From: Blastococcus xanthinilyticus | GTDB taxonomy: Bacteria > Actinomycetota > Actinomycetes > Mycobacteriales > Geodermatophilaceae | NCBI RefSeq assembly: GCF_008124835.1 | Contig: NZ_VNHW01000010.1 | Span: forward strand, 1-64,000 | Direction: 5' to 3' | Length of the DNA: 64,000 nucleotides | Shown here: piece after piece, positions 1 to 64,000 of the stretch | Layout: every line of letters starts with the position of its first letter | How positions within the stretch are numbered: position 1 is the stretch's first letter | The notes under the pieces: generated by a model | The model's input: only the letters and a program-made list of their open reading frames with translations | Database searches by the model: none | What the model was told of the DNA's origin: nothing | Made by a program: the position numbers and the translations under genes

Positions 1-112
1 CCGGGCGGATGTGGGCCTTAGACAAGCCACACCCCACTCGGAGGTTCTCCTGCGTTCAAGCCCGACCGCCGTCACCAACGTCATGGCCGGGTACACCTAG
101 GCCCGGGTCGCC
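1..112. other. Left window edge, no supported gene
   Basis: The first 112 bases lie beyond the stop codon of the VOC gene. Short open frames exist on the plus strand, but none shows a recognisable family, a ribosome binding site or a second anchor. One open frame running in from outside the window ends at the TAG near base 108 and could be the tail of a gene to the left. I cannot identify it. Confidence 0.4.
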
Positions 113-466
113 TCAGTCGCGGTGGCGGACGACGTTGATCACCGTGCCGTCCGGGGCCCGGACGAAGAACCGGCGCACGCCCCACGGCTCCGTCGTGAGG
201 GGGTGCACGATCTCGTAGCCGAGCTGCTGGGCCTCGGCGTAGGCCGCGTCGACGTCGTCGGTGGACACGGAGATGGCCGGGACCTCGGGCGCCGAGGCGT
301 CCCGGGAGACCAGCTGGAGGGTCGCGCCGGTGTCCGGGGAGGTGTACCGGGCGACCCAGCCCAGGTCGAACTCCTCGGTGCCCAGGCCCAGGTAGCCGGT
401 GTAGAAGCCCTTCGCCGCCTGGACGTCGGCGACCGGGAGGTCGGCGATGATGCGGGTGACTCGCAT
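113..466 (-). CDS. VOC family (glyoxalase/bleomycin-resistance-like) protein
   Basis: 117 residues, the usual length of a single-chain vicinal-oxygen-chelate protein with two beta-alpha-beta-beta-beta modules. The first module covers roughly residues 1-55 (starting MRVTRIIADLPV) and the second roughly 65-115, ending FFVRAPDGTVINVVRH, a typical VOC second half with the metal-side acidic/polar positions. Such proteins are cytoplasmic and may be lyases, dioxygenases or drug-binding proteins; the sequence does not tell which. An AGGAGG sits six bases before the ATG. The gene lies 28 bases downstream of the helicase gene on the same strand and could be read with it. Confidence 0.85.
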   Translation of the reverse strand: MRVTRIIADLPVADVQAAKGFYTGYLGLGTEEFDLGWVARYTSPDTGATLQLVSRDASAPEVPAISVSTDDVDAAYAEAQQLGYEIVHPLTTEPWGVRRFFVRAPDGTVINVVRHRD

Positions 467-494
467 GCGGTCCTCCTGGGAGCGGGTCCGGTGC

Positions 495-2285
495 TCAGAG
501 CATCGTGCGCAGCCGCTCCCGGCGCGCGCGGAGGACGTCGACCGACGCCGACGCCGACGGCGGTCCGGGCACCGACTGGCGCAGCTGGGTGTGCACCACG
601 GCCTGCGGCTGCGCCGTCCGCGCCGCCACCCGGTTCACCAGCCGGTTGATCTCCCGGCGCAGCTCGGCGGCGTCGCGCCAGGAACGGCCGGTGTCGTCCT
701 CGTCGGGGTGGTCCTCGACGACCATGAAGTCGTCGGCGTCGTTCCGGTGGCTCGCCGCGATGCGCAGCCGCAGCTCGTCGTCCCGCTTGGCCAGCAGCGA
801 CGCGGTCTGCTCCGGGGTGAGCAGCCCCGGGATGCCGAGGAAGTCCTCCTCCTCGGGCGCCGCGACCGCGATACCGCCACCCGACCCGCCCGAGCCCTCG
901 CCGGTGTGCGCCGTCCCGCCGTGCAGGACGTGCGCGAAGCGGGCGTCGGCCTCCAGGGCCTCCCACTGCTTCAGCTCGCCCTCGCGCGGCTCGCGCGGCG
1001 GCAGGTCCAGCGCCTCGAGCTCCTCGTCGGGCTGGCTCCGCGGCGGCGGCATGACGTGGTTGCGCTGCTCCTCCATGGAGGCGGCCAGCGACAGCAGCGG
1101 CCGGACAGCGGGCAGGAACACCGTCGCCGACTCGTGCGAGGCCCGGGAGCGGACCACGCGGCCGACGGCCTGCGCGAAGAACAGCGGCGTCCGGTAGGAG
1201 GTCATCCAGGCCAGGACGGCGGCCCGCGGGACGTCGACGCCCTCGGAGATCATGCGGACGCAGACCGCGATCCGCGCCGACCCGGTGGCGAACTTCTCGA
1301 TCTTCTTCGACGCCTTCGGGTCGTCGGAGAGGATCAGCTCCGGCGACTTGCCGGTCACCCGGCGGACGATCTTGGCGTAGTCCCGGGCGTCGTCCTGGTC
1401 GCTGGCGAGGATCAGGCCGGCGGCGTCGGGCATGCCGCCCTCCTCGCGCAGGTGGGTGATCCGGTCGTCCATCGCGGCGATGACGTGCGGCACCCACTGG
1501 CCCTTGGGGTCCAGGGCGGTGCGCCAGGCCTGCATCTCGACCGACTTCGTCCCGGCGTCGGACAGCGAGGCGGCGACGACCTCACCGGCGGAGTTCCGCC
1601 AGCGGGAGGTGCCGGTGTAGGCGGCGAAGACGACGGGGCGGACGACGTTGTCGGCCAGCGCCTCCTTGTAGCCGTAGGTGTAGTCGGCCCGGCTGACCAG
1701 CCCGCCGGCCTCGCCCTCGAAGGTGTCCTCCTCGTACCGGACGAAGGGGATGCGCTCGTCGGGCTTGGTGCGGAACGGCGTCCCGGTCAGGCACAGCCGC
1801 CGGGCGGCCATGCCGTAGGCCTCCTCGACCGCCTCGCCCCAGGAGAGCCCGTCGCCGGCGTGGTGCACCTCGTCGAGGATCACCAGCGACTTCACGGCGG
1901 TCGCGCGGGCGGCGTGCAGCATCGGCTTGCCGGCGACCTGCGCGTACGTCGTCACGTAGCCCTGCGTGCCGGCGCGCACCGGCCCGACGGCGTTGGTGAG
2001 GTTCGGGTCGAGGACGATCCCCATCGCGTCGGCGGCCTCGGCCCACTGCAGGCGCAGGTGGTCGGTCGGGGCCACGACCACGACGCGGGCGACCTCGCGG
2101 CGGGCCAGCAGCCGGGCGGCCAGCGTCAGGGCGAAGGTGGTCTTCCCGGCGCCCGGCGTCGCGGTGACGAGGAAGTCCTTGGGGGAGGCCTCCTCGTACT
2201 GGGCGAGGGCGGCCTGCTGCCATGCCCGGAGCGGTCGGCTGGTCGTCTGCGGGGCCCGGGCCGCCGCTGCTGCTGCAGTCGCCAT
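495..2285 (-). CDS. DEVH-box superfamily 2 helicase
   Basis: About 596 residues. The Walker A motif TPGAGKT lies in the sequence VTATPGAGKTTFAL near the N-terminus, followed by the DEVH box (ILDEVHHAGDG), the LTGTPFR motif III and a C-terminal helicase half with the VGRVVR motif VI. This is an ATP-dependent DEAD/DEAH nucleic-acid helicase of a type common in actinobacteria, probably acting in DNA metabolism; no substrate can be read from it. After the helicase core there is a low-complexity Gly/Ser stretch and a charged C-terminal region. The start is uncertain: ATG at 2297 or 2285. I chose 2285 because a CAGAAT -10-like element lies ten bases before it, and residues further upstream are low-complexity. 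Same strand as the dehydrogenase operon upstream, with a 198-base gap. Confidence 0.85.
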   Translation of the reverse strand: MATAAAAAARAPQTTSRPLRAWQQAALAQYEEASPKDFLVTATPGAGKTTFALTLAARLLARREVARVVVVAPTDHLRLQWAEAADAMGIVLDPNLTNAVGPVRAGTQGYVTTYAQVAGKPMLHAARATAVKSLVILDEVHHAGDGLSWGEAVEEAYGMAARRLCLTGTPFRTKPDERIPFVRYEEDTFEGEAGGLVSRADYTYGYKEALADNVVRPVVFAAYTGTSRWRNSAGEVVAASLSDAGTKSVEMQAWRTALDPKGQWVPHVIAAMDDRITHLREEGGMPDAAGLILASDQDDARDYAKIVRRVTGKSPELILSDDPKASKKIEKFATGSARIAVCVRMISEGVDVPRAAVLAWMTSYRTPLFFAQAVGRVVRSRASHESATVFLPAVRPLLSLAASMEEQRNHVMPPPRSQPDEELEALDLPPREPREGELKQWEALEADARFAHVLHGGTAHTGEGSGGSGGGIAVAAPEEEDFLGIPGLLTPEQTASLLAKRDDELRLRIAASHRNDADDFMVVEDHPDEDDTGRSWRDAAELRREINRLVNRVAARTAQPQAVVHTQLRQSVPGPPSASASVDVLRARRERLRTML

Positions 2286-2483
2286 GTCGGGGCCCATTCT
2301 GGTCGGCGGCGGGGCAACACGCCCAACGGGGTCCTCCCGCGCGCCTCCGCCGTCCCGACGTATGGGCGCCGGCGGGCGAGCCACTGACCTGCGTGTTCAC
2401 CGGAGGGGGCCGCGCCTGTGGGATGCGTCATGCCCGTGCCGGACCGACCCGTCACGCCCCGTCGGTCACGCCCGCCGCAGGAG

Positions 2484-4571
2484 TCAGGGCAGCCCCGGGA
2501 GGAGCTTGTCCAGCGTCACGGGGAGGTCGCGCACCCGCACGCCGGTGGCGGCGTGGACGGCGTTGACGACGGCGGCCGCCGTGCCGGTGATGCCGATCTC
2601 GCCGATGCCCTTGGTGCCCATCACGTTGACGTACGGGTCGTGCTCGTCGATCCACAGCGCCTCGATCTCGCCGACGTCGGCGTTGACCGTGATGTGGTAC
2701 TCGGCGAGGTCGTGGTTGGCCACCTGGCCGATCCGCGGGTCCCAGACGCTGTTCTCGTGCAGCGCCATCGACAGCCCCATCGTCATGCCGCCGATGAGCT
2801 GCGACCGTGCGGTGCGCGGGTTGACCACCCGGCCGACGCCGAAGACGCCGAGCAGCCGGGGAAGGCGGATCTCGCCGGTGTCGGCGTGCACCCGCGCCTC
2901 GACGAACTGGGCGCCGAACGCGTAGGGCGCGTGCGCGTCGTCCTTCGCCGCCTGGTCGACGTCGCCGGAGACCTCGTCGCCGTCGGCCGGGGAGCCGCCG
3001 AACTTGTCGCGGAACGCGCGGGCGGCCACCACCAGGGCGGAGCCCCAGGTGTTGGTGCCCGAGGAGCCGCCGGCCACCGAGGCGGTGGGGTAGCGGGTGT
3101 CGCCGATCCGCACCTCCACGTCGGCGACGTCGACGTCGAGGGCGTCGGCGGTGATCTGCGGCAGGATCGTCCACGCGCCGGTGCCGAGGTCCGCGGCGCC
3201 GATCTCGGCGACGTAGCGGCCGTCCTCGAACCGCAGGGTCGCGGTCGAGGTGGCCTGGCGCATCGTCGGGTAGACCGACGACGCGACGCCGTACCCGACC
3301 AGCCAGTCGCCGTCGCGGCGGCCGCGGGGGCGGTCGGCCCAGCCGAACCGTTCGGCGCCCTCGCGCAGGCAGCGCACCAGGTTCCGGCTGGACCAGGGCT
3401 TCTTGGTCTCCGGGTCGACCTCGGGCTCGTTGCGGATGCGCAGCTCCACCGGGTCGATGCCGAGCTCCTCGGCGAGCTCGTCCATCGCCACCTCGGGGCC
3501 GAACATGCCGGGGCACTCCCCGGGCGCGCGGAACCACGAGGGCACCGGGACGTCGAGGGCGGCCAGCCGGTGGGTCGAGCGCCGGTTCGGGGCGGCGTAC
3601 ATCATCCGGGTCGGGACGCCGGTCTGCTCCGCGAATTCCTTGATCCGCGAGGTCTGCTCGACCACGTCGATCGCGATCGCCTGGAGCCGGCCGCGCCGGT
3701 CGGCGGCCAGCTGCAGCTGCTGGATCGTCGGTGTGCGGTAGCCGGCCAGGAAGAACATCTGCTGCCGGGTGAGCGCCAGCTTCACCGGCCGGCCGGGCAG
3801 CGCGCGGGCGGCCATCGCCGCGAGCATCACGTTGGCGTGCGGCCGGCCCTTGGAGCCGAACCCGCCACCGACGTAGGGGCAGACCACCCGGACCTGTTCC
3901 TGGTCCAGGCCGAACACCTCGCAGACCGCGGCGCGGTCGGGGTGGACGCCCTGGGTGGAGTCCCAGAGGGTGAGGAACTGCGCGTCGGCGTCCCAGAGCG
4001 CCGTCGTCGCGTGCGGCTCGAGGGGGTTGTTGTGGTACATCGCCGTGGAGTAGGTGCGCTCGATGCTCACCTCGGCGGTGGCCATGGCGGCGGCGACGTC
4101 GCCCTCGGCGGTGTCCGTCTCGTGCCCGGCGTTGACCTGCTCGGGCGCGTAGAGGTCGTCCCGGTCGACCGCGAGGGTGGAGTCGTGCTCCTGCTCGGCG
4201 TAGGTGACGACGACGGCGTCGGCGGCCTGGCGGGCCACCTCGGAGGTCTCCGCGATCACCACCCCGACCAGCTGCCCGCGGAAGGCGATCTCCGGGCTCT
4301 GCAGGACGGCGTACTCGGCGTCCTCGGTGCTCGCCAGCCGCTCGGCGTCGAACGGGGTGAGGATGCGCAGCACGCCGTCCAGCGCAGCGGCGGCGGTGGT
4401 GTCGACGGCGGTGACCCGGCCGCGGGCGATCGTCGCCTGCACCGGGTGGCAGTAGGCGGGGTCCTCGACCGGCGTCTCGTAGGCGTAGGTGGCGGTGCCG
4501 CGCACCTTGGCCTCGCCGTCGCGACGGACCAGCGCCTGCCCGATCGCGCGCGGCTCCAGCAGGTCGGTCAT
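2484..4571 (-). CDS. Molybdopterin-binding subunit of aldehyde/xanthine dehydrogenase (PaoC/YagR-like)
   Basis: 695 residues. This is the large molybdenum-cofactor subunit of a xanthine-oxidase-family hydroxylase, which oxidises aldehydes or N-heterocycles. It contains the aldehyde oxidase hammerhead domain near the N-terminus (about residues 15-110), the Moco-binding glycine-rich motif GGGFGSKG, the RAPGECPG motif, and the active-site glutamate in [14 protein letters not shown] near the C-terminus. The stretch [13 protein letters not shown] is typical of the PaoC/YagR branch, shorter than classical XdhB or CoxL. Its ATG overlaps the stop of the FAD subunit (ATGA), so the two are translationally coupled. 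Electrons would pass to the FAD and Fe-S subunits encoded just upstream. No XdhC/PaoD-type maturation chaperone is seen nearby. True substrate unknown. Confidence 0.92.
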
Positions 4572-5581
4572 GGCTGCTCCTCGGTCAGGCCGCGCAGGGT
4601 GGCCGCGACGGTGCGGGCGACGAGCGGGATCTTGAAGCCGTTGCCGCTCTCCACCCCGGGCTGCGGCTGCGCGGCCGCCAGCTCGGCGTCCATCGCGGCG
4701 CGGACGGCGTGCTCGGTCAGCGGGCCGCCGCGGAGGATCTCCTCGGCGCGGCTCGCCCGCCACGGCTTGTGGGCGACACCGCCGAGGGCGATCCGGACGT
4801 CGCCGTCGTCCACCACGGCCGCGACGCTGACCAGCGCGAACGCGTAGGACGCCCGGTCGCGCACCTTCCGGTAGGCGCTCCGCGTCCCCTCCGGCAGAGG
4901 GGGCAGGTCGATGGCGGTGATCAGCTCGCCGTGCTCGAGCACGGTGTCCCGCGACGGGTCGTCGCCCGGCAGCCGGTGCAGGTCGACGAACGGGATGGTG
5001 CGCACGCCGGCCGGCCCGATGGTGTGCACCCGCGCGTCGAGGGCGGCGAGTGCGACGGCCATGTCGGAGGGGTGGGTGGCGATGCAGGTCTCGGGTGCGG
5101 TCGGGTCGGGGAGCGCACCCGGCGTCCCGAGGATCGCGTGGTAGCGGACGTAGCCGCCGACGGCGGAGCACCCGGTGCCGGGCTCGCGTTTGTTGCAGGG
5201 CGTCGTGACGTCCTGGAAGTACGGGCAGCGGGTGCGCTGCAGCGGGTTGCCGCCGGTGGTGGCCATGTTCCGCAGCTGCCCGGTCGCGCCGGCCAGCAGC
5301 GCCTGGGCGAGCACCGGGTAGCGCTCCCAGACCCGGCGGTCGGCGGCGACCTCGCTGTTGGTGCTGGCGGCACCCAGCCGCAGGCCGCCGTCGTCGAGGT
5401 CGGTGATCTCCCGGGAGGTGAGGGTGCGGACGTCGACGACCAGCTCGGGGCGGGCGACGCCCAGCCGCAGGTGGTCGACCAGGTTGGTGCCGCCGGCGAG
5501 GAAGACGGCGTTCGGCTCGGCGGCGACCTCGCGGACCGCCTCGGCGACGTCGCCGGGCCGCGCGAAGGCGAACGGCTTCAC
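4568..5581 (-). CDS. FAD-binding subunit of aldehyde/xanthine dehydrogenase with an extra Fe-S loop (PaoB/YagS-like)
   Basis: 337 residues from a GTG start. The N-terminal PCMH-type FAD domain has the motif [15 protein letters not shown] and the second FAD contact [13 protein letters not shown]; a CO-dehydrogenase flavoprotein C-terminal domain follows from about residue 225. Between them lies a cysteine-rich loop ([19 protein letters not shown], then [10 protein letters not shown]), which matches the insertion that holds a [4Fe-4S] cluster in PaoB of E. coli. It passes electrons between the 2Fe-2S subunit and FAD. Start and stop overlap the neighbouring genes by four bases each (GTGA and ATGA), so this is the middle gene of a tightly coupled three-gene operon. 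Confidence 0.92.
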
Positions 5582-6087
5582 CGCTGGGCCGCCGCGTCCT
5601 GGACGGCGGGGGTGATGTTCACGTAGGCCGCGCAACGGCACAGGTTGCCGCTCATCCGCTCGGCGACCTCGTCGTGCGTCATCTCCGGGTCGGCGGTGAG
5701 GTCCTCGGTCACGTGGCTCGGCCAGCCCTGCGCGAACTCCTCGATGACGCCGACCGCCGAGCAGACCTGGCCCGGGGTGCAGTAGCCGCACTGGAAGGCG
5801 TCGCGCTCGAGGAAGGCCCGCTGCACCGGGTGCAGCTCGCCGTCGCGGGCCAGCCCGTCGGCGGTGGTGATCTCCGCGCCGTCGTGCGCGACCGCGAGCG
5901 CCAGGCAGGACAGCGCCCGCTGCCCGTCGAGCAGGATCGTGCAGGCCCCGCACTGGCCGTGGTCGCAGCCCTTCTTCGGGCTGGTGTTGCCCAGCCGCTC
6001 GCGCAGCGCGTCGAGCAGCGAGGTGCGGGTGTCGACGGTCAGCCGGCGGGCCTCGCCGTCGACCCGCAGGGTGATGTCCGCGTCCAT
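5578..6087 (-). CDS. 2Fe-2S subunit of aldehyde/xanthine dehydrogenase (PaoA/YagT-like)
   Basis: 169 residues. An N-terminal plant-type ferredoxin domain carries [18 protein letters not shown] with a later Cys at ALSC, and a C-terminal helical domain carries the second cluster (QCGYCTPGQ and NLCRC). It is the electron-transfer small subunit and the first gene of the operon. E. coli PaoA is exported with a Tat signal; here the protein starts [11 protein letters not shown] directly at the ferredoxin fold, so the enzyme is predicted to be cytoplasmic. The start at 6087 is the first ATG that gives a complete fold. The divergent GNAT gene starts 63 bases away, so the two share a short promoter region. 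Confidence 0.93.
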
Positions 6088-6150
6088 GGGCCGCCGGTGC
6101 CCGGTCCGGTCGCCGTCCAACCGCCGGTGTCGGCCTGCGAGGCTGCCCCG

Positions 6151-6708
6151 GTGGCCGCCGCACCGATCCTCCGCTGGTACTCCGCCCCGGAGCAGGTGCC
6201 CGCGACGTTGCCCGGGGAGCTCGCCACCTGCTGGCGGGACGTGGCGAACGCCGGGGGAGCGGTGGGGTTCGCGCAGCGGCTGCCGGTGGGCGACGACGTC
6301 GTCCGCCCGGTGGTCGACGAACTGGTCGCGGGGCTGGACCCGCGGCTGCGCCGGCTGCTGGTGGCGGTGGGCGACGACGGGCCGGCCGGATGGCTGGTGC
6401 TCACCGGAAACGCCGACCCGGTGGTCGCGCACTGGGGCCGGGTGACCCACGTGCAGACCGCGCCCCCCGCCCGCGGTACGGGGGTCGCCCGGCTGCTGAT
6501 GGCAGAGGTCGCCCGCGCCGCGCGGGACGAGCTCGGGCTCGCGTCGCTCCGGCTCGAGGTGCGCGGCGGGGTGGGGCTGGAGGCCTTCTACGCGCGGTTC
6601 GGCTGGGTGGTCACCGGCTGCTGGCCCGGCGCCCTGCAGATCACCGCCGACGACCGCCGCGACGAGGTGCTGATGGGCCTGGACCTGCTGGTGTCGCGCA
6701 GGACGTAG
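6151..6708 (+). CDS. GNAT family N-acetyltransferase
   Basis: 185 residues from GTG. The acetyl-CoA binding motif appears as [15 protein letters not shown] (a Q/R-x-x-G-x-G/A type loop), preceded by beta-4 (WGRVTHVQT) and followed by the helix and strand [20 protein letters not shown], which are GNAT motifs A and B. The protein would acetylate an amine of a small molecule or peptide; the acceptor is unknown. It is divergent from the dehydrogenase operon (63-base gap). A stem-loop at 6754-6773 lies 45 bases after the stop. Confidence 0.88.
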
Positions 6709-6753
6709 GCTCTGCCTGGCCCCTCGACCAGGAGGCCCGATCGGCCCGGCTCC

Positions 6754-6773
6754 CAGCGGGACACCCCCCGCTG
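6754..6773 (+). terminator. Small stem-loop between GNAT and aminotransferase genes
   Basis: Arms CAGCGGG and CCCGCTG (7 bp) enclose a six-base loop. There is no T-run. It may end the GNAT transcript or be part of the leader of the next gene. Confidence 0.35.
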
Positions 6774-6817
6774 CCCGGCGCCGCCATCCCCGTCGCGTGC
6801 TGCCTCCTGGAGTCCTC

Positions 6818-8017
6818 GTGTCCGCTGCCGTCCTCTCCCGTGTCCTCCCCCCGCTGGCCCAGCGGCTGCGCGGCGTCGCCGGCTCGCCGGTCCGCGAGCT
6901 GCTCGCCCTGCAGGACCGGCCCGAGGTCATCTCCTTCGCCGGTGGCCTGCCCGCCCCGGAGCTGTTCGACCTGGACGGGGTCCGGGCCGCCTACGACAGC
7001 GTGCTGTGGGGGCCCTACGCCCGCCGCGCGCTCCAGTACGCCCCGACCGAGGGTGACCGCCAGCTGCGGGCGCGGGTGGCCGCCCGGCTGACCGCCCGGG
7101 GCATGCTCAGCTTGATCGACGACCTCCTGGTCACCTCCGGCTCGCAGCAGGGCCTCAGCCTGGTCGCCACCGCGCTCCTCGACCCGGGCGCCGTCGTCCT
7201 CGTCGAGGACCCGACCTACCTGGCCGCCCTGCAGTGCTTCCAGCTCGCCGGCGCCCGGGTCGTCCCGGTGGCCACCGACGAGCACGGCATGGACCCGGCG
7301 GCCCTGGCGGAGACGATCCGGCGGGAGCGGCCGGCGCTGGTCTACCTGGTGCCCACCTTTGCCAACCCGACCGGGCGCACCATGCCCGAGGACCGGCGCG
7401 CCGAGGTGGTGGAGCTGACCGCCCGGGAGGGCGTCTGGCTGGTGGAGGACGACCCCTACGGGGAGCTGCGTTACCGGGGTGCCGACGTCGTGCCGCTGGC
7501 TGCCCAGCCGGGGGCCGACGAGCACGTCGTCCACCTGGGGAGCTTCTCCAAGATCGCCGCCCCGGGGCTGCGGCTGGGCTGGCTGCGGGCGCCGTCCCGG
7601 CTGCTCCCGGCGCTGACCGTCGCCAAGCAGGCGGCGGACCTGCACACCTCGACGGTCGACCAGGCGGCCGCGGCGGCCTGGTTCGCCGCCGCCGACGTGG
7701 AAGCCCACCTGCACGGCCTGTGCCGGGCCTACCGGCTGCGCCGGGACGCGATGGTGGCCGCGCTGCCGGCGACGCTGCCGCCGGGCAGCACGTGGACCGA
7801 GCCCGACGGTGGGATGTTCCTCTGGGTGCGGCTCCCCGGGGGCGTCGACACCGCCGACCTGCTGCCGCGGGCGCTCGCCGCGGACGTCGCCTTCGTGCCG
7901 GGCGCGGCGTTCTACGCCGGGACGCCGGACCGCGCCACGCTCCGCCTCTCGTTCACCACGCACGAGCCGGCGCGTATCCGGGAGGGGCTGGAGCGCTTGC
8001 GGACCGCGCTGCGCTGA
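6818..8017 (+). CDS. PLP-dependent aminotransferase, fold type I (2-aminoadipate/MocR-like class)
   Basis: 399 residues. The class I/II aminotransferase fold is clear: SFAGGLPAPELFD at the N-terminus, the motif SGSQQGL that contacts the cofactor phosphate, FANPTGRTM, VEDDPYGELRY, and the Schiff-base lysine K245 in SFSKIAAPGLRLGW. The C-terminal small domain has DGGMFLW. It resembles LysN/kynurenine-type aminotransferases with broad substrate use; no MocR DNA-binding domain is fused. I chose the GTG at 6818 over one 21 bases upstream because GGAG lies at a proper distance before it. It lies alone between a GNAT and the HNH gene. Confidence 0.9.
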   Translation: MSAAVLSRVLPPLAQRLRGVAGSPVRELLALQDRPEVISFAGGLPAPELFDLDGVRAAYDSVLWGPYARRALQYAPTEGDRQLRARVAARLTARGMLSLIDDLLVTSGSQQGLSLVATALLDPGAVVLVEDPTYLAALQCFQLAGARVVPVATDEHGMDPAALAETIRRERPALVYLVPTFANPTGRTMPEDRRAEVVELTAREGVWLVEDDPYGELRYRGADVVPLAAQPGADEHVVHLGSFSKIAAPGLRLGWLRAPSRLLPALTVAKQAADLHTSTVDQAAAAAWFAAADVEAHLHGLCRAYRLRRDAMVAALPATLPPGSTWTEPDGGMFLWVRLPGGVDTADLLPRALAADVAFVPGAAFYAGTPDRATLRLSFTTHEPARIREGLERLRTALR

Positions 8018-8085
8018 CGCCGGCCGCGGCCGGACCTCTTCCGGAGCCGGGCGGCGTCCCGCTGCAGGCACGGTTCTGTCAGTGG

Positions 8086-8101
8086 TCGAACATACGATCG
8101 A
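8086..8101 (+). promoter_or_regulatory. SOS (LexA) box-like operator
   Basis: TCGAACATACGATCGA matches the actinobacterial LexA consensus TCGAAC-N4-GTTCGA at every defined position but one (A for the first T of the second GTTCGA half). It sits inside a longer imperfect dyad, GTGG...CCAC, covering 8082-8105, and overlaps the -10 element of the DUF222/HNH gene that follows. Confidence 0.75.
8093..8098 (+). promoter_or_regulatory. -10 element of a probable leaderless promoter for the DUF222/HNH gene
   Basis: TACGAT fits the TANNNT -10 consensus and is followed by exactly seven bases and then the ATG at 8106. Transcription would start at or next to the start codon. The element is buried in the LexA-like box. 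Confidence 0.6.
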
Positions 8102-8105
8102 CCAC

Positions 8106-10250
8106 ATGACGGACGCCGCCCCTCCGACCCGCGCCCGGCCCGGTGCGCCGGCGGCGGGCTGGGCGTCCGGGCCGCTGGGTGCCGTGCAGGCCGCCGGCCG
8201 GGAGATCGCCCGGCAGACCGCCCTGCGGGCGCGGGCGGTGGCCGAGTTCGCCGCCAGCCGGCCCGCGTCGGCCGACCGGCAGCCGGGGGAGCCCGGCGCC
8301 ATGGGCGCCGACCGCCGGGCGGTCCGTCCGGACGTGCTGGCCGGGGTCAGCGAGTGGGCGGTCCAGGAACTGGCCCTCGCCCAGGAGATCTCGTCGCAGG
8401 CGGCCGAGGCGCTGCTCACCCGCTCGCTCACCCTCGTGCACCGGCTGCCGCGCACGCTCGACGCCCTGGAGGCCGGCGCGCTCCACGAGGGGCACCTCTG
8501 GCCGATGCTCAGCACGGTCGCGCCGATCGCCGACGCGAAGCTCCGCGCCGCGGTCGAGTCCGAGGTGCTCGCGTGGGCCGCCGGGCGGATCACCACGCCC
8601 GCGCAGCTGGGGGACAAGGCGCGGCGGGTGGTGCTGAGGCGAGATGCTCGCGACGCCGCAGGACGGCTGGAGCGGGCGCTGCGCGGCCGGGGGGTCTCGG
8701 TCCGCCCTGACTCCGAGGACGGGATGGCGGTGCTCAGTGCGCTGCTCACCGTGCCCGAGGCGCAGGCGCTGCTCGATGCGCTCGGCCGGTACGCCGACGC
8801 CCTGGCGGCCGATCCGGACGACACGCGGACCCGCGGCCAGCGGATGGCCGACTGCCTGCTCGACCTGGTCCTGCGGCCGGGCGAGAAGGACCACGCACCG
8901 GTGCAGGCGCAGCTGACCGTGGTCGCCGGTGTGCGCGCCCTGCTGGGCAGCGATGAGCCGGGCGAGATCGGCGGCCAGGTGGTGCCCGCCGAGCTGGTGC
9001 GCGCCCTGGCCCGCGCGCTGGGCCTGTTCCCCGGGGATGCGGCAGCCGAGGTCGGCCCGCCCGCGCCGGGCCCCGCCGACCCGGCCCCCGCACCGCAGCG
9101 CCGGTACCCCACCGAGGAGGAGGAGCTCGCCGACTGGTGGGCGGCCACGGAGGCGCTGGTGTTGCGGGAGTGGGGCGGCGAGCCCGACCCGCCACCGGAG
9201 GTGGTGGAGCGGCACCGGGCCGAGCAGGCGCGGTTCGACCGCATGCCGACTCCCGTGGAGATGGGGGTGTTCGACGCGCCGCCCGATGGCACGTCCTGGC
9301 CGGGCGGAGCGTTCTGGCACGAGAAGTTCTGGGAGGAGGAGTCTGGGCACGACGCCTCCTGGCAGGACGAGTCGCCACCCGACGGATGTCCGTATGACGA
9401 GTCGCCGCGTGACGGGTCGCCTTTCGACGGTTCGCGCCTCGACGGGTCTTCGCTCGGGTCCCGGCCCAACGGGGTACCGCCGGCCGGTGCTGGGCCAGCA
9501 GTGCACGACGGGCCCGGGCCGGCCCCGGGAACCTGGGCGGCGGCCGACCGTGCCCTCGACGGCGCGGGCACGGCGCTGCTCGATCTGCAGCGAGCGGTGG
9601 GCCGGGCCGAGCGCGCGGTCACCGACGCCCAGCGGGCAGACGCCGCCGACGAACAGGCCTGGGAGCGAAGCCCGGCGGGCCGCGTGACCGCCGCCGACGA
9701 CACGCTGGCAGCCCTCGCCGCCGCCACCGCGGCCCAGCGCACCGCGCTGGCTGACCTGCTGCAGGCAACGGGCGGCGGCGGGCTGGTCGACCGCCCGCGG
9801 ATCGCCGTCGTCGACGAGCTCACCGGCGCGCTGCTGGCGCTCACCGACGCCCGCGAGCTGCGTCGGCTCGGCACCTGCGGGGCCACCGGCTGCCGCCGGC
9901 ACCCGGGGTCCTGCACCCACGACCTGACCGGCCGGCCAGGACTGGGTCCGCCACCACCCACGCGGGGCTACCGCCCCGGCGCCGTCCTCGACCGGCGCGT
10001 CCGCGCCCGTGACCGCCGCTGCCGGTTCCCCGGTTGCCGCCGGCCGGTGCCCCGCGGCGGCGAGCTCGACCACGACCGCCCGTACCCCGACGGCGAGACC
10101 AGCGCGGCCAACCTCGTGGGCTACTGCACGCCGCACCACCGGGGCAAGCACCAGGCACCCGGCTGGCGGAACGAGCTGGCACCCGACGGCGCCCTCACCG
10201 TCACCACGCCGAGCCGCATGGTCGCGACCACCACGCCGCCGCCCTACTGA
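8106..10250 (+). CDS. DUF222 / HNH endonuclease signature protein (13E12-like)
   Basis: 714 residues. The N-terminal half is the DUF222 region of the 13E12 repeat family, with a long helical part and a variable, acidic, low-complexity middle. The C-terminus has the HNH nuclease module: C-R-F-P-G-C zinc knuckle, ELDHDRPYPDGE with the catalytic His, NLVGYC with the Asn, and CTPHHRGKH. These proteins are predicted DNA endonucleases of unclear role; copies in mycobacteria are induced by DNA damage. The middle contains six tandem five-residue repeats (residues 421-450). The ATG at 8106 is preceded by a leaderless-type -10 and an SOS box, which supports this start. Families like this occur in many copies in Geodermatophilaceae. 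Confidence 0.92.
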   Translation: MTDAAPPTRARPGAPAAGWASGPLGAVQAAGREIARQTALRARAVAEFAASRPASADRQPGEPGAMGADRRAVRPDVLAGVSEWAVQELALAQEISSQAAEALLTRSLTLVHRLPRTLDALEAGALHEGHLWPMLSTVAPIADAKLRAAVESEVLAWAAGRITTPAQLGDKARRVVLRRDARDAAGRLERALRGRGVSVRPDSEDGMAVLSALLTVPEAQALLDALGRYADALAADPDDTRTRGQRMADCLLDLVLRPGEKDHAPVQAQLTVVAGVRALLGSDEPGEIGGQVVPAELVRALARALGLFPGDAAAEVGPPAPGPADPAPAPQRRYPTEEEELADWWAATEALVLREWGGEPDPPPEVVERHRAEQARFDRMPTPVEMGVFDAPPDGTSWPGGAFWHEKFWEEESGHDASWQDESPPDGCPYDESPRDGSPFDGSRLDGSSLGSRPNGVPPAGAGPAVHDGPGPAPGTWAAADRALDGAGTALLDLQRAVGRAERAVTDAQRADAADEQAWERSPAGRVTAADDTLAALAAATAAQRTALADLLQATGGGGLVDRPRIAVVDELTGALLALTDARELRRLGTCGATGCRRHPGSCTHDLTGRPGLGPPPPTRGYRPGAVLDRRVRARDRRCRFPGCRRPVPRGGELDHDRPYPDGETSAANLVGYCTPHHRGKHQAPGWRNELAPDGALTVTTPSRMVATTTPPPY
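9366..9455 (+). repeat. In-frame 15-bp tandem repeats inside the DUF222/HNH gene
   Basis: Six units encode DESPP, DGCPY, DESPR, DGSPF, DGSRL and DGSSL, i.e. D-(E/G)-S-x-x. The five-residue rhythm can be traced more weakly upstream through the Trp-rich stretch starting near 9290. It is a repeat-expanded linker between the DUF222 part and the HNH part. Confidence 0.75.
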
Positions 10251-10264
10251 CGCGCGGGCGGCAC

Positions 10265-10270
10265 TACGGT
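10265..10270 (+). promoter_or_regulatory. -10 element, leaderless promoter candidate for the PIN gene
   Basis: TACGGT lies eight bases before the ATG at 10279, the spacing expected for a leaderless transcript. No Shine-Dalgarno sequence is present. Confidence 0.5.
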
Positions 10271-10278
10271 CCAGCCGC

Positions 10279-10680
10279 ATGACGCGATTCGTGATCGACG
10301 CGCCCACGATGCTGCACCTGGTGGCCGAGGGCATCCCCGTGGCCGCCGGCCACCAGCTGGTCGCGCCGCAGGTGCTCCGCTCCCAGGCGCTGGACCTGCT
10401 CTTCGCCGCCGTACGTCGTGGTGAGCTGACCGAGCGGGAGGCCCTGGCGCAGCACGACGCGATGACCCGCGTGAAGATCCGCTCGCTCGGCGACCGCGTC
10501 TCCCGTCAGGTCGCCTGGGCGATCGCCCGCGAGCACGGCCTGGACTCGACGGCCGACGCCGAGTACCTCGCCGTCACCCGGCTGCAGGCCGACCTTTTCG
10601 TCTCCGTCGACCCGGCCGCCCGGTCGCGCGCCGAGCAGGTCGTCCCGGTGGGAACGGTCGACCAGCTGGCGGCGGTGTGA
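10279..10680 (+). CDS. PIN-domain protein (VapC-like), orphan
   Basis: 133 residues. The start MTRFVIDAPTMLHL places the first PIN aspartate at residue 7, followed by a central helical part. The late motif STADAEYLAVTRLQADLFVSVDP supplies the other acidic residues expected in a PIN-like ribonuclease (D/E in the ADAEYLA region and D in SVDP). Proteins of this kind are annotated as VapC-family toxins in actinobacteria, but no antitoxin-sized partner gene lies beside it, and a 28-base gap separates it from the HNH gene. It may be a housekeeping RNase-like protein. The stop codon TGA directly abuts the stop of xpb on the other strand (TGATCA), with no spacer at all. Confidence 0.8.
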   Translation: MTRFVIDAPTMLHLVAEGIPVAAGHQLVAPQVLRSQALDLLFAAVRRGELTEREALAQHDAMTRVKIRSLGDRVSRQVAWAIAREHGLDSTADAEYLAVTRLQADLFVSVDPAARSRAEQVVPVGTVDQLAAV

Positions 10681-12366
10681 TCAGTCGGCCGGCTCGTCCA
10701 CCCAGTCGGGGCCGTTGACCTCACCCGGGCCGGCCAGGTCGGCGGCGTCGACGATCGTGTACGCGTAGCCCTGCTCGGCGAGGAAGCGCTGCCGGTGCGC
10801 GGCGTACTCGCTGTCGAGGGTGTCCCGGCTGACCACCGTGTAGAAGTGCGCCTGTCGACCGTCGGCCTTGGGGCGCAGCACCCGGCCGAGCCGCTGGGCC
10901 TCCTCCTGCCGAGAGCCGAACGTCCCCGACACCTGCACGGCGACCGCGGCCTCGGGCAGGTCGATGGAGAAGTTCGCGACCTTGGAGACGACGAGGGTCT
11001 TGACCTCCCCGGCGCGGAAGGCGTCGAAGAGCTTCTCCCGCTCGCGGTTGGTCGTCGAGCCCTGGATCACCGGGGCGTCCAGCGCCGTGCCGAGCTCCTC
11101 GAGCTGGTCGAGGTAGGCCCCGATGACCAGCTTCTGCTCGTCGGGGTGGCGCTCCAGCACCCGCCGGATCACCGCCAGCTTCGAGTGCGCGGTGGCCGCG
11201 ATCCGGTACCGCTCCTCGGGCTCGGCGACGGCGTAGGTCATCCGCTCCTCGTCGTCGAGGGCGACCCGCACCTCCACGCACTCGGCCGGCGCGATGTAGC
11301 CCTGGGACTCGATGTCCTTCCAGGGCGCGTCGTAGCGCTTGGGGCCGATGAGGGAGAAGACGTCGTCCTCCCGCCCGTCCTCGCGCACCAGCGTGGCGGT
11401 GAGCCCGAGCCGGCGGCGGGACTGCAGGTCGGCGGTGAGCCGGAAGATCGGCGCGGGCAGCAGGTGCACCTCGTCGTAGACGATCAGGCCCCAGTCCTGC
11501 GCGTCGAACAGGTCCAGGTGCCGGTACTCGCCCTTCCGGCGGGTGGTGATCACCTGGTAGGTCGCGATGGTGACCGGCCGGATCTCCTTGCGCTCGCCGG
11601 AGTACTCGCCGATCTCCTCCTCGGTCAGCGAGGTGCGCGCGATCAGCTCGCGCTTCCACTGCCGGCCGGAGACGGTGTTGGTCACCAGGATCAGCGTGGT
11701 CGCCTTCGCCTCGGCCATCGCCGCCGCGCCGACCAGCGTCTTGCCGGCGCCGCAGGGCAGGACGACCACTCCCGAGCCACCGGCCCAGAAGCCCTCGACG
11801 GCCTCCTGCTGGTAGTCGCGCAGGTGCCAGCTCGACTGATCGAGCTCGATCGGGTGCGCCTGGCCGTCGACGTAGCCGGCGAGGTCCTCCGCCGGCCAGC
11901 CGACCTTCAGCAGCGCCTGCTTGAGCCGGCCGCGCTCGGAGGGGTGGACGACGACGGTGTCCTCGTCGATGCGGGCGCCGAGCATCGGCGCGACCTTCTT
12001 GCTGCGCACCACCTCGGCCAGCACGGCCTTGTCGGTGGTGGTGAGCACGAGGCCGTGCACCGGGTTGTTCGCGAGGGTCAGCCGGCCGTAGCGGTCCATC
12101 GTGTCGGCGATGTCGACCAGCAGCGCGTGCGGCACCGGGTAGCGCGAGAAGCGCACCAGGGCGTCGACGACCTGCTCGGCGTCGTGCCCGGCGGCGCGGG
12201 CGTTCCACAGCGCGAGCGGCGTCACCCGGTAGGTGTGCACGTGCTCCGGCGACCGCTCCAGCTCGGCGAACGGCGCGATCGCCGCCCGGCACTCCCGGGC
12301 CAGCGGGTTGTCGACCTCGAGCAGCAGGGTCTTGTCCGACTGCACGATCAGCGGGCCGTCGCTCAA
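10681..12366 (-). CDS. xpb: DNA repair helicase XPB (ERCC3 family)
   Basis: 561 residues. It has an N-terminal actinobacterial XPB domain (about residues 1-170), then superfamily 2 helicase domain 1 with Walker A LPCGAGKTLVG and DEVH box VYDEVHLLP, motif III GLTATLVRED, and domain 2 with QRLGRVLRPK. It is a 3'-5' DNA helicase/translocase linked to repair. The start is TTG at 12366, preceded by AAGGA; upstream residues in this frame are Arg/Pro-rich and unlike the family, and the resulting length matches mycobacterial XPB. Its usual partner, the WYL/helicase-associated protein, is encoded 1.9 kb upstream on the same strand. Confidence 0.93.
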   Translation of the reverse strand: MSDGPLIVQSDKTLLLEVDNPLARECRAAIAPFAELERSPEHVHTYRVTPLALWNARAAGHDAEQVVDALVRFSRYPVPHALLVDIADTMDRYGRLTLANNPVHGLVLTTTDKAVLAEVVRSKKVAPMLGARIDEDTVVVHPSERGRLKQALLKVGWPAEDLAGYVDGQAHPIELDQSSWHLRDYQQEAVEGFWAGGSGVVVLPCGAGKTLVGAAAMAEAKATTLILVTNTVSGRQWKRELIARTSLTEEEIGEYSGERKEIRPVTIATYQVITTRRKGEYRHLDLFDAQDWGLIVYDEVHLLPAPIFRLTADLQSRRRLGLTATLVREDGREDDVFSLIGPKRYDAPWKDIESQGYIAPAECVEVRVALDDEERMTYAVAEPEERYRIAATAHSKLAVIRRVLERHPDEQKLVIGAYLDQLEELGTALDAPVIQGSTTNREREKLFDAFRAGEVKTLVVSKVANFSIDLPEAAVAVQVSGTFGSRQEEAQRLGRVLRPKADGRQAHFYTVVSRDTLDSEYAAHRQRFLAEQGYAYTIVDAADLAGPGEVNGPDWVDEPAD

Positions 12367-12617
12367 CGCGGGAATCCTTCGTTCGGGGATTGGCGGCGCG
12401 GCAGGCGCCACCGGACTGTCCACGGTAACGCCGGACGGCGACGGTCCCTTCCGGGTGCGGCACGGTGCTCGTGAGTACGGGTGCCCGCCTCGCTGCTCGT
12501 CGGCATGCTCCCCGCGGGGTGGCGGCCGGGCCACTGGTGGTCGTGCGCGGACACCGGGCTGCAGGGTTCGTTGGCCCGTTGGCCGGTTGGCAGCCGACAG
12601 GAAGGTGCGTTGAACGG
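12367..12617. other. Intergenic region upstream of xpb
   Basis: 251 bases without a supported gene. It should hold the xpb promoter (read leftwards) and contains a short tandem motif, CGTTGGCC repeated at 12569-12576 and 12577-12584 with a degenerate third copy after it. No strong hairpin was seen. Confidence 0.5.
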
Positions 12618-13670
12618 CTACGTGAGCGGGTCGGCCGAGCGCCATAGCGTCGCAAGGCGTCGGTAGTGAGCGGGGGTGCTGAGCACCTCCGCGTGGTCGG
12701 TGACGTGGTCGACGCTGCCGATCGGCGGCAGGCCCTGCAGGAACGGGTCGGTGACGGTGGACAGCAGCGCGCCGGTGAATCGGTCGGCCATGAGCACCTG
12801 CGCCGGCCGTCGGTGGTACGTGCCGATTCGGACGGGGACCGGTGTGGTCAGCCCTGCGGCGTTGTGCCGGTTACCGAGGGCGACCCAGGCATCGGCCAGG
12901 GCGGCCTCCCGATCCGGTGCCGCGTCGGCGGACAGCACCCGGTTCAGGTGCTCGGGCAGTCCGTCGGCGTGCGCTCCGCCGGCGAAGGCGGTGCCCAGCC
13001 ACTTGTCGTAGGGCGCGTAGCGGCGGTCGAGCAGCAGAGCCAGCCGCATCATCTCGCGTACCAGCCGCGCTGCGACCACCGCGGAGCCGGTGGCGTCGCC
13101 GACCTCAGCGGTGCGGGCGACGAACGCCTCGTCCTGGGCCAGGCGGTGCCACTGGCACGCCAGCAGCCACCGCCACACCTGCTCGGGGTACCAGGAGAGC
13201 GCACTCCGGACGGCGGCCAGGGAACCGCACCCGTCCGTGTGTCCGGCACCGGAAACCACGCCGAGCAGCCGTTGCTGCGGGGTGAGCAGCCAGTCCAGGG
13301 TGCTCATGCCGCCGGTGGCGTCGATGCCGAGGAAGTCGGTCAGCCACCGGTGCAGCGTGGTGACGGTGACGTGATGGCGCGGGGTGACATCGTCCCAGCC
13401 GAACCGTACCGGCCAGCCGGCGAAGGACTCCGGGAGTTGGGCGTCGAGCAGGCGTCTGACGTCGGGCGCGTGCTCGCCCTCGGACAGGAACACCAAGAGG
13501 CGGGGGCCCCAGCCGTGATCCGTGGAGCGCTCGGTGTCGTATCCGAGCACGTCAGAACCCCAGCCCAGCAGACCGGCTGCGTGCGGCTCCCCGGCGAGCA
13601 GCGGCGCAACGGCGTCCCAGTAGAAGGCGGCGGAGAGCTCTGTGGCGGGCACGAACCGGACGGCATCCAC
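12618..13670 (-). CDS. DUF4037 domain protein (nucleotidyltransferase-like)
   Basis: 350 residues from GTG. The N-terminal part has the pattern seen in DUF4037 proteins: LLGWGSDVLGYDTERSTDHGWGPRLLVFL, where the G-S and paired acidic residues resemble a minimal nucleotidyltransferase core. The C-terminal half is helical, with RYAPYDKWLG and a DUF4037 domain. Function unproven; the fold suggests transfer of a nucleotidyl group to a small molecule or protein. It is inserted between xpb and the WYL partner on the same strand, in a spot where related genomes often have these two closer. Its base composition looks slightly less GC-biased than its neighbours by eye. Confidence 0.82.
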   Translation of the reverse strand: MDAVRFVPATELSAAFYWDAVAPLLAGEPHAAGLLGWGSDVLGYDTERSTDHGWGPRLLVFLSEGEHAPDVRRLLDAQLPESFAGWPVRFGWDDVTPRHHVTVTTLHRWLTDFLGIDATGGMSTLDWLLTPQQRLLGVVSGAGHTDGCGSLAAVRSALSWYPEQVWRWLLACQWHRLAQDEAFVARTAEVGDATGSAVVAARLVREMMRLALLLDRRYAPYDKWLGTAFAGGAHADGLPEHLNRVLSADAAPDREAALADAWVALGNRHNAAGLTTPVPVRIGTYHRRPAQVLMADRFTGALLSTVTDPFLQGLPPIGSVDHVTDHAEVLSTPAHYRRLATLWRSADPLT

Positions 13671-13772
13671 CGGGGGAACCCTGCCAGGCAGGACCGGCTG
13701 CGCCCGTGGATTTTCCCCTGCGCGTCGCCGTCCACGGTGCCGAGGACGACATCTCTTGCCGGCGAAGGGCGC

Positions 13773-13778
13773 TAGGTT
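13773..13778 (+). promoter_or_regulatory. -10 element, leaderless promoter candidate for the DUF1648 gene
   Basis: TAGGTT is followed by six bases and the ATG at 13785. No ribosome binding site is present. Confidence 0.5.
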
Positions 13779-13784
13779 CGACCT

Positions 13785-14285
13785 ATGGGCAGCCCGCGGG
13801 CGTGGTTCACCGTCGCCGCCGGCCTGTACGTCGCCGTCTGGGCGTGGTCGTGGACCAGGCTGCCGGAGCGGGTGCCCGTCCACTTCGGCGCCGGTGGAGA
13901 GCCTGACGACTGGAGCAGCCGCGGCGCCGCGCTGCTGACGACCGGGCTCCTGGGCCTGGGCACGGCGCTGCTCTTCGTCGGCTGCGTCCGGCTGGTGCGG
14001 CGGACTCGGGGGGAGTGGCTGAACGTCCCCAACCCCCGCTACTGGAAGCATCCCGAGAACCTCGCCCGGCTGCGGGAGCTGGCGGCCGGGGACCTGTGGC
14101 TGTTCGGCGCCTGGACGGTGCTGCTGCTCGCCGGCGTCGACTGGCTGATCGTCCGGGCGGCGACGGCGGAGGACCCCGGCCTCGGGTGGTGGCCGCTGGC
14201 GCTGGTGGCCGGCTACCTCGCCGGCGTCGTCGGCCGGACGGTGTGGATGTACCGGCGCCGCTACGCGGTGCCCGAGGACGGCTGA
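13785..14285 (+). CDS. DUF1648-type membrane protein
   Basis: 166 residues. After an N-terminal hydrophobic segment (about residues 7-25) comes the DUF1648 signature LPERVPVHFGAGGEPDDWSSR. Further membrane segments lie at about 47-67, 107-127 and 133-152, giving four spans in all. The family includes the N-terminal part of SdpI-like immunity proteins, but no SdpC-like toxin is nearby, so no immunity role should be assumed. The middle loop carries NPRYWKHPEN, common in the actinobacterial members. Convergent with the next gene at a distance of five bases. Confidence 0.82.
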   Translation: MGSPRAWFTVAAGLYVAVWAWSWTRLPERVPVHFGAGGEPDDWSSRGAALLTTGLLGLGTALLFVGCVRLVRRTRGEWLNVPNPRYWKHPENLARLRELAAGDLWLFGAWTVLLLAGVDWLIVRAATAEDPGLGWWPLALVAGYLAGVVGRTVWMYRRRYAVPEDG

Positions 14286-14290
14286 ACGGG

Positions 14291-16540
14291 TCAGCCGGCG
14301 TCGTCGGTCTCGACCAGGGCCACCGAGGTGATCCGGTGGACGGCGAACGTGCGGTTCTCCCCGCGCCGCTCGTCGTAGCCGGAGAGGAAGCCGCCGGCCA
14401 GCGACACCGGCTGCACGACCCGCTGGCTCCCGCTGCCCTGGGCGTCGACGTAGCCCAGCCACACCGGCACGCCCTCGCGGACGGCCCGGGAGAGCAGTTC
14501 CAGCGTCGAGGCGGTCGTCACCCCGGGCACCTGCCGCACCGCCTCGCCGCGGCGGGCGGCCAGCGCGGCATCCCCGGCGCGGATCTCGCGCACCGTGGCG
14601 GCCACCTCCTCCGGGCCCAGGGGCCGCGGCGGGGGGTGCGACTCGCTGCCCGTGCGCCGGCCGGCGGCCCGCGGCCGCGCGGGCGGCCGGGTCAGGACCG
14701 CGCCCCCGGGGTTCTCGCCCGCCGGCGCGTACCCGGCCTCCCGCAGCACGGTGAGCACCTCGTCGGCGCCCAGCCCGCTGACCAGCACCCCGGGCGCCAG
14801 CCGGCGCAGCTCCGCCGACGCCGTCCGCCGGTCGTTCTGCACCTGGGACAGCAGCCCGTGGTCGTCCGAGCGCACGTACGACTCGATCGCGCCGACCCGC
14901 AGCCGGCCGTGCTGGCGGGCGACGTCGGCGATCAGGTAGTCCAGCGCCTGCGGCACGGGCGTGCGCGACGCCCGGGCGAAGAAGTCGTGCAGCTCCGTCG
15001 CCGACCAGCCGGCGTCCAGCGTCCGCCGCACGCTGCCCTCCGACACCCGGAACACCGTCGCCCCACCCGAGGACTCGACGTCGGCGACGACGGCGAGGGT
15101 GTCGGCGAGCTCGGCGACCAGCGGCCCCGGTGCGACCAGCGAGAGGTCGGGCTGGGCGAGCACGTGGTCGACCGGCTCGGGCAGCAGCCCGCGCATCCCG
15201 TCGGCGGCGCCGTCCTCCCCGGCGGCGAGCAGCCCGCGGCCGGCCGTGGACAGCACGCCGGACACCAGCACACCGAGCCGGGCGGCCTCGGTCAGCATGT
15301 CGGGCACCGGCGCCAGCCGGTCGGCCCGCCGGGGGGTGCGCCACCGCAGCAGCGCGGTGAGGTCCTCGGGCGCCAGCCCCGACCCGGCCGGCTGCTCGGC
15401 GAGCACGGCCAGCGCCGAGCGGCGGATCGCCGGCGCGGTGTGCCGCACCAGCTCGGGGGAGAGCGGGTTGGTCGACTTCCCCGCCAGGTCCCGGACCCCC
15501 ACCAGCGAGGGCAGCCGCACCGCCTCCAGCCAGCCCGCGGCCAGCACGGCCCACCGGTCGGCGAGGTCCTGCTCCCGCCACACGTCGTACGCCCGGGTGG
15601 GCAGCCACTCGTCGCGGTGCGGGCCACCCACGTCCAGCAGCCCGGCGGTGAACGCCAGCTCCAGCAGCCAGGCCACCTCGGGCTCGGCCACGTGCAGCGC
15701 CTTCGCCAGCCGCTTCTGGTCGCGCACGCCCACGCCGCCGCTGCGCAGCAGCCCGGCCGGCTCCTCCTCCAGCAGCACGAGCAGCTCGCCGACCCGGCCC
15801 ACGCTCTCCAGCGCCGCCCCCGCCGCCCGGCGGTCGAGCGTCGCCGGGTCCTTCGTCACCACCGCCGGCTCGGGGCGGCGCCGCGGCGGGCCGTAGGGGG
15901 CGGTGCCGCGCAGGAGCAGCCCGATCTCGCGGGGCAGCTCGACGTTCAGCGCGTCGATGCGGGCCAGCAGGCCGCGCTGCAGCAGCCGCCGGGCCGGGGT
16001 CGAGGCGCCGTTCGGGCTGTCGGGCAGGTGGCCGACCGGCCGGTCACCGGCCAGCTTCTCCAGGACGGTGCGCTCCTCCGGGGCGAGCTCGGCGACCGCG
16101 ACGGGCAGGTCGGCCGGCAGCGGCACCCGCAGGTCGGCGGCGCGGCGGCCCAGCCCGGCCGGGTGCCGGACGGCGCGGCGCACCGGCTCGGGGGCGTGCA
16201 GGACCTCGTCCCCCCACAGCAGCGCCCGGGTGGTGAGCCGGTCGACCGCGGCGGTGAGGACGTCGTCGGGCACCCCCGGCAGCGCCGCGACCAGCTCGTC
16301 GGGCGGCAGCCCGTCGGTGGGCGCGAGCAGCACGACGTCGAGCACCTGGAGCGTGGCGGCGTCGAGCTCGTCGAGCGCGCGGTCGACCGACACCGGCACC
16401 GCCAGCCGGCTGGCCAGCGCCACCACGTCGGACGGCGCGGGGCGGGCGACGTCGGGCCGCGCCGCCAGCAGCGCGGCCAGGTGCTCGTCGCTGCGGGTGC
16501 GCAGCCAGGCGGCGAGCGTCGCGGGGGCTTCCGGAGACAT
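14291..16540 (-). CDS. Helicase-associated (XPB partner) protein with C-terminal WYL-like domain
   Basis: 749 residues. This is the actinobacterial family annotated as helicase C-terminal/XPB-Ssl2-like N-terminal domain protein, the homologue of the gene next to ercc3 in mycobacteria. It has no Walker motifs. The N-terminal 500 residues are rich in winged-helix-like repeats, and residues 655-745 look like a WYL domain (GVPVWLGYVDAQGSG, RTFAVHRITSVALVE). WYL domains bind ligands or nucleic acids in DNA-damage regulators. It may load or regulate XPB. ATG at 16540 follows a TAGCGT -10 box by seven bases. Confidence 0.87.
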   Translation of the reverse strand: MSPEAPATLAAWLRTRSDEHLAALLAARPDVARPAPSDVVALASRLAVPVSVDRALDELDAATLQVLDVVLLAPTDGLPPDELVAALPGVPDDVLTAAVDRLTTRALLWGDEVLHAPEPVRRAVRHPAGLGRRAADLRVPLPADLPVAVAELAPEERTVLEKLAGDRPVGHLPDSPNGASTPARRLLQRGLLARIDALNVELPREIGLLLRGTAPYGPPRRRPEPAVVTKDPATLDRRAAGAALESVGRVGELLVLLEEEPAGLLRSGGVGVRDQKRLAKALHVAEPEVAWLLELAFTAGLLDVGGPHRDEWLPTRAYDVWREQDLADRWAVLAAGWLEAVRLPSLVGVRDLAGKSTNPLSPELVRHTAPAIRRSALAVLAEQPAGSGLAPEDLTALLRWRTPRRADRLAPVPDMLTEAARLGVLVSGVLSTAGRGLLAAGEDGAADGMRGLLPEPVDHVLAQPDLSLVAPGPLVAELADTLAVVADVESSGGATVFRVSEGSVRRTLDAGWSATELHDFFARASRTPVPQALDYLIADVARQHGRLRVGAIESYVRSDDHGLLSQVQNDRRTASAELRRLAPGVLVSGLGADEVLTVLREAGYAPAGENPGGAVLTRPPARPRAAGRRTGSESHPPPRPLGPEEVAATVREIRAGDAALAARRGEAVRQVPGVTTASTLELLSRAVREGVPVWLGYVDAQGSGSQRVVQPVSLAGGFLSGYDERRGENRTFAVHRITSVALVETDDAG

Positions 16541-16547
16541 CCGGTCC

Positions 16548-16553
16548 ACGCTA
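16548..16553 (-). promoter_or_regulatory. -10 element of the WYL/helicase-associated gene
   Basis: On the minus strand TAGCGT, then seven bases, then the ATG at 16540; leaderless spacing. Confidence 0.55.
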
Positions 16554-16592
16554 CGTCGGGGCATCCACCGGCGCTGCTGCCAGCATGGTCGG

Positions 16593-17150
16593 GTGCACCC
16601 AGCGAGTGAGGACCCCGCCACCCGGACCGCCCTGGACGCCCACCAGGTGGGCGCCCTGCGCTGGCTCGGCGGCGGGGTGATCGCCGTCGTCCTCGGCGCC
16701 CTGCTGGCCGTCGCGGCCGTGGCGGTGGCCGGGAACGGGGACGGGCGGATCCCGGGGGCCGGGCTGGCCGTGGTCGTCCTGGTCACCGGCGGGCTCGTCG
16801 CCGTCGTCGTGGGCACCGGCGCGCTGCTGCGCACCCACCGCTGGCGCCGCGCCCTGGCCGGCACCTCCTGGCGGGTCGGCACGCTGCGGATCGCCGGACC
16901 GGGCGCGCTGTCCTTCGAGCCGGCCGGCTACGACGAGCTGACCGGCGACCCGGTCCGGCTGCGCCTGCTCAGCACGGCGGTGTGGCGCACGCGGGCGGTG
17001 CAGGCCCTCGACGGCGGCACCGTCCGCGCCGCCCCGGTCGGGGGGAACCGGTGGGTGCTCACCGCCGAGGGCGCGGGCACCGTCTACGGCGCGCGGGAGG
17101 TCGCGGCGGGGCGGCGGCGTGCGCCGGGGGAGCCCGATCGGCCAAGATGA
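16593..17150 (+). CDS. Actinobacterial two-span membrane protein, function unknown
   Basis: 185 residues from GTG at 16593. Two strongly hydrophobic segments lie at about residues 25-47 and 55-75, followed by a cytosolic-looking beta-rich domain of about 105 residues (starting near TSWRVGTLRIAGPG). I do not recognise a named family. A CAGCAT element lies six bases before the start, the same arrangement as at pdxH, so this may be a leaderless gene. It is divergent from the WYL/helicase-associated gene, with a 52-base shared promoter region. Confidence 0.65.
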   Translation: MHPASEDPATRTALDAHQVGALRWLGGGVIAVVLGALLAVAAVAVAGNGDGRIPGAGLAVVVLVTGGLVAVVVGTGALLRTHRWRRALAGTSWRVGTLRIAGPGALSFEPAGYDELTGDPVRLRLLSTAVWRTRAVQALDGGTVRAAPVGGNRWVLTAEGAGTVYGAREVAAGRRRAPGEPDRPR

Positions 17151-17199
17151 GGGGGAACGGTGCGCCGAGCGGTGCACCCGTACCGCAGACGGAGGCGTC

Positions 17200-17430
17200 A
17201 TGGCCAAGCGCAACGAGAAGCAGGCGCACCTGGTGGAGCCCACCTGGGGCGAGAGCGAGGACGGCGGCCCGCCGCTGACCGAGCTCTCCGCGTCGGTCGC
17301 CGGATCGCTCAACCCGTTCGGGCAGGACCACAGCTTCCCGCTCCCGGCCGACCGGCTGCGCTACGCGCACCCGACCGACAAGCCGAACCGGGCGGGACTG
17401 CAGACGCCCGAGGGGCGGCGTCGGCGGTGA
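17200..17430 (+). CDS. Small conserved-looking hypothetical protein
   Basis: 76 residues, [18 protein letters not shown] onwards, charged and without membrane segments; the C-terminus is rich in Arg. A GGAGG Shine-Dalgarno lies four bases before the ATG, and the stop overlaps the start of the acyl-CoA synthetase gene by four bases (GTGA), which argues that it is a translated gene in an operon. I recognise no family. It may be restricted to this group of actinobacteria. Confidence 0.6.
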
Positions 17431-19082
17431 GCACCCCCGCGCTGCCGTCCTACAGCAGCGGGACCTCCACGGTCCCCCTCCTCGGTGACACGATCGGGGC
17501 CAACCTGGACCGGACGGCAGCGCGGGTCGGCGACCACGAGGCGCTGGTCGAGTGCGCCACCGGCCGCCGCTGGACCTATCCCGAGCTCGTCGCCGACGTC
17601 GACGCCTGCGCCCTGGGGCTCGACGGCCTCGGCGTGCGCAAGGGCGACCGGGTCGGCATCTGGGCGCCCAACTGCGCGGAGTGGGTCTTCGTCCAGTACG
17701 CGACGGCGAAGCTCGGCGCGATTCTGGTCAACATCAACCCGGCCTACCGCACCCACGAGCTGGCCTACGTGCTGGAGCAGGCCGGCATCTCGGTGCTGGT
17801 GTCGGCCCCGGAGTTCAAGACCAGCGACTACCGGGCGATGGTCGCCGAGGTGCGCGGCGACTGCCCGGAGCTGCGCGAGGTGCTGTTCCTCGGCTCGCCG
17901 GAGTGGGACGCGCTGATGGGCGCCGGGCGGGCGGCGGACCGCGGGCTGCTGGCCGAGCGCGAGACCGAGCTCTCCGCCGACGACCCGATCAACATCCAGT
18001 ACACCTCCGGGACGACGGGCTTCCCCAAGGGCGCGACGCTCACCCACCACAACCTGCTCAACAACGGGTTCTTCGTGGGCGAGGGCTGCGGCTACACCGA
18101 GGCCGACCGGGTCTGCATCCCGGTGCCCTACTACCACTGCTTCGGCATGGGGATGGGCAACCTCGGCGCCACCTCGCACGGCGCCACCATGGTCATCCCG
18201 GCGCCGGGCTTCGACCCCGCGCTGACGCTGAAGGCCGTCCAGGACGAGCGGTGCACGTCGCTCTACGGCGTCCCGACCATGTTCATCGCCGAGCTGGGGC
18301 TGCCCGACTTCGCCGAGTACGACCTCTCCAGCCTGCGCACCGGCATCATGGCCGGCTCCCCGTGCCCGGTCGAGGTGATGAAGCGGGTGGTCGCCGAGAT
18401 GGGCATGACCGAGGTGACCATCTGCTACGGCATGACCGAGACCTCCCCGGTGTCCACCCAGACCGGCGCCGACGACGACCTCGAGCGGCGCACCGCCACC
18501 GTCGGGCGGGTGCACCCGCACCTGGAGGTCAAGGTGGTCGACCCGGCCACCGGGCTGACCGTGCCGCGCGGCATCCCGGGGGAGTTCTGCACCCGGGGCT
18601 ACTCGGTGATGCTCGGCTACTGGGAGGAGCCGGAGAAGACCGCCGAGGTCATCGACCGCGCCCGCTGGATGCACACCGGCGACCTCGCCGTCATGGACGA
18701 CGCCGGCTACCTCAACATCGTCGGCCGGATCAAGGACATGGTGATCCGCGGCGGCGAGAACGTGTACCCGCGCGAGATCGAGGAGTTCCTCTACACCCAC
18801 CCCGACGTGGTCGACGCCCAGGTCATCGGCGTCCCCGACGAGCGCTACGGCGAGGAGCTCATGGCCTGGGTGCGGCTGCGGGAGGGGGCGGAGCCGCTCA
18901 CGACCGAGGCGCTGCGCGAGTTCTGCGCCGGCAAGCTGGCCCACTACAAGGTGCCGCGGTACGTGAAGGTCGTCGACGAGTTCCCGATGACGGTCACCGG
19001 CAAGATCCGCAAGGTCGAGATGCGCCAGGTGTCGGTCGAGGAGCTGGGCCTGCAGTCCGCGGCGGCGGTCAGGAACGCCTGA
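17427..19082 (+). CDS. AMP-binding fatty-acyl-CoA synthetase
   Basis: 551 residues from GTG. ANL superfamily adenylating enzyme: P-loop-like motif [12 protein letters not shown]4/A5 regions ([20 protein letters not shown]), the ATP-binding aspartate in [14 protein letters not shown], hinge [16 protein letters not shown] and the C-terminal catalytic lysine in TGKIRKVEM. It activates a carboxylic acid, probably medium- or long-chain fatty acid, to acyl-AMP and then acyl-CoA. Length and motifs match the family of FadD35/AcsA-like synthetases that feed beta-oxidation. Coupled by GTGA overlap to the small gene before it. Three bases separate its stop from the convergent EEP gene. Confidence 0.93.
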
Positions 19083-19085
19083 GGG

Positions 19086-19853
19086 TCAGGCCGCTTCCAC
19101 GGGGACGACGAGGGCCTGGTGGTCCGACAGCGGCAGCCGCACCGCCTCCGCTGCCGCGGTCGCGCGCAGGCCGCCGCGCACGAGGACGTGGTCGAGCTGC
19201 CGGGTCGGCCGGGGCGCCGGGAAGGTGGCCGCGGTGGCGATCGGCCGGAGGCCGCTGTGCCGGGCGGCCGCCCGCTGCTGCATGTTGAGGTCGCCCATCA
19301 GCACCAGCGGCTCGCGGGTGCCCTGCAGCGAGCGCACCAGCGTGCGCAGCTGCCGCCCGTTCCAGCCGGGGATGAACGACAGGTGGGTGTTGCACACGGT
19401 GAACTGGCCGAACGGCCCGTCCAGGACGGCGGCCACCGCGACCCGCGGCTCGTCCCGCGCGAGGAACGGCCGGCGGGACTGCGGCGACCACAGCGGCACG
19501 CTGACCTGCAGCGGCGCCAGGCGGACCACCCGCCACGACACCACCGGGTAGCGCGACAGCAGCGAGATGCCGTAGCTGGCCGACCCCGGCTGCTCCTCGC
19601 CGGTGGCGGCCATCCAGGTGCCGCCGGGCGTGCCGGAGAGCGCGGCGACGAACTGCGAGTCCACCGCGCCCATCGCCTCGGCGGCGACCGCGGTCAGGTC
19701 GGCACCCAGCGAGCGGGGCTGGTCGCGGTCCACCTCCTGCAGGCCGAGGACGTCGGCGTCCAGGCTCTTCACCGCCGCGGCGAGCCGGTCGACGTCGACC
19801 CGGCCGTCGTCGAGCGAGCGTCCGTGCAGGAGGTTGAAGGTCGCGATGCGCAC
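19086..19853 (-). CDS. Endonuclease/exonuclease/phosphatase (EEP) family protein
   Basis: 255 residues. EEP fold with the expected order of catalytic motifs: MRIATFNLLHG (Asn), LGLQEVD (metal-binding Glu), FTVCNTHLSF (His), MGDLNMQ (Asp-x-Asn) and the terminal LPLSDHQALVV (Asp-His). There is no signal peptide, so it acts in the cytoplasm. The family includes nucleases, sphingomyelinases and inositol phosphatases; the sequence does not decide among them, although the size fits a phosphodiesterase rather than a large nuclease. Monocistronic, read away from the nucleotidyltransferase gene. Confidence 0.88.
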   Translation of the reverse strand: MRIATFNLLHGRSLDDGRVDVDRLAAAVKSLDADVLGLQEVDRDQPRSLGADLTAVAAEAMGAVDSQFVAALSGTPGGTWMAATGEEQPGSASYGISLLSRYPVVSWRVVRLAPLQVSVPLWSPQSRRPFLARDEPRVAVAAVLDGPFGQFTVCNTHLSFIPGWNGRQLRTLVRSLQGTREPLVLMGDLNMQQRAAARHSGLRPIATAATFPAPRPTRQLDHVLVRGGLRATAAAEAVRLPLSDHQALVVPVEAA

Positions 19854-19928
19854 CCGCTCCCTGTGCCCCGCGGCCCGGCGGATCTACCCCTCCGTGTGCC
19901 GTCGGCCCGTACGGGTAGCAGGCGCTGG

Positions 19929-20495
19929 GTGCAGACGTCCCCCCGCGAGCAGGTGCACGACCTCCTCAAGCGCACCGCCGTCGCGCTGAAGCAGGCCGAC
20001 GTGCCGTTCGCGCTCTGCGGCGGCTACGCCGCCTGGGTGCGCGGCGCCCCCGAGCCCGACCACGACGCCGACTTCCTGGTGCCGGCGGGCGAGGCGGAGC
20101 GGGCGGCGAAGGCGCTGGCCGATGCCGGCCTGCAGGTCGTCGACCCGGCGGAGGACTGGCTGCTCAAGGTGGTGCGGGACGACGTCTTCGTCGACGTCAT
20201 CTGGCGGAGCTGTGGGCGCCCCGCCGAGCCCGACCTGGTCGACCGGGCCGAGGTGCTGCCGGTGCTCTCGGTGCAGATGCCGGTCATGGCGCCGACCGAC
20301 ATCGTCGTCTCCAAGCTGATGGCCCTCGACGAGCACTACTGCGACTTCGGCCGCCTGCTGCCGGTCGCCCGGGCCATGCGCGAGCAGGTGGACTGGGACC
20401 TGGTCGCCCGCGAGGTGGACGGCAACGACTTCGCCGTCGCCTTCCTCGTCCTGATCGACCGGCTGGGCATCGTCCCCGGGGTCAGCCGGGGATGA
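19929..20495 (+). CDS. Nucleotidyltransferase-fold protein
   Basis: 188 residues from GTG. Near the N-terminus the sequence FALCGGYAAWVRGAPEPDHDADFLVPAG has the GG plus D-x-D arrangement of minimal nucleotidyltransferases, with a third acidic residue in DDVFVDVIWR. Such proteins may transfer NMP groups, sometimes as antitoxins of HEPN partners, but no HEPN gene is adjacent. A TAGCAG box lies seven bases before the start. Its last 14 bases overlap the end of the DUF202 gene on the other strand. Confidence 0.75.
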   Translation: MQTSPREQVHDLLKRTAVALKQADVPFALCGGYAAWVRGAPEPDHDADFLVPAGEAERAAKALADAGLQVVDPAEDWLLKVVRDDVFVDVIWRSCGRPAEPDLVDRAEVLPVLSVQMPVMAPTDIVVSKLMALDEHYCDFGRLLPVARAMREQVDWDLVAREVDGNDFAVAFLVLIDRLGIVPGVSRG

Positions 20496-20808
20496 GGACG
20501 GCGACCGCGGCGGCCAGCGCGGTGAGCACGACGCCGGCGGTCGCGGCGCCGACCAGCACCGGGCTGGACGCGTCCACCCCCTGAGCGCCGGCGTTCCGGA
20601 GCTGCCGGGAGCGCAGCGGCACGAGGGCGCCGAGGATCGCCAGGCCGACGAGGGCCGCCAGTCCCGCGGCGACGACCAGCGCGGGCCGGTCGGCGCTGAC
20701 CGCACGGAACCCGATGAGCCCGGCCACCGCCAGGACGCCGAGCCCGGTGCGCTGCCACGCCAGGTCGGTGCGCTCGCCCGCGACCCCGGGCGCCTCCTGG
20801 CCGGTCAG
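20482..20808 (-). CDS. DUF202 family membrane protein, CTG start
   Basis: 108 residues. The DUF202 signature ERTDLAWQRTGLG lies at residues 12-24, followed by three membrane spans (about 22-38, 45-63, 82-104). No ATG, GTG or TTG occurs in frame before the signature; the first such codon (20727) would delete it. A CTG at 20808 overlaps the preceding gene's stop as CTGA, and GGAGGT lies six bases upstream, so CTG is the predicted start. DUF202/YidH-like proteins are small inner-membrane proteins of unclear role. Second of a tandem DUF202 pair. Confidence 0.85.
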   Translation of the reverse strand: MTGQEAPGVAGERTDLAWQRTGLGVLAVAGLIGFRAVSADRPALVVAAGLAALVGLAILGALVPLRSRQLRNAGAQGVDASSPVLVGAATAGVVLTALAAAVAVLIPG

Positions 20809-21161
20809 CGGAGCACCTCCAGCGCCACCAGCACCCCCACCACGACCACCACGGTGGCGACCGACGCGGTCGCGGCGGGCACCACCCAGCCCTGGGGCAG
20901 CGGCCGGTCGGCGCGGATGGCCGCCTCGTTGGACCGCCAGCGGTGGTACCCGGCCAGGGCGGCGCCCAGACCGATCAGCACCAGCGCCAGCGCGATCGCC
21001 GCGCTGGCCCAGGCGACCCCGAGGTCCGGCGCGTAGGTGGCGACGGCGACCCCGCCGGCGACCAGCGCCAGCCCGGTGCGCAGCCAGGCCAGCAGGGTGC
21101 GCTCGTTGGCCAGGGTGAACCGGTAGTCGGGGTGGTCGGGGCCGTCCGCGGGCTCGGGCAC
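20805..21161 (-). CDS. YidH/DUF202 family membrane protein
   Basis: 118 residues. A short acidic N-terminus (MPEPADGPDHPDYRF) is followed by the DUF202 signature NERTLLAWLRTGLALVAGG and three hydrophobic spans (about residues 25-45, 50-70, 94-116). The family resembles YidH of E. coli. It is translationally coupled to a second DUF202 gene, which suggests that the two form a hetero-oligomer in the cytoplasmic membrane; that is an inference. Confidence 0.88.
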   Translation of the reverse strand: MPEPADGPDHPDYRFTLANERTLLAWLRTGLALVAGGVAVATYAPDLGVAWASAAIALALVLIGLGAALAGYHRWRSNEAAIRADRPLPQGWVVPAATASVATVVVVVGVLVALEVLR

Positions 21162-21281
21162 CGGGTCAGGGTAGGTGGCGACGCGGAAAAGGCAGGTCCG
21201 GGCGGTGGCACCCGGCGGTTAACCTGTGCAGCGAGCGGCGCTCGTGCCGCCGTCGACTTCCAGCGAGGATGAGGATCCACC

Positions 21282-21674
21282 GTGCCCACCGGCAGAGTGA
21301 AGTGGTTCAACGCGGAGAAGGGGTTCGGCTTCCTCTCCCGCGAGGACGGCCCGGACGTCTTCGTGCACAAGGACGCGCTGCCCGGCGGAACTGACCTCAA
21401 GCCCGGCCAGCGCGTGGAGTTCGGCATCGTCGCCGGCCGCCGGGGCGACCAGGCGCTGCAGGTGCGGCTGCTGGACCCCCTGCCGTCGGTGGCGGCCACC
21501 GTCGCGGCGGCGAGCCGGAAGAAGCCCGACGAGCTGGTGCCGATCATCGAGGACCTGATCAAGCTGCTGGACGACGTCTCCGAGGGGCTGCGCCACGACC
21601 GGCACCCCGACCGGGGTCACGCCCGCAAGGTCGCCTCGGTGCTGCGCGCCGTCGCCACCGACCTCGAGGGCTAA
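21282..21674 (+). CDS. Cold-shock domain protein with C-terminal extension
   Basis: 130 residues from GTG. Residues 1-65 are a cold-shock (OB-fold) domain with RNP1-like KGFGFLSRE and RNP2-like VFVHKDAL motifs, binding single-stranded RNA or DNA. A further 65 residues (helical, [23 protein letters not shown]) follow; this extended form is the actinobacterial CspB type, about twice the length of classical Csp. The first TAA stop overlaps the convergent lipoprotein gene's stop by four bases. Confidence 0.92.
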
Positions 21675-22123
21675 CCGCCGGCGCGCAGGAAGCCGACCGG
21701 CCAGGCGGCGGTGAACTCACCGCACTCGCCGCCGGCGTCCTCCACGACGACCAGGTAGAAGGCCGCCGGGGCGACGTCGGAGGAGTTGATGCCGTCGAAG
21801 GTCTCCGTGCCCTCGGGGACGTCGACCTCGCCGATCACCTCCTGCAGCTCGTCGTCGAACACCTGCACCTGCCAGCCGCGCTCGGCGATGCTCTCGGGCA
21901 CCGTCAACGTGATCGCGGTGTCGGGGGAGACCTCGACGATCGGCGGCGTGGTCTCGTAGCGCTGCCCCTCGCCGTCCAGGCAGTACTGGGTGGGCCGGGC
22001 GGTGACGTCCTGGCCGCCGGTCTGCACCCGGACGTCCTCGGCGGTGGCCGGCTCGCCCGCGCACGCGGCCAGCGAGCCGGCCGTGGCGAGGGCGATCAGG
22101 AGCGAGGGGGCGGTCGGTCTCAC
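21671..22123 (-). CDS. DUF2771-like lipoprotein
   Basis: 150 residues from GTG, overlapping the MFS stop as GTGA. The N-terminus has a positively charged residue, a hydrophobic core ([15 protein letters not shown]) and a lipobox ending at Cys near residue 21, so it is predicted to be a membrane-anchored secreted lipoprotein. The mature part holds two cysteines (YCLDGEG and GGECGEF) that may pair, and a beta-sandwich-like pattern. The arrangement MFS-lipoprotein in this locus is conserved in actinobacteria from memory. Function unknown. Confidence 0.8.
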
Positions 22124-23694
22124 GACCACGACGGTCCCACCGGGGGTGCCGGCGGCTCCGGGGACCCCGTCGCGGCGGCCGGGCGCCGGCTGCGGTAGAG
22201 GCTCCAGAGGATCAGCGCCACCGCGAGCCCGAGCAGCGCGGCCGCGACGGTGAAGCCCAGCCAGCCGGTGGGCGGCAGCGCGATGCCGAACGCGCCGCCG
22301 ACCACCCAGGCCAGCTGCAGCACCGTCTCGGAGCGGGCGAACGCCGAGGCGCGCAGGCGGTCGGGGACCTCCCGCTGGATGATCGCGTCCAGGGACACCT
22401 TGCCCAGCGCGTTCGCGACGGCGGCGACCCCGGCCACCAGGATCGCCATCCCGAAGCCGTAGAAGACGGCGGCGACGACCGTGACCGCCGCGGCCGCGCC
22501 GGCGGCGTAGAGGACCAGCTGGTCGGGGGCGGCGCTGTGCATCCGGGACCCGACCGCCGTCCCGAGGAAACTGCCCGCGCCGGCCGCCGCGGCGATCGCC
22601 CCCAGCGCCAGGGTGGCCTCCCAACCGTCGGAGAAGGTGGCCTGCACGAGGAACGCCGAGAAGATGGTGAGGAAGCCGCCGAGCCCCCGGAGCGCGGCGT
22701 TGGCCCGCAGCGCCAGCACGACGTGCGGGCTGACCCGGCGCCGCCGGCGACCGGCCACCGGGAGCTCGGCGGTGCGCAGCACGTCGGCGGGCTCCTCGCC
22801 GGCGGGCACGTCGACGTGCGGGGGGAGCCGGACGGCGAGCACCGCGCCGGTCAGGAACACCCCGGCGGTCGCCCACAGCTCCCAGTCGAACCCGATGAGC
22901 GCGGCGATCCCGGCGGCCAGGCCGCCGGCCACCCCCGCCGTCGCCAGCCCGAACACCGACAGCCGTGCGTTCGCCGAGGTGAGCGACATCGGGCCCGGCA
23001 GCACCCGCGGGACCACCGCCGCCCGCAGCACGTTGTGCGCCTTGGACAGCACGAGGACGCCGAGCGCCGCCGGGTACAGCCAGAGGTCGTCGAAGTGCGC
23101 GGCCATGACCAGCGCGAGGACCGCTCGCCCGGTCAGCGAGCCGGCCAGCGCCCAGCGGCGGCCGCGCTGGAGGCGGTCGAGCGCGGGTCCGATGACCGGG
23201 GCGAGCAGGGCGAACGGCGCCATCGTCACCAGCAGGTAGAGCGCGACGTTGCCGCGCTGGGCGTCGGTGGTGGCGGCGAAGAACAGGGTGCCGGCCAGCG
23301 AGACGGCGATCATGGCGTCCCCGGCCATGTGCAGGGCGTTGACCCACAGCAGCTGGGTCAGCCCGCTCTCACCCGCGCCGTCGGCCCGGCTGGCGGCCCG
23401 CACGCGCCGCGCCGCGGCGGCGCTCAGCTCACGGCTGCGCGCGGCGGCGACCCGGGTGACGGTGAGCTTCGGCGGCTGCTGGGGCTGGGCCCGGGGCTGG
23501 CCCTGGGGCTCGGTGGGGGGCTCGGGCTGGGGGTCGGCACCCGCCCGGGGCGCCGGCGCGGTGGGCATCGGCCGGGTCTGCGGCCTGGGTACGCCCAGAG
23601 GAGTGGTGTCCACCCGGTCGGGCCCCGACGGGGCCGGTCGCCGGGACAGCCGCGTCCGCCGGCGCACACCGGAGGGGCGGCGGGAGGGGGACAC
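22120..23694 (-). CDS. MFS transporter with disordered N-terminus
   Basis: 524 residues. About 100 residues of Pro/Gln/Arg-rich disordered sequence precede twelve predicted membrane spans starting near ESGLTQLLWVNALHMAGDAM. The loop between spans 2 and 3 carries the GPALDRLQRGRRW type motif of MFS exporters, and there is a second cytosolic loop PVAGRRRRRVSP. The substrate is unknown. I placed the start at the GTG at 23694, before the Ser/Pro/Arg stretch; a start at a methionine about 38 residues further in is possible. Coupled to the lipoprotein gene. Divergent from the DUF3027 gene. Confidence 0.82.
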   Translation of the reverse strand: MSPSRRPSGVRRRTRLSRRPAPSGPDRVDTTPLGVPRPQTRPMPTAPAPRAGADPQPEPPTEPQGQPRAQPQQPPKLTVTRVAAARSRELSAAAARRVRAASRADGAGESGLTQLLWVNALHMAGDAMIAVSLAGTLFFAATTDAQRGNVALYLLVTMAPFALLAPVIGPALDRLQRGRRWALAGSLTGRAVLALVMAAHFDDLWLYPAALGVLVLSKAHNVLRAAVVPRVLPGPMSLTSANARLSVFGLATAGVAGGLAAGIAALIGFDWELWATAGVFLTGAVLAVRLPPHVDVPAGEEPADVLRTAELPVAGRRRRRVSPHVVLALRANAALRGLGGFLTIFSAFLVQATFSDGWEATLALGAIAAAAGAGSFLGTAVGSRMHSAAPDQLVLYAAGAAAAVTVVAAVFYGFGMAILVAGVAAVANALGKVSLDAIIQREVPDRLRASAFARSETVLQLAWVVGGAFGIALPPTGWLGFTVAAALLGLAVALILWSLYRSRRPAAATGSPEPPAPPVGPSWS

Positions 23695-23754
23695 GCGCCC
23701 ATGGTGCCGCACCGACCTGGGAGTGCGGTCGCAGACGTCCGCCCCGGCGTCGGC

Positions 23755-23760
23755 CACAAT
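23755..23760 (+). promoter_or_regulatory. -10-like element of the DUF3027 gene
   Basis: CACAAT lies exactly seven bases before the GTG at 23768. It decides the start of the gene in favour of GTG over the ATG nine bases further upstream, which would lie inside the promoter. Confidence 0.5.
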
Positions 23761-23767
23761 GGGGGAC

Positions 23768-24511
23768 GTGTCCGAGTCCATCGCCCGCGCCGCCGCCGTC
23801 GAGACCGCCGGGAGCCCCGACCTGGTGGGGGACCACCTGGGCGCCGTCCCCGAGTCCGACGCCGGTCCGGTCCTGGGCGAGGTGCGCACGCACACCTTCG
23901 CCAGCCGGCTCCCCGGCTACGTCGGGTGGCACTGGGCGGTGACCGTCGCGGCGGTGCCCGGCGAGGACCGGGTGACCGTCGACGAGGTGGTCCTGCTCCC
24001 CGGTGACCAGGCGATCCTGGCGCCGGCCTGGGTGCCGTGGCACGAGCGGCTGCGCCCCGGCGACCTGTCGGTGGGCGACGTGCTCCCGGCCACCGAGGAC
24101 GATCCCCGGCTGGTCCCGACCTACACGGTCGACGACGACTCCGCCGACGACCCGGAGGGGCGGGTCGTGGCCCGCGAGATCGGGCTGGGCCGGGAGCGGG
24201 TCATGTCCCTCGAGGGACGCTCGGAGGCGGTGGCGCGCTGGAACGCCGGTGAGTTCGGGCCCTCGTCGCCGATGGCGCGCCAGGCCCCCGGCCCCTGCGC
24301 GACCTGCGGCTTCTACCTGCCGCTGGCCGGCTCGCTGCGGCAGACGCTGGGCGCCTGCGGCAACGCCTACGCCCCCGGCGACGGGCGCGTGGTCGCCGCC
24401 GACTACGGCTGCGGGGCGCACAGCCAGGCCACGCTCGTGACGGTGGAGGAGACCGAGGTGGTCACCTCCGCCCGCTACGACACCTCGGAGTACGACGTCC
24501 TCACCGACTGA
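23768..24511 (+). CDS. DUF3027 domain protein
   Basis: 247 residues from GTG. Recognisable by the segment HTFASRLPGYVGWHWAVTVA and by a cysteine-rich C-terminal part: PCATCGFYLPLAG, GACGN and DYGCGAHS, which together could bind zinc. The first 150 residues are acidic and soluble. DUF3027 is an actinobacterial core family without known role. Expressed divergently from the MFS-lipoprotein pair; convergent with DUF2530 at nine bases. Confidence 0.85.
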   Translation: MSESIARAAAVETAGSPDLVGDHLGAVPESDAGPVLGEVRTHTFASRLPGYVGWHWAVTVAAVPGEDRVTVDEVVLLPGDQAILAPAWVPWHERLRPGDLSVGDVLPATEDDPRLVPTYTVDDDSADDPEGRVVAREIGLGRERVMSLEGRSEAVARWNAGEFGPSSPMARQAPGPCATCGFYLPLAGSLRQTLGACGNAYAPGDGRVVAADYGCGAHSQATLVTVEETEVVTSARYDTSEYDVLTD

Positions 24512-24520
24512 CCCCACCGG

Positions 24521-24736
24521 TCAGTCGTGGCGCCCCCTGCGGTCCTGCAGGCGCATGACGCCCAGCCCGAGGACGGCCAGCCCGATGGCGGCGACGCAGG
24601 TCCAGGTCCACATCCGGTCGACCCGGTCGCCGAGCAGCAGCAGGACGACCAGGGCCACCGCCCACAGCGCCATCCCCGCCAGCACGACGCGGACGGTGTC
24701 GACCTGCAACGGGGGCGGGGCCTGCTTCTGTGGCAC
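24521..24736 (-). CDS. DUF2530 membrane protein
   Basis: 71 residues with two membrane spans (about 17-36 and 43-60) and an Arg-rich C-terminus (LQDRRGRHD). The pattern LQVDTVRVVLAGMALWAVAL is the DUF2530 signature. The family is conserved near the TrmH-type methylase and sepH genes in actinobacteria from memory. Its role is unknown. Confidence 0.82.
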   Translation of the reverse strand: MPQKQAPPPLQVDTVRVVLAGMALWAVALVVLLLLGDRVDRMWTWTCVAAIGLAVLGLGVMRLQDRRGRHD

Positions 24737-24840
24737 GGGGGCACCCTAGGCGTGCGGTTGGTCACGAGCGAGCCCGGCAGGCCCGCGCATGTGGCACGCT
24801 GTCGCCGCTCGTTGGCCGCCCGCACCTCCGGAGAGTCCGC

Positions 24841-26409
24841 ATGCCGCAGAAGTCCCGTCCCTCCGGTGGCGCCACCGCCGCGGGCGCCGCTCCGGCCGCT
24901 GACGGTGGCACCCCGGCCGACGTCTCGGCCGGGACGCCCGGGCCGCGGCGCAGCGAGGGCCCCCGGGTGCGGCCGAAGAACGGCCTGGACCGCTACTTCG
25001 AGATCAGCGCCCGGCGGTCGACGGTCGGCCGCGAGGTGCGCGGTGGGCTCACCACCTTCTTCACGATGGCCTACATCGTGGTGCTCAACCCGATCATCCT
25101 GACCAGCATCGCCGGCCCCGACGGCACGCCGGGCGCCGACGTCGAGGGCACCGTGCTGCCGTTCGGCTCGATCGCCGCGGTGACCGCGCTGCTCGCCGGC
25201 GCGCTCACGCTGCTCATGGGCGTCGTCGGCCGCTACCCGTTCGCGCTCGCCACCGGACTGGGCATCAACGCGCTGGTCGCCGTCTTCGCCGCCACGCAGC
25301 TGACCTGGCCGGAGGTCATGGGCCTGGTCGTGCTCGAGGGCCTGCTGATCACCGTGCTGGTGCTCACCGGCTTCCGCCGGGCGGTGTTCGAGGCCATCCC
25401 GGCCCAGCTGAAGACGGCGATCGCCGTCGGCATCGGCTTCTTCCTCGCCATCATCGGCCTGGCCGACGCCGGCATCATCCGGCCGGGCAACCCGCTGATC
25501 AGCTTCGGCATCGGCGGCCAGCTGGCGGGCTGGCCGATGCTGGTCTTCGTCGTCGGCCTGCTGCTGTCCAGCCTGCTGGTCGTCCGCAAGGTCAAGGGCG
25601 CGCTGCTCATCGGGATCGTGGTCACGACCGTGCTGGCCATCGTCGTCGAGGCGATCGCCGAGGTCGGCCCGCGGTTCGGTGCCGACGGCGCGGAGAACGC
25701 GCGCGGCTGGGCGCTGCAGGTGCCGGCCCTGCCCGAGGACGTCGTGGGCAGCCCCGACTTCTCGCTGCTGGGCAACTTCTCTCTGTTCGGCGGGTTCGAG
25801 CGGATCGGCGTCCTCGCCGCACTGCTCATCGTCTTCTCGATCATGATCGCCGACTTCTTCGACACCGTCGGCACGGTGACCGCCGTCGGTGCCGAGGGCG
25901 GCATGCTCGACGAGAACCGGAACCTGCCCCGGTCGCAGCCGGTGCTGCTGGTCGACTCCCTGGCCGCCGCCGCGGGTGGCGCGGGCAGCGTCTCGTCGAA
26001 CACCACCTACATCGAGAGCACCGCCGGGGTGGCCGACGGCGCCCGGACCGGGCTGGCCAGCATCGTCACCGGCCTGCTGTTCCTGGTCGCGGTCTTCTTC
26101 ACGCCGCTGGTCGCCGTGGTGCCCTCGGAGGCCGCCGCCCCGGCGCTGGTCATCGTCGGCGCGCTGATGATCAGCCAGATCAAGTACCTCACCTGGGACG
26201 ACATGTCCCTGGTCATCCCGGCGTTCCTCACCATCGCGCTCATGCCGTTCACCTACTCGATCACCAACGGCATCGGAGCGGGCGTCATCAGCTTCGTGCT
26301 GCTGCGGGTGGCGGTCGGCCGGCGCCGGGAGATCCACCCGCTCATGTGGGTGGTGGCCGCGATGTTCCTCGTCTACTTCGCCCTCGAGCCGCTGCAGCAG
26401 CTGTTCTGA
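24841..26409 (+). CDS. NCS2 family purine (adenine/guanine/hypoxanthine) permease, AzgA-like
   Basis: 522 residues. A 55-residue Gly/Ala/Pro-rich cytosolic N-terminus precedes about twelve membrane spans. Diagnostic AzgA-type motifs: GLTTFFTMAYIVVLNP, ATGLGINALVAV and FFDTVGTVTAVG, the last being the conserved substrate-site segment; further SSNTTYIESTAG. It imports purine bases with protons across the cytoplasmic membrane. GGAGA sits 6-8 bases before the ATG. No purine riboswitch-like aptamer is recognisable in the 104 bases upstream. Confidence 0.9.
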   Translation: MPQKSRPSGGATAAGAAPAADGGTPADVSAGTPGPRRSEGPRVRPKNGLDRYFEISARRSTVGREVRGGLTTFFTMAYIVVLNPIILTSIAGPDGTPGADVEGTVLPFGSIAAVTALLAGALTLLMGVVGRYPFALATGLGINALVAVFAATQLTWPEVMGLVVLEGLLITVLVLTGFRRAVFEAIPAQLKTAIAVGIGFFLAIIGLADAGIIRPGNPLISFGIGGQLAGWPMLVFVVGLLLSSLLVVRKVKGALLIGIVVTTVLAIVVEAIAEVGPRFGADGAENARGWALQVPALPEDVVGSPDFSLLGNFSLFGGFERIGVLAALLIVFSIMIADFFDTVGTVTAVGAEGGMLDENRNLPRSQPVLLVDSLAAAAGGAGSVSSNTTYIESTAGVADGARTGLASIVTGLLFLVAVFFTPLVAVVPSEAAAPALVIVGALMISQIKYLTWDDMSLVIPAFLTIALMPFTYSITNGIGAGVISFVLLRVAVGRRREIHPLMWVVAAMFLVYFALEPLQQLF

Positions 26410-26436
26410 GCCGACGGGCCGCGGCCGAAGGTTAGG

Positions 26437-26442
26437 TAGGCT
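26437..26442 (+). promoter_or_regulatory. -10 element, leaderless promoter of the MarR gene
   Basis: TAGGCT, seven bases, then GTG at 26450. The surrounding GGTTAGGTAGGCTAGC may also hold a MarR operator. Confidence 0.55.
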
Positions 26443-26449
26443 AGCGATC

Positions 26450-26884
26450 GTGGGTCGGACGACGCTCGACACCGCCGCGCTCGCGCACGAGCTGCGGCTG
26501 GCCGTCATGCGCTTCTCGCGCCGGCTGCGCAACCAGCGGGTCGACACCTCGGTGACCCTCACCCACCTCGCCGCGCTCTCCACCCTCAAGCAGCACGGGC
26601 CGATGAGCCCGGGGGAGCTGGCCGGGCACGAGCGGGTGCAGCCGCCGTCGATGACCCGCGTGGTCGTGGCCTTGGAGACCGCCGGTCTGGTCACCCGGAC
26701 CCCGCACCCCACCGACGGCCGGCAGGTGGTCATCGAGCTCACCCCGGCGGCCGAGGAGATGCTCACCGCCGAGGCGCAGGCGCGCGAGGCGTGGCTGGCC
26801 GGCCGGCTGCACGAGCTCACCGTCGAGGAGCGCGCGGTGCTCCGCGAGGCGGCCGAGATCATGGGCAAGCTCGCCGGTGGGTGA
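26450..26884 (+). CDS. MarR family transcriptional regulator
   Basis: 144 residues from GTG. The winged helix-turn-helix covers residues 32-100: THLAALSTLKQHGPMSPGEL, then recognition helix PPSMTRVVVALETAGLV and the wing TPHPTDGRQVVIELT with the conserved DGR. It probably dimerises and controls the MFS gene that follows and itself. The stop codon region overlaps an alternative GTG start for the MFS gene (GTGA), so the two form an operon. Confidence 0.92.
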   Translation: MGRTTLDTAALAHELRLAVMRFSRRLRNQRVDTSVTLTHLAALSTLKQHGPMSPGELAGHERVQPPSMTRVVVALETAGLVTRTPHPTDGRQVVIELTPAAEEMLTAEAQAREAWLAGRLHELTVEERAVLREAAEIMGKLAGG

Positions 26885-26931
26885 CCTGCACGAGCACTGA
26901 CCAGCGGACGACGTCGGAGCAGGGGAGCGGC

Positions 26932-28266
26932 ATGTTCCGCGCCCTCCGGGTGCGCAACTACCGCCGCTACGCCTCGGCGAACCTGCTCAGCCTGACCGGC
27001 ACCTGGATGCAGCGGATCGGCCAGGACTGGCTGGTGCTCCAGCTGTCCGACGACAACGGGGTCGCCCTCGGCCTGATCACCGCGCTGCAGTTCGGCCCCT
27101 CCCTGCTGCTCAGCATGTACGGCGGGGTGCTGGCCGACCGCTACTCCAAGCGCCGAATCCTGCTGGCCAGCCAGGCGGCCATGGGCCTGCTCTCCCTGGT
27201 CCTCGGCATCCTCGTGGTCACCGACGCCGTGCAGCTGTGGCACGTGTTCGTGCTGGCCGGGGCGCTGGGCTCGGTCTCGGCCGTCGACGCGCCGGTCCGG
27301 CAGGCGTTCGTCTCCGAGATGGTCGGCCCGGCCCTGCTCACCAACGCGGTGAGCCTGAACTCCACGATCTTCAACGGCGCCCGGCTGATCGGCCCGGCCC
27401 TGGCGGGGCTGCTCATCGGCGCGGCCTCCGGGGACACCGCGCCGGCCTTCTTCCTCAACGCGGCCAGCTTCGCCTTCACCATCTACGCCCTGGCCGGCAT
27501 GCGCACCGACGAGCTGCAGCCCAGCCCTCCGGTGGCGCGCGGCAAGGGTCAGCTCCGGGCGGGCCTGGCCTACACCTGGGCGCACCCGGACCTGGTGCTG
27601 GCCATGGGGCTGGCCTTCGTCGTCGGCACCTTCGGCTTCAACTACCAGGTCACCATCGCCCTGATGGCGCGGGAGACCTTCGACCTGGGCGCCGAGGCGT
27701 TCGGGCTGCTGTCCACCGCCTTCGCCGTGGGGTCGCTGTCCGGCGCGCTGCTGTCCACCCGCCGCAGCGTCCGGCCCCGACAGCGGTTCCTGGTCGGCTC
27801 GGCGGTGCTGTTCGGGACGATGACGGTGGTGGCCGGCCTGATGCCGAGCTACCTGACCTTCGCCCTGCTGCTCGTCCCCACCGGTGCGGCGGCGCTGGTG
27901 TTCAGCGTGGCGAACAACAGCTTCGTGCAGCTGGGCGTCGAGCCGCAGATGCGCGGCCGGGTCATGGCGCTGTACTTCATGTGCTTCATGGGCGGCACGC
28001 CCGTGGGCGCCCCGCTCGTCGGCTGGATCTCCGAGCACCTCGGGGCGCCCTGGGGGCTGATCCTGGGCGGCGGGGTCTGCGTCGTCGCCGGGCTGGGCGC
28101 CGCCGCCCTGCTGGCCCGCCGCCGGTCGGTGCGGGTCGAGCTCGGACGGCGCCCGCTGCAGGCGCGGCTGGTGATCGGGCCGCAGCGGCCGGCCGTCCCG
28201 CCCCCGCAGGTGCGGGCCGTGGCGGAGAAGGCCGCCGAGCAGGCGCCGGGCCAGCAGTCGGTCTGA
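26932..28266 (+). CDS. MFS transporter (DHA3/enterobactin-exporter-like)
   Basis: 444 residues. MFRALRVRNYRRYASANLLSLTG is the usual start of MFS_3-type exporters, followed by WMQRIGQDWLVLQL and, between spans 2 and 3, the motif GGVLADRYSKRR. About twelve membrane spans, then a 55-residue cytosolic tail rich in Arg/Pro. I chose the ATG at 26932, which has GGGGAG five bases upstream and the family N-terminus; a GTG at 26881 overlapping the MarR stop is the alternative. A MarR/MFS pair usually means drug or metabolite efflux. Confidence 0.87.
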   Translation: MFRALRVRNYRRYASANLLSLTGTWMQRIGQDWLVLQLSDDNGVALGLITALQFGPSLLLSMYGGVLADRYSKRRILLASQAAMGLLSLVLGILVVTDAVQLWHVFVLAGALGSVSAVDAPVRQAFVSEMVGPALLTNAVSLNSTIFNGARLIGPALAGLLIGAASGDTAPAFFLNAASFAFTIYALAGMRTDELQPSPPVARGKGQLRAGLAYTWAHPDLVLAMGLAFVVGTFGFNYQVTIALMARETFDLGAEAFGLLSTAFAVGSLSGALLSTRRSVRPRQRFLVGSAVLFGTMTVVAGLMPSYLTFALLLVPTGAAALVFSVANNSFVQLGVEPQMRGRVMALYFMCFMGGTPVGAPLVGWISEHLGAPWGLILGGGVCVVAGLGAAALLARRRSVRVELGRRPLQARLVIGPQRPAVPPPQVRAVAEKAAEQAPGQQSV

Positions 28267-28323
28267 GCCCGCCCGCGCGCGTACCGTCGAGGCCACCGAT
28301 CCACCCGCGCGCTGGGGGACGAC

Positions 28324-28710
28324 ATGGCCACCGCACTGCTCGAGCTCGTCGCGCTGCTCGCCGTCTTCGCCGCGCTGGTCGCCGGCGCTGGCCCGCTCGC
28401 CCGGTGGGCGGAGGAGTGGACCGCCCGCCGTCGCGCCGCCCGTTCCCCGGCGCCGACCGCCCGGCCGCTGCAGGCGGTCGCCGCCGACCTGCGCCGGCTC
28501 GGCCGCCAGGTGGAGCTGGTGCCCCCCGGCTCGTCGATGGTCCGGCGCCGCGCGCTGATGGCGGCCTACGACGACGTGCTGGCGGAGGCGGCAGGCATGG
28601 TGGGCGTCGACTGCCGGCTGGCCACCGTGCCCGAGGGCCGGGCGCGGGAGGTCGAGCGGCTGCGCGTCACCTGCGCGCTGCGGGCGGCCGGGCTGCGGGT
28701 GGAGGGCTGA
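28324..28710 (+). CDS. Small single-span protein, function unknown
   Basis: 128 residues with one N-terminal membrane segment (residues 4-24), then an Arg-rich linker and a soluble part with DVLAEAAGMVGVDCRLATVPEGRARE. I know this only as an actinobacterial hypothetical family. Its stop overlaps the CTG start of thpR (CTGA), so the genes are coupled. Confidence 0.65.
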   Translation: MATALLELVALLAVFAALVAGAGPLARWAEEWTARRRAARSPAPTARPLQAVAADLRRLGRQVELVPPGSSMVRRRALMAAYDDVLAEAAGMVGVDCRLATVPEGRAREVERLRVTCALRAAGLRVEG

Positions 28711-29291
28711 GCGCCCACCGGCTGTTCGTCGCCGTCGACCCGCCGGAGGCCGCCCGGCGGCACCTCGACGCCGCGCTCGACCCGCTGCGGGACGCACCCG
28801 GTGCGCCGCGGTGGGCCCCGCCCGCGACGTGGCACCTCACGCTGCTCTTCCTCGGCCAGGTGCCCGATCCGGTGCTGCCCCGGCTGGTCCCCGCGGTGGG
28901 CGCCGCCGTCGCCGGAGCGCCGGCCATGAGCCTGCGGCTGGCCGGCGGCGGGCGGTTCGGCCCGGCCCGGCGCCCGCAGGTGGCCTGGGCCGGTGTGGAG
29001 GGGGACGTCGCCGCGCTGGCCGAGCTCGCCGACCGGCTGGCCGGCGCCGCGCGCGCCCTCGGGCTCGCGGTCGAGGAACGCCCCTTCCGCGCGCACCTCA
29101 CGCTCGGCCGCTGGCGCCCCGGCCGGCCCGCCGACGGCACCCTGCCCGACCGGCTGGCCGGCTACCGCGGCCCCGGCTGGCCGGTCCGGGAGGTCCGGCT
29201 CGTGGAGAGCCGGCTCGGTGCCGGCGCCCGCCACGAGACCCTCGCCGCCTGGCCCTGCTACCAGGCGTACTCCACCGGTGCGGGCCGGTAG
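28707..29291 (+). CDS. thpR: RNA 2',3'-cyclic phosphodiesterase ThpR, CTG start
   Basis: 194 residues. The 2H phosphoesterase fold is defined by two H-x-T-x motifs: HLTL at residues 43-46 (HLTLLFLG) and HLTL at 130-133 (HLTLGRW). It hydrolyses 2',3'-cyclic phosphate ends of RNA to 2'-phosphates. The conserved N-terminus RLFVAVDPP is reached only from CTG at 28707, in a CTGA overlap with the preceding stop; no ATG, GTG or TTG lies close in frame. GGAGG is only one base away from this CTG, so reinitiation after termination may matter more than Shine-Dalgarno pairing. The last 34 bases overlap the aldo/keto reductase gene on the other strand. Confidence 0.87.
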   Translation: MSAHRLFVAVDPPEAARRHLDAALDPLRDAPGAPRWAPPATWHLTLLFLGQVPDPVLPRLVPAVGAAVAGAPAMSLRLAGGGRFGPARRPQVAWAGVEGDVAALAELADRLAGAARALGLAVEERPFRAHLTLGRWRPGRPADGTLPDRLAGYRGPGWPVREVRLVESRLGAGARHETLAAWPCYQAYSTGAGR

Positions 29292-30226
29292 CCGGGGAAG
29301 ATCTCGTCCAGCGCGGCCAGCTGCTCGTCGTCCAGGCGCACCTCCAGGGCCCGCAGGGCGCCCTCGAACTGCGCCATCGTCCGGGGGCCGACGATCGGCG
29401 CGGTGACCGCCGGCTGGTGCAGCAGCCAGGCCAGGCCGACGTCGGCGGGGTCCTGCCCGACCTCCCGGCAGAGCGACTCGTACCGCTCCAGGGCGGGGCG
29501 GTGCCGCTCCACCCGCTTCTGCTGGCGCTCCTCGTAGCGGCGTCCGCCGTCCTGCTTGCCGAGGACGCCGGCCAGCAGGCCGCCGGCCAGCGGGCTCCAC
29601 GGGATGACGCCGATGCCCAGGTGCTGGGCCGCGGGCAGCACCTCGAGCTCCACGTGCCGGGTGAGCAGGTTGTAGTGCGACTGCTCGCTGACCAGGCCGA
29701 GGAAGTGCCGGCGGTCGGCTGCGCCGTTGGCCGCGACCAGCTGCCACGCGGCGTGGTTCGACGACCCGACGTAGAGCACCTTGCCCTGGGCGACCAGCGT
29801 CTCGCAGGCCTGCCAGATCTCCTCCCACGGCGTGGCCAGGTCGACGTGGTGGAACTGGTAGAGGTCGATCCAGTCGGTCCGCATCCGGCGCAGCGAGGCC
29901 TCGCAGGCGCGCACGATGTTGCGGGCGGAGAGGAACGTGTCGTTGGGCCAGTCGGACATGCCTCCGTAGACCTTGGTGGCCAGCACGGTCCGCTCCCGGC
30001 GCTCGCCGCCCTGGGCGAACCAGCTGCCCAGGACCTCCTCGGTGCGGCCCTTGCCGGCGTCGAAGCCGTAGACGTTGGCGGTGTCGACGAAGTTGACCCC
30101 CTCGGCGAGCGCCCGGTCCAGGATCGCGTGGGAGTCGCCCTCCTCGGTCTTCCAGCCGAAGTTCATCGTGCCCAGGCACAACCGGGAGACCTGCAGGCCG
30201 CTGCGGCCCAGGTGGGTGTAGTCCAT
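29258..30226 (-). CDS. Aldo/keto reductase
   Basis: 322 residues. NADPH-dependent aldo/keto reductase barrel: MDYTHLGRSGLQVSRLCLGTMNFG, catalytic Asp and Tyr in NFVDTANVYGFDAGKGRTEEVLG, Lys in VLATKVYGGM, His in QFHHVDLATPWEE, and the cofactor part GVIPWSPLAGGLLAG and PIVGPRTMAQFEGAL. Close to the YhdN/YajO-type subfamily, which reduces aldehydes of unknown identity. Starts 27 bases from the divergent thioesterase gene; the 3' end runs 34 bases into thpR. Confidence 0.92.
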   Translation of the reverse strand: MDYTHLGRSGLQVSRLCLGTMNFGWKTEEGDSHAILDRALAEGVNFVDTANVYGFDAGKGRTEEVLGSWFAQGGERRERTVLATKVYGGMSDWPNDTFLSARNIVRACEASLRRMRTDWIDLYQFHHVDLATPWEEIWQACETLVAQGKVLYVGSSNHAAWQLVAANGAADRRHFLGLVSEQSHYNLLTRHVELEVLPAAQHLGIGVIPWSPLAGGLLAGVLGKQDGGRRYEERQQKRVERHRPALERYESLCREVGQDPADVGLAWLLHQPAVTAPIVGPRTMAQFEGALRALEVRLDDEQLAALDEIFPGYRPAPVEYAW

Positions 30227-30253
30227 GCCCGGCACCCTGGCACCCTGGTCGCC

Positions 30254-31087
30254 GTGCCGCAGGACGACCAGCTCCCTCCCACCGACTCCGAGTTCGACCG
30301 CGCGACCGCCGTCCGCCGGGCCGAGGGCGGCGGCTTCACCGCCGATCTCCAGCCCGGCTGGGATGTCGGCAGCGGCATCCTCAACGGCGGGTACCTGCTC
30401 GCGGTGACCGCGCAGGCCGCGCTCGCCGACAGCCCGCACCCGCACCCGGTCGCGGTGTCGGCCAGCTACCTGCGGGCGACCCCGCCCGGCCCGGCCACCC
30501 TGGCCGTCACGCCCGGACCGGTGGGTCGCACGCTGGCGCACACCGCCGTCGTCCTGAGCGGCGCCGCGGGGCCCACGCTGAGCGTGCAGGTGACGACGGC
30601 GACGCTCGGCGACGACGCCCCGCTGCGCGCGGTGCCGGCGCCCGACGCACCCCCGGTGGAGGAGTGCCTGGAGGCCGTGCCGGGCGCCGAGATGGGTGGG
30701 CACCCCGTGCCGGCCGTGGGGCTGCGGCACCGCGTCGAGACCCGCCTGGACCCGGCCACGGCGGGCTGGGCGACCGGCAACCCGTCGGGGGAGCCGGTGA
30801 TGCGGGCCTGGCTGCGGCTGGCCGACGGGCGCGAGCCCGACCCGCTGGCGCTGCTGCTCTTCGCCGACGTGCTGCCGCCCACCAGCTGGTCGATGGGTCT
30901 CATGGGCTGGGCGCCGACGGTGCAGCTGCAGGTGCTCGTGCGGGCCCGGCCGGCGCCCGGCTGGTGCCTGGCCGAGGCGCGGGCCAACGAGGTCGCCGGC
31001 GGCTGGCTGGACGAGGAGTACCGGATCTGGGACTCCACCGGCCGGCTGGTCGCGCAGAGCCGCCAGCTCGCCCGCGCCCCCCGCTGA
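30254..31087 (+). CDS. Acyl-CoA thioesterase-like (double hotdog) protein
   Basis: 277 residues from GTG. The first hotdog domain is marked by FTADLQPGWDVGSGILNGGYLLAV and the second by WSMGLMGWAPTVQLQVLVRARPAPGW followed by DEEYRIWDSTGRLVAQSRQLA, as in the TesB-like, acyl-CoA thioesterase II/DUF4442-like family. It probably hydrolyses an acyl-CoA in the cytoplasm. The next gene on the right is convergent, with a long hairpin between. Confidence 0.83.
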   Translation: MPQDDQLPPTDSEFDRATAVRRAEGGGFTADLQPGWDVGSGILNGGYLLAVTAQAALADSPHPHPVAVSASYLRATPPGPATLAVTPGPVGRTLAHTAVVLSGAAGPTLSVQVTTATLGDDAPLRAVPAPDAPPVEECLEAVPGAEMGGHPVPAVGLRHRVETRLDPATAGWATGNPSGEPVMRAWLRLADGREPDPLALLLFADVLPPTSWSMGLMGWAPTVQLQVLVRARPAPGWCLAEARANEVAGGWLDEEYRIWDSTGRLVAQSRQLARAPR

Positions 31088-31093
31088 CCGCGC

Positions 31094-31126
31094 CCCGGAA
31101 TGATCAGGTCGCCTGATCGTTCCGGG
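31094..31126. terminator. Bidirectional hairpin between convergent genes
   Basis: Arms of 15 bases, CCCGGAATGATCAGG and CCTGATCGTTCCGGG, differ by one mismatch and enclose a three-base loop. No T-run, as usual in actinobacteria. It lies between the thioesterase gene and the TetR gene, which end towards each other. Confidence 0.75.
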
Positions 31127-31197
31127 TCCTGGCTCACGGTGGACGGTGAGCCAGGACCCGTCATGGTGAGCCAGGACCCGTCATGGTGAGCCAGGAC
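31126..31197. repeat. Two and a half direct 20-bp repeats plus inverted copy
   Basis: GTGAGCCAGGACCCGTCATG occurs at 31146-31165 and 31166-31185 back to back, with its first 12 bases again at 31186-31197. The 12-base core is present in inverted form (GTCCTGGCTCAC) at 31126-31137, so the array can also fold as a hairpin. It fills the space after the terminator up to the TetR stop. Confidence 0.85.
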
Positions 31198-31202
31198 GCC
31201 GG

Positions 31203-31817
31203 TCAGCGCCGGGGCAGCTCGATCTCGCCGGTCAGGTAGCGCTGCACGGTCGGGCCGACATTGGCGACCAGCTCCTCGGCGGTGGCGGTGGCCAGCGGCT
31301 CGATCCGCAGCACGTACCGGCCGACGACGAGGCCGATCAGCTGCGAGGCGGCCAGCGAGCCGCGGATCTCGGCCTCGCGGGGCGGCAGGCCCAGCGTGCC
31401 CACGACCCGGCGGAGCACCTGGCTGACCAGGAACTCGCGCAGCAGCCGCGCCGACCACTCGTTGGTGATCGCCGACCGCACCAGCGCGAGCGCCGCCGGC
31501 CGCGTCGGGCCGTCCCACACCGTCAGCAGCAGCCGGACGACGTTGCGCCCGAGGTCGTCCCGGCCGCCGGCCAGCAGGTCCGGCAGCAGCTCGGCCGGAT
31601 CGGCCGGCGCCTCGATGGCGGCGAGGAAGAGCTTGTCCTTGCTGCCGAAGTAGTGGTGCACCAGCGCGGGGTCCACGCCGGCCGCCGCGGCGATCTGCCG
31701 GATGGTGGCGCCGTCGAACCCCCGCTCGGCGAAGGCCTGCCGGGCAGCGGCGAGGACGGCGTCCCGGGTGTCGGGGTTGCCGGGGCGCCGTCCGGTCGGC
31801 CGGTTGCGTGCCGTCAG
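31203..31817 (-). CDS. TetR family transcriptional regulator, CTG start
   Basis: 204 residues. The N-terminal helix-turn-helix reads TRDAVLAAARQAFAERGFDG followed by TIRQIAAAAGVDPALVHHYFGSKDKLF, a textbook TetR domain; the C-terminal TetR_C domain is of the type often seen beside ABC exporters. No ATG, GTG or TTG occurs close before the domain. CTG at 31817 overlaps the permease stop as CTGA, with AGGAGG five bases upstream. Third gene of an exporter operon, which it probably represses through the repeats near 33363-33382. Confidence 0.88.
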   Translation of the reverse strand: MTARNRPTGRRPGNPDTRDAVLAAARQAFAERGFDGATIRQIAAAAGVDPALVHHYFGSKDKLFLAAIEAPADPAELLPDLLAGGRDDLGRNVVRLLLTVWDGPTRPAALALVRSAITNEWSARLLREFLVSQVLRRVVGTLGLPPREAEIRGSLAASQLIGLVVGRYVLRIEPLATATAEELVANVGPTVQRYLTGEIELPRR

Positions 31818-32614
31818 CTGGTCCTCCTCCGCAGGGTCGCCGCCGCCAGGGCGAGGGCGAGCAGGGCCGCGCCGGCCACGATGCCGACGTCGGCCCACAT
31901 CGTGCCCGTCGCCTCCGCGGACCGCCCGACCTCCTGCAGCGCCTCGACCGCGTAGGTGAGCGGGAGGACGTCGCTGACCGCCTGCAGCCAGCCGGCCATC
32001 TGCTCGCGCGGCACGAGCAGGCCGCAGAGGAAGAACTGCGGCAGCACGATCACCGGCATGAACTGCACGGCCTGGAACTCGCTGCGGGCGAAGGCGCTGG
32101 CCAGCAGGCCCAGCGCCACGCCCAGCACCGCGTCGACGACGGCGATGAGCACGACCAGCCACACCGAGCCGGTCACCTCGAGGTCGTAGACCGTGGTGGC
32201 CACGCCGACCGTGACCACCGCCTGCAGCGCCGCGGCCGACCCGAAGGCGAGGCCGTAGCCGAGCAGCAGGTCGAGCCGGGACACCGGCGTCGTCAGCAGC
32301 CGCTCCAGCGTGCCGGAGGTGCGCTCGCGCAGCATGGCGATGCTCGTGACCAGGAACATCACGACGAAGGGGAAGATCCCGAGCATCGTGAGCCCGACCC
32401 GGTCGAAGGTGCCGGGCTGGCCCGGCAGCGTGGGCACGTCCTTCCAGAGCAGGTAGAGCAGTCCCAGGAGCAGGCTGGGCAGCACCAGCAGCATCGCGAT
32501 GGTGCGGTGGTCGTGCCGCAGCTGCCGGAGGACCCGGCCGGCGGTCGCCGTGGTGAGCCGGGGGCTCAGGTGCGCCGCCGTGGTGCGCGGGCGGTCGGTC
32601 GTCGCGGTGGTCAT
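31814..32614 (-). CDS. ABC-2 type exporter permease
   Basis: 266 residues with six predicted membrane spans, beginning near TIAMLLVLPSLLLGLLYLLW. The cytosolic motif MLRERTSGTLERLLTTPVSR is characteristic of ABC-2 (DrrB/NodJ-like) permeases. It forms the membrane part of a drug or lipid exporter with the ATPase encoded upstream. ATG overlaps the ATPase stop (ATGA). Confidence 0.9.
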   Translation of the reverse strand: MTTATTDRPRTTAAHLSPRLTTATAGRVLRQLRHDHRTIAMLLVLPSLLLGLLYLLWKDVPTLPGQPGTFDRVGLTMLGIFPFVVMFLVTSIAMLRERTSGTLERLLTTPVSRLDLLLGYGLAFGSAAALQAVVTVGVATTVYDLEVTGSVWLVVLIAVVDAVLGVALGLLASAFARSEFQAVQFMPVIVLPQFFLCGLLVPREQMAGWLQAVSDVLPLTYAVEALQEVGRSAEATGTMWADVGIVAGAALLALALAAATLRRRTS

Positions 32615-33330
32615 GCCGGGCTCCCCTCGCGGGCGCGGACGACGTTGAGGAACGCCGCCTCCAGGTCGTCGGACCGCCCGTCGGCGCGCAGCCGGGCGGG
32701 CGTGGTGTCGGCGAGCAGGGCGCCGTCGCGGAGCAGGAGCAGCCGATCGCACCGGGCGGCCTCGTCCATCACGTGGCTGGAGACCACCAGCGTCGTCCCG
32801 GCGCGGGCGAGGGCGTGGAACTGCTCCCAGAGCTCGACCCGGAGCACCGGGTCCAGGCCCACGGTCGGCTCGTCGAGCACGAGCAGCTCGGGGTCGCCCA
32901 CCAGCGCGCAGGCGAGCGAGGCCCGCCCGCGCTGACCGCCGGACAGGTCGGCGACCAGCTGGCCCGCGGCGTCGGCGAGGCCGACGTCCGCGACCGCGGC
33001 GTCCGCCGCCCGGGCGCCCCTGCCGTAGAGGGCGGCGAAGTAGCGGGCGTTCTCCCGGACGGTCAGGTCGGCGTAGACGCTCGGCGCCTGGGTCACGTAC
33101 CCGACGCGGCTGCGCAGGGCGGCGGAGCCGGCGGGCCGGCCCAGGACGGTGACCGTGCCGGAGCGCACCCGCTGCACGCCGACCAGCGCGCGCATCAGGG
33201 TGCTCTTGCCGCTGCCGCTCGGGCCGAGCAGGCCGGTGACCCGGCCCGCGGGCACCGTGAACGACAGCCCGGGCAGCACGCGCCGCCGGCCGCGGTCGAC
33301 GACGAGATCGGTGACGGTGACGGCGTCCAT
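32611..33330 (-). CDS. ABC transporter ATP-binding protein (DrrA-like)
   Basis: 239 residues. Walker A GPSGSGKST, Q-loop VTQAPSVYADLT, signature LSGGQRGRASLA, Walker B ELLVLDEPTVGLDP and H-loop VVSSHVMDEA are all intact. First gene of the ATPase-permease-TetR operon. The ATG at 33330 has GGAGGG six bases upstream. Probably exports an antibiotic or hydrophobic compound; the substrate is not known. Confidence 0.92.
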   Translation of the reverse strand: MDAVTVTDLVVDRGRRRVLPGLSFTVPAGRVTGLLGPSGSGKSTLMRALVGVQRVRSGTVTVLGRPAGSAALRSRVGYVTQAPSVYADLTVRENARYFAALYGRGARAADAAVADVGLADAAGQLVADLSGGQRGRASLACALVGDPELLVLDEPTVGLDPVLRVELWEQFHALARAGTTLVVSSHVMDEAARCDRLLLLRDGALLADTTPARLRADGRSDDLEAAFLNVVRAREGSPA

Positions 33331-33362
33331 GACGCGCCCTCCAGACAACTCAACGGCTGATG

Positions 33363-33382
33363 AACTCAACGGTAGATGAGTT
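33363..33382. promoter_or_regulatory. TetR operator-like dyad upstream of the ABC operon
   Basis: On the minus strand AACTCA and TGAGTT face each other with eight bases between (33363-33382). A third half-site TGAGTT follows 16 bases further on (33347-33352), nearer the start codon. The local sequence is AT-richer than its surroundings. The regulator encoded at the end of the operon is the obvious candidate to bind here. Confidence 0.6.
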
Positions 33383-33418
33383 GCTTCGGAGCGGTCAAGC
33401 GCCCGTGGCGCCGGACCC

Positions 33419-35449
33419 TCAGCCGGGCAGGGCGGCGGGACGGCGCCCGGTCAGCCACCGGGTCAGCTCGTCGGCCGGCAGCGGGCGGCCGAAGAGGTAG
33501 CCCTGGCCGACGTCGCAGCCCAGCGCCTGCAGGGACGCAGCCGTGCCGTCGTCCTCGACGCCCTCGGCGACCACCGTCAGCCCCAGCCGGTGGCCCAGGT
33601 CGATCGCCGACCGGACCAGCGCGGCGTCCTCCGCGCACTCGGCCAGGGCCGCGACGTAGCTGCGGTCGATCTTGATCTCGTCGACCGGGAGGTGCCGGAT
33701 GCGGCCCATCGAGGAGTAGCCGGTGCCGAAGTCGTCGATGGAGATCCGGATCCCGGCGGCGCGCAGCCGGGTGAGCACGTCCCGGGCGCGCTCGGGTTCG
33801 GTGAGCAGCGCGGTCTCGGTGAGCTCCAGGCACAGCATGCCGGCCGGCACCCCGTGCCCGGCGAGTGCGGCGAGGACGCGGTCCGGCAGGTCACCGCGGT
33901 GGACCGACCGCGCGGAGAGGTTGACCGCGACGGGCACCTCGAGCCCCTGGGCGGCCCAGGCCCGCGCCTGGGCCAGGGCGAGGTCGAGCACCCGGTCGGT
34001 GAGCGGCTCGATCAGGCCGGTCCGCTCCACGGCCGGCACGAACTCGCCCGGGCCCAGCAGTCCGCGGGTCGGGTGCGCCCAGCGGACCAGCGCCTCGACG
34101 CCGGTCACCGCGCCGGTGGCCAGCGCGACCTTCGGCTGGAAGTGCACCACCAGGTCGCCCTGGGCGAGCGCGCGCCGGAACTCCGACAGCAGCACCAGCC
34201 GCCCGCGGTCGTGCCCGTCGGCGGCCGGGTCGTAGACCTCGACGCCGCTCTGCCGCTCCTTGGCGGTGTACATGGCGATGTCGGCCTGCCGCAGCAGCGC
34301 GTCGATGTCGCCCGGCCCGGGAGGGGAGACGGCGACGCCGATGCTCACGTCGACGTCCAGCGCCAGCCCGTCCACGACGAACGGCTCGCCCAGGGCCCTG
34401 CGCGCCCGGACGGCGGCGGCGCGCGCCCCCTCCGGGGTCACGTCCGGCAGGACGAGGAGGAACTCGTCGCCGCCCAGCCGGGCGACGACGTCCACCTCGC
34501 GCACGTGCGGCCGCAGCCGGGGGCCGACCTGCGCGAGCAGGCGGTCGCCGTAGGCGTGGCCCAGGGTGTCGTTGACCTCCTTGAACCGGTCGAGGTCCAG
34601 GAGCAGCACGGCGACCTGCGTCCCGCCGCGGCCGGGAGCCAGCAGCTCGGCGCCGCGGGCGAGCGCCGCGGCCCGGTTGGGCAGCCCGGTGAGCTCGTCG
34701 TGGGTGGCCTGGTGGGCGATCCGGTCCTGCAGCTCGATCCGGTCGGTGACGTCGCGCGCGGTGAGCAGCAGCCCCTGGATCACCGGGTCGGCCCGGCGGT
34801 CGGCGGAGGTCACCTCGAGGTGCCGCCACGTGCCGTCGCGGTGCCGGACCCGCACGGTCGCGCCGCCGCCGGCCAGGTCGTCGGGGTGGACGAGGTCGTC
34901 GGGCACCCGGCCCAGCAGCTCCTCGGGGGACCGGCCGAGCAGGTCGGTGACCGAGTCGGAGACGAAGGAGATCCGGCCGGCCAGGTCGATGATGACGATG
35001 ACGTCGCTGGTCGCGTGCACGACCGAGCGGAAGCGCCGCTCGCGCTCCAGGGCGCCGAGCATCGCGTTGAACGCCGCGGCCGTCCGCCCGAGGTCGTCCG
35101 CGGAGTCCACCGGCAGGCGCAGGTCCGGGCGCGGGCCGCCCGGCGCGGTCAGCGCGGCGCCCGCGGTGTCGGCCACCTCGGTCAGCCGGGTCGCCAGCAG
35201 GCGCAGCCGGGAGCCGATCACGCGGCGCGCCAGCAGCCAGTTCGCGGCCCCGAGCACCAGGCCGGCGGCCAGGCAGGCCGAGCGGAAGGTCGCGGCCCGG
35301 GAGTGGCTGCTCGGGACGCCGAGCAGCTCGGCGAAGTACGGGAACACCGCACCCACGCCGATGCCGAGCGCGGCCATCCCGATGGCGAGGAGGGGGAAGA
35401 CCCCCCACCGCGCGGGCGCGGCTCCGGCGCCGCCTGTGTCTGGACTCAC
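33419..35449 (-). CDS. Membrane-bound PAS-GGDEF-EAL cyclic di-GMP protein
   Basis: 676 residues from GTG. Two membrane spans near the N-terminus (about residues 17-37 and 51-70), a HAMP-like linker, a PAS domain (about 140-250; SFVSDSVTDLLGRSPEELLGR), GGDEF with the intact signature GGDEF at 326-330 and inhibitory-site-type RxxD region not evident, then EAL with EAL at 452-454, ELTETALL, DDFGTGYSS and the catalytic Lys/Asp in EIKIDRSYV. Both enzyme signatures are intact, so it may make or degrade c-di-GMP. Monocistronic. Confidence 0.92.
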   Translation of the reverse strand: MSPDTGGAGAAPARWGVFPLLAIGMAALGIGVGAVFPYFAELLGVPSSHSRAATFRSACLAAGLVLGAANWLLARRVIGSRLRLLATRLTEVADTAGAALTAPGGPRPDLRLPVDSADDLGRTAAAFNAMLGALERERRFRSVVHATSDVIVIIDLAGRISFVSDSVTDLLGRSPEELLGRVPDDLVHPDDLAGGGATVRVRHRDGTWRHLEVTSADRRADPVIQGLLLTARDVTDRIELQDRIAHQATHDELTGLPNRAAALARGAELLAPGRGGTQVAVLLLDLDRFKEVNDTLGHAYGDRLLAQVGPRLRPHVREVDVVARLGGDEFLLVLPDVTPEGARAAAVRARRALGEPFVVDGLALDVDVSIGVAVSPPGPGDIDALLRQADIAMYTAKERQSGVEVYDPAADGHDRGRLVLLSEFRRALAQGDLVVHFQPKVALATGAVTGVEALVRWAHPTRGLLGPGEFVPAVERTGLIEPLTDRVLDLALAQARAWAAQGLEVPVAVNLSARSVHRGDLPDRVLAALAGHGVPAGMLCLELTETALLTEPERARDVLTRLRAAGIRISIDDFGTGYSSMGRIRHLPVDEIKIDRSYVAALAECAEDAALVRSAIDLGHRLGLTVVAEGVEDDGTAASLQALGCDVGQGYLFGRPLPADELTRWLTGRRPAALPG

Positions 35450-35532
35450 CCCGGCAGGATCGGCAGGCGGCCGGTCGCGCTGAAGGCCGGCCCCGCGGGC
35501 TCCCTCCCGCGGGTGGAGCCGGACGGGGCGGG

Positions 35533-35538
35533 CAGAAT
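35533..35538 (+). promoter_or_regulatory. -10-like element of the TrmH-type methylase gene
   Basis: CAGAAT lies eight bases before the GTG at 35547; leaderless arrangement with no ribosome binding site. Confidence 0.45.
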
Positions 35539-35546
35539 CGGCGAGC

Positions 35547-36353
35547 GTGCCGGCACCCGTCCTCATCACCGACCCCGCCGACCCGCGGGTGGCCGACTTC
35601 CGCGACCTCAAGGCCGGCGACCGGCCGGCCGGGCGGGAGCGGGGGACCGGGCCGGTGATCGTCGAGGGCGTTCCGGCGGTGCAGCGCCTGCTGGGCTCGC
35701 CGTACCGGGTGCGCGCGGTGTTCGGCGTCCCCGGCCGGGTGGCGGCGCTCGGCCTGCCCGACGACGTCGCCGCCTACGAGGCGGACAAGTGGGTCCTCTC
35801 CGAGGTCATCGGCTTCCGGCTCACCCGCGGGGTCGTCGCCTCCGCCGACCGGCGGCCGCCGGCGGACCTGGACGCGCTGCTCGCCGGCCCCGGGCCGGCG
35901 GCGCCCCGCCGGCTCGCCGTCCTCGAGGCGCTGAACGACGCCGAGAACCTGGGGTCGATCGCCCGCTCGGCGGTGGCCCTCGGGATCGACGGCCTGCTGC
36001 TGGACCCGCAGTGCGCCGACCCGCTCTACCGCCGGTCGGTCCGGGTCTCGATGGGGCACGTGCTGTCGCTGCCGTTCGCCGTGCTGCCCGACTGGCCCGG
36101 CGGCCTGGACCGGCTGCACGAGGCCGGCTACCTGACGGTCGCGCTCACCCCGGCGGCCGACGCGGTCGACCTCGCCGACGTCGATCCCCGGGCGCACCCG
36201 CGCACCGCCGTCCTGCTCGGGGCGGAGGGGCCGGGGCTCACCGCGGAGGCGCAGCGGGCCGCGCGGGTGCGCGCGCGCATCCCGATGCGCTCCGGGGTGG
36301 ACTCCCTGGGGGTCGCTGCCGCCGCGGCGGTCGCCTTCGCCGCGTTGCGGTAG
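35547..36353 (+). CDS. TrmH/SpoU family RNA 2'-O-methyltransferase
   Basis: 268 residues from GTG. SPOUT knotted methyltransferase: motif 1 ALNDAENLGSIARSA, motif 2 AVLLGAEGPGLTAEA and motif 3 IPMRSGVDSLGVAAAAAV are all present in the C-terminal 150 residues. The N-terminal 100 residues resemble the L30e-like substrate-binding domain. It methylates a ribose in rRNA or tRNA with SAM; the target is not determined. Its stop TAG directly abuts the stop of the next, convergent gene. Confidence 0.92.
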   Translation: MPAPVLITDPADPRVADFRDLKAGDRPAGRERGTGPVIVEGVPAVQRLLGSPYRVRAVFGVPGRVAALGLPDDVAAYEADKWVLSEVIGFRLTRGVVASADRRPPADLDALLAGPGPAAPRRLAVLEALNDAENLGSIARSAVALGIDGLLLDPQCADPLYRRSVRVSMGHVLSLPFAVLPDWPGGLDRLHEAGYLTVALTPAADAVDLADVDPRAHPRTAVLLGAEGPGLTAEAQRAARVRARIPMRSGVDSLGVAAAAAVAFAALR

Positions 36354-36827
36354 CTAGCCGCGGAGGGAGAAGCGGGCCAGCAGGGCGCGGGCCTCCTCGG
36401 CGTGCGCGGGGTGGCACATGACGTCGTACCGGCTGGCGGTGATCTTGCTGGTGCTGGTGAAGTCGCGCTTGCCGCGGGTGGCGGCGTAGCCCATTCCACC
36501 GAAGGCGGCGCCGAACGCCAGACCGATCAGCAGACCGGTCAGCACCGAGCCGAACCAGTTCCCGCCGTCCTCGGCGAAGATGCCGAGCAGCAGGCCGACG
36601 AACAGACCCCACCAGGCGCCTCCGGCGGCGCCCGCGGCGACCGCCCGGCCGGTGGTCATGCGCCCGGTGACGGTCTCGACCATGCGCAGGTCGGTGCCGA
36701 TGATGGTGACGTTCTCGACGGCGAACTTCTCGTCGGACAGGTAGTCGACGGCGGACTGGGCCTGCTCGTAGCTGTCGTAGGACCCGACCTGCACGCCGCC
36801 CAGGGGCATGGACACCGAAGCACTCAT
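36354..36827 (-). CDS. General stress protein 17M-like glycine-zipper membrane protein
   Basis: 157 residues. The N-terminal 60 residues (GVQVGSYDSYEQAQSAVDYLSDE through ENVTIIGTDLRMVE) match the general-stress-protein 17M-like domain, a small ferredoxin-fold module. Then a glycine-rich double membrane hairpin (AGAAGGAWWGLFVGLLLGIFAED and LTGLLIGLAFGAAFGGMG) and a short basic cytosolic tail. Likely stress-induced membrane protein; role unknown. The ATG at 36827 has AGG close by; an internal Met is possible. Confidence 0.82.
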   Translation of the reverse strand: MSASVSMPLGGVQVGSYDSYEQAQSAVDYLSDEKFAVENVTIIGTDLRMVETVTGRMTTGRAVAAGAAGGAWWGLFVGLLLGIFAEDGGNWFGSVLTGLLIGLAFGAAFGGMGYAATRGKRDFTSTSKITASRYDVMCHPAHAEEARALLARFSLRG

Positions 36828-36868
36828 ACCTGGAGAACTACCGGCCGCGGCGGCGTGTTCCCCGCGGT

Positions 36869-37774
36869 TCAGCGGTTGCGGCGGACGCCGAAGACGATGT
36901 CCTCCCACGCCGGGATCCGGGCGCGGGGGTCCTCGTCGTCCGGCGTCTCGCCACTCCGCCCGAGGACGACGGTGTCGTGCTCGGCGACCTCGTCCAGCAG
37001 CGCGGTCATGTCGTCGTCGGAGCCCGGGGTGCCGTCCGGTGCGTGCACGTCTCGGACGTGCTCCTCCACCGGGGCGGGAGCGGGCTCGGCGGGCGGCTCG
37101 GGCTCGGGGTCGGGCACGACCGCCACCGGCCGGTTCCGCGGAGCCGCGACCGGGGGGCCGGCCGGGACCTCGGGGACCACCCGGACCAGCCGGGTGCCCT
37201 CGGCGAAGTCGGTGGTCGTGGCGTCGGCCGGGGTCACCGTGCGGGACGGGACGTCGTAGGTCCACCGCGCCGTGCCGGACTTGGCGCCCGCCCGCCAGGC
37301 GCCGACGACGACCCAGGCGCCGTCCTCGCCCCGGAAGGCGTCCCACTGCACGGCGTCGATGTCGGTGTCGATGAGGCGGAGCCGCTCGACCATGAACTGG
37401 GAGAGGACCGCACCCGGTGCGCCCTCGGTGAGCCGCACGCGGGCATCGCGCGCCTGCCCGGCCATGCGCTCGCGCTCCTGCAGCACCGGGTGGGCGAACC
37501 GCATGATCCGCTCGACCCGGGCGCCGGTCGCCGCGGCGACCTGCTCCGGGGTCTCGCCGGAGCGGATGCGGGCCTGGATGACCCGCGGGGGGAGCTCGGT
37601 GCCCAGGTCGACGTCTATCTGGGTCAGCCGGCGGGCGTCGCCGCGGGCGGCCGCGCGCAGGCGGTCGTCGATGGGCAGCTCGAACCGGTCACCACCGTCG
37701 GCATCGGCGCCCTCGGCGGAGAGGATCAGGCTCTTCCCGTCGTCGGAGAGCGCCACGAGGCGCAGCGTGCGCAT
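36869..37774 (-). CDS. sepH: Septation protein SepH
   Basis: 301 residues. The DUF3071 domain (residues 1-170) starts MRTLRLVALSDDGKSLIL and contains the helix-turn-helix-like LPPRVIQARIRSGETPEQVAAATG, which binds FtsZ in Streptomyces SepH. A Pro/Glu-rich disordered linker (about 200-235) and a short conserved C-terminal end (WEDIVFGVRRNR) follow. SepH stimulates FtsZ ring assembly at the division septum. GGAGG is present nine to ten bases before the ATG. Conserved neighbour of serC in related genomes. Confidence 0.93.
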   Translation of the reverse strand: MRTLRLVALSDDGKSLILSAEGADADGGDRFELPIDDRLRAAARGDARRLTQIDVDLGTELPPRVIQARIRSGETPEQVAAATGARVERIMRFAHPVLQERERMAGQARDARVRLTEGAPGAVLSQFMVERLRLIDTDIDAVQWDAFRGEDGAWVVVGAWRAGAKSGTARWTYDVPSRTVTPADATTTDFAEGTRLVRVVPEVPAGPPVAAPRNRPVAVVPDPEPEPPAEPAPAPVEEHVRDVHAPDGTPGSDDDMTALLDEVAEHDTVVLGRSGETPDDEDPRARIPAWEDIVFGVRRNR

Positions 37775-38024
37775 GGGGGCGACCTCCTGCTGCCGGCGCG
37801 GCGGGCCCGGACGAGACCCCGGTCTCCGAGGCTATCGGGGTCCGGCGGGCAGCGCGCGGAGGTGGCGCGGCGTGGCGCGCGGGGCGCGCAGTCCGGATCC
37901 CCCTCCGGCGGGTGGTGCGGGCGGGGTGTTTCCACGCCGATGACACCGCTGACATCTGCCGGCAACGCGGGTCCGAGACAGTGGGCCGCTCGCCGGCGGC
38001 GCCGCACCGAGCCGAGGAGGAGCG
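37775..38024. other. Divergent promoter region between sepH and the S9 peptidase gene
   Basis: 250 bases without a gene. A T-rich spot near 37929 (GTGTTTCC) and the direct sequence GATGACACCGCTGACATC around 37937-37956 are the only departures from uniform GC. No clear promoter boxes could be assigned. Confidence 0.4.
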
Positions 38025-39920
38025 ATGGCCGGTCCCCTGACCGACCCGTGGACGGCCGCGCCCGCGGGGTTCCCCGCGCTGGAGTCCCTCGCCCCGCCGG
38101 AGGCGCTGCCGGCCGAGGTGCACGCGGCGGTCGCCCGGATCGCCGGCGCCACCGCCCTGTGGTGTCCGGCGCCGTCGCCCGACGGCCGGCGGATCGCCTA
38201 CGTCACCGACCGGTCCGGCCTGCCGCGCCTGGAGGTCGCCGCGCTGGACGGCCGGAGCCGGCCGGTGCAGGTGTCCGGGGCCGATCAGGAGGTCATCTCG
38301 GTCGCGTGGTCCCCCGACGGGGCCTGGCTGGCCTACCTGGTCAGCCCCGGCGGGTCGATCTGCGCCGAGCTGCACGTGGTCCGCCCCGACGGGACAGGGG
38401 GCCGGCTGCTGGCCGGCGCCGACCCGCGGGCGGCCGTCTTCGCCGGCTGCTGGGCCGGTCCGGGGCACTACGCGTGCTCCATCGCAGACGGCGCCGGCCC
38501 CGACGCCGACGTCGTCCTGGTCGACGTGGTCACCGGCGAGCGGCGGACCCTGGCCTCCGGCGGCTTCCTCCTGGTCACCGCCGTCTCCGCCGACCACCGC
38601 ACCGTCCTCGCCCGCCGCGGCCCGCGGGCCTACCGGCACGTCGTCGTCATCGACGTGCCCACCGGCGTGCAGCGTCGCGTCCTGCCGCTGGACGCGCCGG
38701 GCGGCATCGCCTCGGAGGACGGGCGGTTCTCCGCGGACGGCGGGACGGTCTTCGTGCGGGCCGCGCTGCCCGGCCCGCCCGGCGCCGACCGGGCCGGCCT
38801 GGTGGCCGTCCCGGTGGACGGCGACGGGGGGCGGGGCCGGACGGTCCTGAGCCGGCCCGACGCCGACCTGGACGGCTACGTGGTGCGCCCCGACGGCACG
38901 GTGCTCGCGCTGTGGAACAACTCCGGGATCAGCCAGCTGTGGCTGCACGCGCTGTCCGACGGGTCCGTCGTCCGGCGGATCCCCCTGCCGCAGGCGGTGC
39001 TCTCCGGGTGGGCGCCGGCATCCGACGGCGATGCGCTGGTCGCCGAGCTGAGCGGCCCGCGGGCGCCCCGGGCGCTGTGGCGGGTGCCGCTCGACGGCGC
39101 CGGCGACCCCGAGCCGCTGGCCTGCTCGCCGGCCCCGCCCGACCCGCGGGGGCTCGTGCGGCCGGTCCGGCACGAGTACGTGGCGCCCGACGGCGTCCGG
39201 CTCTCCGGCTGGCTGTACGTGCCCGAGGGCAGCCGCGGCCCCAACCGCACGGTGGTGAGCTTCCACGGCGGCCCGGAGGGCCAGGCGCGGCCGAACTGGT
39301 CCCCGATCACGCAGAGCATGGTGGCGGCGGGGCTGACCGTCTTCGCGCCGAACGTGCGGGGGTCCGGCGGGTTCGGGCGGGCCTTCATGACCGCCGACGA
39401 CGGGCCGGCGCGCGAGTCCTCCTTCGCCGACGTCCGGACGACGGTGGACGAGCTGGTGACCGCCGGCATCGCCGCGCCGGGGCAGGTGGGCGCCCACGGG
39501 TGGTCCTACGGCGGCTACCTGACCCTGGTCGCGCTCACCCGGTGGCCGGAGCTCTTCGCCGCCGGCACCTCGCTGGCCGGGATGAGCGACCTGCGGACCT
39601 TCTTCGCCGGCACCGAGCCGTGGATGGCCGCGGCGTCGGTGACCGAGTACGGCGACCCCGTCGCCGACCGCGAGCTGCTCGCCGCGATCTCGCCGATGAC
39701 GGCGCTGCACCGGCTGAGCGCGCCGGTCCTGCTGGTCCACGGCGACCGGGACACGAACGTGCCGGTCGCCGAGTCGGTGCAGGCCCACCAGGCGCTGCAG
39801 GCCCGCGGGGCCCGGGCCGATCTGCTGCTCTTCCCGGGGGAGGGGCACGCCATCGTGGGGCGCCCGAACCTGGTCGAGCTGGGCGTGCGCCTCGCCGCCT
39901 GGTTCGATCGGTGGCTGTGA
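38025..39920 (+). CDS. S9 (prolyl oligopeptidase) family serine peptidase
   Basis: 631 residues. The N-terminal 370 residues form a WD/beta-propeller (PSPDGRRIAYVTDRSG, AWSPDGAWLAYL are propeller repeats). The C-terminal alpha/beta hydrolase has nucleophile Ser494 in GWSYGGY, Asp576 in HGDRDTNVP and His608 in EGHAIVG. It cleaves short peptides, in the cytoplasm as no signal is seen. GAGGAGG precedes the ATG. Its stop overlaps the ATP-grasp gene (GTGA), so both are made together. Confidence 0.93.
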   Translation: MAGPLTDPWTAAPAGFPALESLAPPEALPAEVHAAVARIAGATALWCPAPSPDGRRIAYVTDRSGLPRLEVAALDGRSRPVQVSGADQEVISVAWSPDGAWLAYLVSPGGSICAELHVVRPDGTGGRLLAGADPRAAVFAGCWAGPGHYACSIADGAGPDADVVLVDVVTGERRTLASGGFLLVTAVSADHRTVLARRGPRAYRHVVVIDVPTGVQRRVLPLDAPGGIASEDGRFSADGGTVFVRAALPGPPGADRAGLVAVPVDGDGGRGRTVLSRPDADLDGYVVRPDGTVLALWNNSGISQLWLHALSDGSVVRRIPLPQAVLSGWAPASDGDALVAELSGPRAPRALWRVPLDGAGDPEPLACSPAPPDPRGLVRPVRHEYVAPDGVRLSGWLYVPEGSRGPNRTVVSFHGGPEGQARPNWSPITQSMVAAGLTVFAPNVRGSGGFGRAFMTADDGPARESSFADVRTTVDELVTAGIAAPGQVGAHGWSYGGYLTLVALTRWPELFAAGTSLAGMSDLRTFFAGTEPWMAAASVTEYGDPVADRELLAAISPMTALHRLSAPVLLVHGDRDTNVPVAESVQAHQALQARGARADLLLFPGEGHAIVGRPNLVELGVRLAAWFDRWL

Positions 39921-41392
39921 GCGAGGAGCTGTTCGCCGGCTACTCCACCTCCCGCACCGACGAGGCCGTCGGCCCGGACGGCCGGGTGCGGCCCGGGTGG
40001 GTCGAGCTGGCCGGTGCGCTGGAGGCGGTGGGCGTGGCCGGGCTGGCCGCGGCCGCCGACGACCTGGCCGCCCGGCGGCGCGAGCGGGGCATCGCGGAGT
40101 CGGTGTGGGTGGACGGCCGGCAGGAGCTGCGCCCGGTGCCCATGGACCCGGTGCCCCGGCCGGTGGACGCCGGCACGTGGGCGGCGCTCTCCCGCGGGGT
40201 GACCCAGCGGCACCGCGCCCTGAACGCCTTCCTGGCCGACGCCTACCGGCCGGCCGGGCGGCGGCGCGGCGACACCGACCGGGCGGCGGAGATCGTGCGG
40301 GCGGGGGTGCTCCCGGAGTGGGCCGTGGCGCACGCGCCCGGCCGCGACCCCGCCGCCATCGCCGCGGCCTGGCCGGGCCAGCCGCGCGCGGCGCTCGCCG
40401 CGTCCGACGTGGTGCGGACCGCGGACGGCCGGTGGGTGGTGGCGCGGGACGTGCTGCAGGGCCCCTCGGGCATCGGGTACGCCCTGACCGACCGGGAGAG
40501 CGCCCGGGCGGTGACCCCCGCGCTGCTCGCCCGGTTCGGCCGGCGCCTGGTGGATCCCGCCGAGGCGGTGCCGCTGCTGCGGGCGGCCCTGGCGGCCGCG
40601 GCCCCGCCGGCCTGCCCCGGCGCACCGCGGATCGCGGTGCTCACCCAGGGCGAGAGCGACGGCGCGTGGTTCGAGCACCAGGTGCTGGCCGAGGCGCTGC
40701 GTGCGCCCCTGGTGCGCGCCGCCGACCTGTGGCCGCGCCGGGACGGCGGGGTCGAGGCGGCGGTGGACGGCGGCCGGCTGCCGGTCGACGTCCTCTACCG
40801 GCGGTTCGACGACGCGCTGCTGGGCGTCTTCCCGACCGGGGCCGGCGTGCCCCTGGACCAGGCGCTCACCGAGGCCGTCCGGGCCGGCCGGCTGGGCGTG
40901 GCCAACGTGCCCGGCAACGGGGTCGCCGACGACGCCGCCGGGTACGCCTGGGTGCCGGAGATGATCCGCTTCTACCTCGGGGAGGAGCCGCTCCTGCCCT
41001 CGGCGCGGACCTGGGTGCTGGCCGACCCCGCCGCGTGGACCGAGGTGCGGGACCGCCTGCACGAGCTGGACCTCGAGGAGGTGGCCGGCTACGGCGGCCG
41101 GCGGGTCGTGCACGGTCCCGGCTGCTCCGCCGCGGAGGTCACCGCGCTGCACGCCGAGATCGCCGCGGCGCCGCACCGGTTCGTGGCCCGGGAGCCGCTC
41201 GCGCCGGCCACCGTCCCGGCGCTGGTCGACGGGGTGCTCCGGCCCCGGTCGGCCGACCTGCGGGTGTTCTCCGTGGCCGCCCCGACGCCGGCCGTGCTCC
41301 CGGTCGCCCTCACCCGGGTGGCACCCGGCGACGACCCGGGCCCGGTGGACGCCGCCGGGAGCGGCAGCAAGGACACCTGGCTGCTGCGCTGA
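39917..41392 (+). CDS. Circularly permuted ATP-grasp protein (DUF404/DUF407 type)
   Basis: 491 residues from GTG. The family is recognised by FAGYSTSRTDEAVGPDG at the N-terminus, RGVTQRHRALNAFLADAY, TQGESDGAWFEHQVLAEAL, LYRRFDD, NGVADDAAGYAWVPEMIRFYLGEEPLLPS and the end GSGSKDTWLL. Circularly permuted ATP-grasp enzymes are thought to ligate an amine to a carboxylate. In the usual motif the ATP-contacting lysine precedes a GYGG loop; here that place reads DLEEVAGYGGRRVV, with no lysine just before the loop, so the copy may be altered in ATP binding. The customary alpha-E and transglutaminase-like partner genes are absent. Coupled to the S9 peptidase. Confidence 0.85.
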   Translation: MSEELFAGYSTSRTDEAVGPDGRVRPGWVELAGALEAVGVAGLAAAADDLAARRRERGIAESVWVDGRQELRPVPMDPVPRPVDAGTWAALSRGVTQRHRALNAFLADAYRPAGRRRGDTDRAAEIVRAGVLPEWAVAHAPGRDPAAIAAAWPGQPRAALAASDVVRTADGRWVVARDVLQGPSGIGYALTDRESARAVTPALLARFGRRLVDPAEAVPLLRAALAAAAPPACPGAPRIAVLTQGESDGAWFEHQVLAEALRAPLVRAADLWPRRDGGVEAAVDGGRLPVDVLYRRFDDALLGVFPTGAGVPLDQALTEAVRAGRLGVANVPGNGVADDAAGYAWVPEMIRFYLGEEPLLPSARTWVLADPAAWTEVRDRLHELDLEEVAGYGGRRVVHGPGCSAAEVTALHAEIAAAPHRFVAREPLAPATVPALVDGVLRPRSADLRVFSVAAPTPAVLPVALTRVAPGDDPGPVDAAGSGSKDTWLLR

Positions 41393-41404
41393 GCCGCCCG
41401 GCGG

Positions 41405-44089
41405 TCAGCCGGTGATCGCGGAGCGGATCCGGACGGTGGTGCCCTCGGGGCTCGGCGTCGCGGCGACGTCGGCGAACGCGCTCATCAGCGTCGAGCCGCG
41501 GCCGCGGTCCATGCTGGGCACCCGCTCCCGCCACTGCCCGTAGTCACGGACGGTGATCTCGACCTGCCCCGCCGCCACGGCCCCGGTGACCTCGACGAAC
41601 GGTTCCGCGGGCTCCTGGGCGTGCTCGATGGCGTTGCTGGTGGCCTCGCAGGCGGCCAGCAGCAAGTCGTAGGCCTGCTCGGCGCCGACCCCGGCGTCGT
41701 CGAGGAACCGGCGCAGCCGGCGGCGGATCACCGGGATCGAGGAGAGCTCGGCGGGCACCCGCCACTGCTCGTGGCGGCGGTCCGCCGGCCGGGGCGCGGC
41801 GCGCGGCGCGGGCACCGGCTCGGCGCGCCGGTCCGGGGCGGCGGGTGCCGCCGGCGGTGGCCCCGGGGGCTCGACCCGCCGGAGGGCCGCCCGGCCGGCC
41901 GGGGGAGCGGGGCGGGCGGCCGCCCGCTCCAGCGCCACGCGCACGCGGGCCTGCAGCTCCGCCGCGCGGAAGGGCTTGGCGAGGTAGTCGTCCGCGCCGG
42001 CCTCCAGGCCCTCCACCGACGCCTCCTGGCCGGCCCGGGCGGTCAGCATGATGACCGGGATGTGCCGGGTGGCCGGGTCGGCGCGCAGCGCCCGGAGCAG
42101 CTCGAAGCCGTCGACCCGCGGCATCATCACGTCGGTCAGCACCAGGTCCGGCGGCTGCTCGGCCACCGCGGCGAGGGCCTCCTCGCCGTTGGCGGTGGTC
42201 CGCACCCGCCACCGGGGAGCGAGCAGCCGGGTCAGGTAGGCCCGCATGTCCGGGTTGTCGTCGACCACCAGCACGCACGCGCCGTCCGGGTCGCCCGCGG
42301 CCCCGCCCGAGGGCCGGGAGGTCTCCTCCACCCAGCTCGCCGCCTCGCCGTGCGCCGCCTCGGAGGGCGCCGCGGCCGGGCCGGACGGGGCGGCGTCGGG
42401 CCGGCCGAAGGGCAGCGCGACGGTGAACGTGCTGCCGCGGCCGGGCTCGCTGGTCACCGTGACCGTGCCGCCGTGCAGGGCGACCAGCTCGTGCACCAGG
42501 GCGAGCCCGATCCCGGTGCCCTCGCGGGTACGCGCGGTCGCCCCGGGGACGCGGTGGAACCGCTGGAACAGCCGCGGCAGCTCGTCGGCCACGATGCCGA
42601 CGCCGGTGTCGGCGACGGTCAGCACGAAGCCGTCGTCGGCGGCCCGCAGGGTGACGTCGATCCGGCCGACGAAGGTGTACTTCACCGCGTTGGCCAGCAG
42701 GTTGACGACCACCTTCTCCCACATGCGCGGGTCCACGAAGGCCGGGCGGTCCAGCGGCGGGCAGTCGACGGCGAGCCGCAGCCCCGCCCGTTCCGCCGCC
42801 GAGCGGAAGATCCCGACGAGCTCCGCGGTGAAGCCGGCGACGTCGGTCTCCACCCGCACGGGGGTCGCCCGCCCGGCCTCGATGCCGGCGAAGTCCAGCA
42901 GGTCGTTGACCAGGCGCTGCAGCCGCTGGCCGTTGCGCGCCGCCAGGGAGAGCTGCGCGCGGACGTCGTCGGACAGCGGCGGCTCCGTGCCCTCCAGGAC
43001 GTCGCGGATCGGCCCGAGCAGCAGGGTCAGCGGGGTGCGCAGCTCGTGGCTCACGTCGGCGAAGAAGGTGGTCTTCGCCCGGTCCAGCTCGGCCAGCTGC
43101 TCGGCCCGCCGCCGCTCGGCCTCGAACGCCCGGATGTTCACCACGGCGCCGGCGAACTGGCCGGCCACCAGCTCGTGGAAGGAGCGGTAGTCCTCGTCCA
43201 GGGCCCGGTTCGGGCTGACGCCCAGGAGCAGGAGGCCGACCGGTGCGCCGTCCCGGCTGGCCGTCAGCGGCAGGACGACGGACCCGGTGACCGGGTCACC
43301 CCACGGGCCCCCGGTCGCCCGCAGCGCCGCCGCGTCGCGCGGCAGCTCCGCAGCGCCGGGCACGCTCGCGGGGAGCAGCTCGGGGTCGCAGCCGGACGTC
43401 GCGACCCGCTCGAACCGGTCCTCGGGGCCGGCGAGGTAGACGGCCGCGAAGGGCGTGTCCGCCCCGTCCTCGGCGAGCGCCTGGCACATCGCCGTCACGA
43501 CCTCCCGCTCGTCCCCGAGCCGGCCGCTGACCGTCGCCAGGGCGTGCAGGAGCCGCTGGCGGCGAGCGCCGAGGACCTGCTCGGTCACCTCGGTGCACAC
43601 GCAGTGCATGCCGGCGACCTCGCCGTCGTCGCCGAACGCCGGTGCGTGGGAGACGGTGAAGTACGTCTCCTCCCGGTAGCCCGCCCGCTCCAGGGGCAGG
43701 AGCAGCTCGGGGAGCCACGACGCCTCCAGGGTGGTCATGGCGTGCTCGATCGGCGGCCGCAACGCCTCCCAGCTCTCGGACTGGGTGACCCGGATGTCCC
43801 TGCCCAGCGCCGCCGGATGCTTCGCCCCGATGAGCGGGATGTAGGCGTCGTTGTAGAACTGCAGGAAGTCCGGGCCCCAGGTGAGCACCATGGGGAAGCG
43901 GGAGACCAGGACGGTGCGCACCGCGTGCCGGAAGCTCGCCGACCAGCTGCTCATCGGTCCGACCGAGGTGGATGCCCAGTCGAAGGCGGCCATCAGCCGG
44001 CCGGCCTCACCGCCGGCGGCGAACAGGTCGCCGCCGCCGGGGTTCGACGCACTACCGGGGCCCACGCCCACCTCCAACCGGGAGATCAC
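41405..44089 (-). CDS. Hybrid sensor histidine kinase with REC and RsbW-like C-terminal kinase domain
   Basis: 894 residues from GTG, soluble. Order: PAS-like domain (about 35-170), GAF-like domain (about 185-330), HisKA with His348 in VSHELRTP, HATPase (DTGVGI, GTGIGLAL), receiver domain with Asp653 in VLTDVMMP and the Lys of FLAKPF, a Pro/Arg/Ala-rich linker (about 725-775) and a second, RsbW-like HATPase (ACEATSNAIEHA, Asn819; GRGSTLMSAFADV). The last domain type phosphorylates anti-anti-sigma factors, so one protein joins a phosphorelay to partner switching. No cognate RsbV or sigma gene is adjacent. Confidence 0.9.
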   Translation of the reverse strand: MISRLEVGVGPGSASNPGGGDLFAAGGEAGRLMAAFDWASTSVGPMSSWSASFRHAVRTVLVSRFPMVLTWGPDFLQFYNDAYIPLIGAKHPAALGRDIRVTQSESWEALRPPIEHAMTTLEASWLPELLLPLERAGYREETYFTVSHAPAFGDDGEVAGMHCVCTEVTEQVLGARRQRLLHALATVSGRLGDEREVVTAMCQALAEDGADTPFAAVYLAGPEDRFERVATSGCDPELLPASVPGAAELPRDAAALRATGGPWGDPVTGSVVLPLTASRDGAPVGLLLLGVSPNRALDEDYRSFHELVAGQFAGAVVNIRAFEAERRRAEQLAELDRAKTTFFADVSHELRTPLTLLLGPIRDVLEGTEPPLSDDVRAQLSLAARNGQRLQRLVNDLLDFAGIEAGRATPVRVETDVAGFTAELVGIFRSAAERAGLRLAVDCPPLDRPAFVDPRMWEKVVVNLLANAVKYTFVGRIDVTLRAADDGFVLTVADTGVGIVADELPRLFQRFHRVPGATARTREGTGIGLALVHELVALHGGTVTVTSEPGRGSTFTVALPFGRPDAAPSGPAAAPSEAAHGEAASWVEETSRPSGGAAGDPDGACVLVVDDNPDMRAYLTRLLAPRWRVRTTANGEEALAAVAEQPPDLVLTDVMMPRVDGFELLRALRADPATRHIPVIMLTARAGQEASVEGLEAGADDYLAKPFRAAELQARVRVALERAAARPAPPAGRAALRRVEPPGPPPAAPAAPDRRAEPVPAPRAAPRPADRRHEQWRVPAELSSIPVIRRRLRRFLDDAGVGAEQAYDLLLAACEATSNAIEHAQEPAEPFVEVTGAVAAGQVEITVRDYGQWRERVPSMDRGRGSTLMSAFADVAATPSPEGTTVRIRSAITG

Positions 44090-44148
44090 TCATCACGCAC
44101 CGCCTGCGGCCCGACCCCGGCCCGTGACGGGTGGGGCGGACGCCGCTG

Positions 44149-46402
<2,254 letters not shown>

Positions 46403-46555
46403 CTCGCATGCTCCTCTGCGCGCGGACCCGCGTGCACCCGGGGACGGCGCACGATTGCGTGCCGACCCTAAGGCCGCGCACGCCCCGGTGGCACACGGGG
46501 GCGGTCCCGGACGCCCTCCCGAGCCGTGCGGGCCCCGCGGTGTCAGCATGACGGC

Positions 46556-47200
46556 GTGCCCGACGTCTCCCGCATGCGCACCGACTACCGTGCCGGCCGG
46601 CTCACCGAGGACGATCTCGCGCCGTCGTGGGTGGAGCAGTTCGACCGCTGGTTCGGCGACGCCGTCGCCGCCGAGCTGCCCGAGCCCAACGCGGTCGTCG
46701 TCGCCACCGCCGACGCCGACGGCGCCCCCGACGCCCGGATCGTGCTGATGAAGGGCTACGACTCCTCCGGTTTCGTCTTCGCCACCAGCTACGCCTCGGC
46801 CAAGGGAGCGCAGCTGGCGGTGAACCCGCGCGCGGCGCTGGTCTTCCCCTGGCACGCGCTGCAGCGGCAGGTCCGGGTGACCGGCCGGGTGGAGCGGGTG
46901 GGGGACAGCGCCTCCGACGAGCTGTGGGACCCCCGCCCGCGCGGCGCCCAGCTGGCGGCCGCCGCGTCGGTGCAGTCGACGGAGGTCGACTCGCGGGAGG
47001 AGCTCGCCCAGCGGGTGCGGCTGCTCGACGAGCAGAGCCCCGACGGGAAGCTGCCCCGGCCCGCGACCTGGGGCGGGTACCGCGTCGTGCCGGACCGGGT
47101 GGAGTTCTGGCAGGGCGGCGGCGACCGGCTGCACGACCGGCTGCGTTTCGTGCGCGACGAGGCGGAGGGCGGCTGGATCGTCCAGCGACTTGCGCCGTGA
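46556..47200 (+). CDS. pdxH: Pyridoxamine 5'-phosphate oxidase
   Basis: 214 residues from GTG. FMN-binding split barrel: NAVVVATADADGAPDARIVLMKGYD, SSGFVFATSYASAKGAQLAVNPRAALVFPW, QVRVTGRVERV, and the PLP-contacting end WGGYRVVPDRVEFWQGGGDRLHDR. It oxidises PNP or PMP to PLP. The position beside serC, on the other strand, may be functional since SerC uses PLP and can make a precursor of it. A CAGCAT element lies six bases before the start. Stop overlaps the MFS start. Confidence 0.94.
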   Translation: MPDVSRMRTDYRAGRLTEDDLAPSWVEQFDRWFGDAVAAELPEPNAVVVATADADGAPDARIVLMKGYDSSGFVFATSYASAKGAQLAVNPRAALVFPWHALQRQVRVTGRVERVGDSASDELWDPRPRGAQLAAAASVQSTEVDSREELAQRVRLLDEQSPDGKLPRPATWGGYRVVPDRVEFWQGGGDRLHDRLRFVRDEAEGGWIVQRLAP

Positions 47201-48522
47201 CGCAGCCGGTCGACCCGCAGGAGGGGGGCGCGCCGGTCGAGGAGCCCGTTCCGGCGCCGGTGCGCCGGCGGGGCTGGACGATCGACACCACGCCGCTGCG
47301 CGACCCCGGCTACCGCCGGCTGTTCTGGGGGATCGCGACGACCACGATCGGCCAGCAGATGACGCTGGTGGCCGTTCCCTTCCAGGTCTACGCGCTCACC
47401 GGGTCCTCGTTCCTCGTCGGCGTCACCTCGATGGTGGCCCTGGTGCCGCTGATCGTCTTCGGGCTGCTCGGCGGTGCGATCGCCGATGCCGTGGACCGCC
47501 GGCGGGTGCTGCTGGTCAGCTCGGTCGGCGCGGCGGTCACCAGCGCGCTGCTCGCGGCGCAGGCGCTGTTGCCCGGCGGCGGGAACCTCGTCCTGCTCTG
47601 GGTGCTGACCGCCGCGGTCTCCGCGTTCACCGCGGTCAACTCCCCGGCGCGCTACGCCGTCATCCCGGCGCTGGTCGGGCCGGCCGGCGTTCCGGCGGCC
47701 AACGCGCTGGCCATGACCGTCCGCCAGATCGGTGTCATCGTCGGCCCGCTCGTCGCCGGCCTGCTGATCGGCCTGGGCTCGCTGTTCGCCGCCTACGCCA
47801 TCGACGCCGTCGGCTTCCTCGTGGCCGTCCTGCTGCTGCGCGGGCTGCCGCCGCTGCCGCCGGGCCGGGACGCCGGCCCGCTGCGGCTGCGCGCCACCCT
47901 GCAGGGGGTGTGGGAGGGCTTCGCGTTCCTGCGCACCCAGCCGGTGCTGCTGATGACGTTCGTCGTCGACATCATCGCGATGCTCTTCGCCTGGCCGCAG
48001 GCGGTGTTCCCCGAGCTGTCGGAGACCCGGTTCGAGGGCGCGCCGAACGCGCTGGGGTGGCTGTTCGCCGGCATCTCGATCGGCGCGCTGGCGATGGGGC
48101 TGACCTCCGGCTGGGTGTCCAAGGTCGACCGGCAGGGCGCGGTGGTGATCGTCTCGATCGCCGCCTGGGCGGTGGCGATCATCGGCTTCGGGTTCGCCCC
48201 GACGCTGTGGCTGGCGGTGCTGTGCCTGGCCGTCGCGGGCGCCGGGGACATGGTCAGCGCCGTGCTGCGCTCGGCGATGCTGCAGCTGGCGGCGCCGGAG
48301 GAGATGCGCGGCCGGATGCAGGGCGTCTTCATCGTCGTCGTCACCGGCGGCCCCCGGCTGGGCGACCTGCGGGCCGGCGGGCTGGCCAGTGCCGCCGGCG
48401 TCACCTTCGCGATGGCCTCCGGCGGCGTGATCGTGGTGCTCGCGATGGTCGCCGTCGCGCTGCTGGTGCCCTCGTTCTGGCTCTTCCGCGCCTCCCGGGC
48501 GACGGGGAGCGAGCGGGTCTGA
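47197..48522 (+). CDS. MFS transporter (MFS_3 type)
   Basis: 441 residues from GTG, overlapping the pdxH stop as GTGA. TPLRDPGYRRLFWGIATTTIGQQMTLVA begins the first span; the loop motif GLLGGAIADAVDRRRVL sits between spans 2 and 3. About twelve spans. Resembles enterobactin- or drug-exporter-like MFS proteins; substrate unknown. Coupling to pdxH hints at a vitamin B6-type compound, but this is only a guess from position. Confidence 0.88.
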   Translation: MTQPVDPQEGGAPVEEPVPAPVRRRGWTIDTTPLRDPGYRRLFWGIATTTIGQQMTLVAVPFQVYALTGSSFLVGVTSMVALVPLIVFGLLGGAIADAVDRRRVLLVSSVGAAVTSALLAAQALLPGGGNLVLLWVLTAAVSAFTAVNSPARYAVIPALVGPAGVPAANALAMTVRQIGVIVGPLVAGLLIGLGSLFAAYAIDAVGFLVAVLLLRGLPPLPPGRDAGPLRLRATLQGVWEGFAFLRTQPVLLMTFVVDIIAMLFAWPQAVFPELSETRFEGAPNALGWLFAGISIGALAMGLTSGWVSKVDRQGAVVIVSIAAWAVAIIGFGFAPTLWLAVLCLAVAGAGDMVSAVLRSAMLQLAAPEEMRGRMQGVFIVVVTGGPRLGDLRAGGLASAAGVTFAMASGGVIVVLAMVAVALLVPSFWLFRASRATGSERV

Positions 48523-48567
48523 GCGAGGTGGCCCGGCCGGGCTCGCCCGCCCCCGAGAGTGGCGAGT

Positions 48568-48603
48568 GCCGACCGGGCCGGGTCCTGCACTATCCCGGTC
48601 GGC
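48568..48603. terminator. Bidirectional hairpin between MFS and udgX
   Basis: Arms GCCGACCGGG and CCCGGTCGGC (perfect 10 bp) enclose a 16-base loop; flanking GGCGAG and CTCGCC may extend the pairing. No T-run. Lies in the 128-base gap between convergent genes. Confidence 0.7.
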
Positions 48604-48650
48604 CCCTTCCTACTCGCCGGTAGCCGGATTCCGGCCGGATCGGTACCGCG

Positions 48651-49319
48651 TCAGGCCAGCGTGGCGGCGACCACGCGGAGGTCGGCGACCAGGGCGTCGT
48701 AGGCGGCCGCCCGCCCGTCGTCGGGGGTGCGCAGGATCGCCGAGGGGTGGGTGGTGGCGAGGATCCAGGTCTGGTGCGGCGCGTCCTCGTCGTCGTCCTC
48801 CGTCGGCGCCGGGGCGCCCGGGGGCGTCCAGGGCAGGAGCTGCCCGTGCTCGCGGGTGATCCGGAACGACGGCGAGATCAGGGACTTCGCCGCCGTGGCG
48901 CCCAGGGCGACGACCACCTCGGGCTGCAGGACGGCGAACTCGGCCTCCAGCCAGGGCCGGCAGGCCCGGAGGTGCTCCGGCCGCGGCGTCTGGTGGATCC
49001 GCCGCTTGCCCTTGGTGACGTGCCCGAAGTGCTTGACCGCGTTCGTGACGTAGGCGGTGCCCCGGTCGATGCCGGCCTCGTCGAGCGCCTTGTCCAGGAG
49101 CCGGCCGGCCGGGCCGACGAACGGCTCGCCCCTCCGGTCCTCCTGGTCGCCGGGCTGCTCGCCGACCAGCACCACCCGCGCGGTTCCCGGGCCCTCGCCG
49201 AACACCGTCTGGGTGGTGTCCTGCCACAGCTCGCAGGCGCGGCAGCCGGCCGCCGCGCTGCGCAGCCCGTCGAGCCCCACGCCCTCGGGCGGTCGCGCGA
49301 TCCCCTCGTCGGAGGTCAT
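48651..49319 (-). CDS. udgX: Uracil-DNA glycosylase UdgX (covalently trapping type)
   Basis: 222 residues. Family 4-like uracil-DNA glycosylase: GEQPGDQEDRRGEPFVGPAGRLL, the Fe-S cysteines including CRACELW, and ATTHPSAILR. The insertion KRRIHQTP is the hallmark of UdgX; here its histidine is residue 109. From the known mycobacterial enzyme, this His attacks the abasic sugar and the protein stays covalently bound to uracil-containing DNA. It lies divergent from an ABC exporter operon (111-base gap). ATG at 49319 gives the standard family length. Confidence 0.93.
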   Translation of the reverse strand: MTSDEGIARPPEGVGLDGLRSAAAGCRACELWQDTTQTVFGEGPGTARVVLVGEQPGDQEDRRGEPFVGPAGRLLDKALDEAGIDRGTAYVTNAVKHFGHVTKGKRRIHQTPRPEHLRACRPWLEAEFAVLQPEVVVALGATAAKSLISPSFRITREHGQLLPWTPPGAPAPTEDDDEDAPHQTWILATTHPSAILRTPDDGRAAAYDALVADLRVVAATLA

Positions 49320-49430
49320 GACCTGATGACACCGCAGCGGCACGGCATGCGCGAGGCGGGGCCGATGCGTCCCTGGAGAGCGACCGACCGATACGGTCGG
49401 GCGCAGTTTCCCCGAACGGCAGGAGGACCG

Positions 49431-50344
<914 letters not shown>

Positions 50345-50348
<4 letters not shown>

Positions 50349-51577
50349 GCGCCCCGACGAGCACCCCGCCCCGCACGACGGCCGGCACCCCGGCTCCGGA
50401 GGGCCCGCGCAGCCCGGGCAGTGCCGAGCTCGTCCGGCTCGTCGCCGGCCGGGAGATCTCCACCCGGCTGCGGGACAAGAACTTCATCGTCGGGGTGGTC
50501 CTCACCGTCCTGCTCCTGGTCGGCTTCATGGCCTTCCAGATCGCCATGAGCTCCGGCGCCGACGAGGCGCGGCTCGGGATCGTGGGCGACGCCGCGCAGC
50601 TCGGCCCGGCCATCGAGGCCCAGGGCGAGGCCGTGGACGTCGACGTCACGGTGGTGGAGCTGGACGACGAGGCGGCGGCCCGGGCGGCCGTGGAGGCCGA
50701 GGACGTCGACGGTGCGCTGCTGGCCGGCGGGCCGGCCCCCGAGCTGATCGTCCAGGACCGTGACTCGACGATGGAGGCGGTGGTCAACGGCGCGGTCGGC
50801 GGGGTCGCTGTCGCCGAGCAGCTGGCCGAGGCCGGCGTCGACCTGAGCGCCGTGCCGGAGGTCCAGGTCACGGCGCTGGCCGGTGACGACGGCAACGAGG
50901 AGCAGGTCCTCGTCGCGATCATCGGTGTCCTGCTGCTCTACGGCCTCCTCATCATGTTCGGCCAGTTCATCGCCCAGGGCGTGGTGGAGGAGAAGTCCAG
51001 CCGCGTCGTGGAGCTGCTGCTGGCGACCATGCGCCCCTGGCAGCTGCTCGCCGGGAAGATCATCGGCCTGGGGGTGCTGGGGCTCGGGCAGATCGTGCTG
51101 ATCGGCGTCATCAGCGTCGGTGGCGCGCTGGCCTTCGACCTCGTCGCGGTCCCGGGTGACCTGATCAGCACCGTCGTCTCCGTGGTGCTCTGGTTCGTGC
51201 TGGGCTATGCGTTCTTCGCGGCGGCCTTCGCCGTGGCGGCGTCGCTGGTCAGCCGCCAGGAGGACCTCGGCACCGTGCTGACCCCGATGATGGTGCTGCT
51301 CGTCGGCGGCTTCTTCGTCGGCATCCAGGCCGCCACGGACCCGGACGGCACGCTCGCCGTCGTCACCTCCTACGTGCCGGGTCTCTCGCCGCTGGTCATG
51401 CCGGTGCGGCAGGCGGCCGGCGAGGTCGCGGGGTGGGAGATCGCGGTCTCGGTGGCCCTCATGCTGGTCGCCATCGTCGTGGCGGTCCGCATCGGCGGCC
51501 GCGTCTACGCCGGCGCGCTGCTGCGCACCAGCGGGAAGACCAAGCTGCGGGACGCCCTCAAGGCCGCCCGGACCTGA
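50345..51577 (+). CDS. ABC exporter permease (NatB/YhaP-like)
   Basis: 410 residues. One membrane span near residues 50-68, a large extracytoplasmic domain (about 70-185), then five spans (from about 188), with EEKSSRVVELLLATMRPWQLLAGKIIG marking the ABC-2 family. The stretch ATDPDGTLAVVTSYVPGLSPLVMPVR is typical of the NatB group. It pairs with the ATPase just upstream. Confidence 0.9.
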
Positions 51578-51626
51578 GAGCGCACCCGATCGGTTGTGCG
51601 CCGCCCGGTGCGGGTAGCCGGGCGGC

Positions 51627-52607
51627 ATGGTGATGCAGCTGGGCTACACGATGATGACCGAGCAGGCCGGCCCGAAGGAGCTGGTCGGGCACGTGGTGGG
51701 GGCCGAGGAGGTCGGCTTCGACTTCGCGGTGAGCAGCGACCACTACTTCCCGTGGCTGAAGGAGATGGGGCACTCGCCCAACGCGTGGGTGACCCTCGGC
51801 GCGGCCGCGCAGGCCACCAGCCGGATCCCGCTCATGACCTACGTGACCTGCCCGAGCTTCCGGTACCACCCGGCGGTCGTGGCGCAGCAGGCCGCGACGC
51901 TGCAGATCCTGTCCGGCGGGCGCTTCACGCTGGGTCTGGGCGCGGGGGAGAACCTCAACGAGCACGTCGTCGGCGCCGGCTGGCCGCCGGCCGACGTCCG
52001 CCACGAGATGGTCATGGAGGCGATGCAGATCATCCGCGACCTGTTCGACGGCGAGGGCTACACGAACTTCCGCGGGGAGCACTTCGACGTCGAGTCCGCG
52101 AAGCTCTGGGACCTCCCGGAGAAGCGGGTGCCCATCGGGTTCGCGGCCGGCGGCAAGCAGGCGGCCACGATCGCCGGCGAGCTGGCCGACGTGCTGATCG
52201 CCACCGACCCGATGTCCGAGCTGGTCGAGGCGTTCGAGTCCGCGGGGGGCGCCGGCAAGTCGAAGGTCGCGCAGATGCCGATCAGCTACGGCACCGACAA
52301 GGGCGCCGCGGTGACCCGGGCGCACGAGCTCTTCCGCTGGTTCGGCCTGGGCTGGAAGGTCAACGCCGAGCTGCCCGGCCCGGCCGCCTTCGACGGCGCC
52401 AGCCAGTTCGTGCGGGAGGACGACGTCGAGAGCAGCATCCCGTGCGGCGACGACGTCGGCGCGGTCATCGAGGCGGCGAAGGCCTACGCCGACGCCGGGT
52501 TCACCCACCTGGCCCTCGTGCAGATCGGCGGGGACCAGCAGCAGCCCTACCTGGAGTGGACGCAGCGGGCCCTGCTGCCCGCGTGGCGGGAGGCTTTCGG
52601 CGGCTGA
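51627..52607 (+). CDS. F420-dependent LLM class oxidoreductase
   Basis: 326 residues. Luciferase-like monooxygenase barrel of the TIGR03557 type, close to F420-dependent glucose-6-phosphate dehydrogenase: LGYTMMTEQAGPKELVGHVVGAEEVGFDFAVSSDHYFPW, the segment TYVTCPSFRYHPAVVAQQAATL, and the cofactor site GLGAGENLNEHVVG. Cofactor F420 (not FMN) is expected from family membership. Substrate unknown. A weak TAGCCG box lies six bases before the ATG. Confidence 0.9.
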   Translation: MVMQLGYTMMTEQAGPKELVGHVVGAEEVGFDFAVSSDHYFPWLKEMGHSPNAWVTLGAAAQATSRIPLMTYVTCPSFRYHPAVVAQQAATLQILSGGRFTLGLGAGENLNEHVVGAGWPPADVRHEMVMEAMQIIRDLFDGEGYTNFRGEHFDVESAKLWDLPEKRVPIGFAAGGKQAATIAGELADVLIATDPMSELVEAFESAGGAGKSKVAQMPISYGTDKGAAVTRAHELFRWFGLGWKVNAELPGPAAFDGASQFVREDDVESSIPCGDDVGAVIEAAKAYADAGFTHLALVQIGGDQQQPYLEWTQRALLPAWREAFGG

Positions 52608-52709
52608 TCGGCGCCGGGGGGCCACTGATCGGGTGACCAGGGCGTTCCAGGGCGCTCCGTTGGGGTGAGGTCGCCGCACGGAGGGGCGCGGAACCGGTCG
52701 TGCCGCCGC

Positions 52710-52715
52710 GATCAT
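52710..52715 (+). promoter_or_regulatory. -10-like element of the TPR gene
   Basis: GATCAT lies seven bases before the ATG at 52723; leaderless arrangement. Confidence 0.4.
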
Positions 52716-52722
52716 CGGCGGC

Positions 52723-53583
52723 ATGACCGAGGACCTGGACGTGCGGCTGCGGCGGCTGCTCGCCTCCGACGACGCCGACGCGCTGATCGACCTCGGCTGC
52801 GACCTGGCCGACGCCGGCCGGCAGTCCGACGCCGAGGCGTGCTTCCGCCGGGCCTTCGACCTCGGTGACTCCGTGGCCGCGTTCAACCTCGGCAACTCGC
52901 TGGCCGCGCAGAACCGCTGGACCGAGGCGGTGGACGCCTACGAGGTGGCGCTGCGCGGCGGCGAGGCCGACGCGTGGCGCAACCTCGGCCTGGTGCTGGA
53001 GGACCTCGGCGACCTGGCCGGCGCCATGCGTGCCTACCGGGGCGCCGCGGCGGCCGGGGACCTGGAGGGCGGCCTGCAGCTGGCCTTCCTGCTGCGCGAG
53101 CAGGGCGAGCGCGACGAGGCCATGGCGGTCGCCGAGGAGTTCGCCGCGGCGGGGGACGAGGAGGCCGCGGCCGTCGTCGCCTGCTGGCGCTGGTGCACGA
53201 CCCTCGACCCGGCGCTGGAGGCCGACCTGCGCGCCGGCCAGCACCACTTCCCGGCCGCCCGGGCCGACCTCGCCCACCTGCTGCGCGAGACCGGCCGCTC
53301 GGCCGAGGCGCGGTCGGTGCTGGAGCGCGGCGCGAAGCTCGGCGAGCAGGTGGCCTGGCTGCCGCTGGGCAACCTCTACCGGGAGGACCTCGGCGACGAG
53401 GAGGCCGCCGAGGAGGCCTACCGCAGCGGGATCGCCGCGGGGGACGTGTACTGCCACCAGAACCTCGGGGTCCTGCTCGCCGACCGCGGCGACCTCGAGG
53501 GCGCCGTCGAGGAGTTCCGGCTCGGCGCCGCGGCGGGCGACCAGCTGGCGGCCCAGTGCCTGCGGGAGCTCGAGCACGACTGA
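52723..53583 (+). CDS. Tetratricopeptide/Sel1-like repeat protein
   Basis: 286 residues composed of about seven 34-36-residue helix pairs, e.g. [76 protein letters not shown] and the last [26 protein letters not shown]. No signal or membrane segment. It probably acts as a cytosolic protein-binding scaffold. Nearby genes give no clue to its partner. Confidence 0.85.
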
Positions 53584-53656
53584 GGAACACCTCCTGCCGG
53601 GGGCCGGAGCGCGGGGCCGTAGCCGAGGCGTAACGCGCGTCCCGGATACTGCGGGT

Positions 53657-56458
53657 GTGTCGGAAGCCACTGTCGACGTCGCTGACCTCCGTTCCTCCGG
53701 ATCCGGTGGATCCGCCGATCGCGCGGACGACGCCCCGCTGCGCGCGGACATCCGGCTGCTGGGGCGCGTGCTGGGCGAGGTGATCGGGGAGCAGGCCGGG
53801 CCCGACGTCCTCGACCTGGTCGAGTCCACCCGGGTGGAGGCCTTCGGCGTCCGCCGCTCGGAGGTCGACCGCGCCGAGCTGGCCCAGCGGCTGGCCGGGC
53901 TCGACGGGCGCTCGGCCAACCACGTCATCCGGGCCTTCAGCCACTTCTCCCTGCTGGCCAACCTGGCCGAGGACATCCACCACGAGCGCCGCCGGCGCCA
54001 CCACCGGCGGGCCGGTTCCCCGCCGCAGCGCGGCAGCCTGGCCGCCACCTTCGCCGAGCTCGACCGGGCGGACGTCCCGGCCGGCACGGTGTCCCGGGAG
54101 CTCGCCGGCGCGCTGGTGTGCCCGGTGGTCACCGCGCACCCCACCGAGGTGCGCCGCAAGACCGTCTTCCAGGTGCAGCGGCAGGTCACCGAGCTGATCC
54201 GGCAGCGCGACCGCGCGGGTGGCGACGAGGTCGACGAGGCGTGGTCGGCGCAGCTGTGGCGCTCGGTCCTGACGCTGTGGCAGACGGCGCTGCTGCGGCT
54301 GTCCCGGCTGCGCCTGACCGACGAGATCGACGAGGCGCTGCGGTACTACGAGCTGTCGCTGTTCGACGTCGTGCCGGCCATCAACGCCGAGCTGCGCCGG
54401 GCGGTGGAGCAGCGGTGGCCCGGCGCCGGGGTGCTGCGCCGGCCGATGCTGCTGCCGGGGTCGTGGATCGGTGGCGACCGCGACGGCAACCCCTTCGTCA
54501 CCGCCGAGGCGCTGCGCCGGGCGACCACCCGGCAGGCGGAGACGGCGCTGGGACGCCACCTGGCCGAGCTCGCCGAGCTGCGCAACGAGCTGTCGATGTC
54601 CGACCGGCTGGTGGCGCCCACCCCGGAGCTGTACGCCCTGGCCGAGGCCTCCGGCGACGACTCCCCGTTCCGCGCCGACGAGCCCTACCGGCGGGCGCTC
54701 ACCGGCATGGCCGCGCGGCTGTCGGCCACGCTCGCGGGGGTGCTCGGCGAGCCGGCGCCGGAGCCGCTGCCGCCGTACCGCGACCCCGACGACCTGCTGG
54801 CCGACCTCGACGTCGTGGACGCCTCGCTGCGCAGCCACGGCGCCGGTGCGCTCGCCGACGACCGGCTGCGGCGGCTGCGCGAGGCCGTGGAGGTGTTCGG
54901 CTTCCACCTGTGCGGGCTGGACCTCCGGCAGAACTCGTCGGTGCACGAGGAGGTGGTCGCGGAGCTGCTGGCCTGGGCCGGGGTGTGCGAGGACTACACC
55001 TCCCTGGACGAGGCGGCCCGGGTCGAGCTGCTGGCCGGGGAGCTGACGCGACGCCGGCCGCTGGTCCGGCCCGACGCGGAGCTGTCCGAGGGCACCCGGA
55101 AGGAGCTCGACGTGCTCGTGGCCGCCGCCGGGCAGGTGGCGCTGCTGGGCCCGCGGACCGTCCCGAACTACGTGATCAGCATGTGCGAGTCGGTGAGCGA
55201 CGTGCTCGAGGTCGCCGTCCTGCTCAAGGAGGTCGGCCTGCTGGACCCGGCGGCCCCGGACGGCCCGGCCTGCCCGGTCGGCATCTCGCCGCTGTTCGAG
55301 ACCATCGGCGACCTGCAGGCCGCCGGCCGCACGCTCGGCGCCATGCTCGACCAGCCGCTGTACCGGTCGCTCGTGGCCGGCCGGGGGGACGCCCAGGAGG
55401 TCATGCTCGGCTACTCCGACAGCAACAAGGACGGCGGCTACCTGGCCGCCAACTGGGCGCTGTACCGGGCGGAGCTGGAGCTGGTGGAGGTCGCCCGGCG
55501 CGAGGGGGTCCGGCTGCGGCTGTTCCACGGCCGCGGCGGCACCGTGGGCCGCGGCGGTGGCCCGAGCTACGAGGCGATCCGGGCGCAGCCCCCGGGCGCG
55601 GTGGCCGGCGCGCTGCGGATCACCGAGCAGGGCGAGGTGATCGCCGCGAAGTACGCCGACCCCGATCTCGCCCGCCGCAACCTCGAGGCGCTGGTCGCGG
55701 CGACCCTGGAATCCACGCTGCTCGACGTCGAGGGCCTGGGGGACGGCGCGGAGGAGGCCTACGCCGTGCTCGACGACCTCGCCGCCCGCGCCCAGGGCGC
55801 CTACCGGGAGCTGGTGCACGAGACGCCGGGGTTCGTGGAGTGGTTCCGCGCCGCGACCCCGATCGGTGAGCTGGCCGAGCTGAACATCGGCAGCCGCCCG
55901 CCGTCGCGCAAGGCCGGGAACTCCATCGCCGACCTGCGGGCCATCCCGTGGGTGTTCAGCTGGTCGCAGACCCGGATCATGCTGCCGGGCTGGTACGGGA
56001 CCGGCTCGGCGCTGGAGTCGTGGGTCGGCGGGTCGCAGGAGCGGCTGGAGACGCTGCGGGAGCTGCACCGGCGGTGGCCGTTCTTCCGCACCGTGCTCTC
56101 CAACATGGGCATGGTGCTGGCCAAGACCGACCTCGGCCTGGCCGCCCGGTACGCCGAGCTGGTGCCCGACGAGGAGCTGCGGGCCCGGGTGTTCGACCGC
56201 ATCCGCGAGGAGCACGAGCGCACCTGCCGGATGACGCTGGCGATCACCGGGGACGACGACCTGCTCGCCGACAACCCCTCGCTGGCGCGCTCGATCCGCA
56301 ACCGGTTCCCCTACCTGGAGCCGCTGCACCACCTGCAGGTGGAGATGCTGCGCCGCCGGCGGAGCGGGGAGAGCGGCGCGGACCCCGACGACCTGACCAG
56401 CCGGAACATCCAGCTGACCATCAACGGCATCGCGACCGCGCTGCGCAACAGTGGCTGA
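53657..56458 (+). CDS. ppc: Phosphoenolpyruvate carboxylase
   Basis: 933 residues from GTG, the normal length. Catalytic and substrate motifs are intact: His161 in [65 protein letters not shown] and [11 protein letters not shown]. It ends [14 protein letters not shown], the family's C-terminus. It carboxylates PEP with bicarbonate to oxaloacetate, refilling the TCA cycle. GATACT lies six bases before the start. The next gene begins eight bases before the ppc stop, implying coupled translation. Confidence 0.95.
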
Positions 56459-57554
56459 GCGCTGGTTCCTCCGGCGGCCGGCGCCGGAGGGCGAGCTGCG
56501 GGTGGCGGTCAGCGGCGCCGACGTGCGCGCCGCCGCGCTCACCCTCGGCCTGCCGCCGGAGTCGCTGGCGCCGGCCGTGCACGACCCCCGGCTGCGGGTG
56601 CTGCTCGGCGGCGGGCAGGCGGCGCTGGTCCGGCGGCAGTGGCACGCCGACGGCTTCGCCGAGGCCGTCGTGCTGCGGCGGGCCGGCGTGCCCCTCGACC
56701 ACCCGGCCGTGCGGGCGCTGGCCGCCGGCTGGGGCTGCGAGCGGGCCCGGCACGGCAGCACCGACCGCTCCGTGCCCGTGCCGGCCCCCGGCCCGGACGC
56801 GCCGCTGGCCGACCGCTTCCGCTATCTGGCCGCGCAGGCCGCCACCCGGGTGGAGGTCGCCGTCGCGCTCGCCCGCGACAGCGGGGAGGAGCGGACCAAG
56901 GGCGACGGCAGCCCGTCGCTGGCCGCCGACGAGGCCGCGCACGCCGCCGCCGTGGCGGTGCTGGGCGGGCTCGGGGTCACCGTCCTCAGCGAGGAGCGGC
57001 ACGACCGCCCGGTGGCCGACGGGGCGCCCTGGATCGTGCTCGACCCCCTGGACGGCACCGGCAACTACTCCGCCGGGCTGCCTCCCTGGGCCTTCTCGGC
57101 CGGCCTGGTCGCCGACGGCGTGCCGATCGCGGGCCTGGTCGCCGATCTCGCCTCCGGGCGGCGCTGGACCGGCGTCCTCGGGGCGGGGGCCGAGCGTGAC
57201 GGAGTGCCGGTCGGGCCGCGGCCGGGCAGCACCGTCGTCGTGCCCAGCGGGCCGGGCGGCGCCGCGGTCGCCGTCCCGTCGAGCGCGCGGCGGGTGCGGG
57301 TCACCGGGTGCACCGCGGTCGACCTGTGCCTGGTCGCCGACGGCTCGGCGGCGGCCTGGCACGACCTGGACCGCAGCGGCACGCACGTGCACGACGTCGC
57401 CGGCGGCCTGGCCGTGCTGCTCGCCGCCGGCGGGGTCGCGGTGACCGACGACGGCGCCCCCCTGCGGCTGGCGCCGGACACCGAGCGCAAGATCCGGTTC
57501 GTGGCGGCGCCCACCGCCGCGGACGCCGACGAGCTGATCCGCGCGGTGGGCTAG
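56451..57554 (+). CDS. Inositol-monophosphatase-family protein with extra N-terminal domain
   Basis: 367 residues from GTG. The C-terminal 260 residues carry IMPase-type motifs: VLSEERHD (metal-binding Glu pair), [16 protein letters not shown] (DPLDGT) and [17 protein letters not shown] (the late metal Asp). About 105 residues at the N-terminus (up to GCERARHG) form an extra domain I do not recognise. The family dephosphorylates inositol phosphates, sugar phosphates or PAP; substrate here unknown. Its start overlaps ppc by eight bases, hinting at a function in central carbon metabolism, e.g. a fructose-bisphosphatase-like activity. Confidence 0.8.
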
Positions 57555-57561
57555 GGGCTGG

Positions 57562-58719
57562 TCAGGCCCGGGCGGCCTCGATCGCCTCGGCCAGCCGGCG
57601 CACGCCCTCGTCGACCTGGTCGGTCTGCACCGCCGAGAAGGCCAGCCGGAACGCGTTCTCCCCGCCTTCCAGCAGGAAGTCGGTGCCCGGCACGATCGCC
57701 ACCCCGCGGGCGGCGGCCTCCCGCGCGATCCGGGCGACGTCGTGCCCCTCGCCGGCGGGCAGCGTCACCCACAGGAAGTAGCCGCCCTCGGGACGGCGGA
57801 AGCTCGCCCGCGGCAGGTGCCGGCGCAGCGCCTCGTCGAGGGCGCCGACCCGCTCGGCGAGCGCGCTCTTCACCGTCTCCAGCGCGCCGGCGTACCGGGG
57901 CCCGGTGACGAACTGGAACACGGTGCCCTGGGCGACCATGTTCGGCGCGATGTAGGTGTTCGTGGCGCGCACGCGGATGCGGTCGATCAGCGCCGGTGGG
58001 CCGACCAGGTAGCCGACCCGGATGCCCGGGCAGACCGTCTTGGAGAACGAGCACGCGTAGACGACGTGGGTGCTCTCCGCCCCGCCGTCGAGCTCCAGCA
58101 TCCGGGGGAGGGGCTCCCCGCTGAACCGGATGTCGACGTACGGGTCGTCCTCGAAGACGACGAAGTCGAACTCGTGGGCGAGCTCGAGCAGCCGGCGCCG
58201 CTTCTCGAGGGAGAGCGTGTAGCCGGCCGGGTTCTGGAAGTTCGGGATGACGTGGGCGAACGCCGGCCGCAGCCCGCCGCGCAGCAGCTGCTCGATCTCG
58301 TCGACGGCGACGCCGTCCTCCTCCAGCGTGACCAGGTGCAGGTCGCCGCCGCGGGTCTTCAGCCCGAGCAGGGTGCGGTCGTAGGTCGGCCGCTCGGTGA
58401 CCACCGCGACGCCCGGGGTGACCAGCTCGTCGAAGAGGAAGGCGTCGGCCTGCATCGAGCCGTTGGTGACCAGGACGTGGTCCTCGGGCACGCCGTGCTT
58501 CTCGGCGATCCACCGGCGCAGCGGCACGTAGCCGATCGCCGTCCCGTAGCCGGTCAGGCCGGCGGGGTCGGTGTCGAAGGCCGCGACCGCCGCCTGCTTG
58601 AGGCCCTCGACGTCCACGATGTCGGTCGAGGGCGCGCCCCGGGCGAAGGAGATGGCGGCGGGAGGCGGCGCGGGGGAGGGCGCCGTCTCGGGGGTCTGGG
58701 TGGTCCTGGGACCGGTCAC
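57562..58719 (-). CDS. PLP-dependent aminotransferase (fold type I)
   Basis: 385 residues. Starts with 25 disordered residues, then ISFARGAPSTDIVDVEGLKQAA, VTNGSMQADAFLFD (phosphate-binding region), NFQNPAGYTLS, FEDDPYVDIRFSG, and K227 in SFSKTVCPGIRVG as Schiff-base lysine, with GGYFLWVTLPAGE near the end. Same broad class as the enzyme at 6.8 kb, but only distantly similar. Substrate unknown. Convergent with the IMPase gene at seven bases. Confidence 0.9.
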   Translation of the reverse strand: MTGPRTTQTPETAPSPAPPPAAISFARGAPSTDIVDVEGLKQAAVAAFDTDPAGLTGYGTAIGYVPLRRWIAEKHGVPEDHVLVTNGSMQADAFLFDELVTPGVAVVTERPTYDRTLLGLKTRGGDLHLVTLEEDGVAVDEIEQLLRGGLRPAFAHVIPNFQNPAGYTLSLEKRRRLLELAHEFDFVVFEDDPYVDIRFSGEPLPRMLELDGGAESTHVVYACSFSKTVCPGIRVGYLVGPPALIDRIRVRATNTYIAPNMVAQGTVFQFVTGPRYAGALETVKSALAERVGALDEALRRHLPRASFRRPEGGYFLWVTLPAGEGHDVARIAREAAARGVAIVPGTDFLLEGGENAFRLAFSAVQTDQVDEGVRRLAEAIEAARA

Positions 58720-58764
58720 GGCCCCCAGTCTTCCGTACCGCTCCGGCGGGCGCTGGCCCGAGGG

Positions 58765-60180
58765 TCAGCCGGCCTGCGCGGCGGCCCGCACCGCGGCCAG
58801 CAGGGCGGCCCGTTCGTGCAGCGTGGTCCGGGCCCGGCCGCGGCTGGCGCCGAGCGCCTGCTCGGCGGCGTCGATGGCGCGCCAGTCCTCCAGCAGCACC
58901 GGCTCGGCGCCGCGGGCACGGAGCGTGCGCACCAGGTCGTCGCGGTCGCCGTGCACCCGCAGCGTGCCGTCGCCGGCGTCGGCGAGGAGCGCGGCGACGG
59001 TCTCCCGCGCGTCGTGCTTGTTGTGCCCGACCACGCCGCTGGGGCCCCGCTTGATCCAGCCGGCGGCGTACTCGCCCGGCGCGGGGCGCCCGTCGCGGAG
59101 CACCCGGCCGATGCCGTCGTGCGGAACGGTGCCGGTGCGCTCGTCGACCGGCAGCCCGGGCAGAGGGGTGCCCCGGTAGCCCACCGACCGGATCACCAGG
59201 TCCGCCGGGAGCACTTCGAACTCCCCGGTGCCCACGGCCCGGCCGTCGCCGTCGACGGCGGTGCGCTCGACCTCCACCCCGGTCACCCGGTCGGTGCCCA
59301 GCAGCCGCACCGGCCGGGCGTAGAACCGCAGCCGCAGCGGGATGTGCCCAGGGGGAAGGGGGTGCCCCGCCCAGCCGCGCAGCACCGCGAGGTTGCGGCT
59401 GGCGTTGCGGTCGGTCGCGGCGCGTTCCTCGGCGTCGGGGTCGAGCTCGAGGTCGGCGGGGTCGACCAGGACCGTGGCCGCCGCCAGCTCGCCGAGCTCG
59501 CGCAGCTCCTGGGTGGTGAAGGTCGCCTGCGCCGGGCCGCGCCGGCCCAGCACGGTGACCTGCTCGACCGGTGCCGCGGCCAGGGCGTCGATGACGTGCT
59601 GCGGCATGTCGGTGGGCTCGAGTTCCGCGGCGGTGCGGGCGAGGATCCGCCCGACGTCCAGGGCCACGTTGCCCACGCCGATCACCACCGCCGACCGGAC
59701 GCCGGCCAGCGCGGCCTCCACGGTCGCGCGGTCGGCGTCGGGGTGGCCGGTGTACCAGGAGACGACGTCGGTGGCGGCCAGGCTGCCGGGCAGCTCCTCG
59801 CCCTCGATGCCCAGGTGGCGGTCCAGCGCCGCGCCGTAGGTGTAGACGACGGCGTCGACGTGGGCCCGCAGCTCCTCCAGCGAGAGGTCGGTGCCCACCT
59901 CGACGTTGCCGACGAACCGGACCAGCGGGTGGTCGAGGCTGCGGTGCAGCGTGTCGCGGATGGCCCGCATCTTCGGGTGGTCGGGGGCGATGCCGTGGCG
60001 GACCAGGCCGAACGGGGTGGGCAGCCGGTCGAGCAGGTCGATCGAGACCGGCAGGGCGGTCTGCCGGGTGAGGGCGTCGGCGGCGTAGATCCCCGCCGGG
60101 CCGGCGCCGATCACGGCCACCCGCAGGGGGTGGCCGTCGGACGGGGGAGCGGGAGAACCGTCGGCGGCCACGACTGGCAT
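58765..60180 (-). CDS. fprA: Ferredoxin-NADP+ reductase-like FAD oxidoreductase
   Basis: 471 residues. Adrenodoxin-reductase type: FAD site VAVIGAGPAGIYAADAL, the signature LPTPFGLVRHGIAPDHPKMRAI, NADP site AVVIGVGNVALDVGRIL with the following GRRGPAQATFT, and the C-terminal WIKRGPSGVVGHNKHDA. It passes electrons from NADPH to ferredoxin, for example for P450 systems. A 15-residue Pro-rich N-terminus precedes the FAD domain. Divergent from the ABM gene by 62 bases. Confidence 0.93.
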   Translation of the reverse strand: MPVVAADGSPAPPSDGHPLRVAVIGAGPAGIYAADALTRQTALPVSIDLLDRLPTPFGLVRHGIAPDHPKMRAIRDTLHRSLDHPLVRFVGNVEVGTDLSLEELRAHVDAVVYTYGAALDRHLGIEGEELPGSLAATDVVSWYTGHPDADRATVEAALAGVRSAVVIGVGNVALDVGRILARTAAELEPTDMPQHVIDALAAAPVEQVTVLGRRGPAQATFTTQELRELGELAAATVLVDPADLELDPDAEERAATDRNASRNLAVLRGWAGHPLPPGHIPLRLRFYARPVRLLGTDRVTGVEVERTAVDGDGRAVGTGEFEVLPADLVIRSVGYRGTPLPGLPVDERTGTVPHDGIGRVLRDGRPAPGEYAAGWIKRGPSGVVGHNKHDARETVAALLADAGDGTLRVHGDRDDLVRTLRARGAEPVLLEDWRAIDAAEQALGASRGRARTTLHERAALLAAVRAAAQAG

Positions 60181-60242
60181 CCTGACCCGGCCGGGGCCGG
60201 CCCACCAGGGGGCGGCCGGTGCTGTCGCCCCAGGAGGCCCGC

Positions 60243-60551
60243 GTGTCCGTCGTCGTCGTCGCCACGATCACCCCCCGCCCCGACGCGGTGGACGCCGTCC
60301 GGGAGGCGGTCCTCGCCGCCGTCCCTCAGGTGCACGCCGAGCCCGGCTGCGAGCTGTACGCGCTGCACGAGGGCGACGGGGTGTTCGTGATGGTGGAGCG
60401 CTGGGAGAGCCCCGAGGCGCTGCGCGCGCACGGGAAGGCCGAGGCGCTCCGCACGCTCGGTGCCGCGCTGGCCGACAAGCTGGCCGCGCCGCTGGACGTG
60501 CGGCGGCTGACGGCCGTCCCGGCGGGGGAGCCGGGGAAGGGCGCGCTCTGA
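60243..60551 (+). CDS. ABM-domain putative quinol monooxygenase
   Basis: 102 residues from GTG with AGGAGG six bases upstream, which decides this start over an in-frame codon 24 bases earlier. Antibiotic-biosynthesis-monooxygenase (YgiN-like) fold: VVVATITPRPDAVDAVREAVLA, HAEPGCELYALHEGDGVFVMVERWES. A dimeric cofactor-free oxygenase of unknown substrate is expected. Convergent with the next gene at three bases. Confidence 0.88.
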   Translation: MSVVVVATITPRPDAVDAVREAVLAAVPQVHAEPGCELYALHEGDGVFVMVERWESPEALRAHGKAEALRTLGAALADKLAAPLDVRRLTAVPAGEPGKGAL

Positions 60552-60554
60552 GCC

Positions 60555-61445
60555 TCAGCGGCAGGAGTGGTTGTGGTCCAGGTCGTCCTCGATGTACTGG
60601 ACCATGCTGACCCGGCCGTCGGGCACCAGCGGGTCCTCGTCGCAGCGGTCGCGGGCGTCGGCGCGGTCGTCGGCGCCGGCCAGCCAGCTGGGCAGCCCGG
60701 CCAGCGGGCTGTCCTCGGGCACCTCGCCGACGATCCGGCCCCACTGGTAGCCGGTCGAGTAGAGCCCGACCTCGCCGTCCCGCTCGGTCAGGTACTCCGT
60801 CATGCCCTCGAGGGTGGCGCGGTTGCGGGCCAGCGCGTCGTCGGAGCCCGCCTGCCAGGTGTTCATCGTCTCGACGTCCAGCCACCAGGTGTACTTGTCC
60901 GCCCGGCTGTCCAGCGGTACCGACCGGGCGGCGGGCCGGAAGAACGACTGGACGCTCGTCTGCGCCCGCTCCCAGCCGTACTGCCACGAGCAGGCCATCG
61001 AGTTCCCGCCGTCGCAGTCGCCGTAGGGCGTCTCGCCGTCGTCCGGCCAGGTGGTGACGAGGTCCCGCACCCGGCCCGGGTTGGCGGTGTTCAGGTAGAG
61101 CTGCAGCGGCGGCTGGCCGCGCACCGCGCCCGACGAGTCGGCCGCCCACTCCAGCTGCTCGGCCAGGCAGGGGTTGGTGCGCGTGGCCAGCCCGCCGTTG
61201 ACCCCGACGACGGCGAAGGCGGCGTCCTCGGGGAGGTCGGCACCGCACTGGGGGTGCGAGACGTCGTAGCCCACGGTGCTGCGCGGCTCGGTGCTCCGCG
61301 TCTCGGTAGTCCGCGGATCGGTGCTCCGATCCTGGGTGCTCCGCGGCTCGGGGTCCTCGACCGGCGCCGCCGATGCCGCGGTGGGCGCGCCCATCAGCGC
61401 CGCCACCGCGGCCGGGACGACTACCCACCGTGGCCCACGTCTCAT
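60555..61445 (-). CDS. Secreted DUF1906-like (GH25-fold-like) protein with pentapeptide-repeat linker
   Basis: 296 residues. Signal peptide MRRGPRWVVVPAAVAALMGAPTAASA, then residues 33-57 made of five tandem pentapeptides (E/Q/D-P/D/T-R-S/T-T), and a catalytic-like barrel from GYDVSHPQCG on: VGVNGGLATRTNPCLAEQLEW, LYLNTANPG, YTWWLDVETMNTW and GLYSTGYQW. The D-x-E motif (LDVE) sits where glycoside hydrolase 25-like and DUF1906 proteins have their acid residues. It is probably secreted and may act on cell-wall glycans, but this is not proven. Confidence 0.8.
   Translation of the reverse strand: MRRGPRWVVVPAAVAALMGAPTAASAAPVEDPEPRSTQDRSTDPRTTETRSTEPRSTVGYDVSHPQCGADLPEDAAFAVVGVNGGLATRTNPCLAEQLEWAADSSGAVRGQPPLQLYLNTANPGRVRDLVTTWPDDGETPYGDCDGGNSMACSWQYGWERAQTSVQSFFRPAARSVPLDSRADKYTWWLDVETMNTWQAGSDDALARNRATLEGMTEYLTERDGEVGLYSTGYQWGRIVGEVPEDSPLAGLPSWLAGADDRADARDRCDEDPLVPDGRVSMVQYIEDDLDHNHSCR
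61275..61349 (-). repeat. Five in-frame 15-bp tandem repeats in the secreted protein gene
   Basis: Encodes EPRST, QDRST, DPRTT, ETRST and EPRST in succession. A Ser/Thr/Arg-rich linker directly behind the signal peptide. Confidence 0.85.
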
Positions 61446-61509
61446 CCTTCCCGACGGTACACGCGAGCCCGCCGCCGGTGGCCCTGCGCAGGTCAGCGGC
61501 CGGTGCTCC

Positions 61510-62319
61510 TCACCCGGCCTGGCAGACGGGGCACCAGTAGAGGTTGCGGCCGACCATCACCTGGGTGCGGACCCCGGTGCCGCACAGCCGGCACGGCAGC
61601 CCGGTCCGGCGGTAGACGTAGTGCGCGTCCTCGCGCCGCACCGCACCGCTGCGCCGGGACCGGTGCTCGGGCCGGGTGGTGACGATGCGCCCCATCCGGA
61701 CGCCGGCGCGCATGAGGGTCACGAGGTCCGGCCACATCGCCACCCAGAGCGCCGCGTCGACCTCGCGGCCCGGGCGGAACGGGGAGACCCCGTGCCGGAA
61801 CAGCAGCTCGGCCCGGTAGACGTTGCCGACGCCGGCGAGCACCGACTGGTCCATGAGCAGCGCGCCGATCGCGGTGCGGCTGCCGGAGATGCGCCGGTGG
61901 GCGCGCGTGCCGTCGCTGCGGGGGCGCAGCGGGTCGGGCCCCAGCCGGTCGAGGATCCGGTCGACCTCCGGGACCGACAGCACCTCGCAGGCGGTGGGCC
62001 CGCGCAGGTCGGTCCACACCCCGGCGCCGTCGGGGCCCTCGCCCTGCCAGCGCATCCGCAGGGCGCCCTTCGCGGGCGGGGGCGTGCCCGCGCCGGTGGT
62101 GAAGGTGCCGTACAGGCCGAGGTGGACGTGCAGGCTGTCGCCGCCGAACCGGGCGAACAGGTGCTTGCCGTAGGAGTAGACCTCGTCCAGCGGCCGGCCG
62201 TCGAGCAGGGCGGCCCCGGCCTCGAACCGGCCCTGCGGGCTGGTGACGTGCACCGGACGGCCGGCGAACAGCAGCTGCTGCTCCCGCGCCAGGCGGAACA
62301 GGGTGTGGCCCTCGGGCAT
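61510..62319 (-). CDS. nei: Fpg/Nei family DNA glycosylase
   Basis: 269 residues. MPEGHTLFR supplies the catalytic Pro2-Glu3 (after Met removal, the N-terminal proline nucleophile), followed by GKHLFARF, the helix-two-turn-helix MDQSVLAGVGNVYRAELLF and a zinc finger CRLCGTGVRTQVMVGRNLYWCPVCQ with all four Cys. Nei1-type base-excision-repair enzyme that removes oxidised pyrimidines. Transcribed away from tRNA-Arg; the GNAT gene ends 28 bases upstream. Confidence 0.93.
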   Translation of the reverse strand: MPEGHTLFRLAREQQLLFAGRPVHVTSPQGRFEAGAALLDGRPLDEVYSYGKHLFARFGGDSLHVHLGLYGTFTTGAGTPPPAKGALRMRWQGEGPDGAGVWTDLRGPTACEVLSVPEVDRILDRLGPDPLRPRSDGTRAHRRISGSRTAIGALLMDQSVLAGVGNVYRAELLFRHGVSPFRPGREVDAALWVAMWPDLVTLMRAGVRMGRIVTTRPEHRSRRSGAVRREDAHYVYRRTGLPCRLCGTGVRTQVMVGRNLYWCPVCQAG

Positions 62320-62347
62320 CCGCGCAGCCTAGGTGGCCGCGTCCGGC

Positions 62348-62668
62348 TCAGTGGTCGGCGGTCTCCAGGCCGAAGTGCGGCCGGTCGGCCGGCGCGACCA
62401 GGTCGGTCAGCTCGGGGTGCTGGAGGATGTAGCGCCGGATGAAGGAGCAGTAGGGCAGCACGGTGAGGCCGCGCTCCCGCGCGGCGGACAGCACCCCCGC
62501 GACCAGCGCCGTCCCGATGCCCTGACCGCCGACGGCAGGATCCACCTCGGTGTGCGGCAGGGTCATCTGCCCGTTCTCGACGTGGTAGCTGGCCAGCCCC
62601 ACGACGTGCTCGCCCTGCCGGACCTCGAAGCGGCCCCGCTCGGGGACGTCGACCACCGTGGTCTCCAT
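62348..62668 (-). CDS. GNAT-type small N-acetyltransferase (YjdJ/COG2388-like)
   Basis: 106 residues from ATG at 62668, with GGAG eight to nine bases upstream; an ATG further up would add an Arg-rich, unrelated stretch. The acetyl-CoA binding motif is VDPAVGGQGIGTALVAGVLSAARERGL, followed by VLPYCSFIRRYILQHPEL, the signature of the single-domain YjdJ/GNAT group. Acceptor unknown. Confidence 0.88.
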   Translation of the reverse strand: METTVVDVPERGRFEVRQGEHVVGLASYHVENGQMTLPHTEVDPAVGGQGIGTALVAGVLSAARERGLTVLPYCSFIRRYILQHPELTDLVAPADRPHFGLETADH

Positions 62669-62807
62669 GTCCTGCTCCACCTCCCGTGACCTCCGGCGCC
62701 GGTGCCGGAGCTCGCCGTGTGTCCTCAGACCGTAACCCTTGGAAACGATCTCGTCGCTCTTCACTACCGACGAGTCGGGTGCTCCGGGGGTTCCGCGGGG
62801 GACCCGT

Positions 62808-62813
62808 TAGCCT
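62808..62813 (+). promoter_or_regulatory. -10 candidate for tRNA-Arg
   Basis: TAGCCT lies 38 bases before the mature tRNA start. No clear -35 was assigned. Confidence 0.35.
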
Positions 62814-62828
62814 CTCCGACGTCGGTCC

Positions 62829-62848
62829 AGGCGCGGGATCCCGCGCCT
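62829..62848. repeat. Perfect 20-bp palindrome in front of tRNA-Arg
   Basis: AGGCGCGGGATCCCGCGCCT is fully self-complementary and ends three bases before the tRNA. It would be within the 5' leader of the tRNA transcript. Confidence 0.85.
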
Positions 62849-62851
62849 GAG

Positions 62852-62924
62852 GCCCCCGTAGCTCAGGGGATAGAGCATCGGTTTCCTAAACCGTGTGTCG
62901 CAGGTTCGAATCCTGCCGGGGGCA
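62852..62924 (+). tRNA. tRNA-Arg (anticodon CCU)
   Basis: 73 bases. Acceptor GCCCCCG pairs fully with CGGGGGC; D-arm GCTC/GAGC; anticodon stem TCGGT/ACCGT with loop TTCCTAA, giving anticodon CCT; T-arm GCAGG TTCGAAT CCTGC. Position 27-43 is a T-T mismatch. Discriminator A; no CCA is encoded. It reads the codon AGG, which is rare in this genome. Confidence 0.95.
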
Positions 62925-63214
62925 CTTTCCGCCGCGTGCTGCCCGCATGGCGGTGAGCGCCTGGTCCGTGCGGTCACGCCGCAGGCCGCGGTCCGGCCGT
63001 TCCCGGGAACGGGACATCCCCCGGCGGCCCGCTGCGGACCGTGGCGGAGCGGGCCGGGGTCGTTCGGATCCACCGCCCGGAACGCCGGCCGGCGCCCCCG
63101 CGTTGACCCACGGGGTGACCACCTGCCCCGACTCCACTCGTCGAAGAGAGACATGAGCCCCGATCACAGTCCCCAGGCCGCGCATCCCCGCCCCGGTGAG
63201 GAGGTGCGTGGCCG
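62925..63214. other. Region between tRNA-Arg and the CNNM gene
   Basis: 290 bases. No large gene is supported. Near its end ATG at 63153 opens a 21-codon frame with GAAGAGA a few bases upstream; its stop overlaps the start of the CNNM gene as GTGA (63215-63218), so a leader peptide is possible. Confidence 0.45.
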
Positions 63215-64000
63215 GTGACCGAACTGCTCTCCCTCCTCCTGGGCGTGGCCGTCGTGCTGGCGATCACCGCTGTCACCGGGTACTTCGTCGCGCAGGAGTT
63301 CGCCTACATGGCGGTCGACCGCGCCACGCTGGCCGCCCGCGCCGAGGCCGGTGACGCGGTCGCCACGCGAGCCCTGGCGGTCACCCGCCGCACCTCGTTC
63401 ATGCTGTCGGGCGCGCAGCTGGGCATCACCGTCACGGGACTGCTGGTCGGCTACGTCGCCGAGCCGCTGATCGGTGAGTCCCTCGGGGCGTTGCTCGGGG
63501 GCGTCGGCATCCCGACCGGGGTGGGCGTGGCTGTCGGTGCGGTGGCCGCGCTGCTGTTCTCCACCGTCGTGCAGATGCTGTTCGGCGAGCTGTTCCCGAA
63601 GAACCTCGCCATCGCCCGGCCCGAGCCGGTCGCCCGCTGGCTGGCCGCCTCCACGACGCTGTACCTCAAGGTGTTCGGCTGGCTGATCTGGGTGTTCGAC
63701 CAGGCATCCAACCTGCTGCTGCGGGCGCTGAAGATCGAGCCGGTGCACGACGTGGAGCACGCCGCGACCGCCCGCGATCTGGAGCACATCGTCGAGGAGT
63801 CCCGGGAGAGCGGGGATCTGCCCGCGGAGCTGTCGATGCTGGTCGACCGGATCCTGGACTTCCCCGACCGCACCGTCGAGCACGCGATGATCCCGCGGCC
63901 CCGGGTCGGCACCGTGGCGACGACCGACACGCTCGGCCGGCTGCGCGAGCTGATGGCGTCGGGCCACTCCCGCTACCCGGTGCTCGACGTCGGGACCGGT
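63215..64000 (+). CDS. CNNM/CBS hemolysin-family membrane protein (5' part, runs out of the window)
   Basis: At least 262 codons from GTG, still open at the window edge. The CNNM (DUF21) transmembrane domain covers residues 1-190: TGYFVAQEFAYMAVDRATLAAR, LSGAQLGITVTGLLVGYVAEP and GELFPKNLAIARPEPVA. A linker and the first CBS domain begin near VEHAMIPRPRV and LMASGHSRYPVL. The family is implicated in metal-ion (Mg2+/Co2+) efflux and is called hemolysin C-like. GGAGG occurs about ten bases or more before the GTG. Confidence 0.9.
   Translation, partial: MTELLSLLLGVAVVLAITAVTGYFVAQEFAYMAVDRATLAARAEAGDAVATRALAVTRRTSFMLSGAQLGITVTGLLVGYVAEPLIGESLGALLGGVGIPTGVGVAVGAVAALLFSTVVQMLFGELFPKNLAIARPEPVARWLAASTTLYLKVFGWLIWVFDQASNLLLRALKIEPVHDVEHAATARDLEHIVEESRESGDLPAELSMLVDRILDFPDRTVEHAMIPRPRVGTVATTDTLGRLRELMASGHSRYPVLDVGTG

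What the first reader, a model, noticed from the sequence alone, without database searches (positions are those of the whole stretch)
8082..8108. LexA-like SOS box sits on the -10 element and start codon of a DUF222/HNH endonuclease gene
TCGAAC-ATAC-GATCGA (8086-8101) differs from the actinobacterial LexA consensus TCGAAC-N4-GTTCGA at a single base. The -10 TACGAT lies inside it and is seven bases from the ATG, so LexA binding would block a leaderless promoter directly. It implies that this putative nuclease is made only after DNA damage. From memory, 13E12/DUF222 genes of mycobacteria are damage-induced, so the finding extends a known regulon to this gene.
Basis: partly seen in the sequence, partly recalled or inferred. 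Interest (0 to 1): 0.72.

Follow-up and report, generated by a model that had tools for sequence, protein, structure and literature searches.

The report
Two DNA-damage switches in one promoter
A nuclease-like gene of a soil actinobacterium starts from a promoter in which the likely binding sites of two different DNA-damage regulators, a repressor (LexA) and an activator (PafBC), are fused into one short element that related bacteria have preserved; it looks like a double lock, which is a testable variant of known regulation.

Summary
TCGAAC-ATAC-GATCGA (8086-8101) has one mismatch to the LexA consensus, overlies the -10 TACGAT and ends four bases before the ATG (8106) of a DUF222 gene. In 40 of 40 close homologues from 22 genomes of the genus (Blastococcus) a LexA box sits in the same register on the -10, while the flanks vary.

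TGTCAGTG-N8-TACGAT (8077-8098) perfectly matches the RecA-independent promoter motif of the damage activator PafBC, so the LexA operator is nested in a PafBC-type promoter. Of the 40, 26 carry TGTC at -26 and no TTG at -35; 14 carry a TTG -35 with a 17-bp spacer and no TGTC. None has both or neither; the tree needs three switches. The 'mismatch' base is base 5 of the -10 and is A in 30 of 40. The composite recurs before DUF222 genes elsewhere: 16 of 18 exact sites in 298 genomes of the order, 13 of 21 near-exact sites in 396 genomes of the phylum, no reversed-control hits.

Best reading: LexA repression on top of PafBC activation, probably an AND gate. Binding, induction and gate logic are untested.

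The parts
8077..8084 (+). PafBC-type -26 element TGTCAGTG (RecA-NDp 5' half)
   Evidence: Perfect match to TGTCRGTG-N8-TANNNT; TGTC at this place in 26 of 40 close homologues, octamer within one mismatch in 25 of these 26; mean 1.73 bits per base in the 26
8086..8101 (.). LexA operator (SOS box) TCGAACATACGATCGA, one mismatch
   Evidence: same register in 40 of 40 close homologues
8093..8098 (+). -10 element TACGAT, shared by the PafBC motif and the LexA box
   Evidence: TANNNT at this place in 40 of 40 close homologues
8097..8097 (+). the base at which the box departs from the LexA consensus (A for T); base 5 of the -10
   Evidence: A in 30, T in 8, G in 2 of 40 close homologues
8106..8108 (+). 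start codon ATG and inferred transcription start (leaderless mRNA)
   Evidence: ATG/GTG 3-4 bases after the box in 39 of 40 homologues; the transcription start is inferred
8106..10250 (+). DUF222 gene, 714 aa, HNH-like C-terminus
8364..9014 (+). DUF222 domain (PF02720, residues 87-303, E 3.5e-15)
10008..10160 (+). HNH-like motif (C-x4-C ... LDH ... NL ... HH); no Pfam HNH hit
   Evidence: alignment with relatives, three of which have Pfam HNH hits; negative

Best explanation
8077-8108 is a composite DNA-damage promoter. RNA polymerase with the housekeeping sigma factor has a -10 (TACGAT) but no -35, so it needs PafBC, an activator switched on by single-stranded DNA, at the -26 element TGTCAGTG. 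A LexA dimer bound to 8086-8101 covers the spacer, the -10 and the region up to the start point, and blocks the polymerase until RecA filaments on single-stranded DNA cause LexA to cut itself. The DUF222/HNH-like gene would therefore be off until both sensors report damage (AND logic), and would be translated from a leaderless mRNA. Shown here: the anatomy, its conservation, genes for LexA, RecA, PafB and PafC in the genome, and the exchange of the -26 element for a -35 in some relatives while the operator stays. Inferred: protein binding, start point, induction and AND logic.
For: LexA box in the same register in 40 of 40 close homologues in 22 genomes, flanks poorly conserved. Perfect PafBC motif. 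The motif marks damage genes in this genome: of its 8 exact sites, those that point at an identifiable gene precede recA, uvrC, dnaX, pup, an ABC-transporter gene and this gene; two precede genes without a family. PafC (Pfam HTH_PafC) and a PafB-like WYL/WCX protein lie near the Pup ligase gene. lexA and recA carry SOS-like boxes. Promoter classes exclude each other: 26 with TGTC at -26 and no TTG at -35, 14 with TTG at -35 (17-bp spacer) and no TGTC, 0 both, 0 neither; three changes on the tree. This fits sigma adaptation, in which PafBC stands between promoter and the sigma domain that reads the -35 (PMC11804915, passages). A composite of the same register precedes a paralogue only 31% identical (G000:C3:99710) and DUF222 genes in other families. 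Genes with both motifs are known: recA, uvrA, uvrC (PMC8223512, passages).
Against: No binding or expression data. The TGTCRGTG consensus is recalled from mycobacterial work, not taken from a call, and PMC9380542 reports that an initial search suggested the M. smegmatis PafBC motif is not conserved in Streptomyces venezuelae. The window's own box has GATC where the boxes at lexA and recA keep GT, so LexA affinity may be low. With LexA and PafBC both answering single-stranded DNA, an AND gate and simple additive control cannot be told apart from sequence. 2 of 18 exact and 8 of 21 near-exact composite sites are not at DUF222 genes (recG, two sigma-factor genes, an abhydrolase gene and others). 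14 of 40 close homologues do without the -26 element, and none of the 8 more distant ones has either arrangement.
Confidence: 0.72

Rival explanations
1. Plain SOS gene: LexA is the only regulator and the TGTCAGTG similarity is incidental; a weak -10 promoter is freed when LexA is cut.
For: The LexA box is in all 40 close homologues, the -26 element in only 26; 14 relatives run on a -35 plus LexA.
Against: Where the -26 element is present it is as conserved as the box (1.73 against 1.70 bits), and it never coexists with a TTG -35 (0 of 26). The composite recurs outside the genus with no reversed-control hit.
Confidence: 0.12
2. PafBC gene with a vestigial or non-functional LexA box; the palindrome is kept only because it overlaps -10 and spacer.
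For: The box departs from consensus at a core base; a ruvC promoter of M. tuberculosis is described in a reference title (seen; the paper is not held) as induced RecA-independently despite an SOS box.
Against: Spacer bases TCGAAC are not needed by the PafBC motif (N8) yet are conserved, and they stay conserved in the 14 homologues that lack the -26 element (box 1.89 bits). Seven of the 8 more distant homologues have a perfect box at another place.
Confidence: 0.1
3. OR/additive logic: each regulator acts alone, PafBC raising and LexA lowering one promoter independently, without a strict double requirement.
For: The M. smegmatis recA region has separate PafBC-dependent (P1) and LexA-controlled (P2) promoters (PMC11804915), and recA here also has separated sites.
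Against: In this gene the LexA box lies on the same -10 that PafBC would use, so the polymerase cannot use one without the other being cleared; a geometric argument only.
Confidence: 0.3
4. Chance palindrome in a GC-rich genome.
For: About 3 sites at up to one mismatch are expected in the genome under independent bases at an assumed 74% GC, and 6 reversed-control sites exist.
Against: 40 of 40 close homologues in register; 0 reversed-control hits for the composite in 298 and 396 genomes.
Confidence: 0.01

Closest known systems
recA, uvrA and uvrC of mycobacteria (PafBC and LexA/SOS dual regulation)
   Same: Both a RecA-NDp/PafBC motif and an SOS box upstream (PMC8223512, passages)
   Different: The recA region holds two separate promoters, P1 (PafBC) and P2 (LexA) (PMC11804915, passages); here both sites share one -10 and one start point. 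The layout at uvrA and uvrC was not seen
SOS-regulated HNH endonuclease genes of M. tuberculosis (13E12 family by recall)
   Same: Five putative HNH endonucleases induced by mitomycin C in a RecA-dependent way (PMC8151990, passages)
   Different: No PafBC element is mentioned for them in the passages read; the present gene combines both
PafBC promoters (RecA-NDp) with sigma adaptation
   Same: -26 element plus -10, no -35; PafBC contacts sigma domain 4 (PMC11804915, passages)
   Different: Here a LexA operator fills the spacer and -10; relatives have a -35 in place of the -26 element under the same operator
Classical LexA operators overlapping -35/-10 elements (recalled)
   Same: Repressor covers core promoter
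   Different: The underlying promoter looks activator-dependent instead of a complete -35/-10 promoter

Membership tests
LexA (SOS) regulon | SOS box close to TCGAAC-N4-GTTCGA at the promoter | tested here: met
   One mismatch; in register in 40 of 40 close homologues
LexA (SOS) regulon | Genome encodes LexA and RecA with SOS boxes of their own | tested here: met
   lexA TIGR00498, recA TIGR02012; boxes with one mismatch at G000:C16 upstream of both genes
LexA (SOS) regulon | LexA binds and represses; induced by damage in a RecA-dependent way | not testable with these tools
   Needs gel shift and expression data
PafBC (RecA-NDp) regulon | TGTCRGTG-N8-TANNNT upstream | tested here: met
   Perfect at 8077-8098; consensus letters recalled
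PafBC (RecA-NDp) regulon | Promoter lacks a -35 | tested here: met
   ACGGTT at the -35 place; 0 of 26 P-class rows have TTG there
PafBC (RecA-NDp) regulon | Genome encodes PafB and PafC near pafA | tested here: met
   Pup ligase PF03136; PafC with HTH_PafC PF19187, WYL and WCX; a second WYL/WCX protein directly before it
PafBC (RecA-NDp) regulon | Transcription depends on PafBC | not testable with these tools
   Needs a pafBC mutant
DUF222 (PF02720) | Domain hit above the gathering score | tested here: met
   56.6 bits against cut-off 24.4
HNH nuclease | Pfam HNH hit | tested here: not met
   None at E up to 0.001 for the whole protein or up to 5 for the C-terminal 156 aa
HNH nuclease | Conserved Cys pair, His, Asn, His of relatives with Pfam HNH hits | tested here: met
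   Alignment: C25, C30, H42, C60 invariant in 7 of 7; Asn and HH present in the window protein
Leaderless promoter | Start codon about 7 bases after the -10 | tested here: inconclusive
   Spacing right in the window, and 39 of 40 homologues have a start 3-4 bases after the box; start of the mRNA not mapped

The most novel reading that the evidence does not exclude
The element is a coincidence detector that reads the same signal, single-stranded DNA, through two independent sensors (RecA/LexA and PafBC) on one -10, and is a recurrent lock of an actinobacterial family of potentially self-harming DUF222/HNH nucleases. The family repeatedly exchanges the PafBC key for an ordinary -35 while keeping the LexA lock, so that paralogues in one cell are tuned to different damage thresholds.
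Probability: 0.4. Interest if true: 0.72.

Novelty: new variant of a known kind. Interest (0 to 1): 0.56.

Why it matters
Actinobacteria have two parallel damage responses, and how they are integrated is not settled. Genes with both sites are known, but here both regulators are forced onto one -10, which gives a compact promoter for testing AND against additive logic. The natural swap between a -26 element and a -35 in close homologues is an evolutionary test of sigma adaptation by PafBC. It also suggests how a family of uncharacterised nuclease-like proteins, at least 13 copies in this genome, may be kept silent.

Tried and rejected
Chance origin of the box: rejected by footprinting. The extended palindrome GTGGTCGA-n8-TCGACCAC in the window: the outer bases vary in homologues, so treated as chance. 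Small downstream gene (10279-10677) as an operon partner: among the loci searched it was found in two other genomes (L065; L068 and L163, which are the same contig), and in 1 of the 5 loci long enough to show it for certain (L160-L164); no Pfam family; left out. Phage origin of the gene: one partial hit to 8% of the protein in an unannotated phage record; no support. NCBIfam gave no family for the protein. Literature for the composite: the listings and the passages read showed no LexA box nested in a PafBC promoter, nor DUF222 named with either regulator. Smollett 2012 and Dawson 2010 are not held; Gamulin 2004, Davis 2002 and Mueller 2018 were not looked up. So 'not in print' is not claimed.

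Against my reading: none of the eight more distant homologues (47-52%) has the P or S arrangement (7 of 8 have a perfect box, mostly not over the -10; 1 of 8 has none); 4 of the 13 own-genome DUF222 genes with upstream sequence have no LexA box within 2 mismatches in the stretch scanned (L002, L004, L011, L015); 8 of 21 near-exact composites in the phylum are not at DUF222 genes; within the window alone a PafBC-like site at up to one mismatch is reached in 22 of 100 shuffles.

Full report
THE OBSERVATION. The sequence is as reported: TCGAAC-ATAC-GATCGA at 8086-8101, TACGAT at 8093-8098, ATG at 8106. It is the only site in the window with at most one mismatch to TCGAAC-N4-GTTCGA. The gene is a 714-aa DUF222 protein (PF02720, residues 87-303, E 3.5e-15). 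Its C-terminus carries the Cys pair, LDH, NL and HH residues of DUF222 relatives, three of which score as HNH, although Pfam gives no HNH hit for it. 'Nuclease' is therefore an inference.

The -10 belongs to a second motif, TGTCAGTG-N8-TACGAT at 8077-8098, a perfect match to TGTCRGTG-N8-TANNNT. I recall this consensus as the RecA-NDp motif of Gamulin et al. 2004; no call gave its letters. Passages read in PMC8223512 and PMC6789036 say that PafBC acts through RecA-NDp. PMC11804915 says that PafBC inserts itself between the promoter and the SigA domain that usually contacts the -35, and engages a -26 motif. The motif behaves as expected in this genome: 8 exact sites (0.4 expected under independent bases at an assumed 74% GC). 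They point at recA, uvrC, dnaX, pup, an ABC-transporter gene (whose called start lies before the motif), this gene, and two genes without a family. The genome has pafA, a PafC with the PafC-specific HTH domain, and directly before it a PafB-like WYL/WCX protein. It has lexA and recA with SOS-like boxes. As in M. tuberculosis (PMC8151990), the PafBC-like site next to lexA points to the divergent gene, which here looks like a LysM protein (YneA model, below its cut-off).

FOOTPRINT. The first 305 residues found 51 matches in 23 genomes of the genus. The genus is Blastococcus by its named relatives. Three matches begin at contig ends and were dropped; 48 were examined. Forty of them (57-100% identical; one, L082, with a stop inside the match) form one clade in 22 genomes, and all 40 have a LexA box (0-2 mismatches) at the same place over a TANNNT -10. 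In 39 of 40 an ATG or GTG follows the box after 3-4 bases. In the 26 rows with the PafBC element the mean information is 1.70 bits per base in the box and 1.73 in the -26 octamer, against 0.25 at -70 to -41. The single departure from the LexA consensus is base 5 of the -10 and is A in 30 of 40 rows, T in 8 and G in 2: the two overlapping sites share that base.

A NATURAL SWAP. Of the 40, 26 have TGTC at -26 (25 of them with at most one mismatch in the octamer) and none of these has TTG at -35. The other 14 have TTG at the -35 place (1-3 mismatches to TTGACA), with a 17-bp spacer, and none of these has TGTC. On a protein tree the two states need three changes; starred branches force at least two for one group and three for the other. 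The 14 lie in 12 genomes, 9 of which also hold PafBC-type members, so loss of PafBC is not a general cause. In the 14, the LexA box stays conserved (1.89 bits) while the octamer falls to 0.48. This is what one expects if PafBC and a -35 are interchangeable ways to recruit polymerase and LexA is the constant lock. The other 8 matches (47-52%) form a separate clade: 7 of 8 have a perfect box and 1 has none, and none of the 8 has TGTC or TTG at the fixed places.

BEYOND THE CLADE. The exact composite TGTCRGNGNTCGANCNTANGNTCG occurs 18 times in 298 genomes of the order, in 14 genomes, with 0 hits for the reversed pattern. Sixteen of the 18 precede a DUF222 gene: 8 are members of the window clade (compare), 5 were confirmed by Pfam, 2 have starts nearly identical to confirmed ones, and 1 is a frame-disrupted copy recognised by eye (L150). 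The other two are a DUF4259 gene and an unclear one. A slightly stricter pattern (TGTCRGTG) with one mismatch allowed gave 21 sites in 15 of 396 genomes across the phylum, again 0 controls. Thirteen of the 21 precede DUF222 genes, one of them frame-disrupted (L175). The rest are recG, two sigma-factor genes, an abhydrolase gene, a transporter gene and three without a family; for some of these the gene scanned starts 90-140 bases away. The own-genome paralogue at G000:C3:99710 has the same composite (one mismatch in the octamer) though its protein is only 31% identical to the window's over the aligned part.

OTHER DUF222 PROMOTERS IN THIS GENOME. PF02720 gave 15 matches: 13 genes with upstream sequence, one cut by a contig end (L013) and one second piece of a gene already counted (L014). 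Seven of the 13 have a LexA box with at most one mismatch upstream, two more have two mismatches, four have none. Two contig ends carry further copies 88-90% identical to L006, each with a box, so 9 of the genome's 32 boxes at up to one mismatch are at DUF222 genes. A different element, TGTCGTACCCC-N5-TANNNT, has 6 exact sites in the genome; all 6 precede DUF222 or DUF222-like starts, and its reversed control has none.

MECHANISM. Shown: anatomy, conservation, register, mutual exclusion of -26 and -35, presence of genes for the regulators. Inferred: PafBC, activated by single-stranded DNA, recruits SigA polymerase; LexA on 8086-8101 blocks the -10; RecA filaments remove LexA; the mRNA starts at or next to the ATG. 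Because both sites use one -10, clearing LexA and engaging PafBC are probably both needed. AND against additive control cannot be settled from sequence.

WHAT IT IS CLOSE TO. Genes with both sites are known (recA, uvrA, uvrC; PMC8223512), but the recA region has two separate promoters (PMC11804915). RecA-dependent induction of five putative HNH endonucleases in M. tuberculosis is published (PMC8151990). An HNH DNase of M. smegmatis that cuts DNA and kills on over-expression is published (PMC9416677, passages); whether it is a DUF222 protein was not tested. So the finding is a new variant of a known kind of control, not a new kind of system. All papers were read as passages found by search words; none was read whole.

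Noticed in passing
G000: L002, L004, L011, L012, L184 (499-520), L185 (516-537): A second promoter element, TGTCGTACCCC-N5-TANNNT, has 6 exact sites in the genome, all before DUF222 or DUF222-like starts, 0 reversed controls. It has TGTC at the same distance from the -10 as the PafBC element, so it may be read by PafBC or by another WYL-type activator.
   Followed up: partly
L012 1200-1225: In one of these the LexA-like box (2 mismatches) is nested in the same register as in the window, a possible third promoter class under the same operator.
   Followed up: no
L032 1501-1522 (G000:C3:286662-286683): An exact PafBC-type motif points at pup (Pup-like protein, PF05639), so the protein-tagging system that removes damage-response proteins may itself be under PafBC in this organism.
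   Followed up: partly
window 10279-10677 (+): Small gene (133 aa, no Pfam family) 28 bases after the DUF222 stop; 80-91% identical homologues follow the DUF222 gene in two other genomes.
   Followed up: partly
L110 1609-3090: lexA with a divergent LysM-like gene, three LexA boxes and a PafBC-like site (1 mismatch) facing the LysM-like gene, the arrangement described for M. tuberculosis lexA.
   Followed up: partly
L171, L174, L176: Composite-like sites (1 mismatch) 4-5 bases before recG and before a sigma-factor gene in other families.
   Followed up: no
G000 contig ends: C3, C12, C18, C27, C30: Several contigs of the assembly end inside DUF222 copies, so the gene count is a lower bound.
   Followed up: partly
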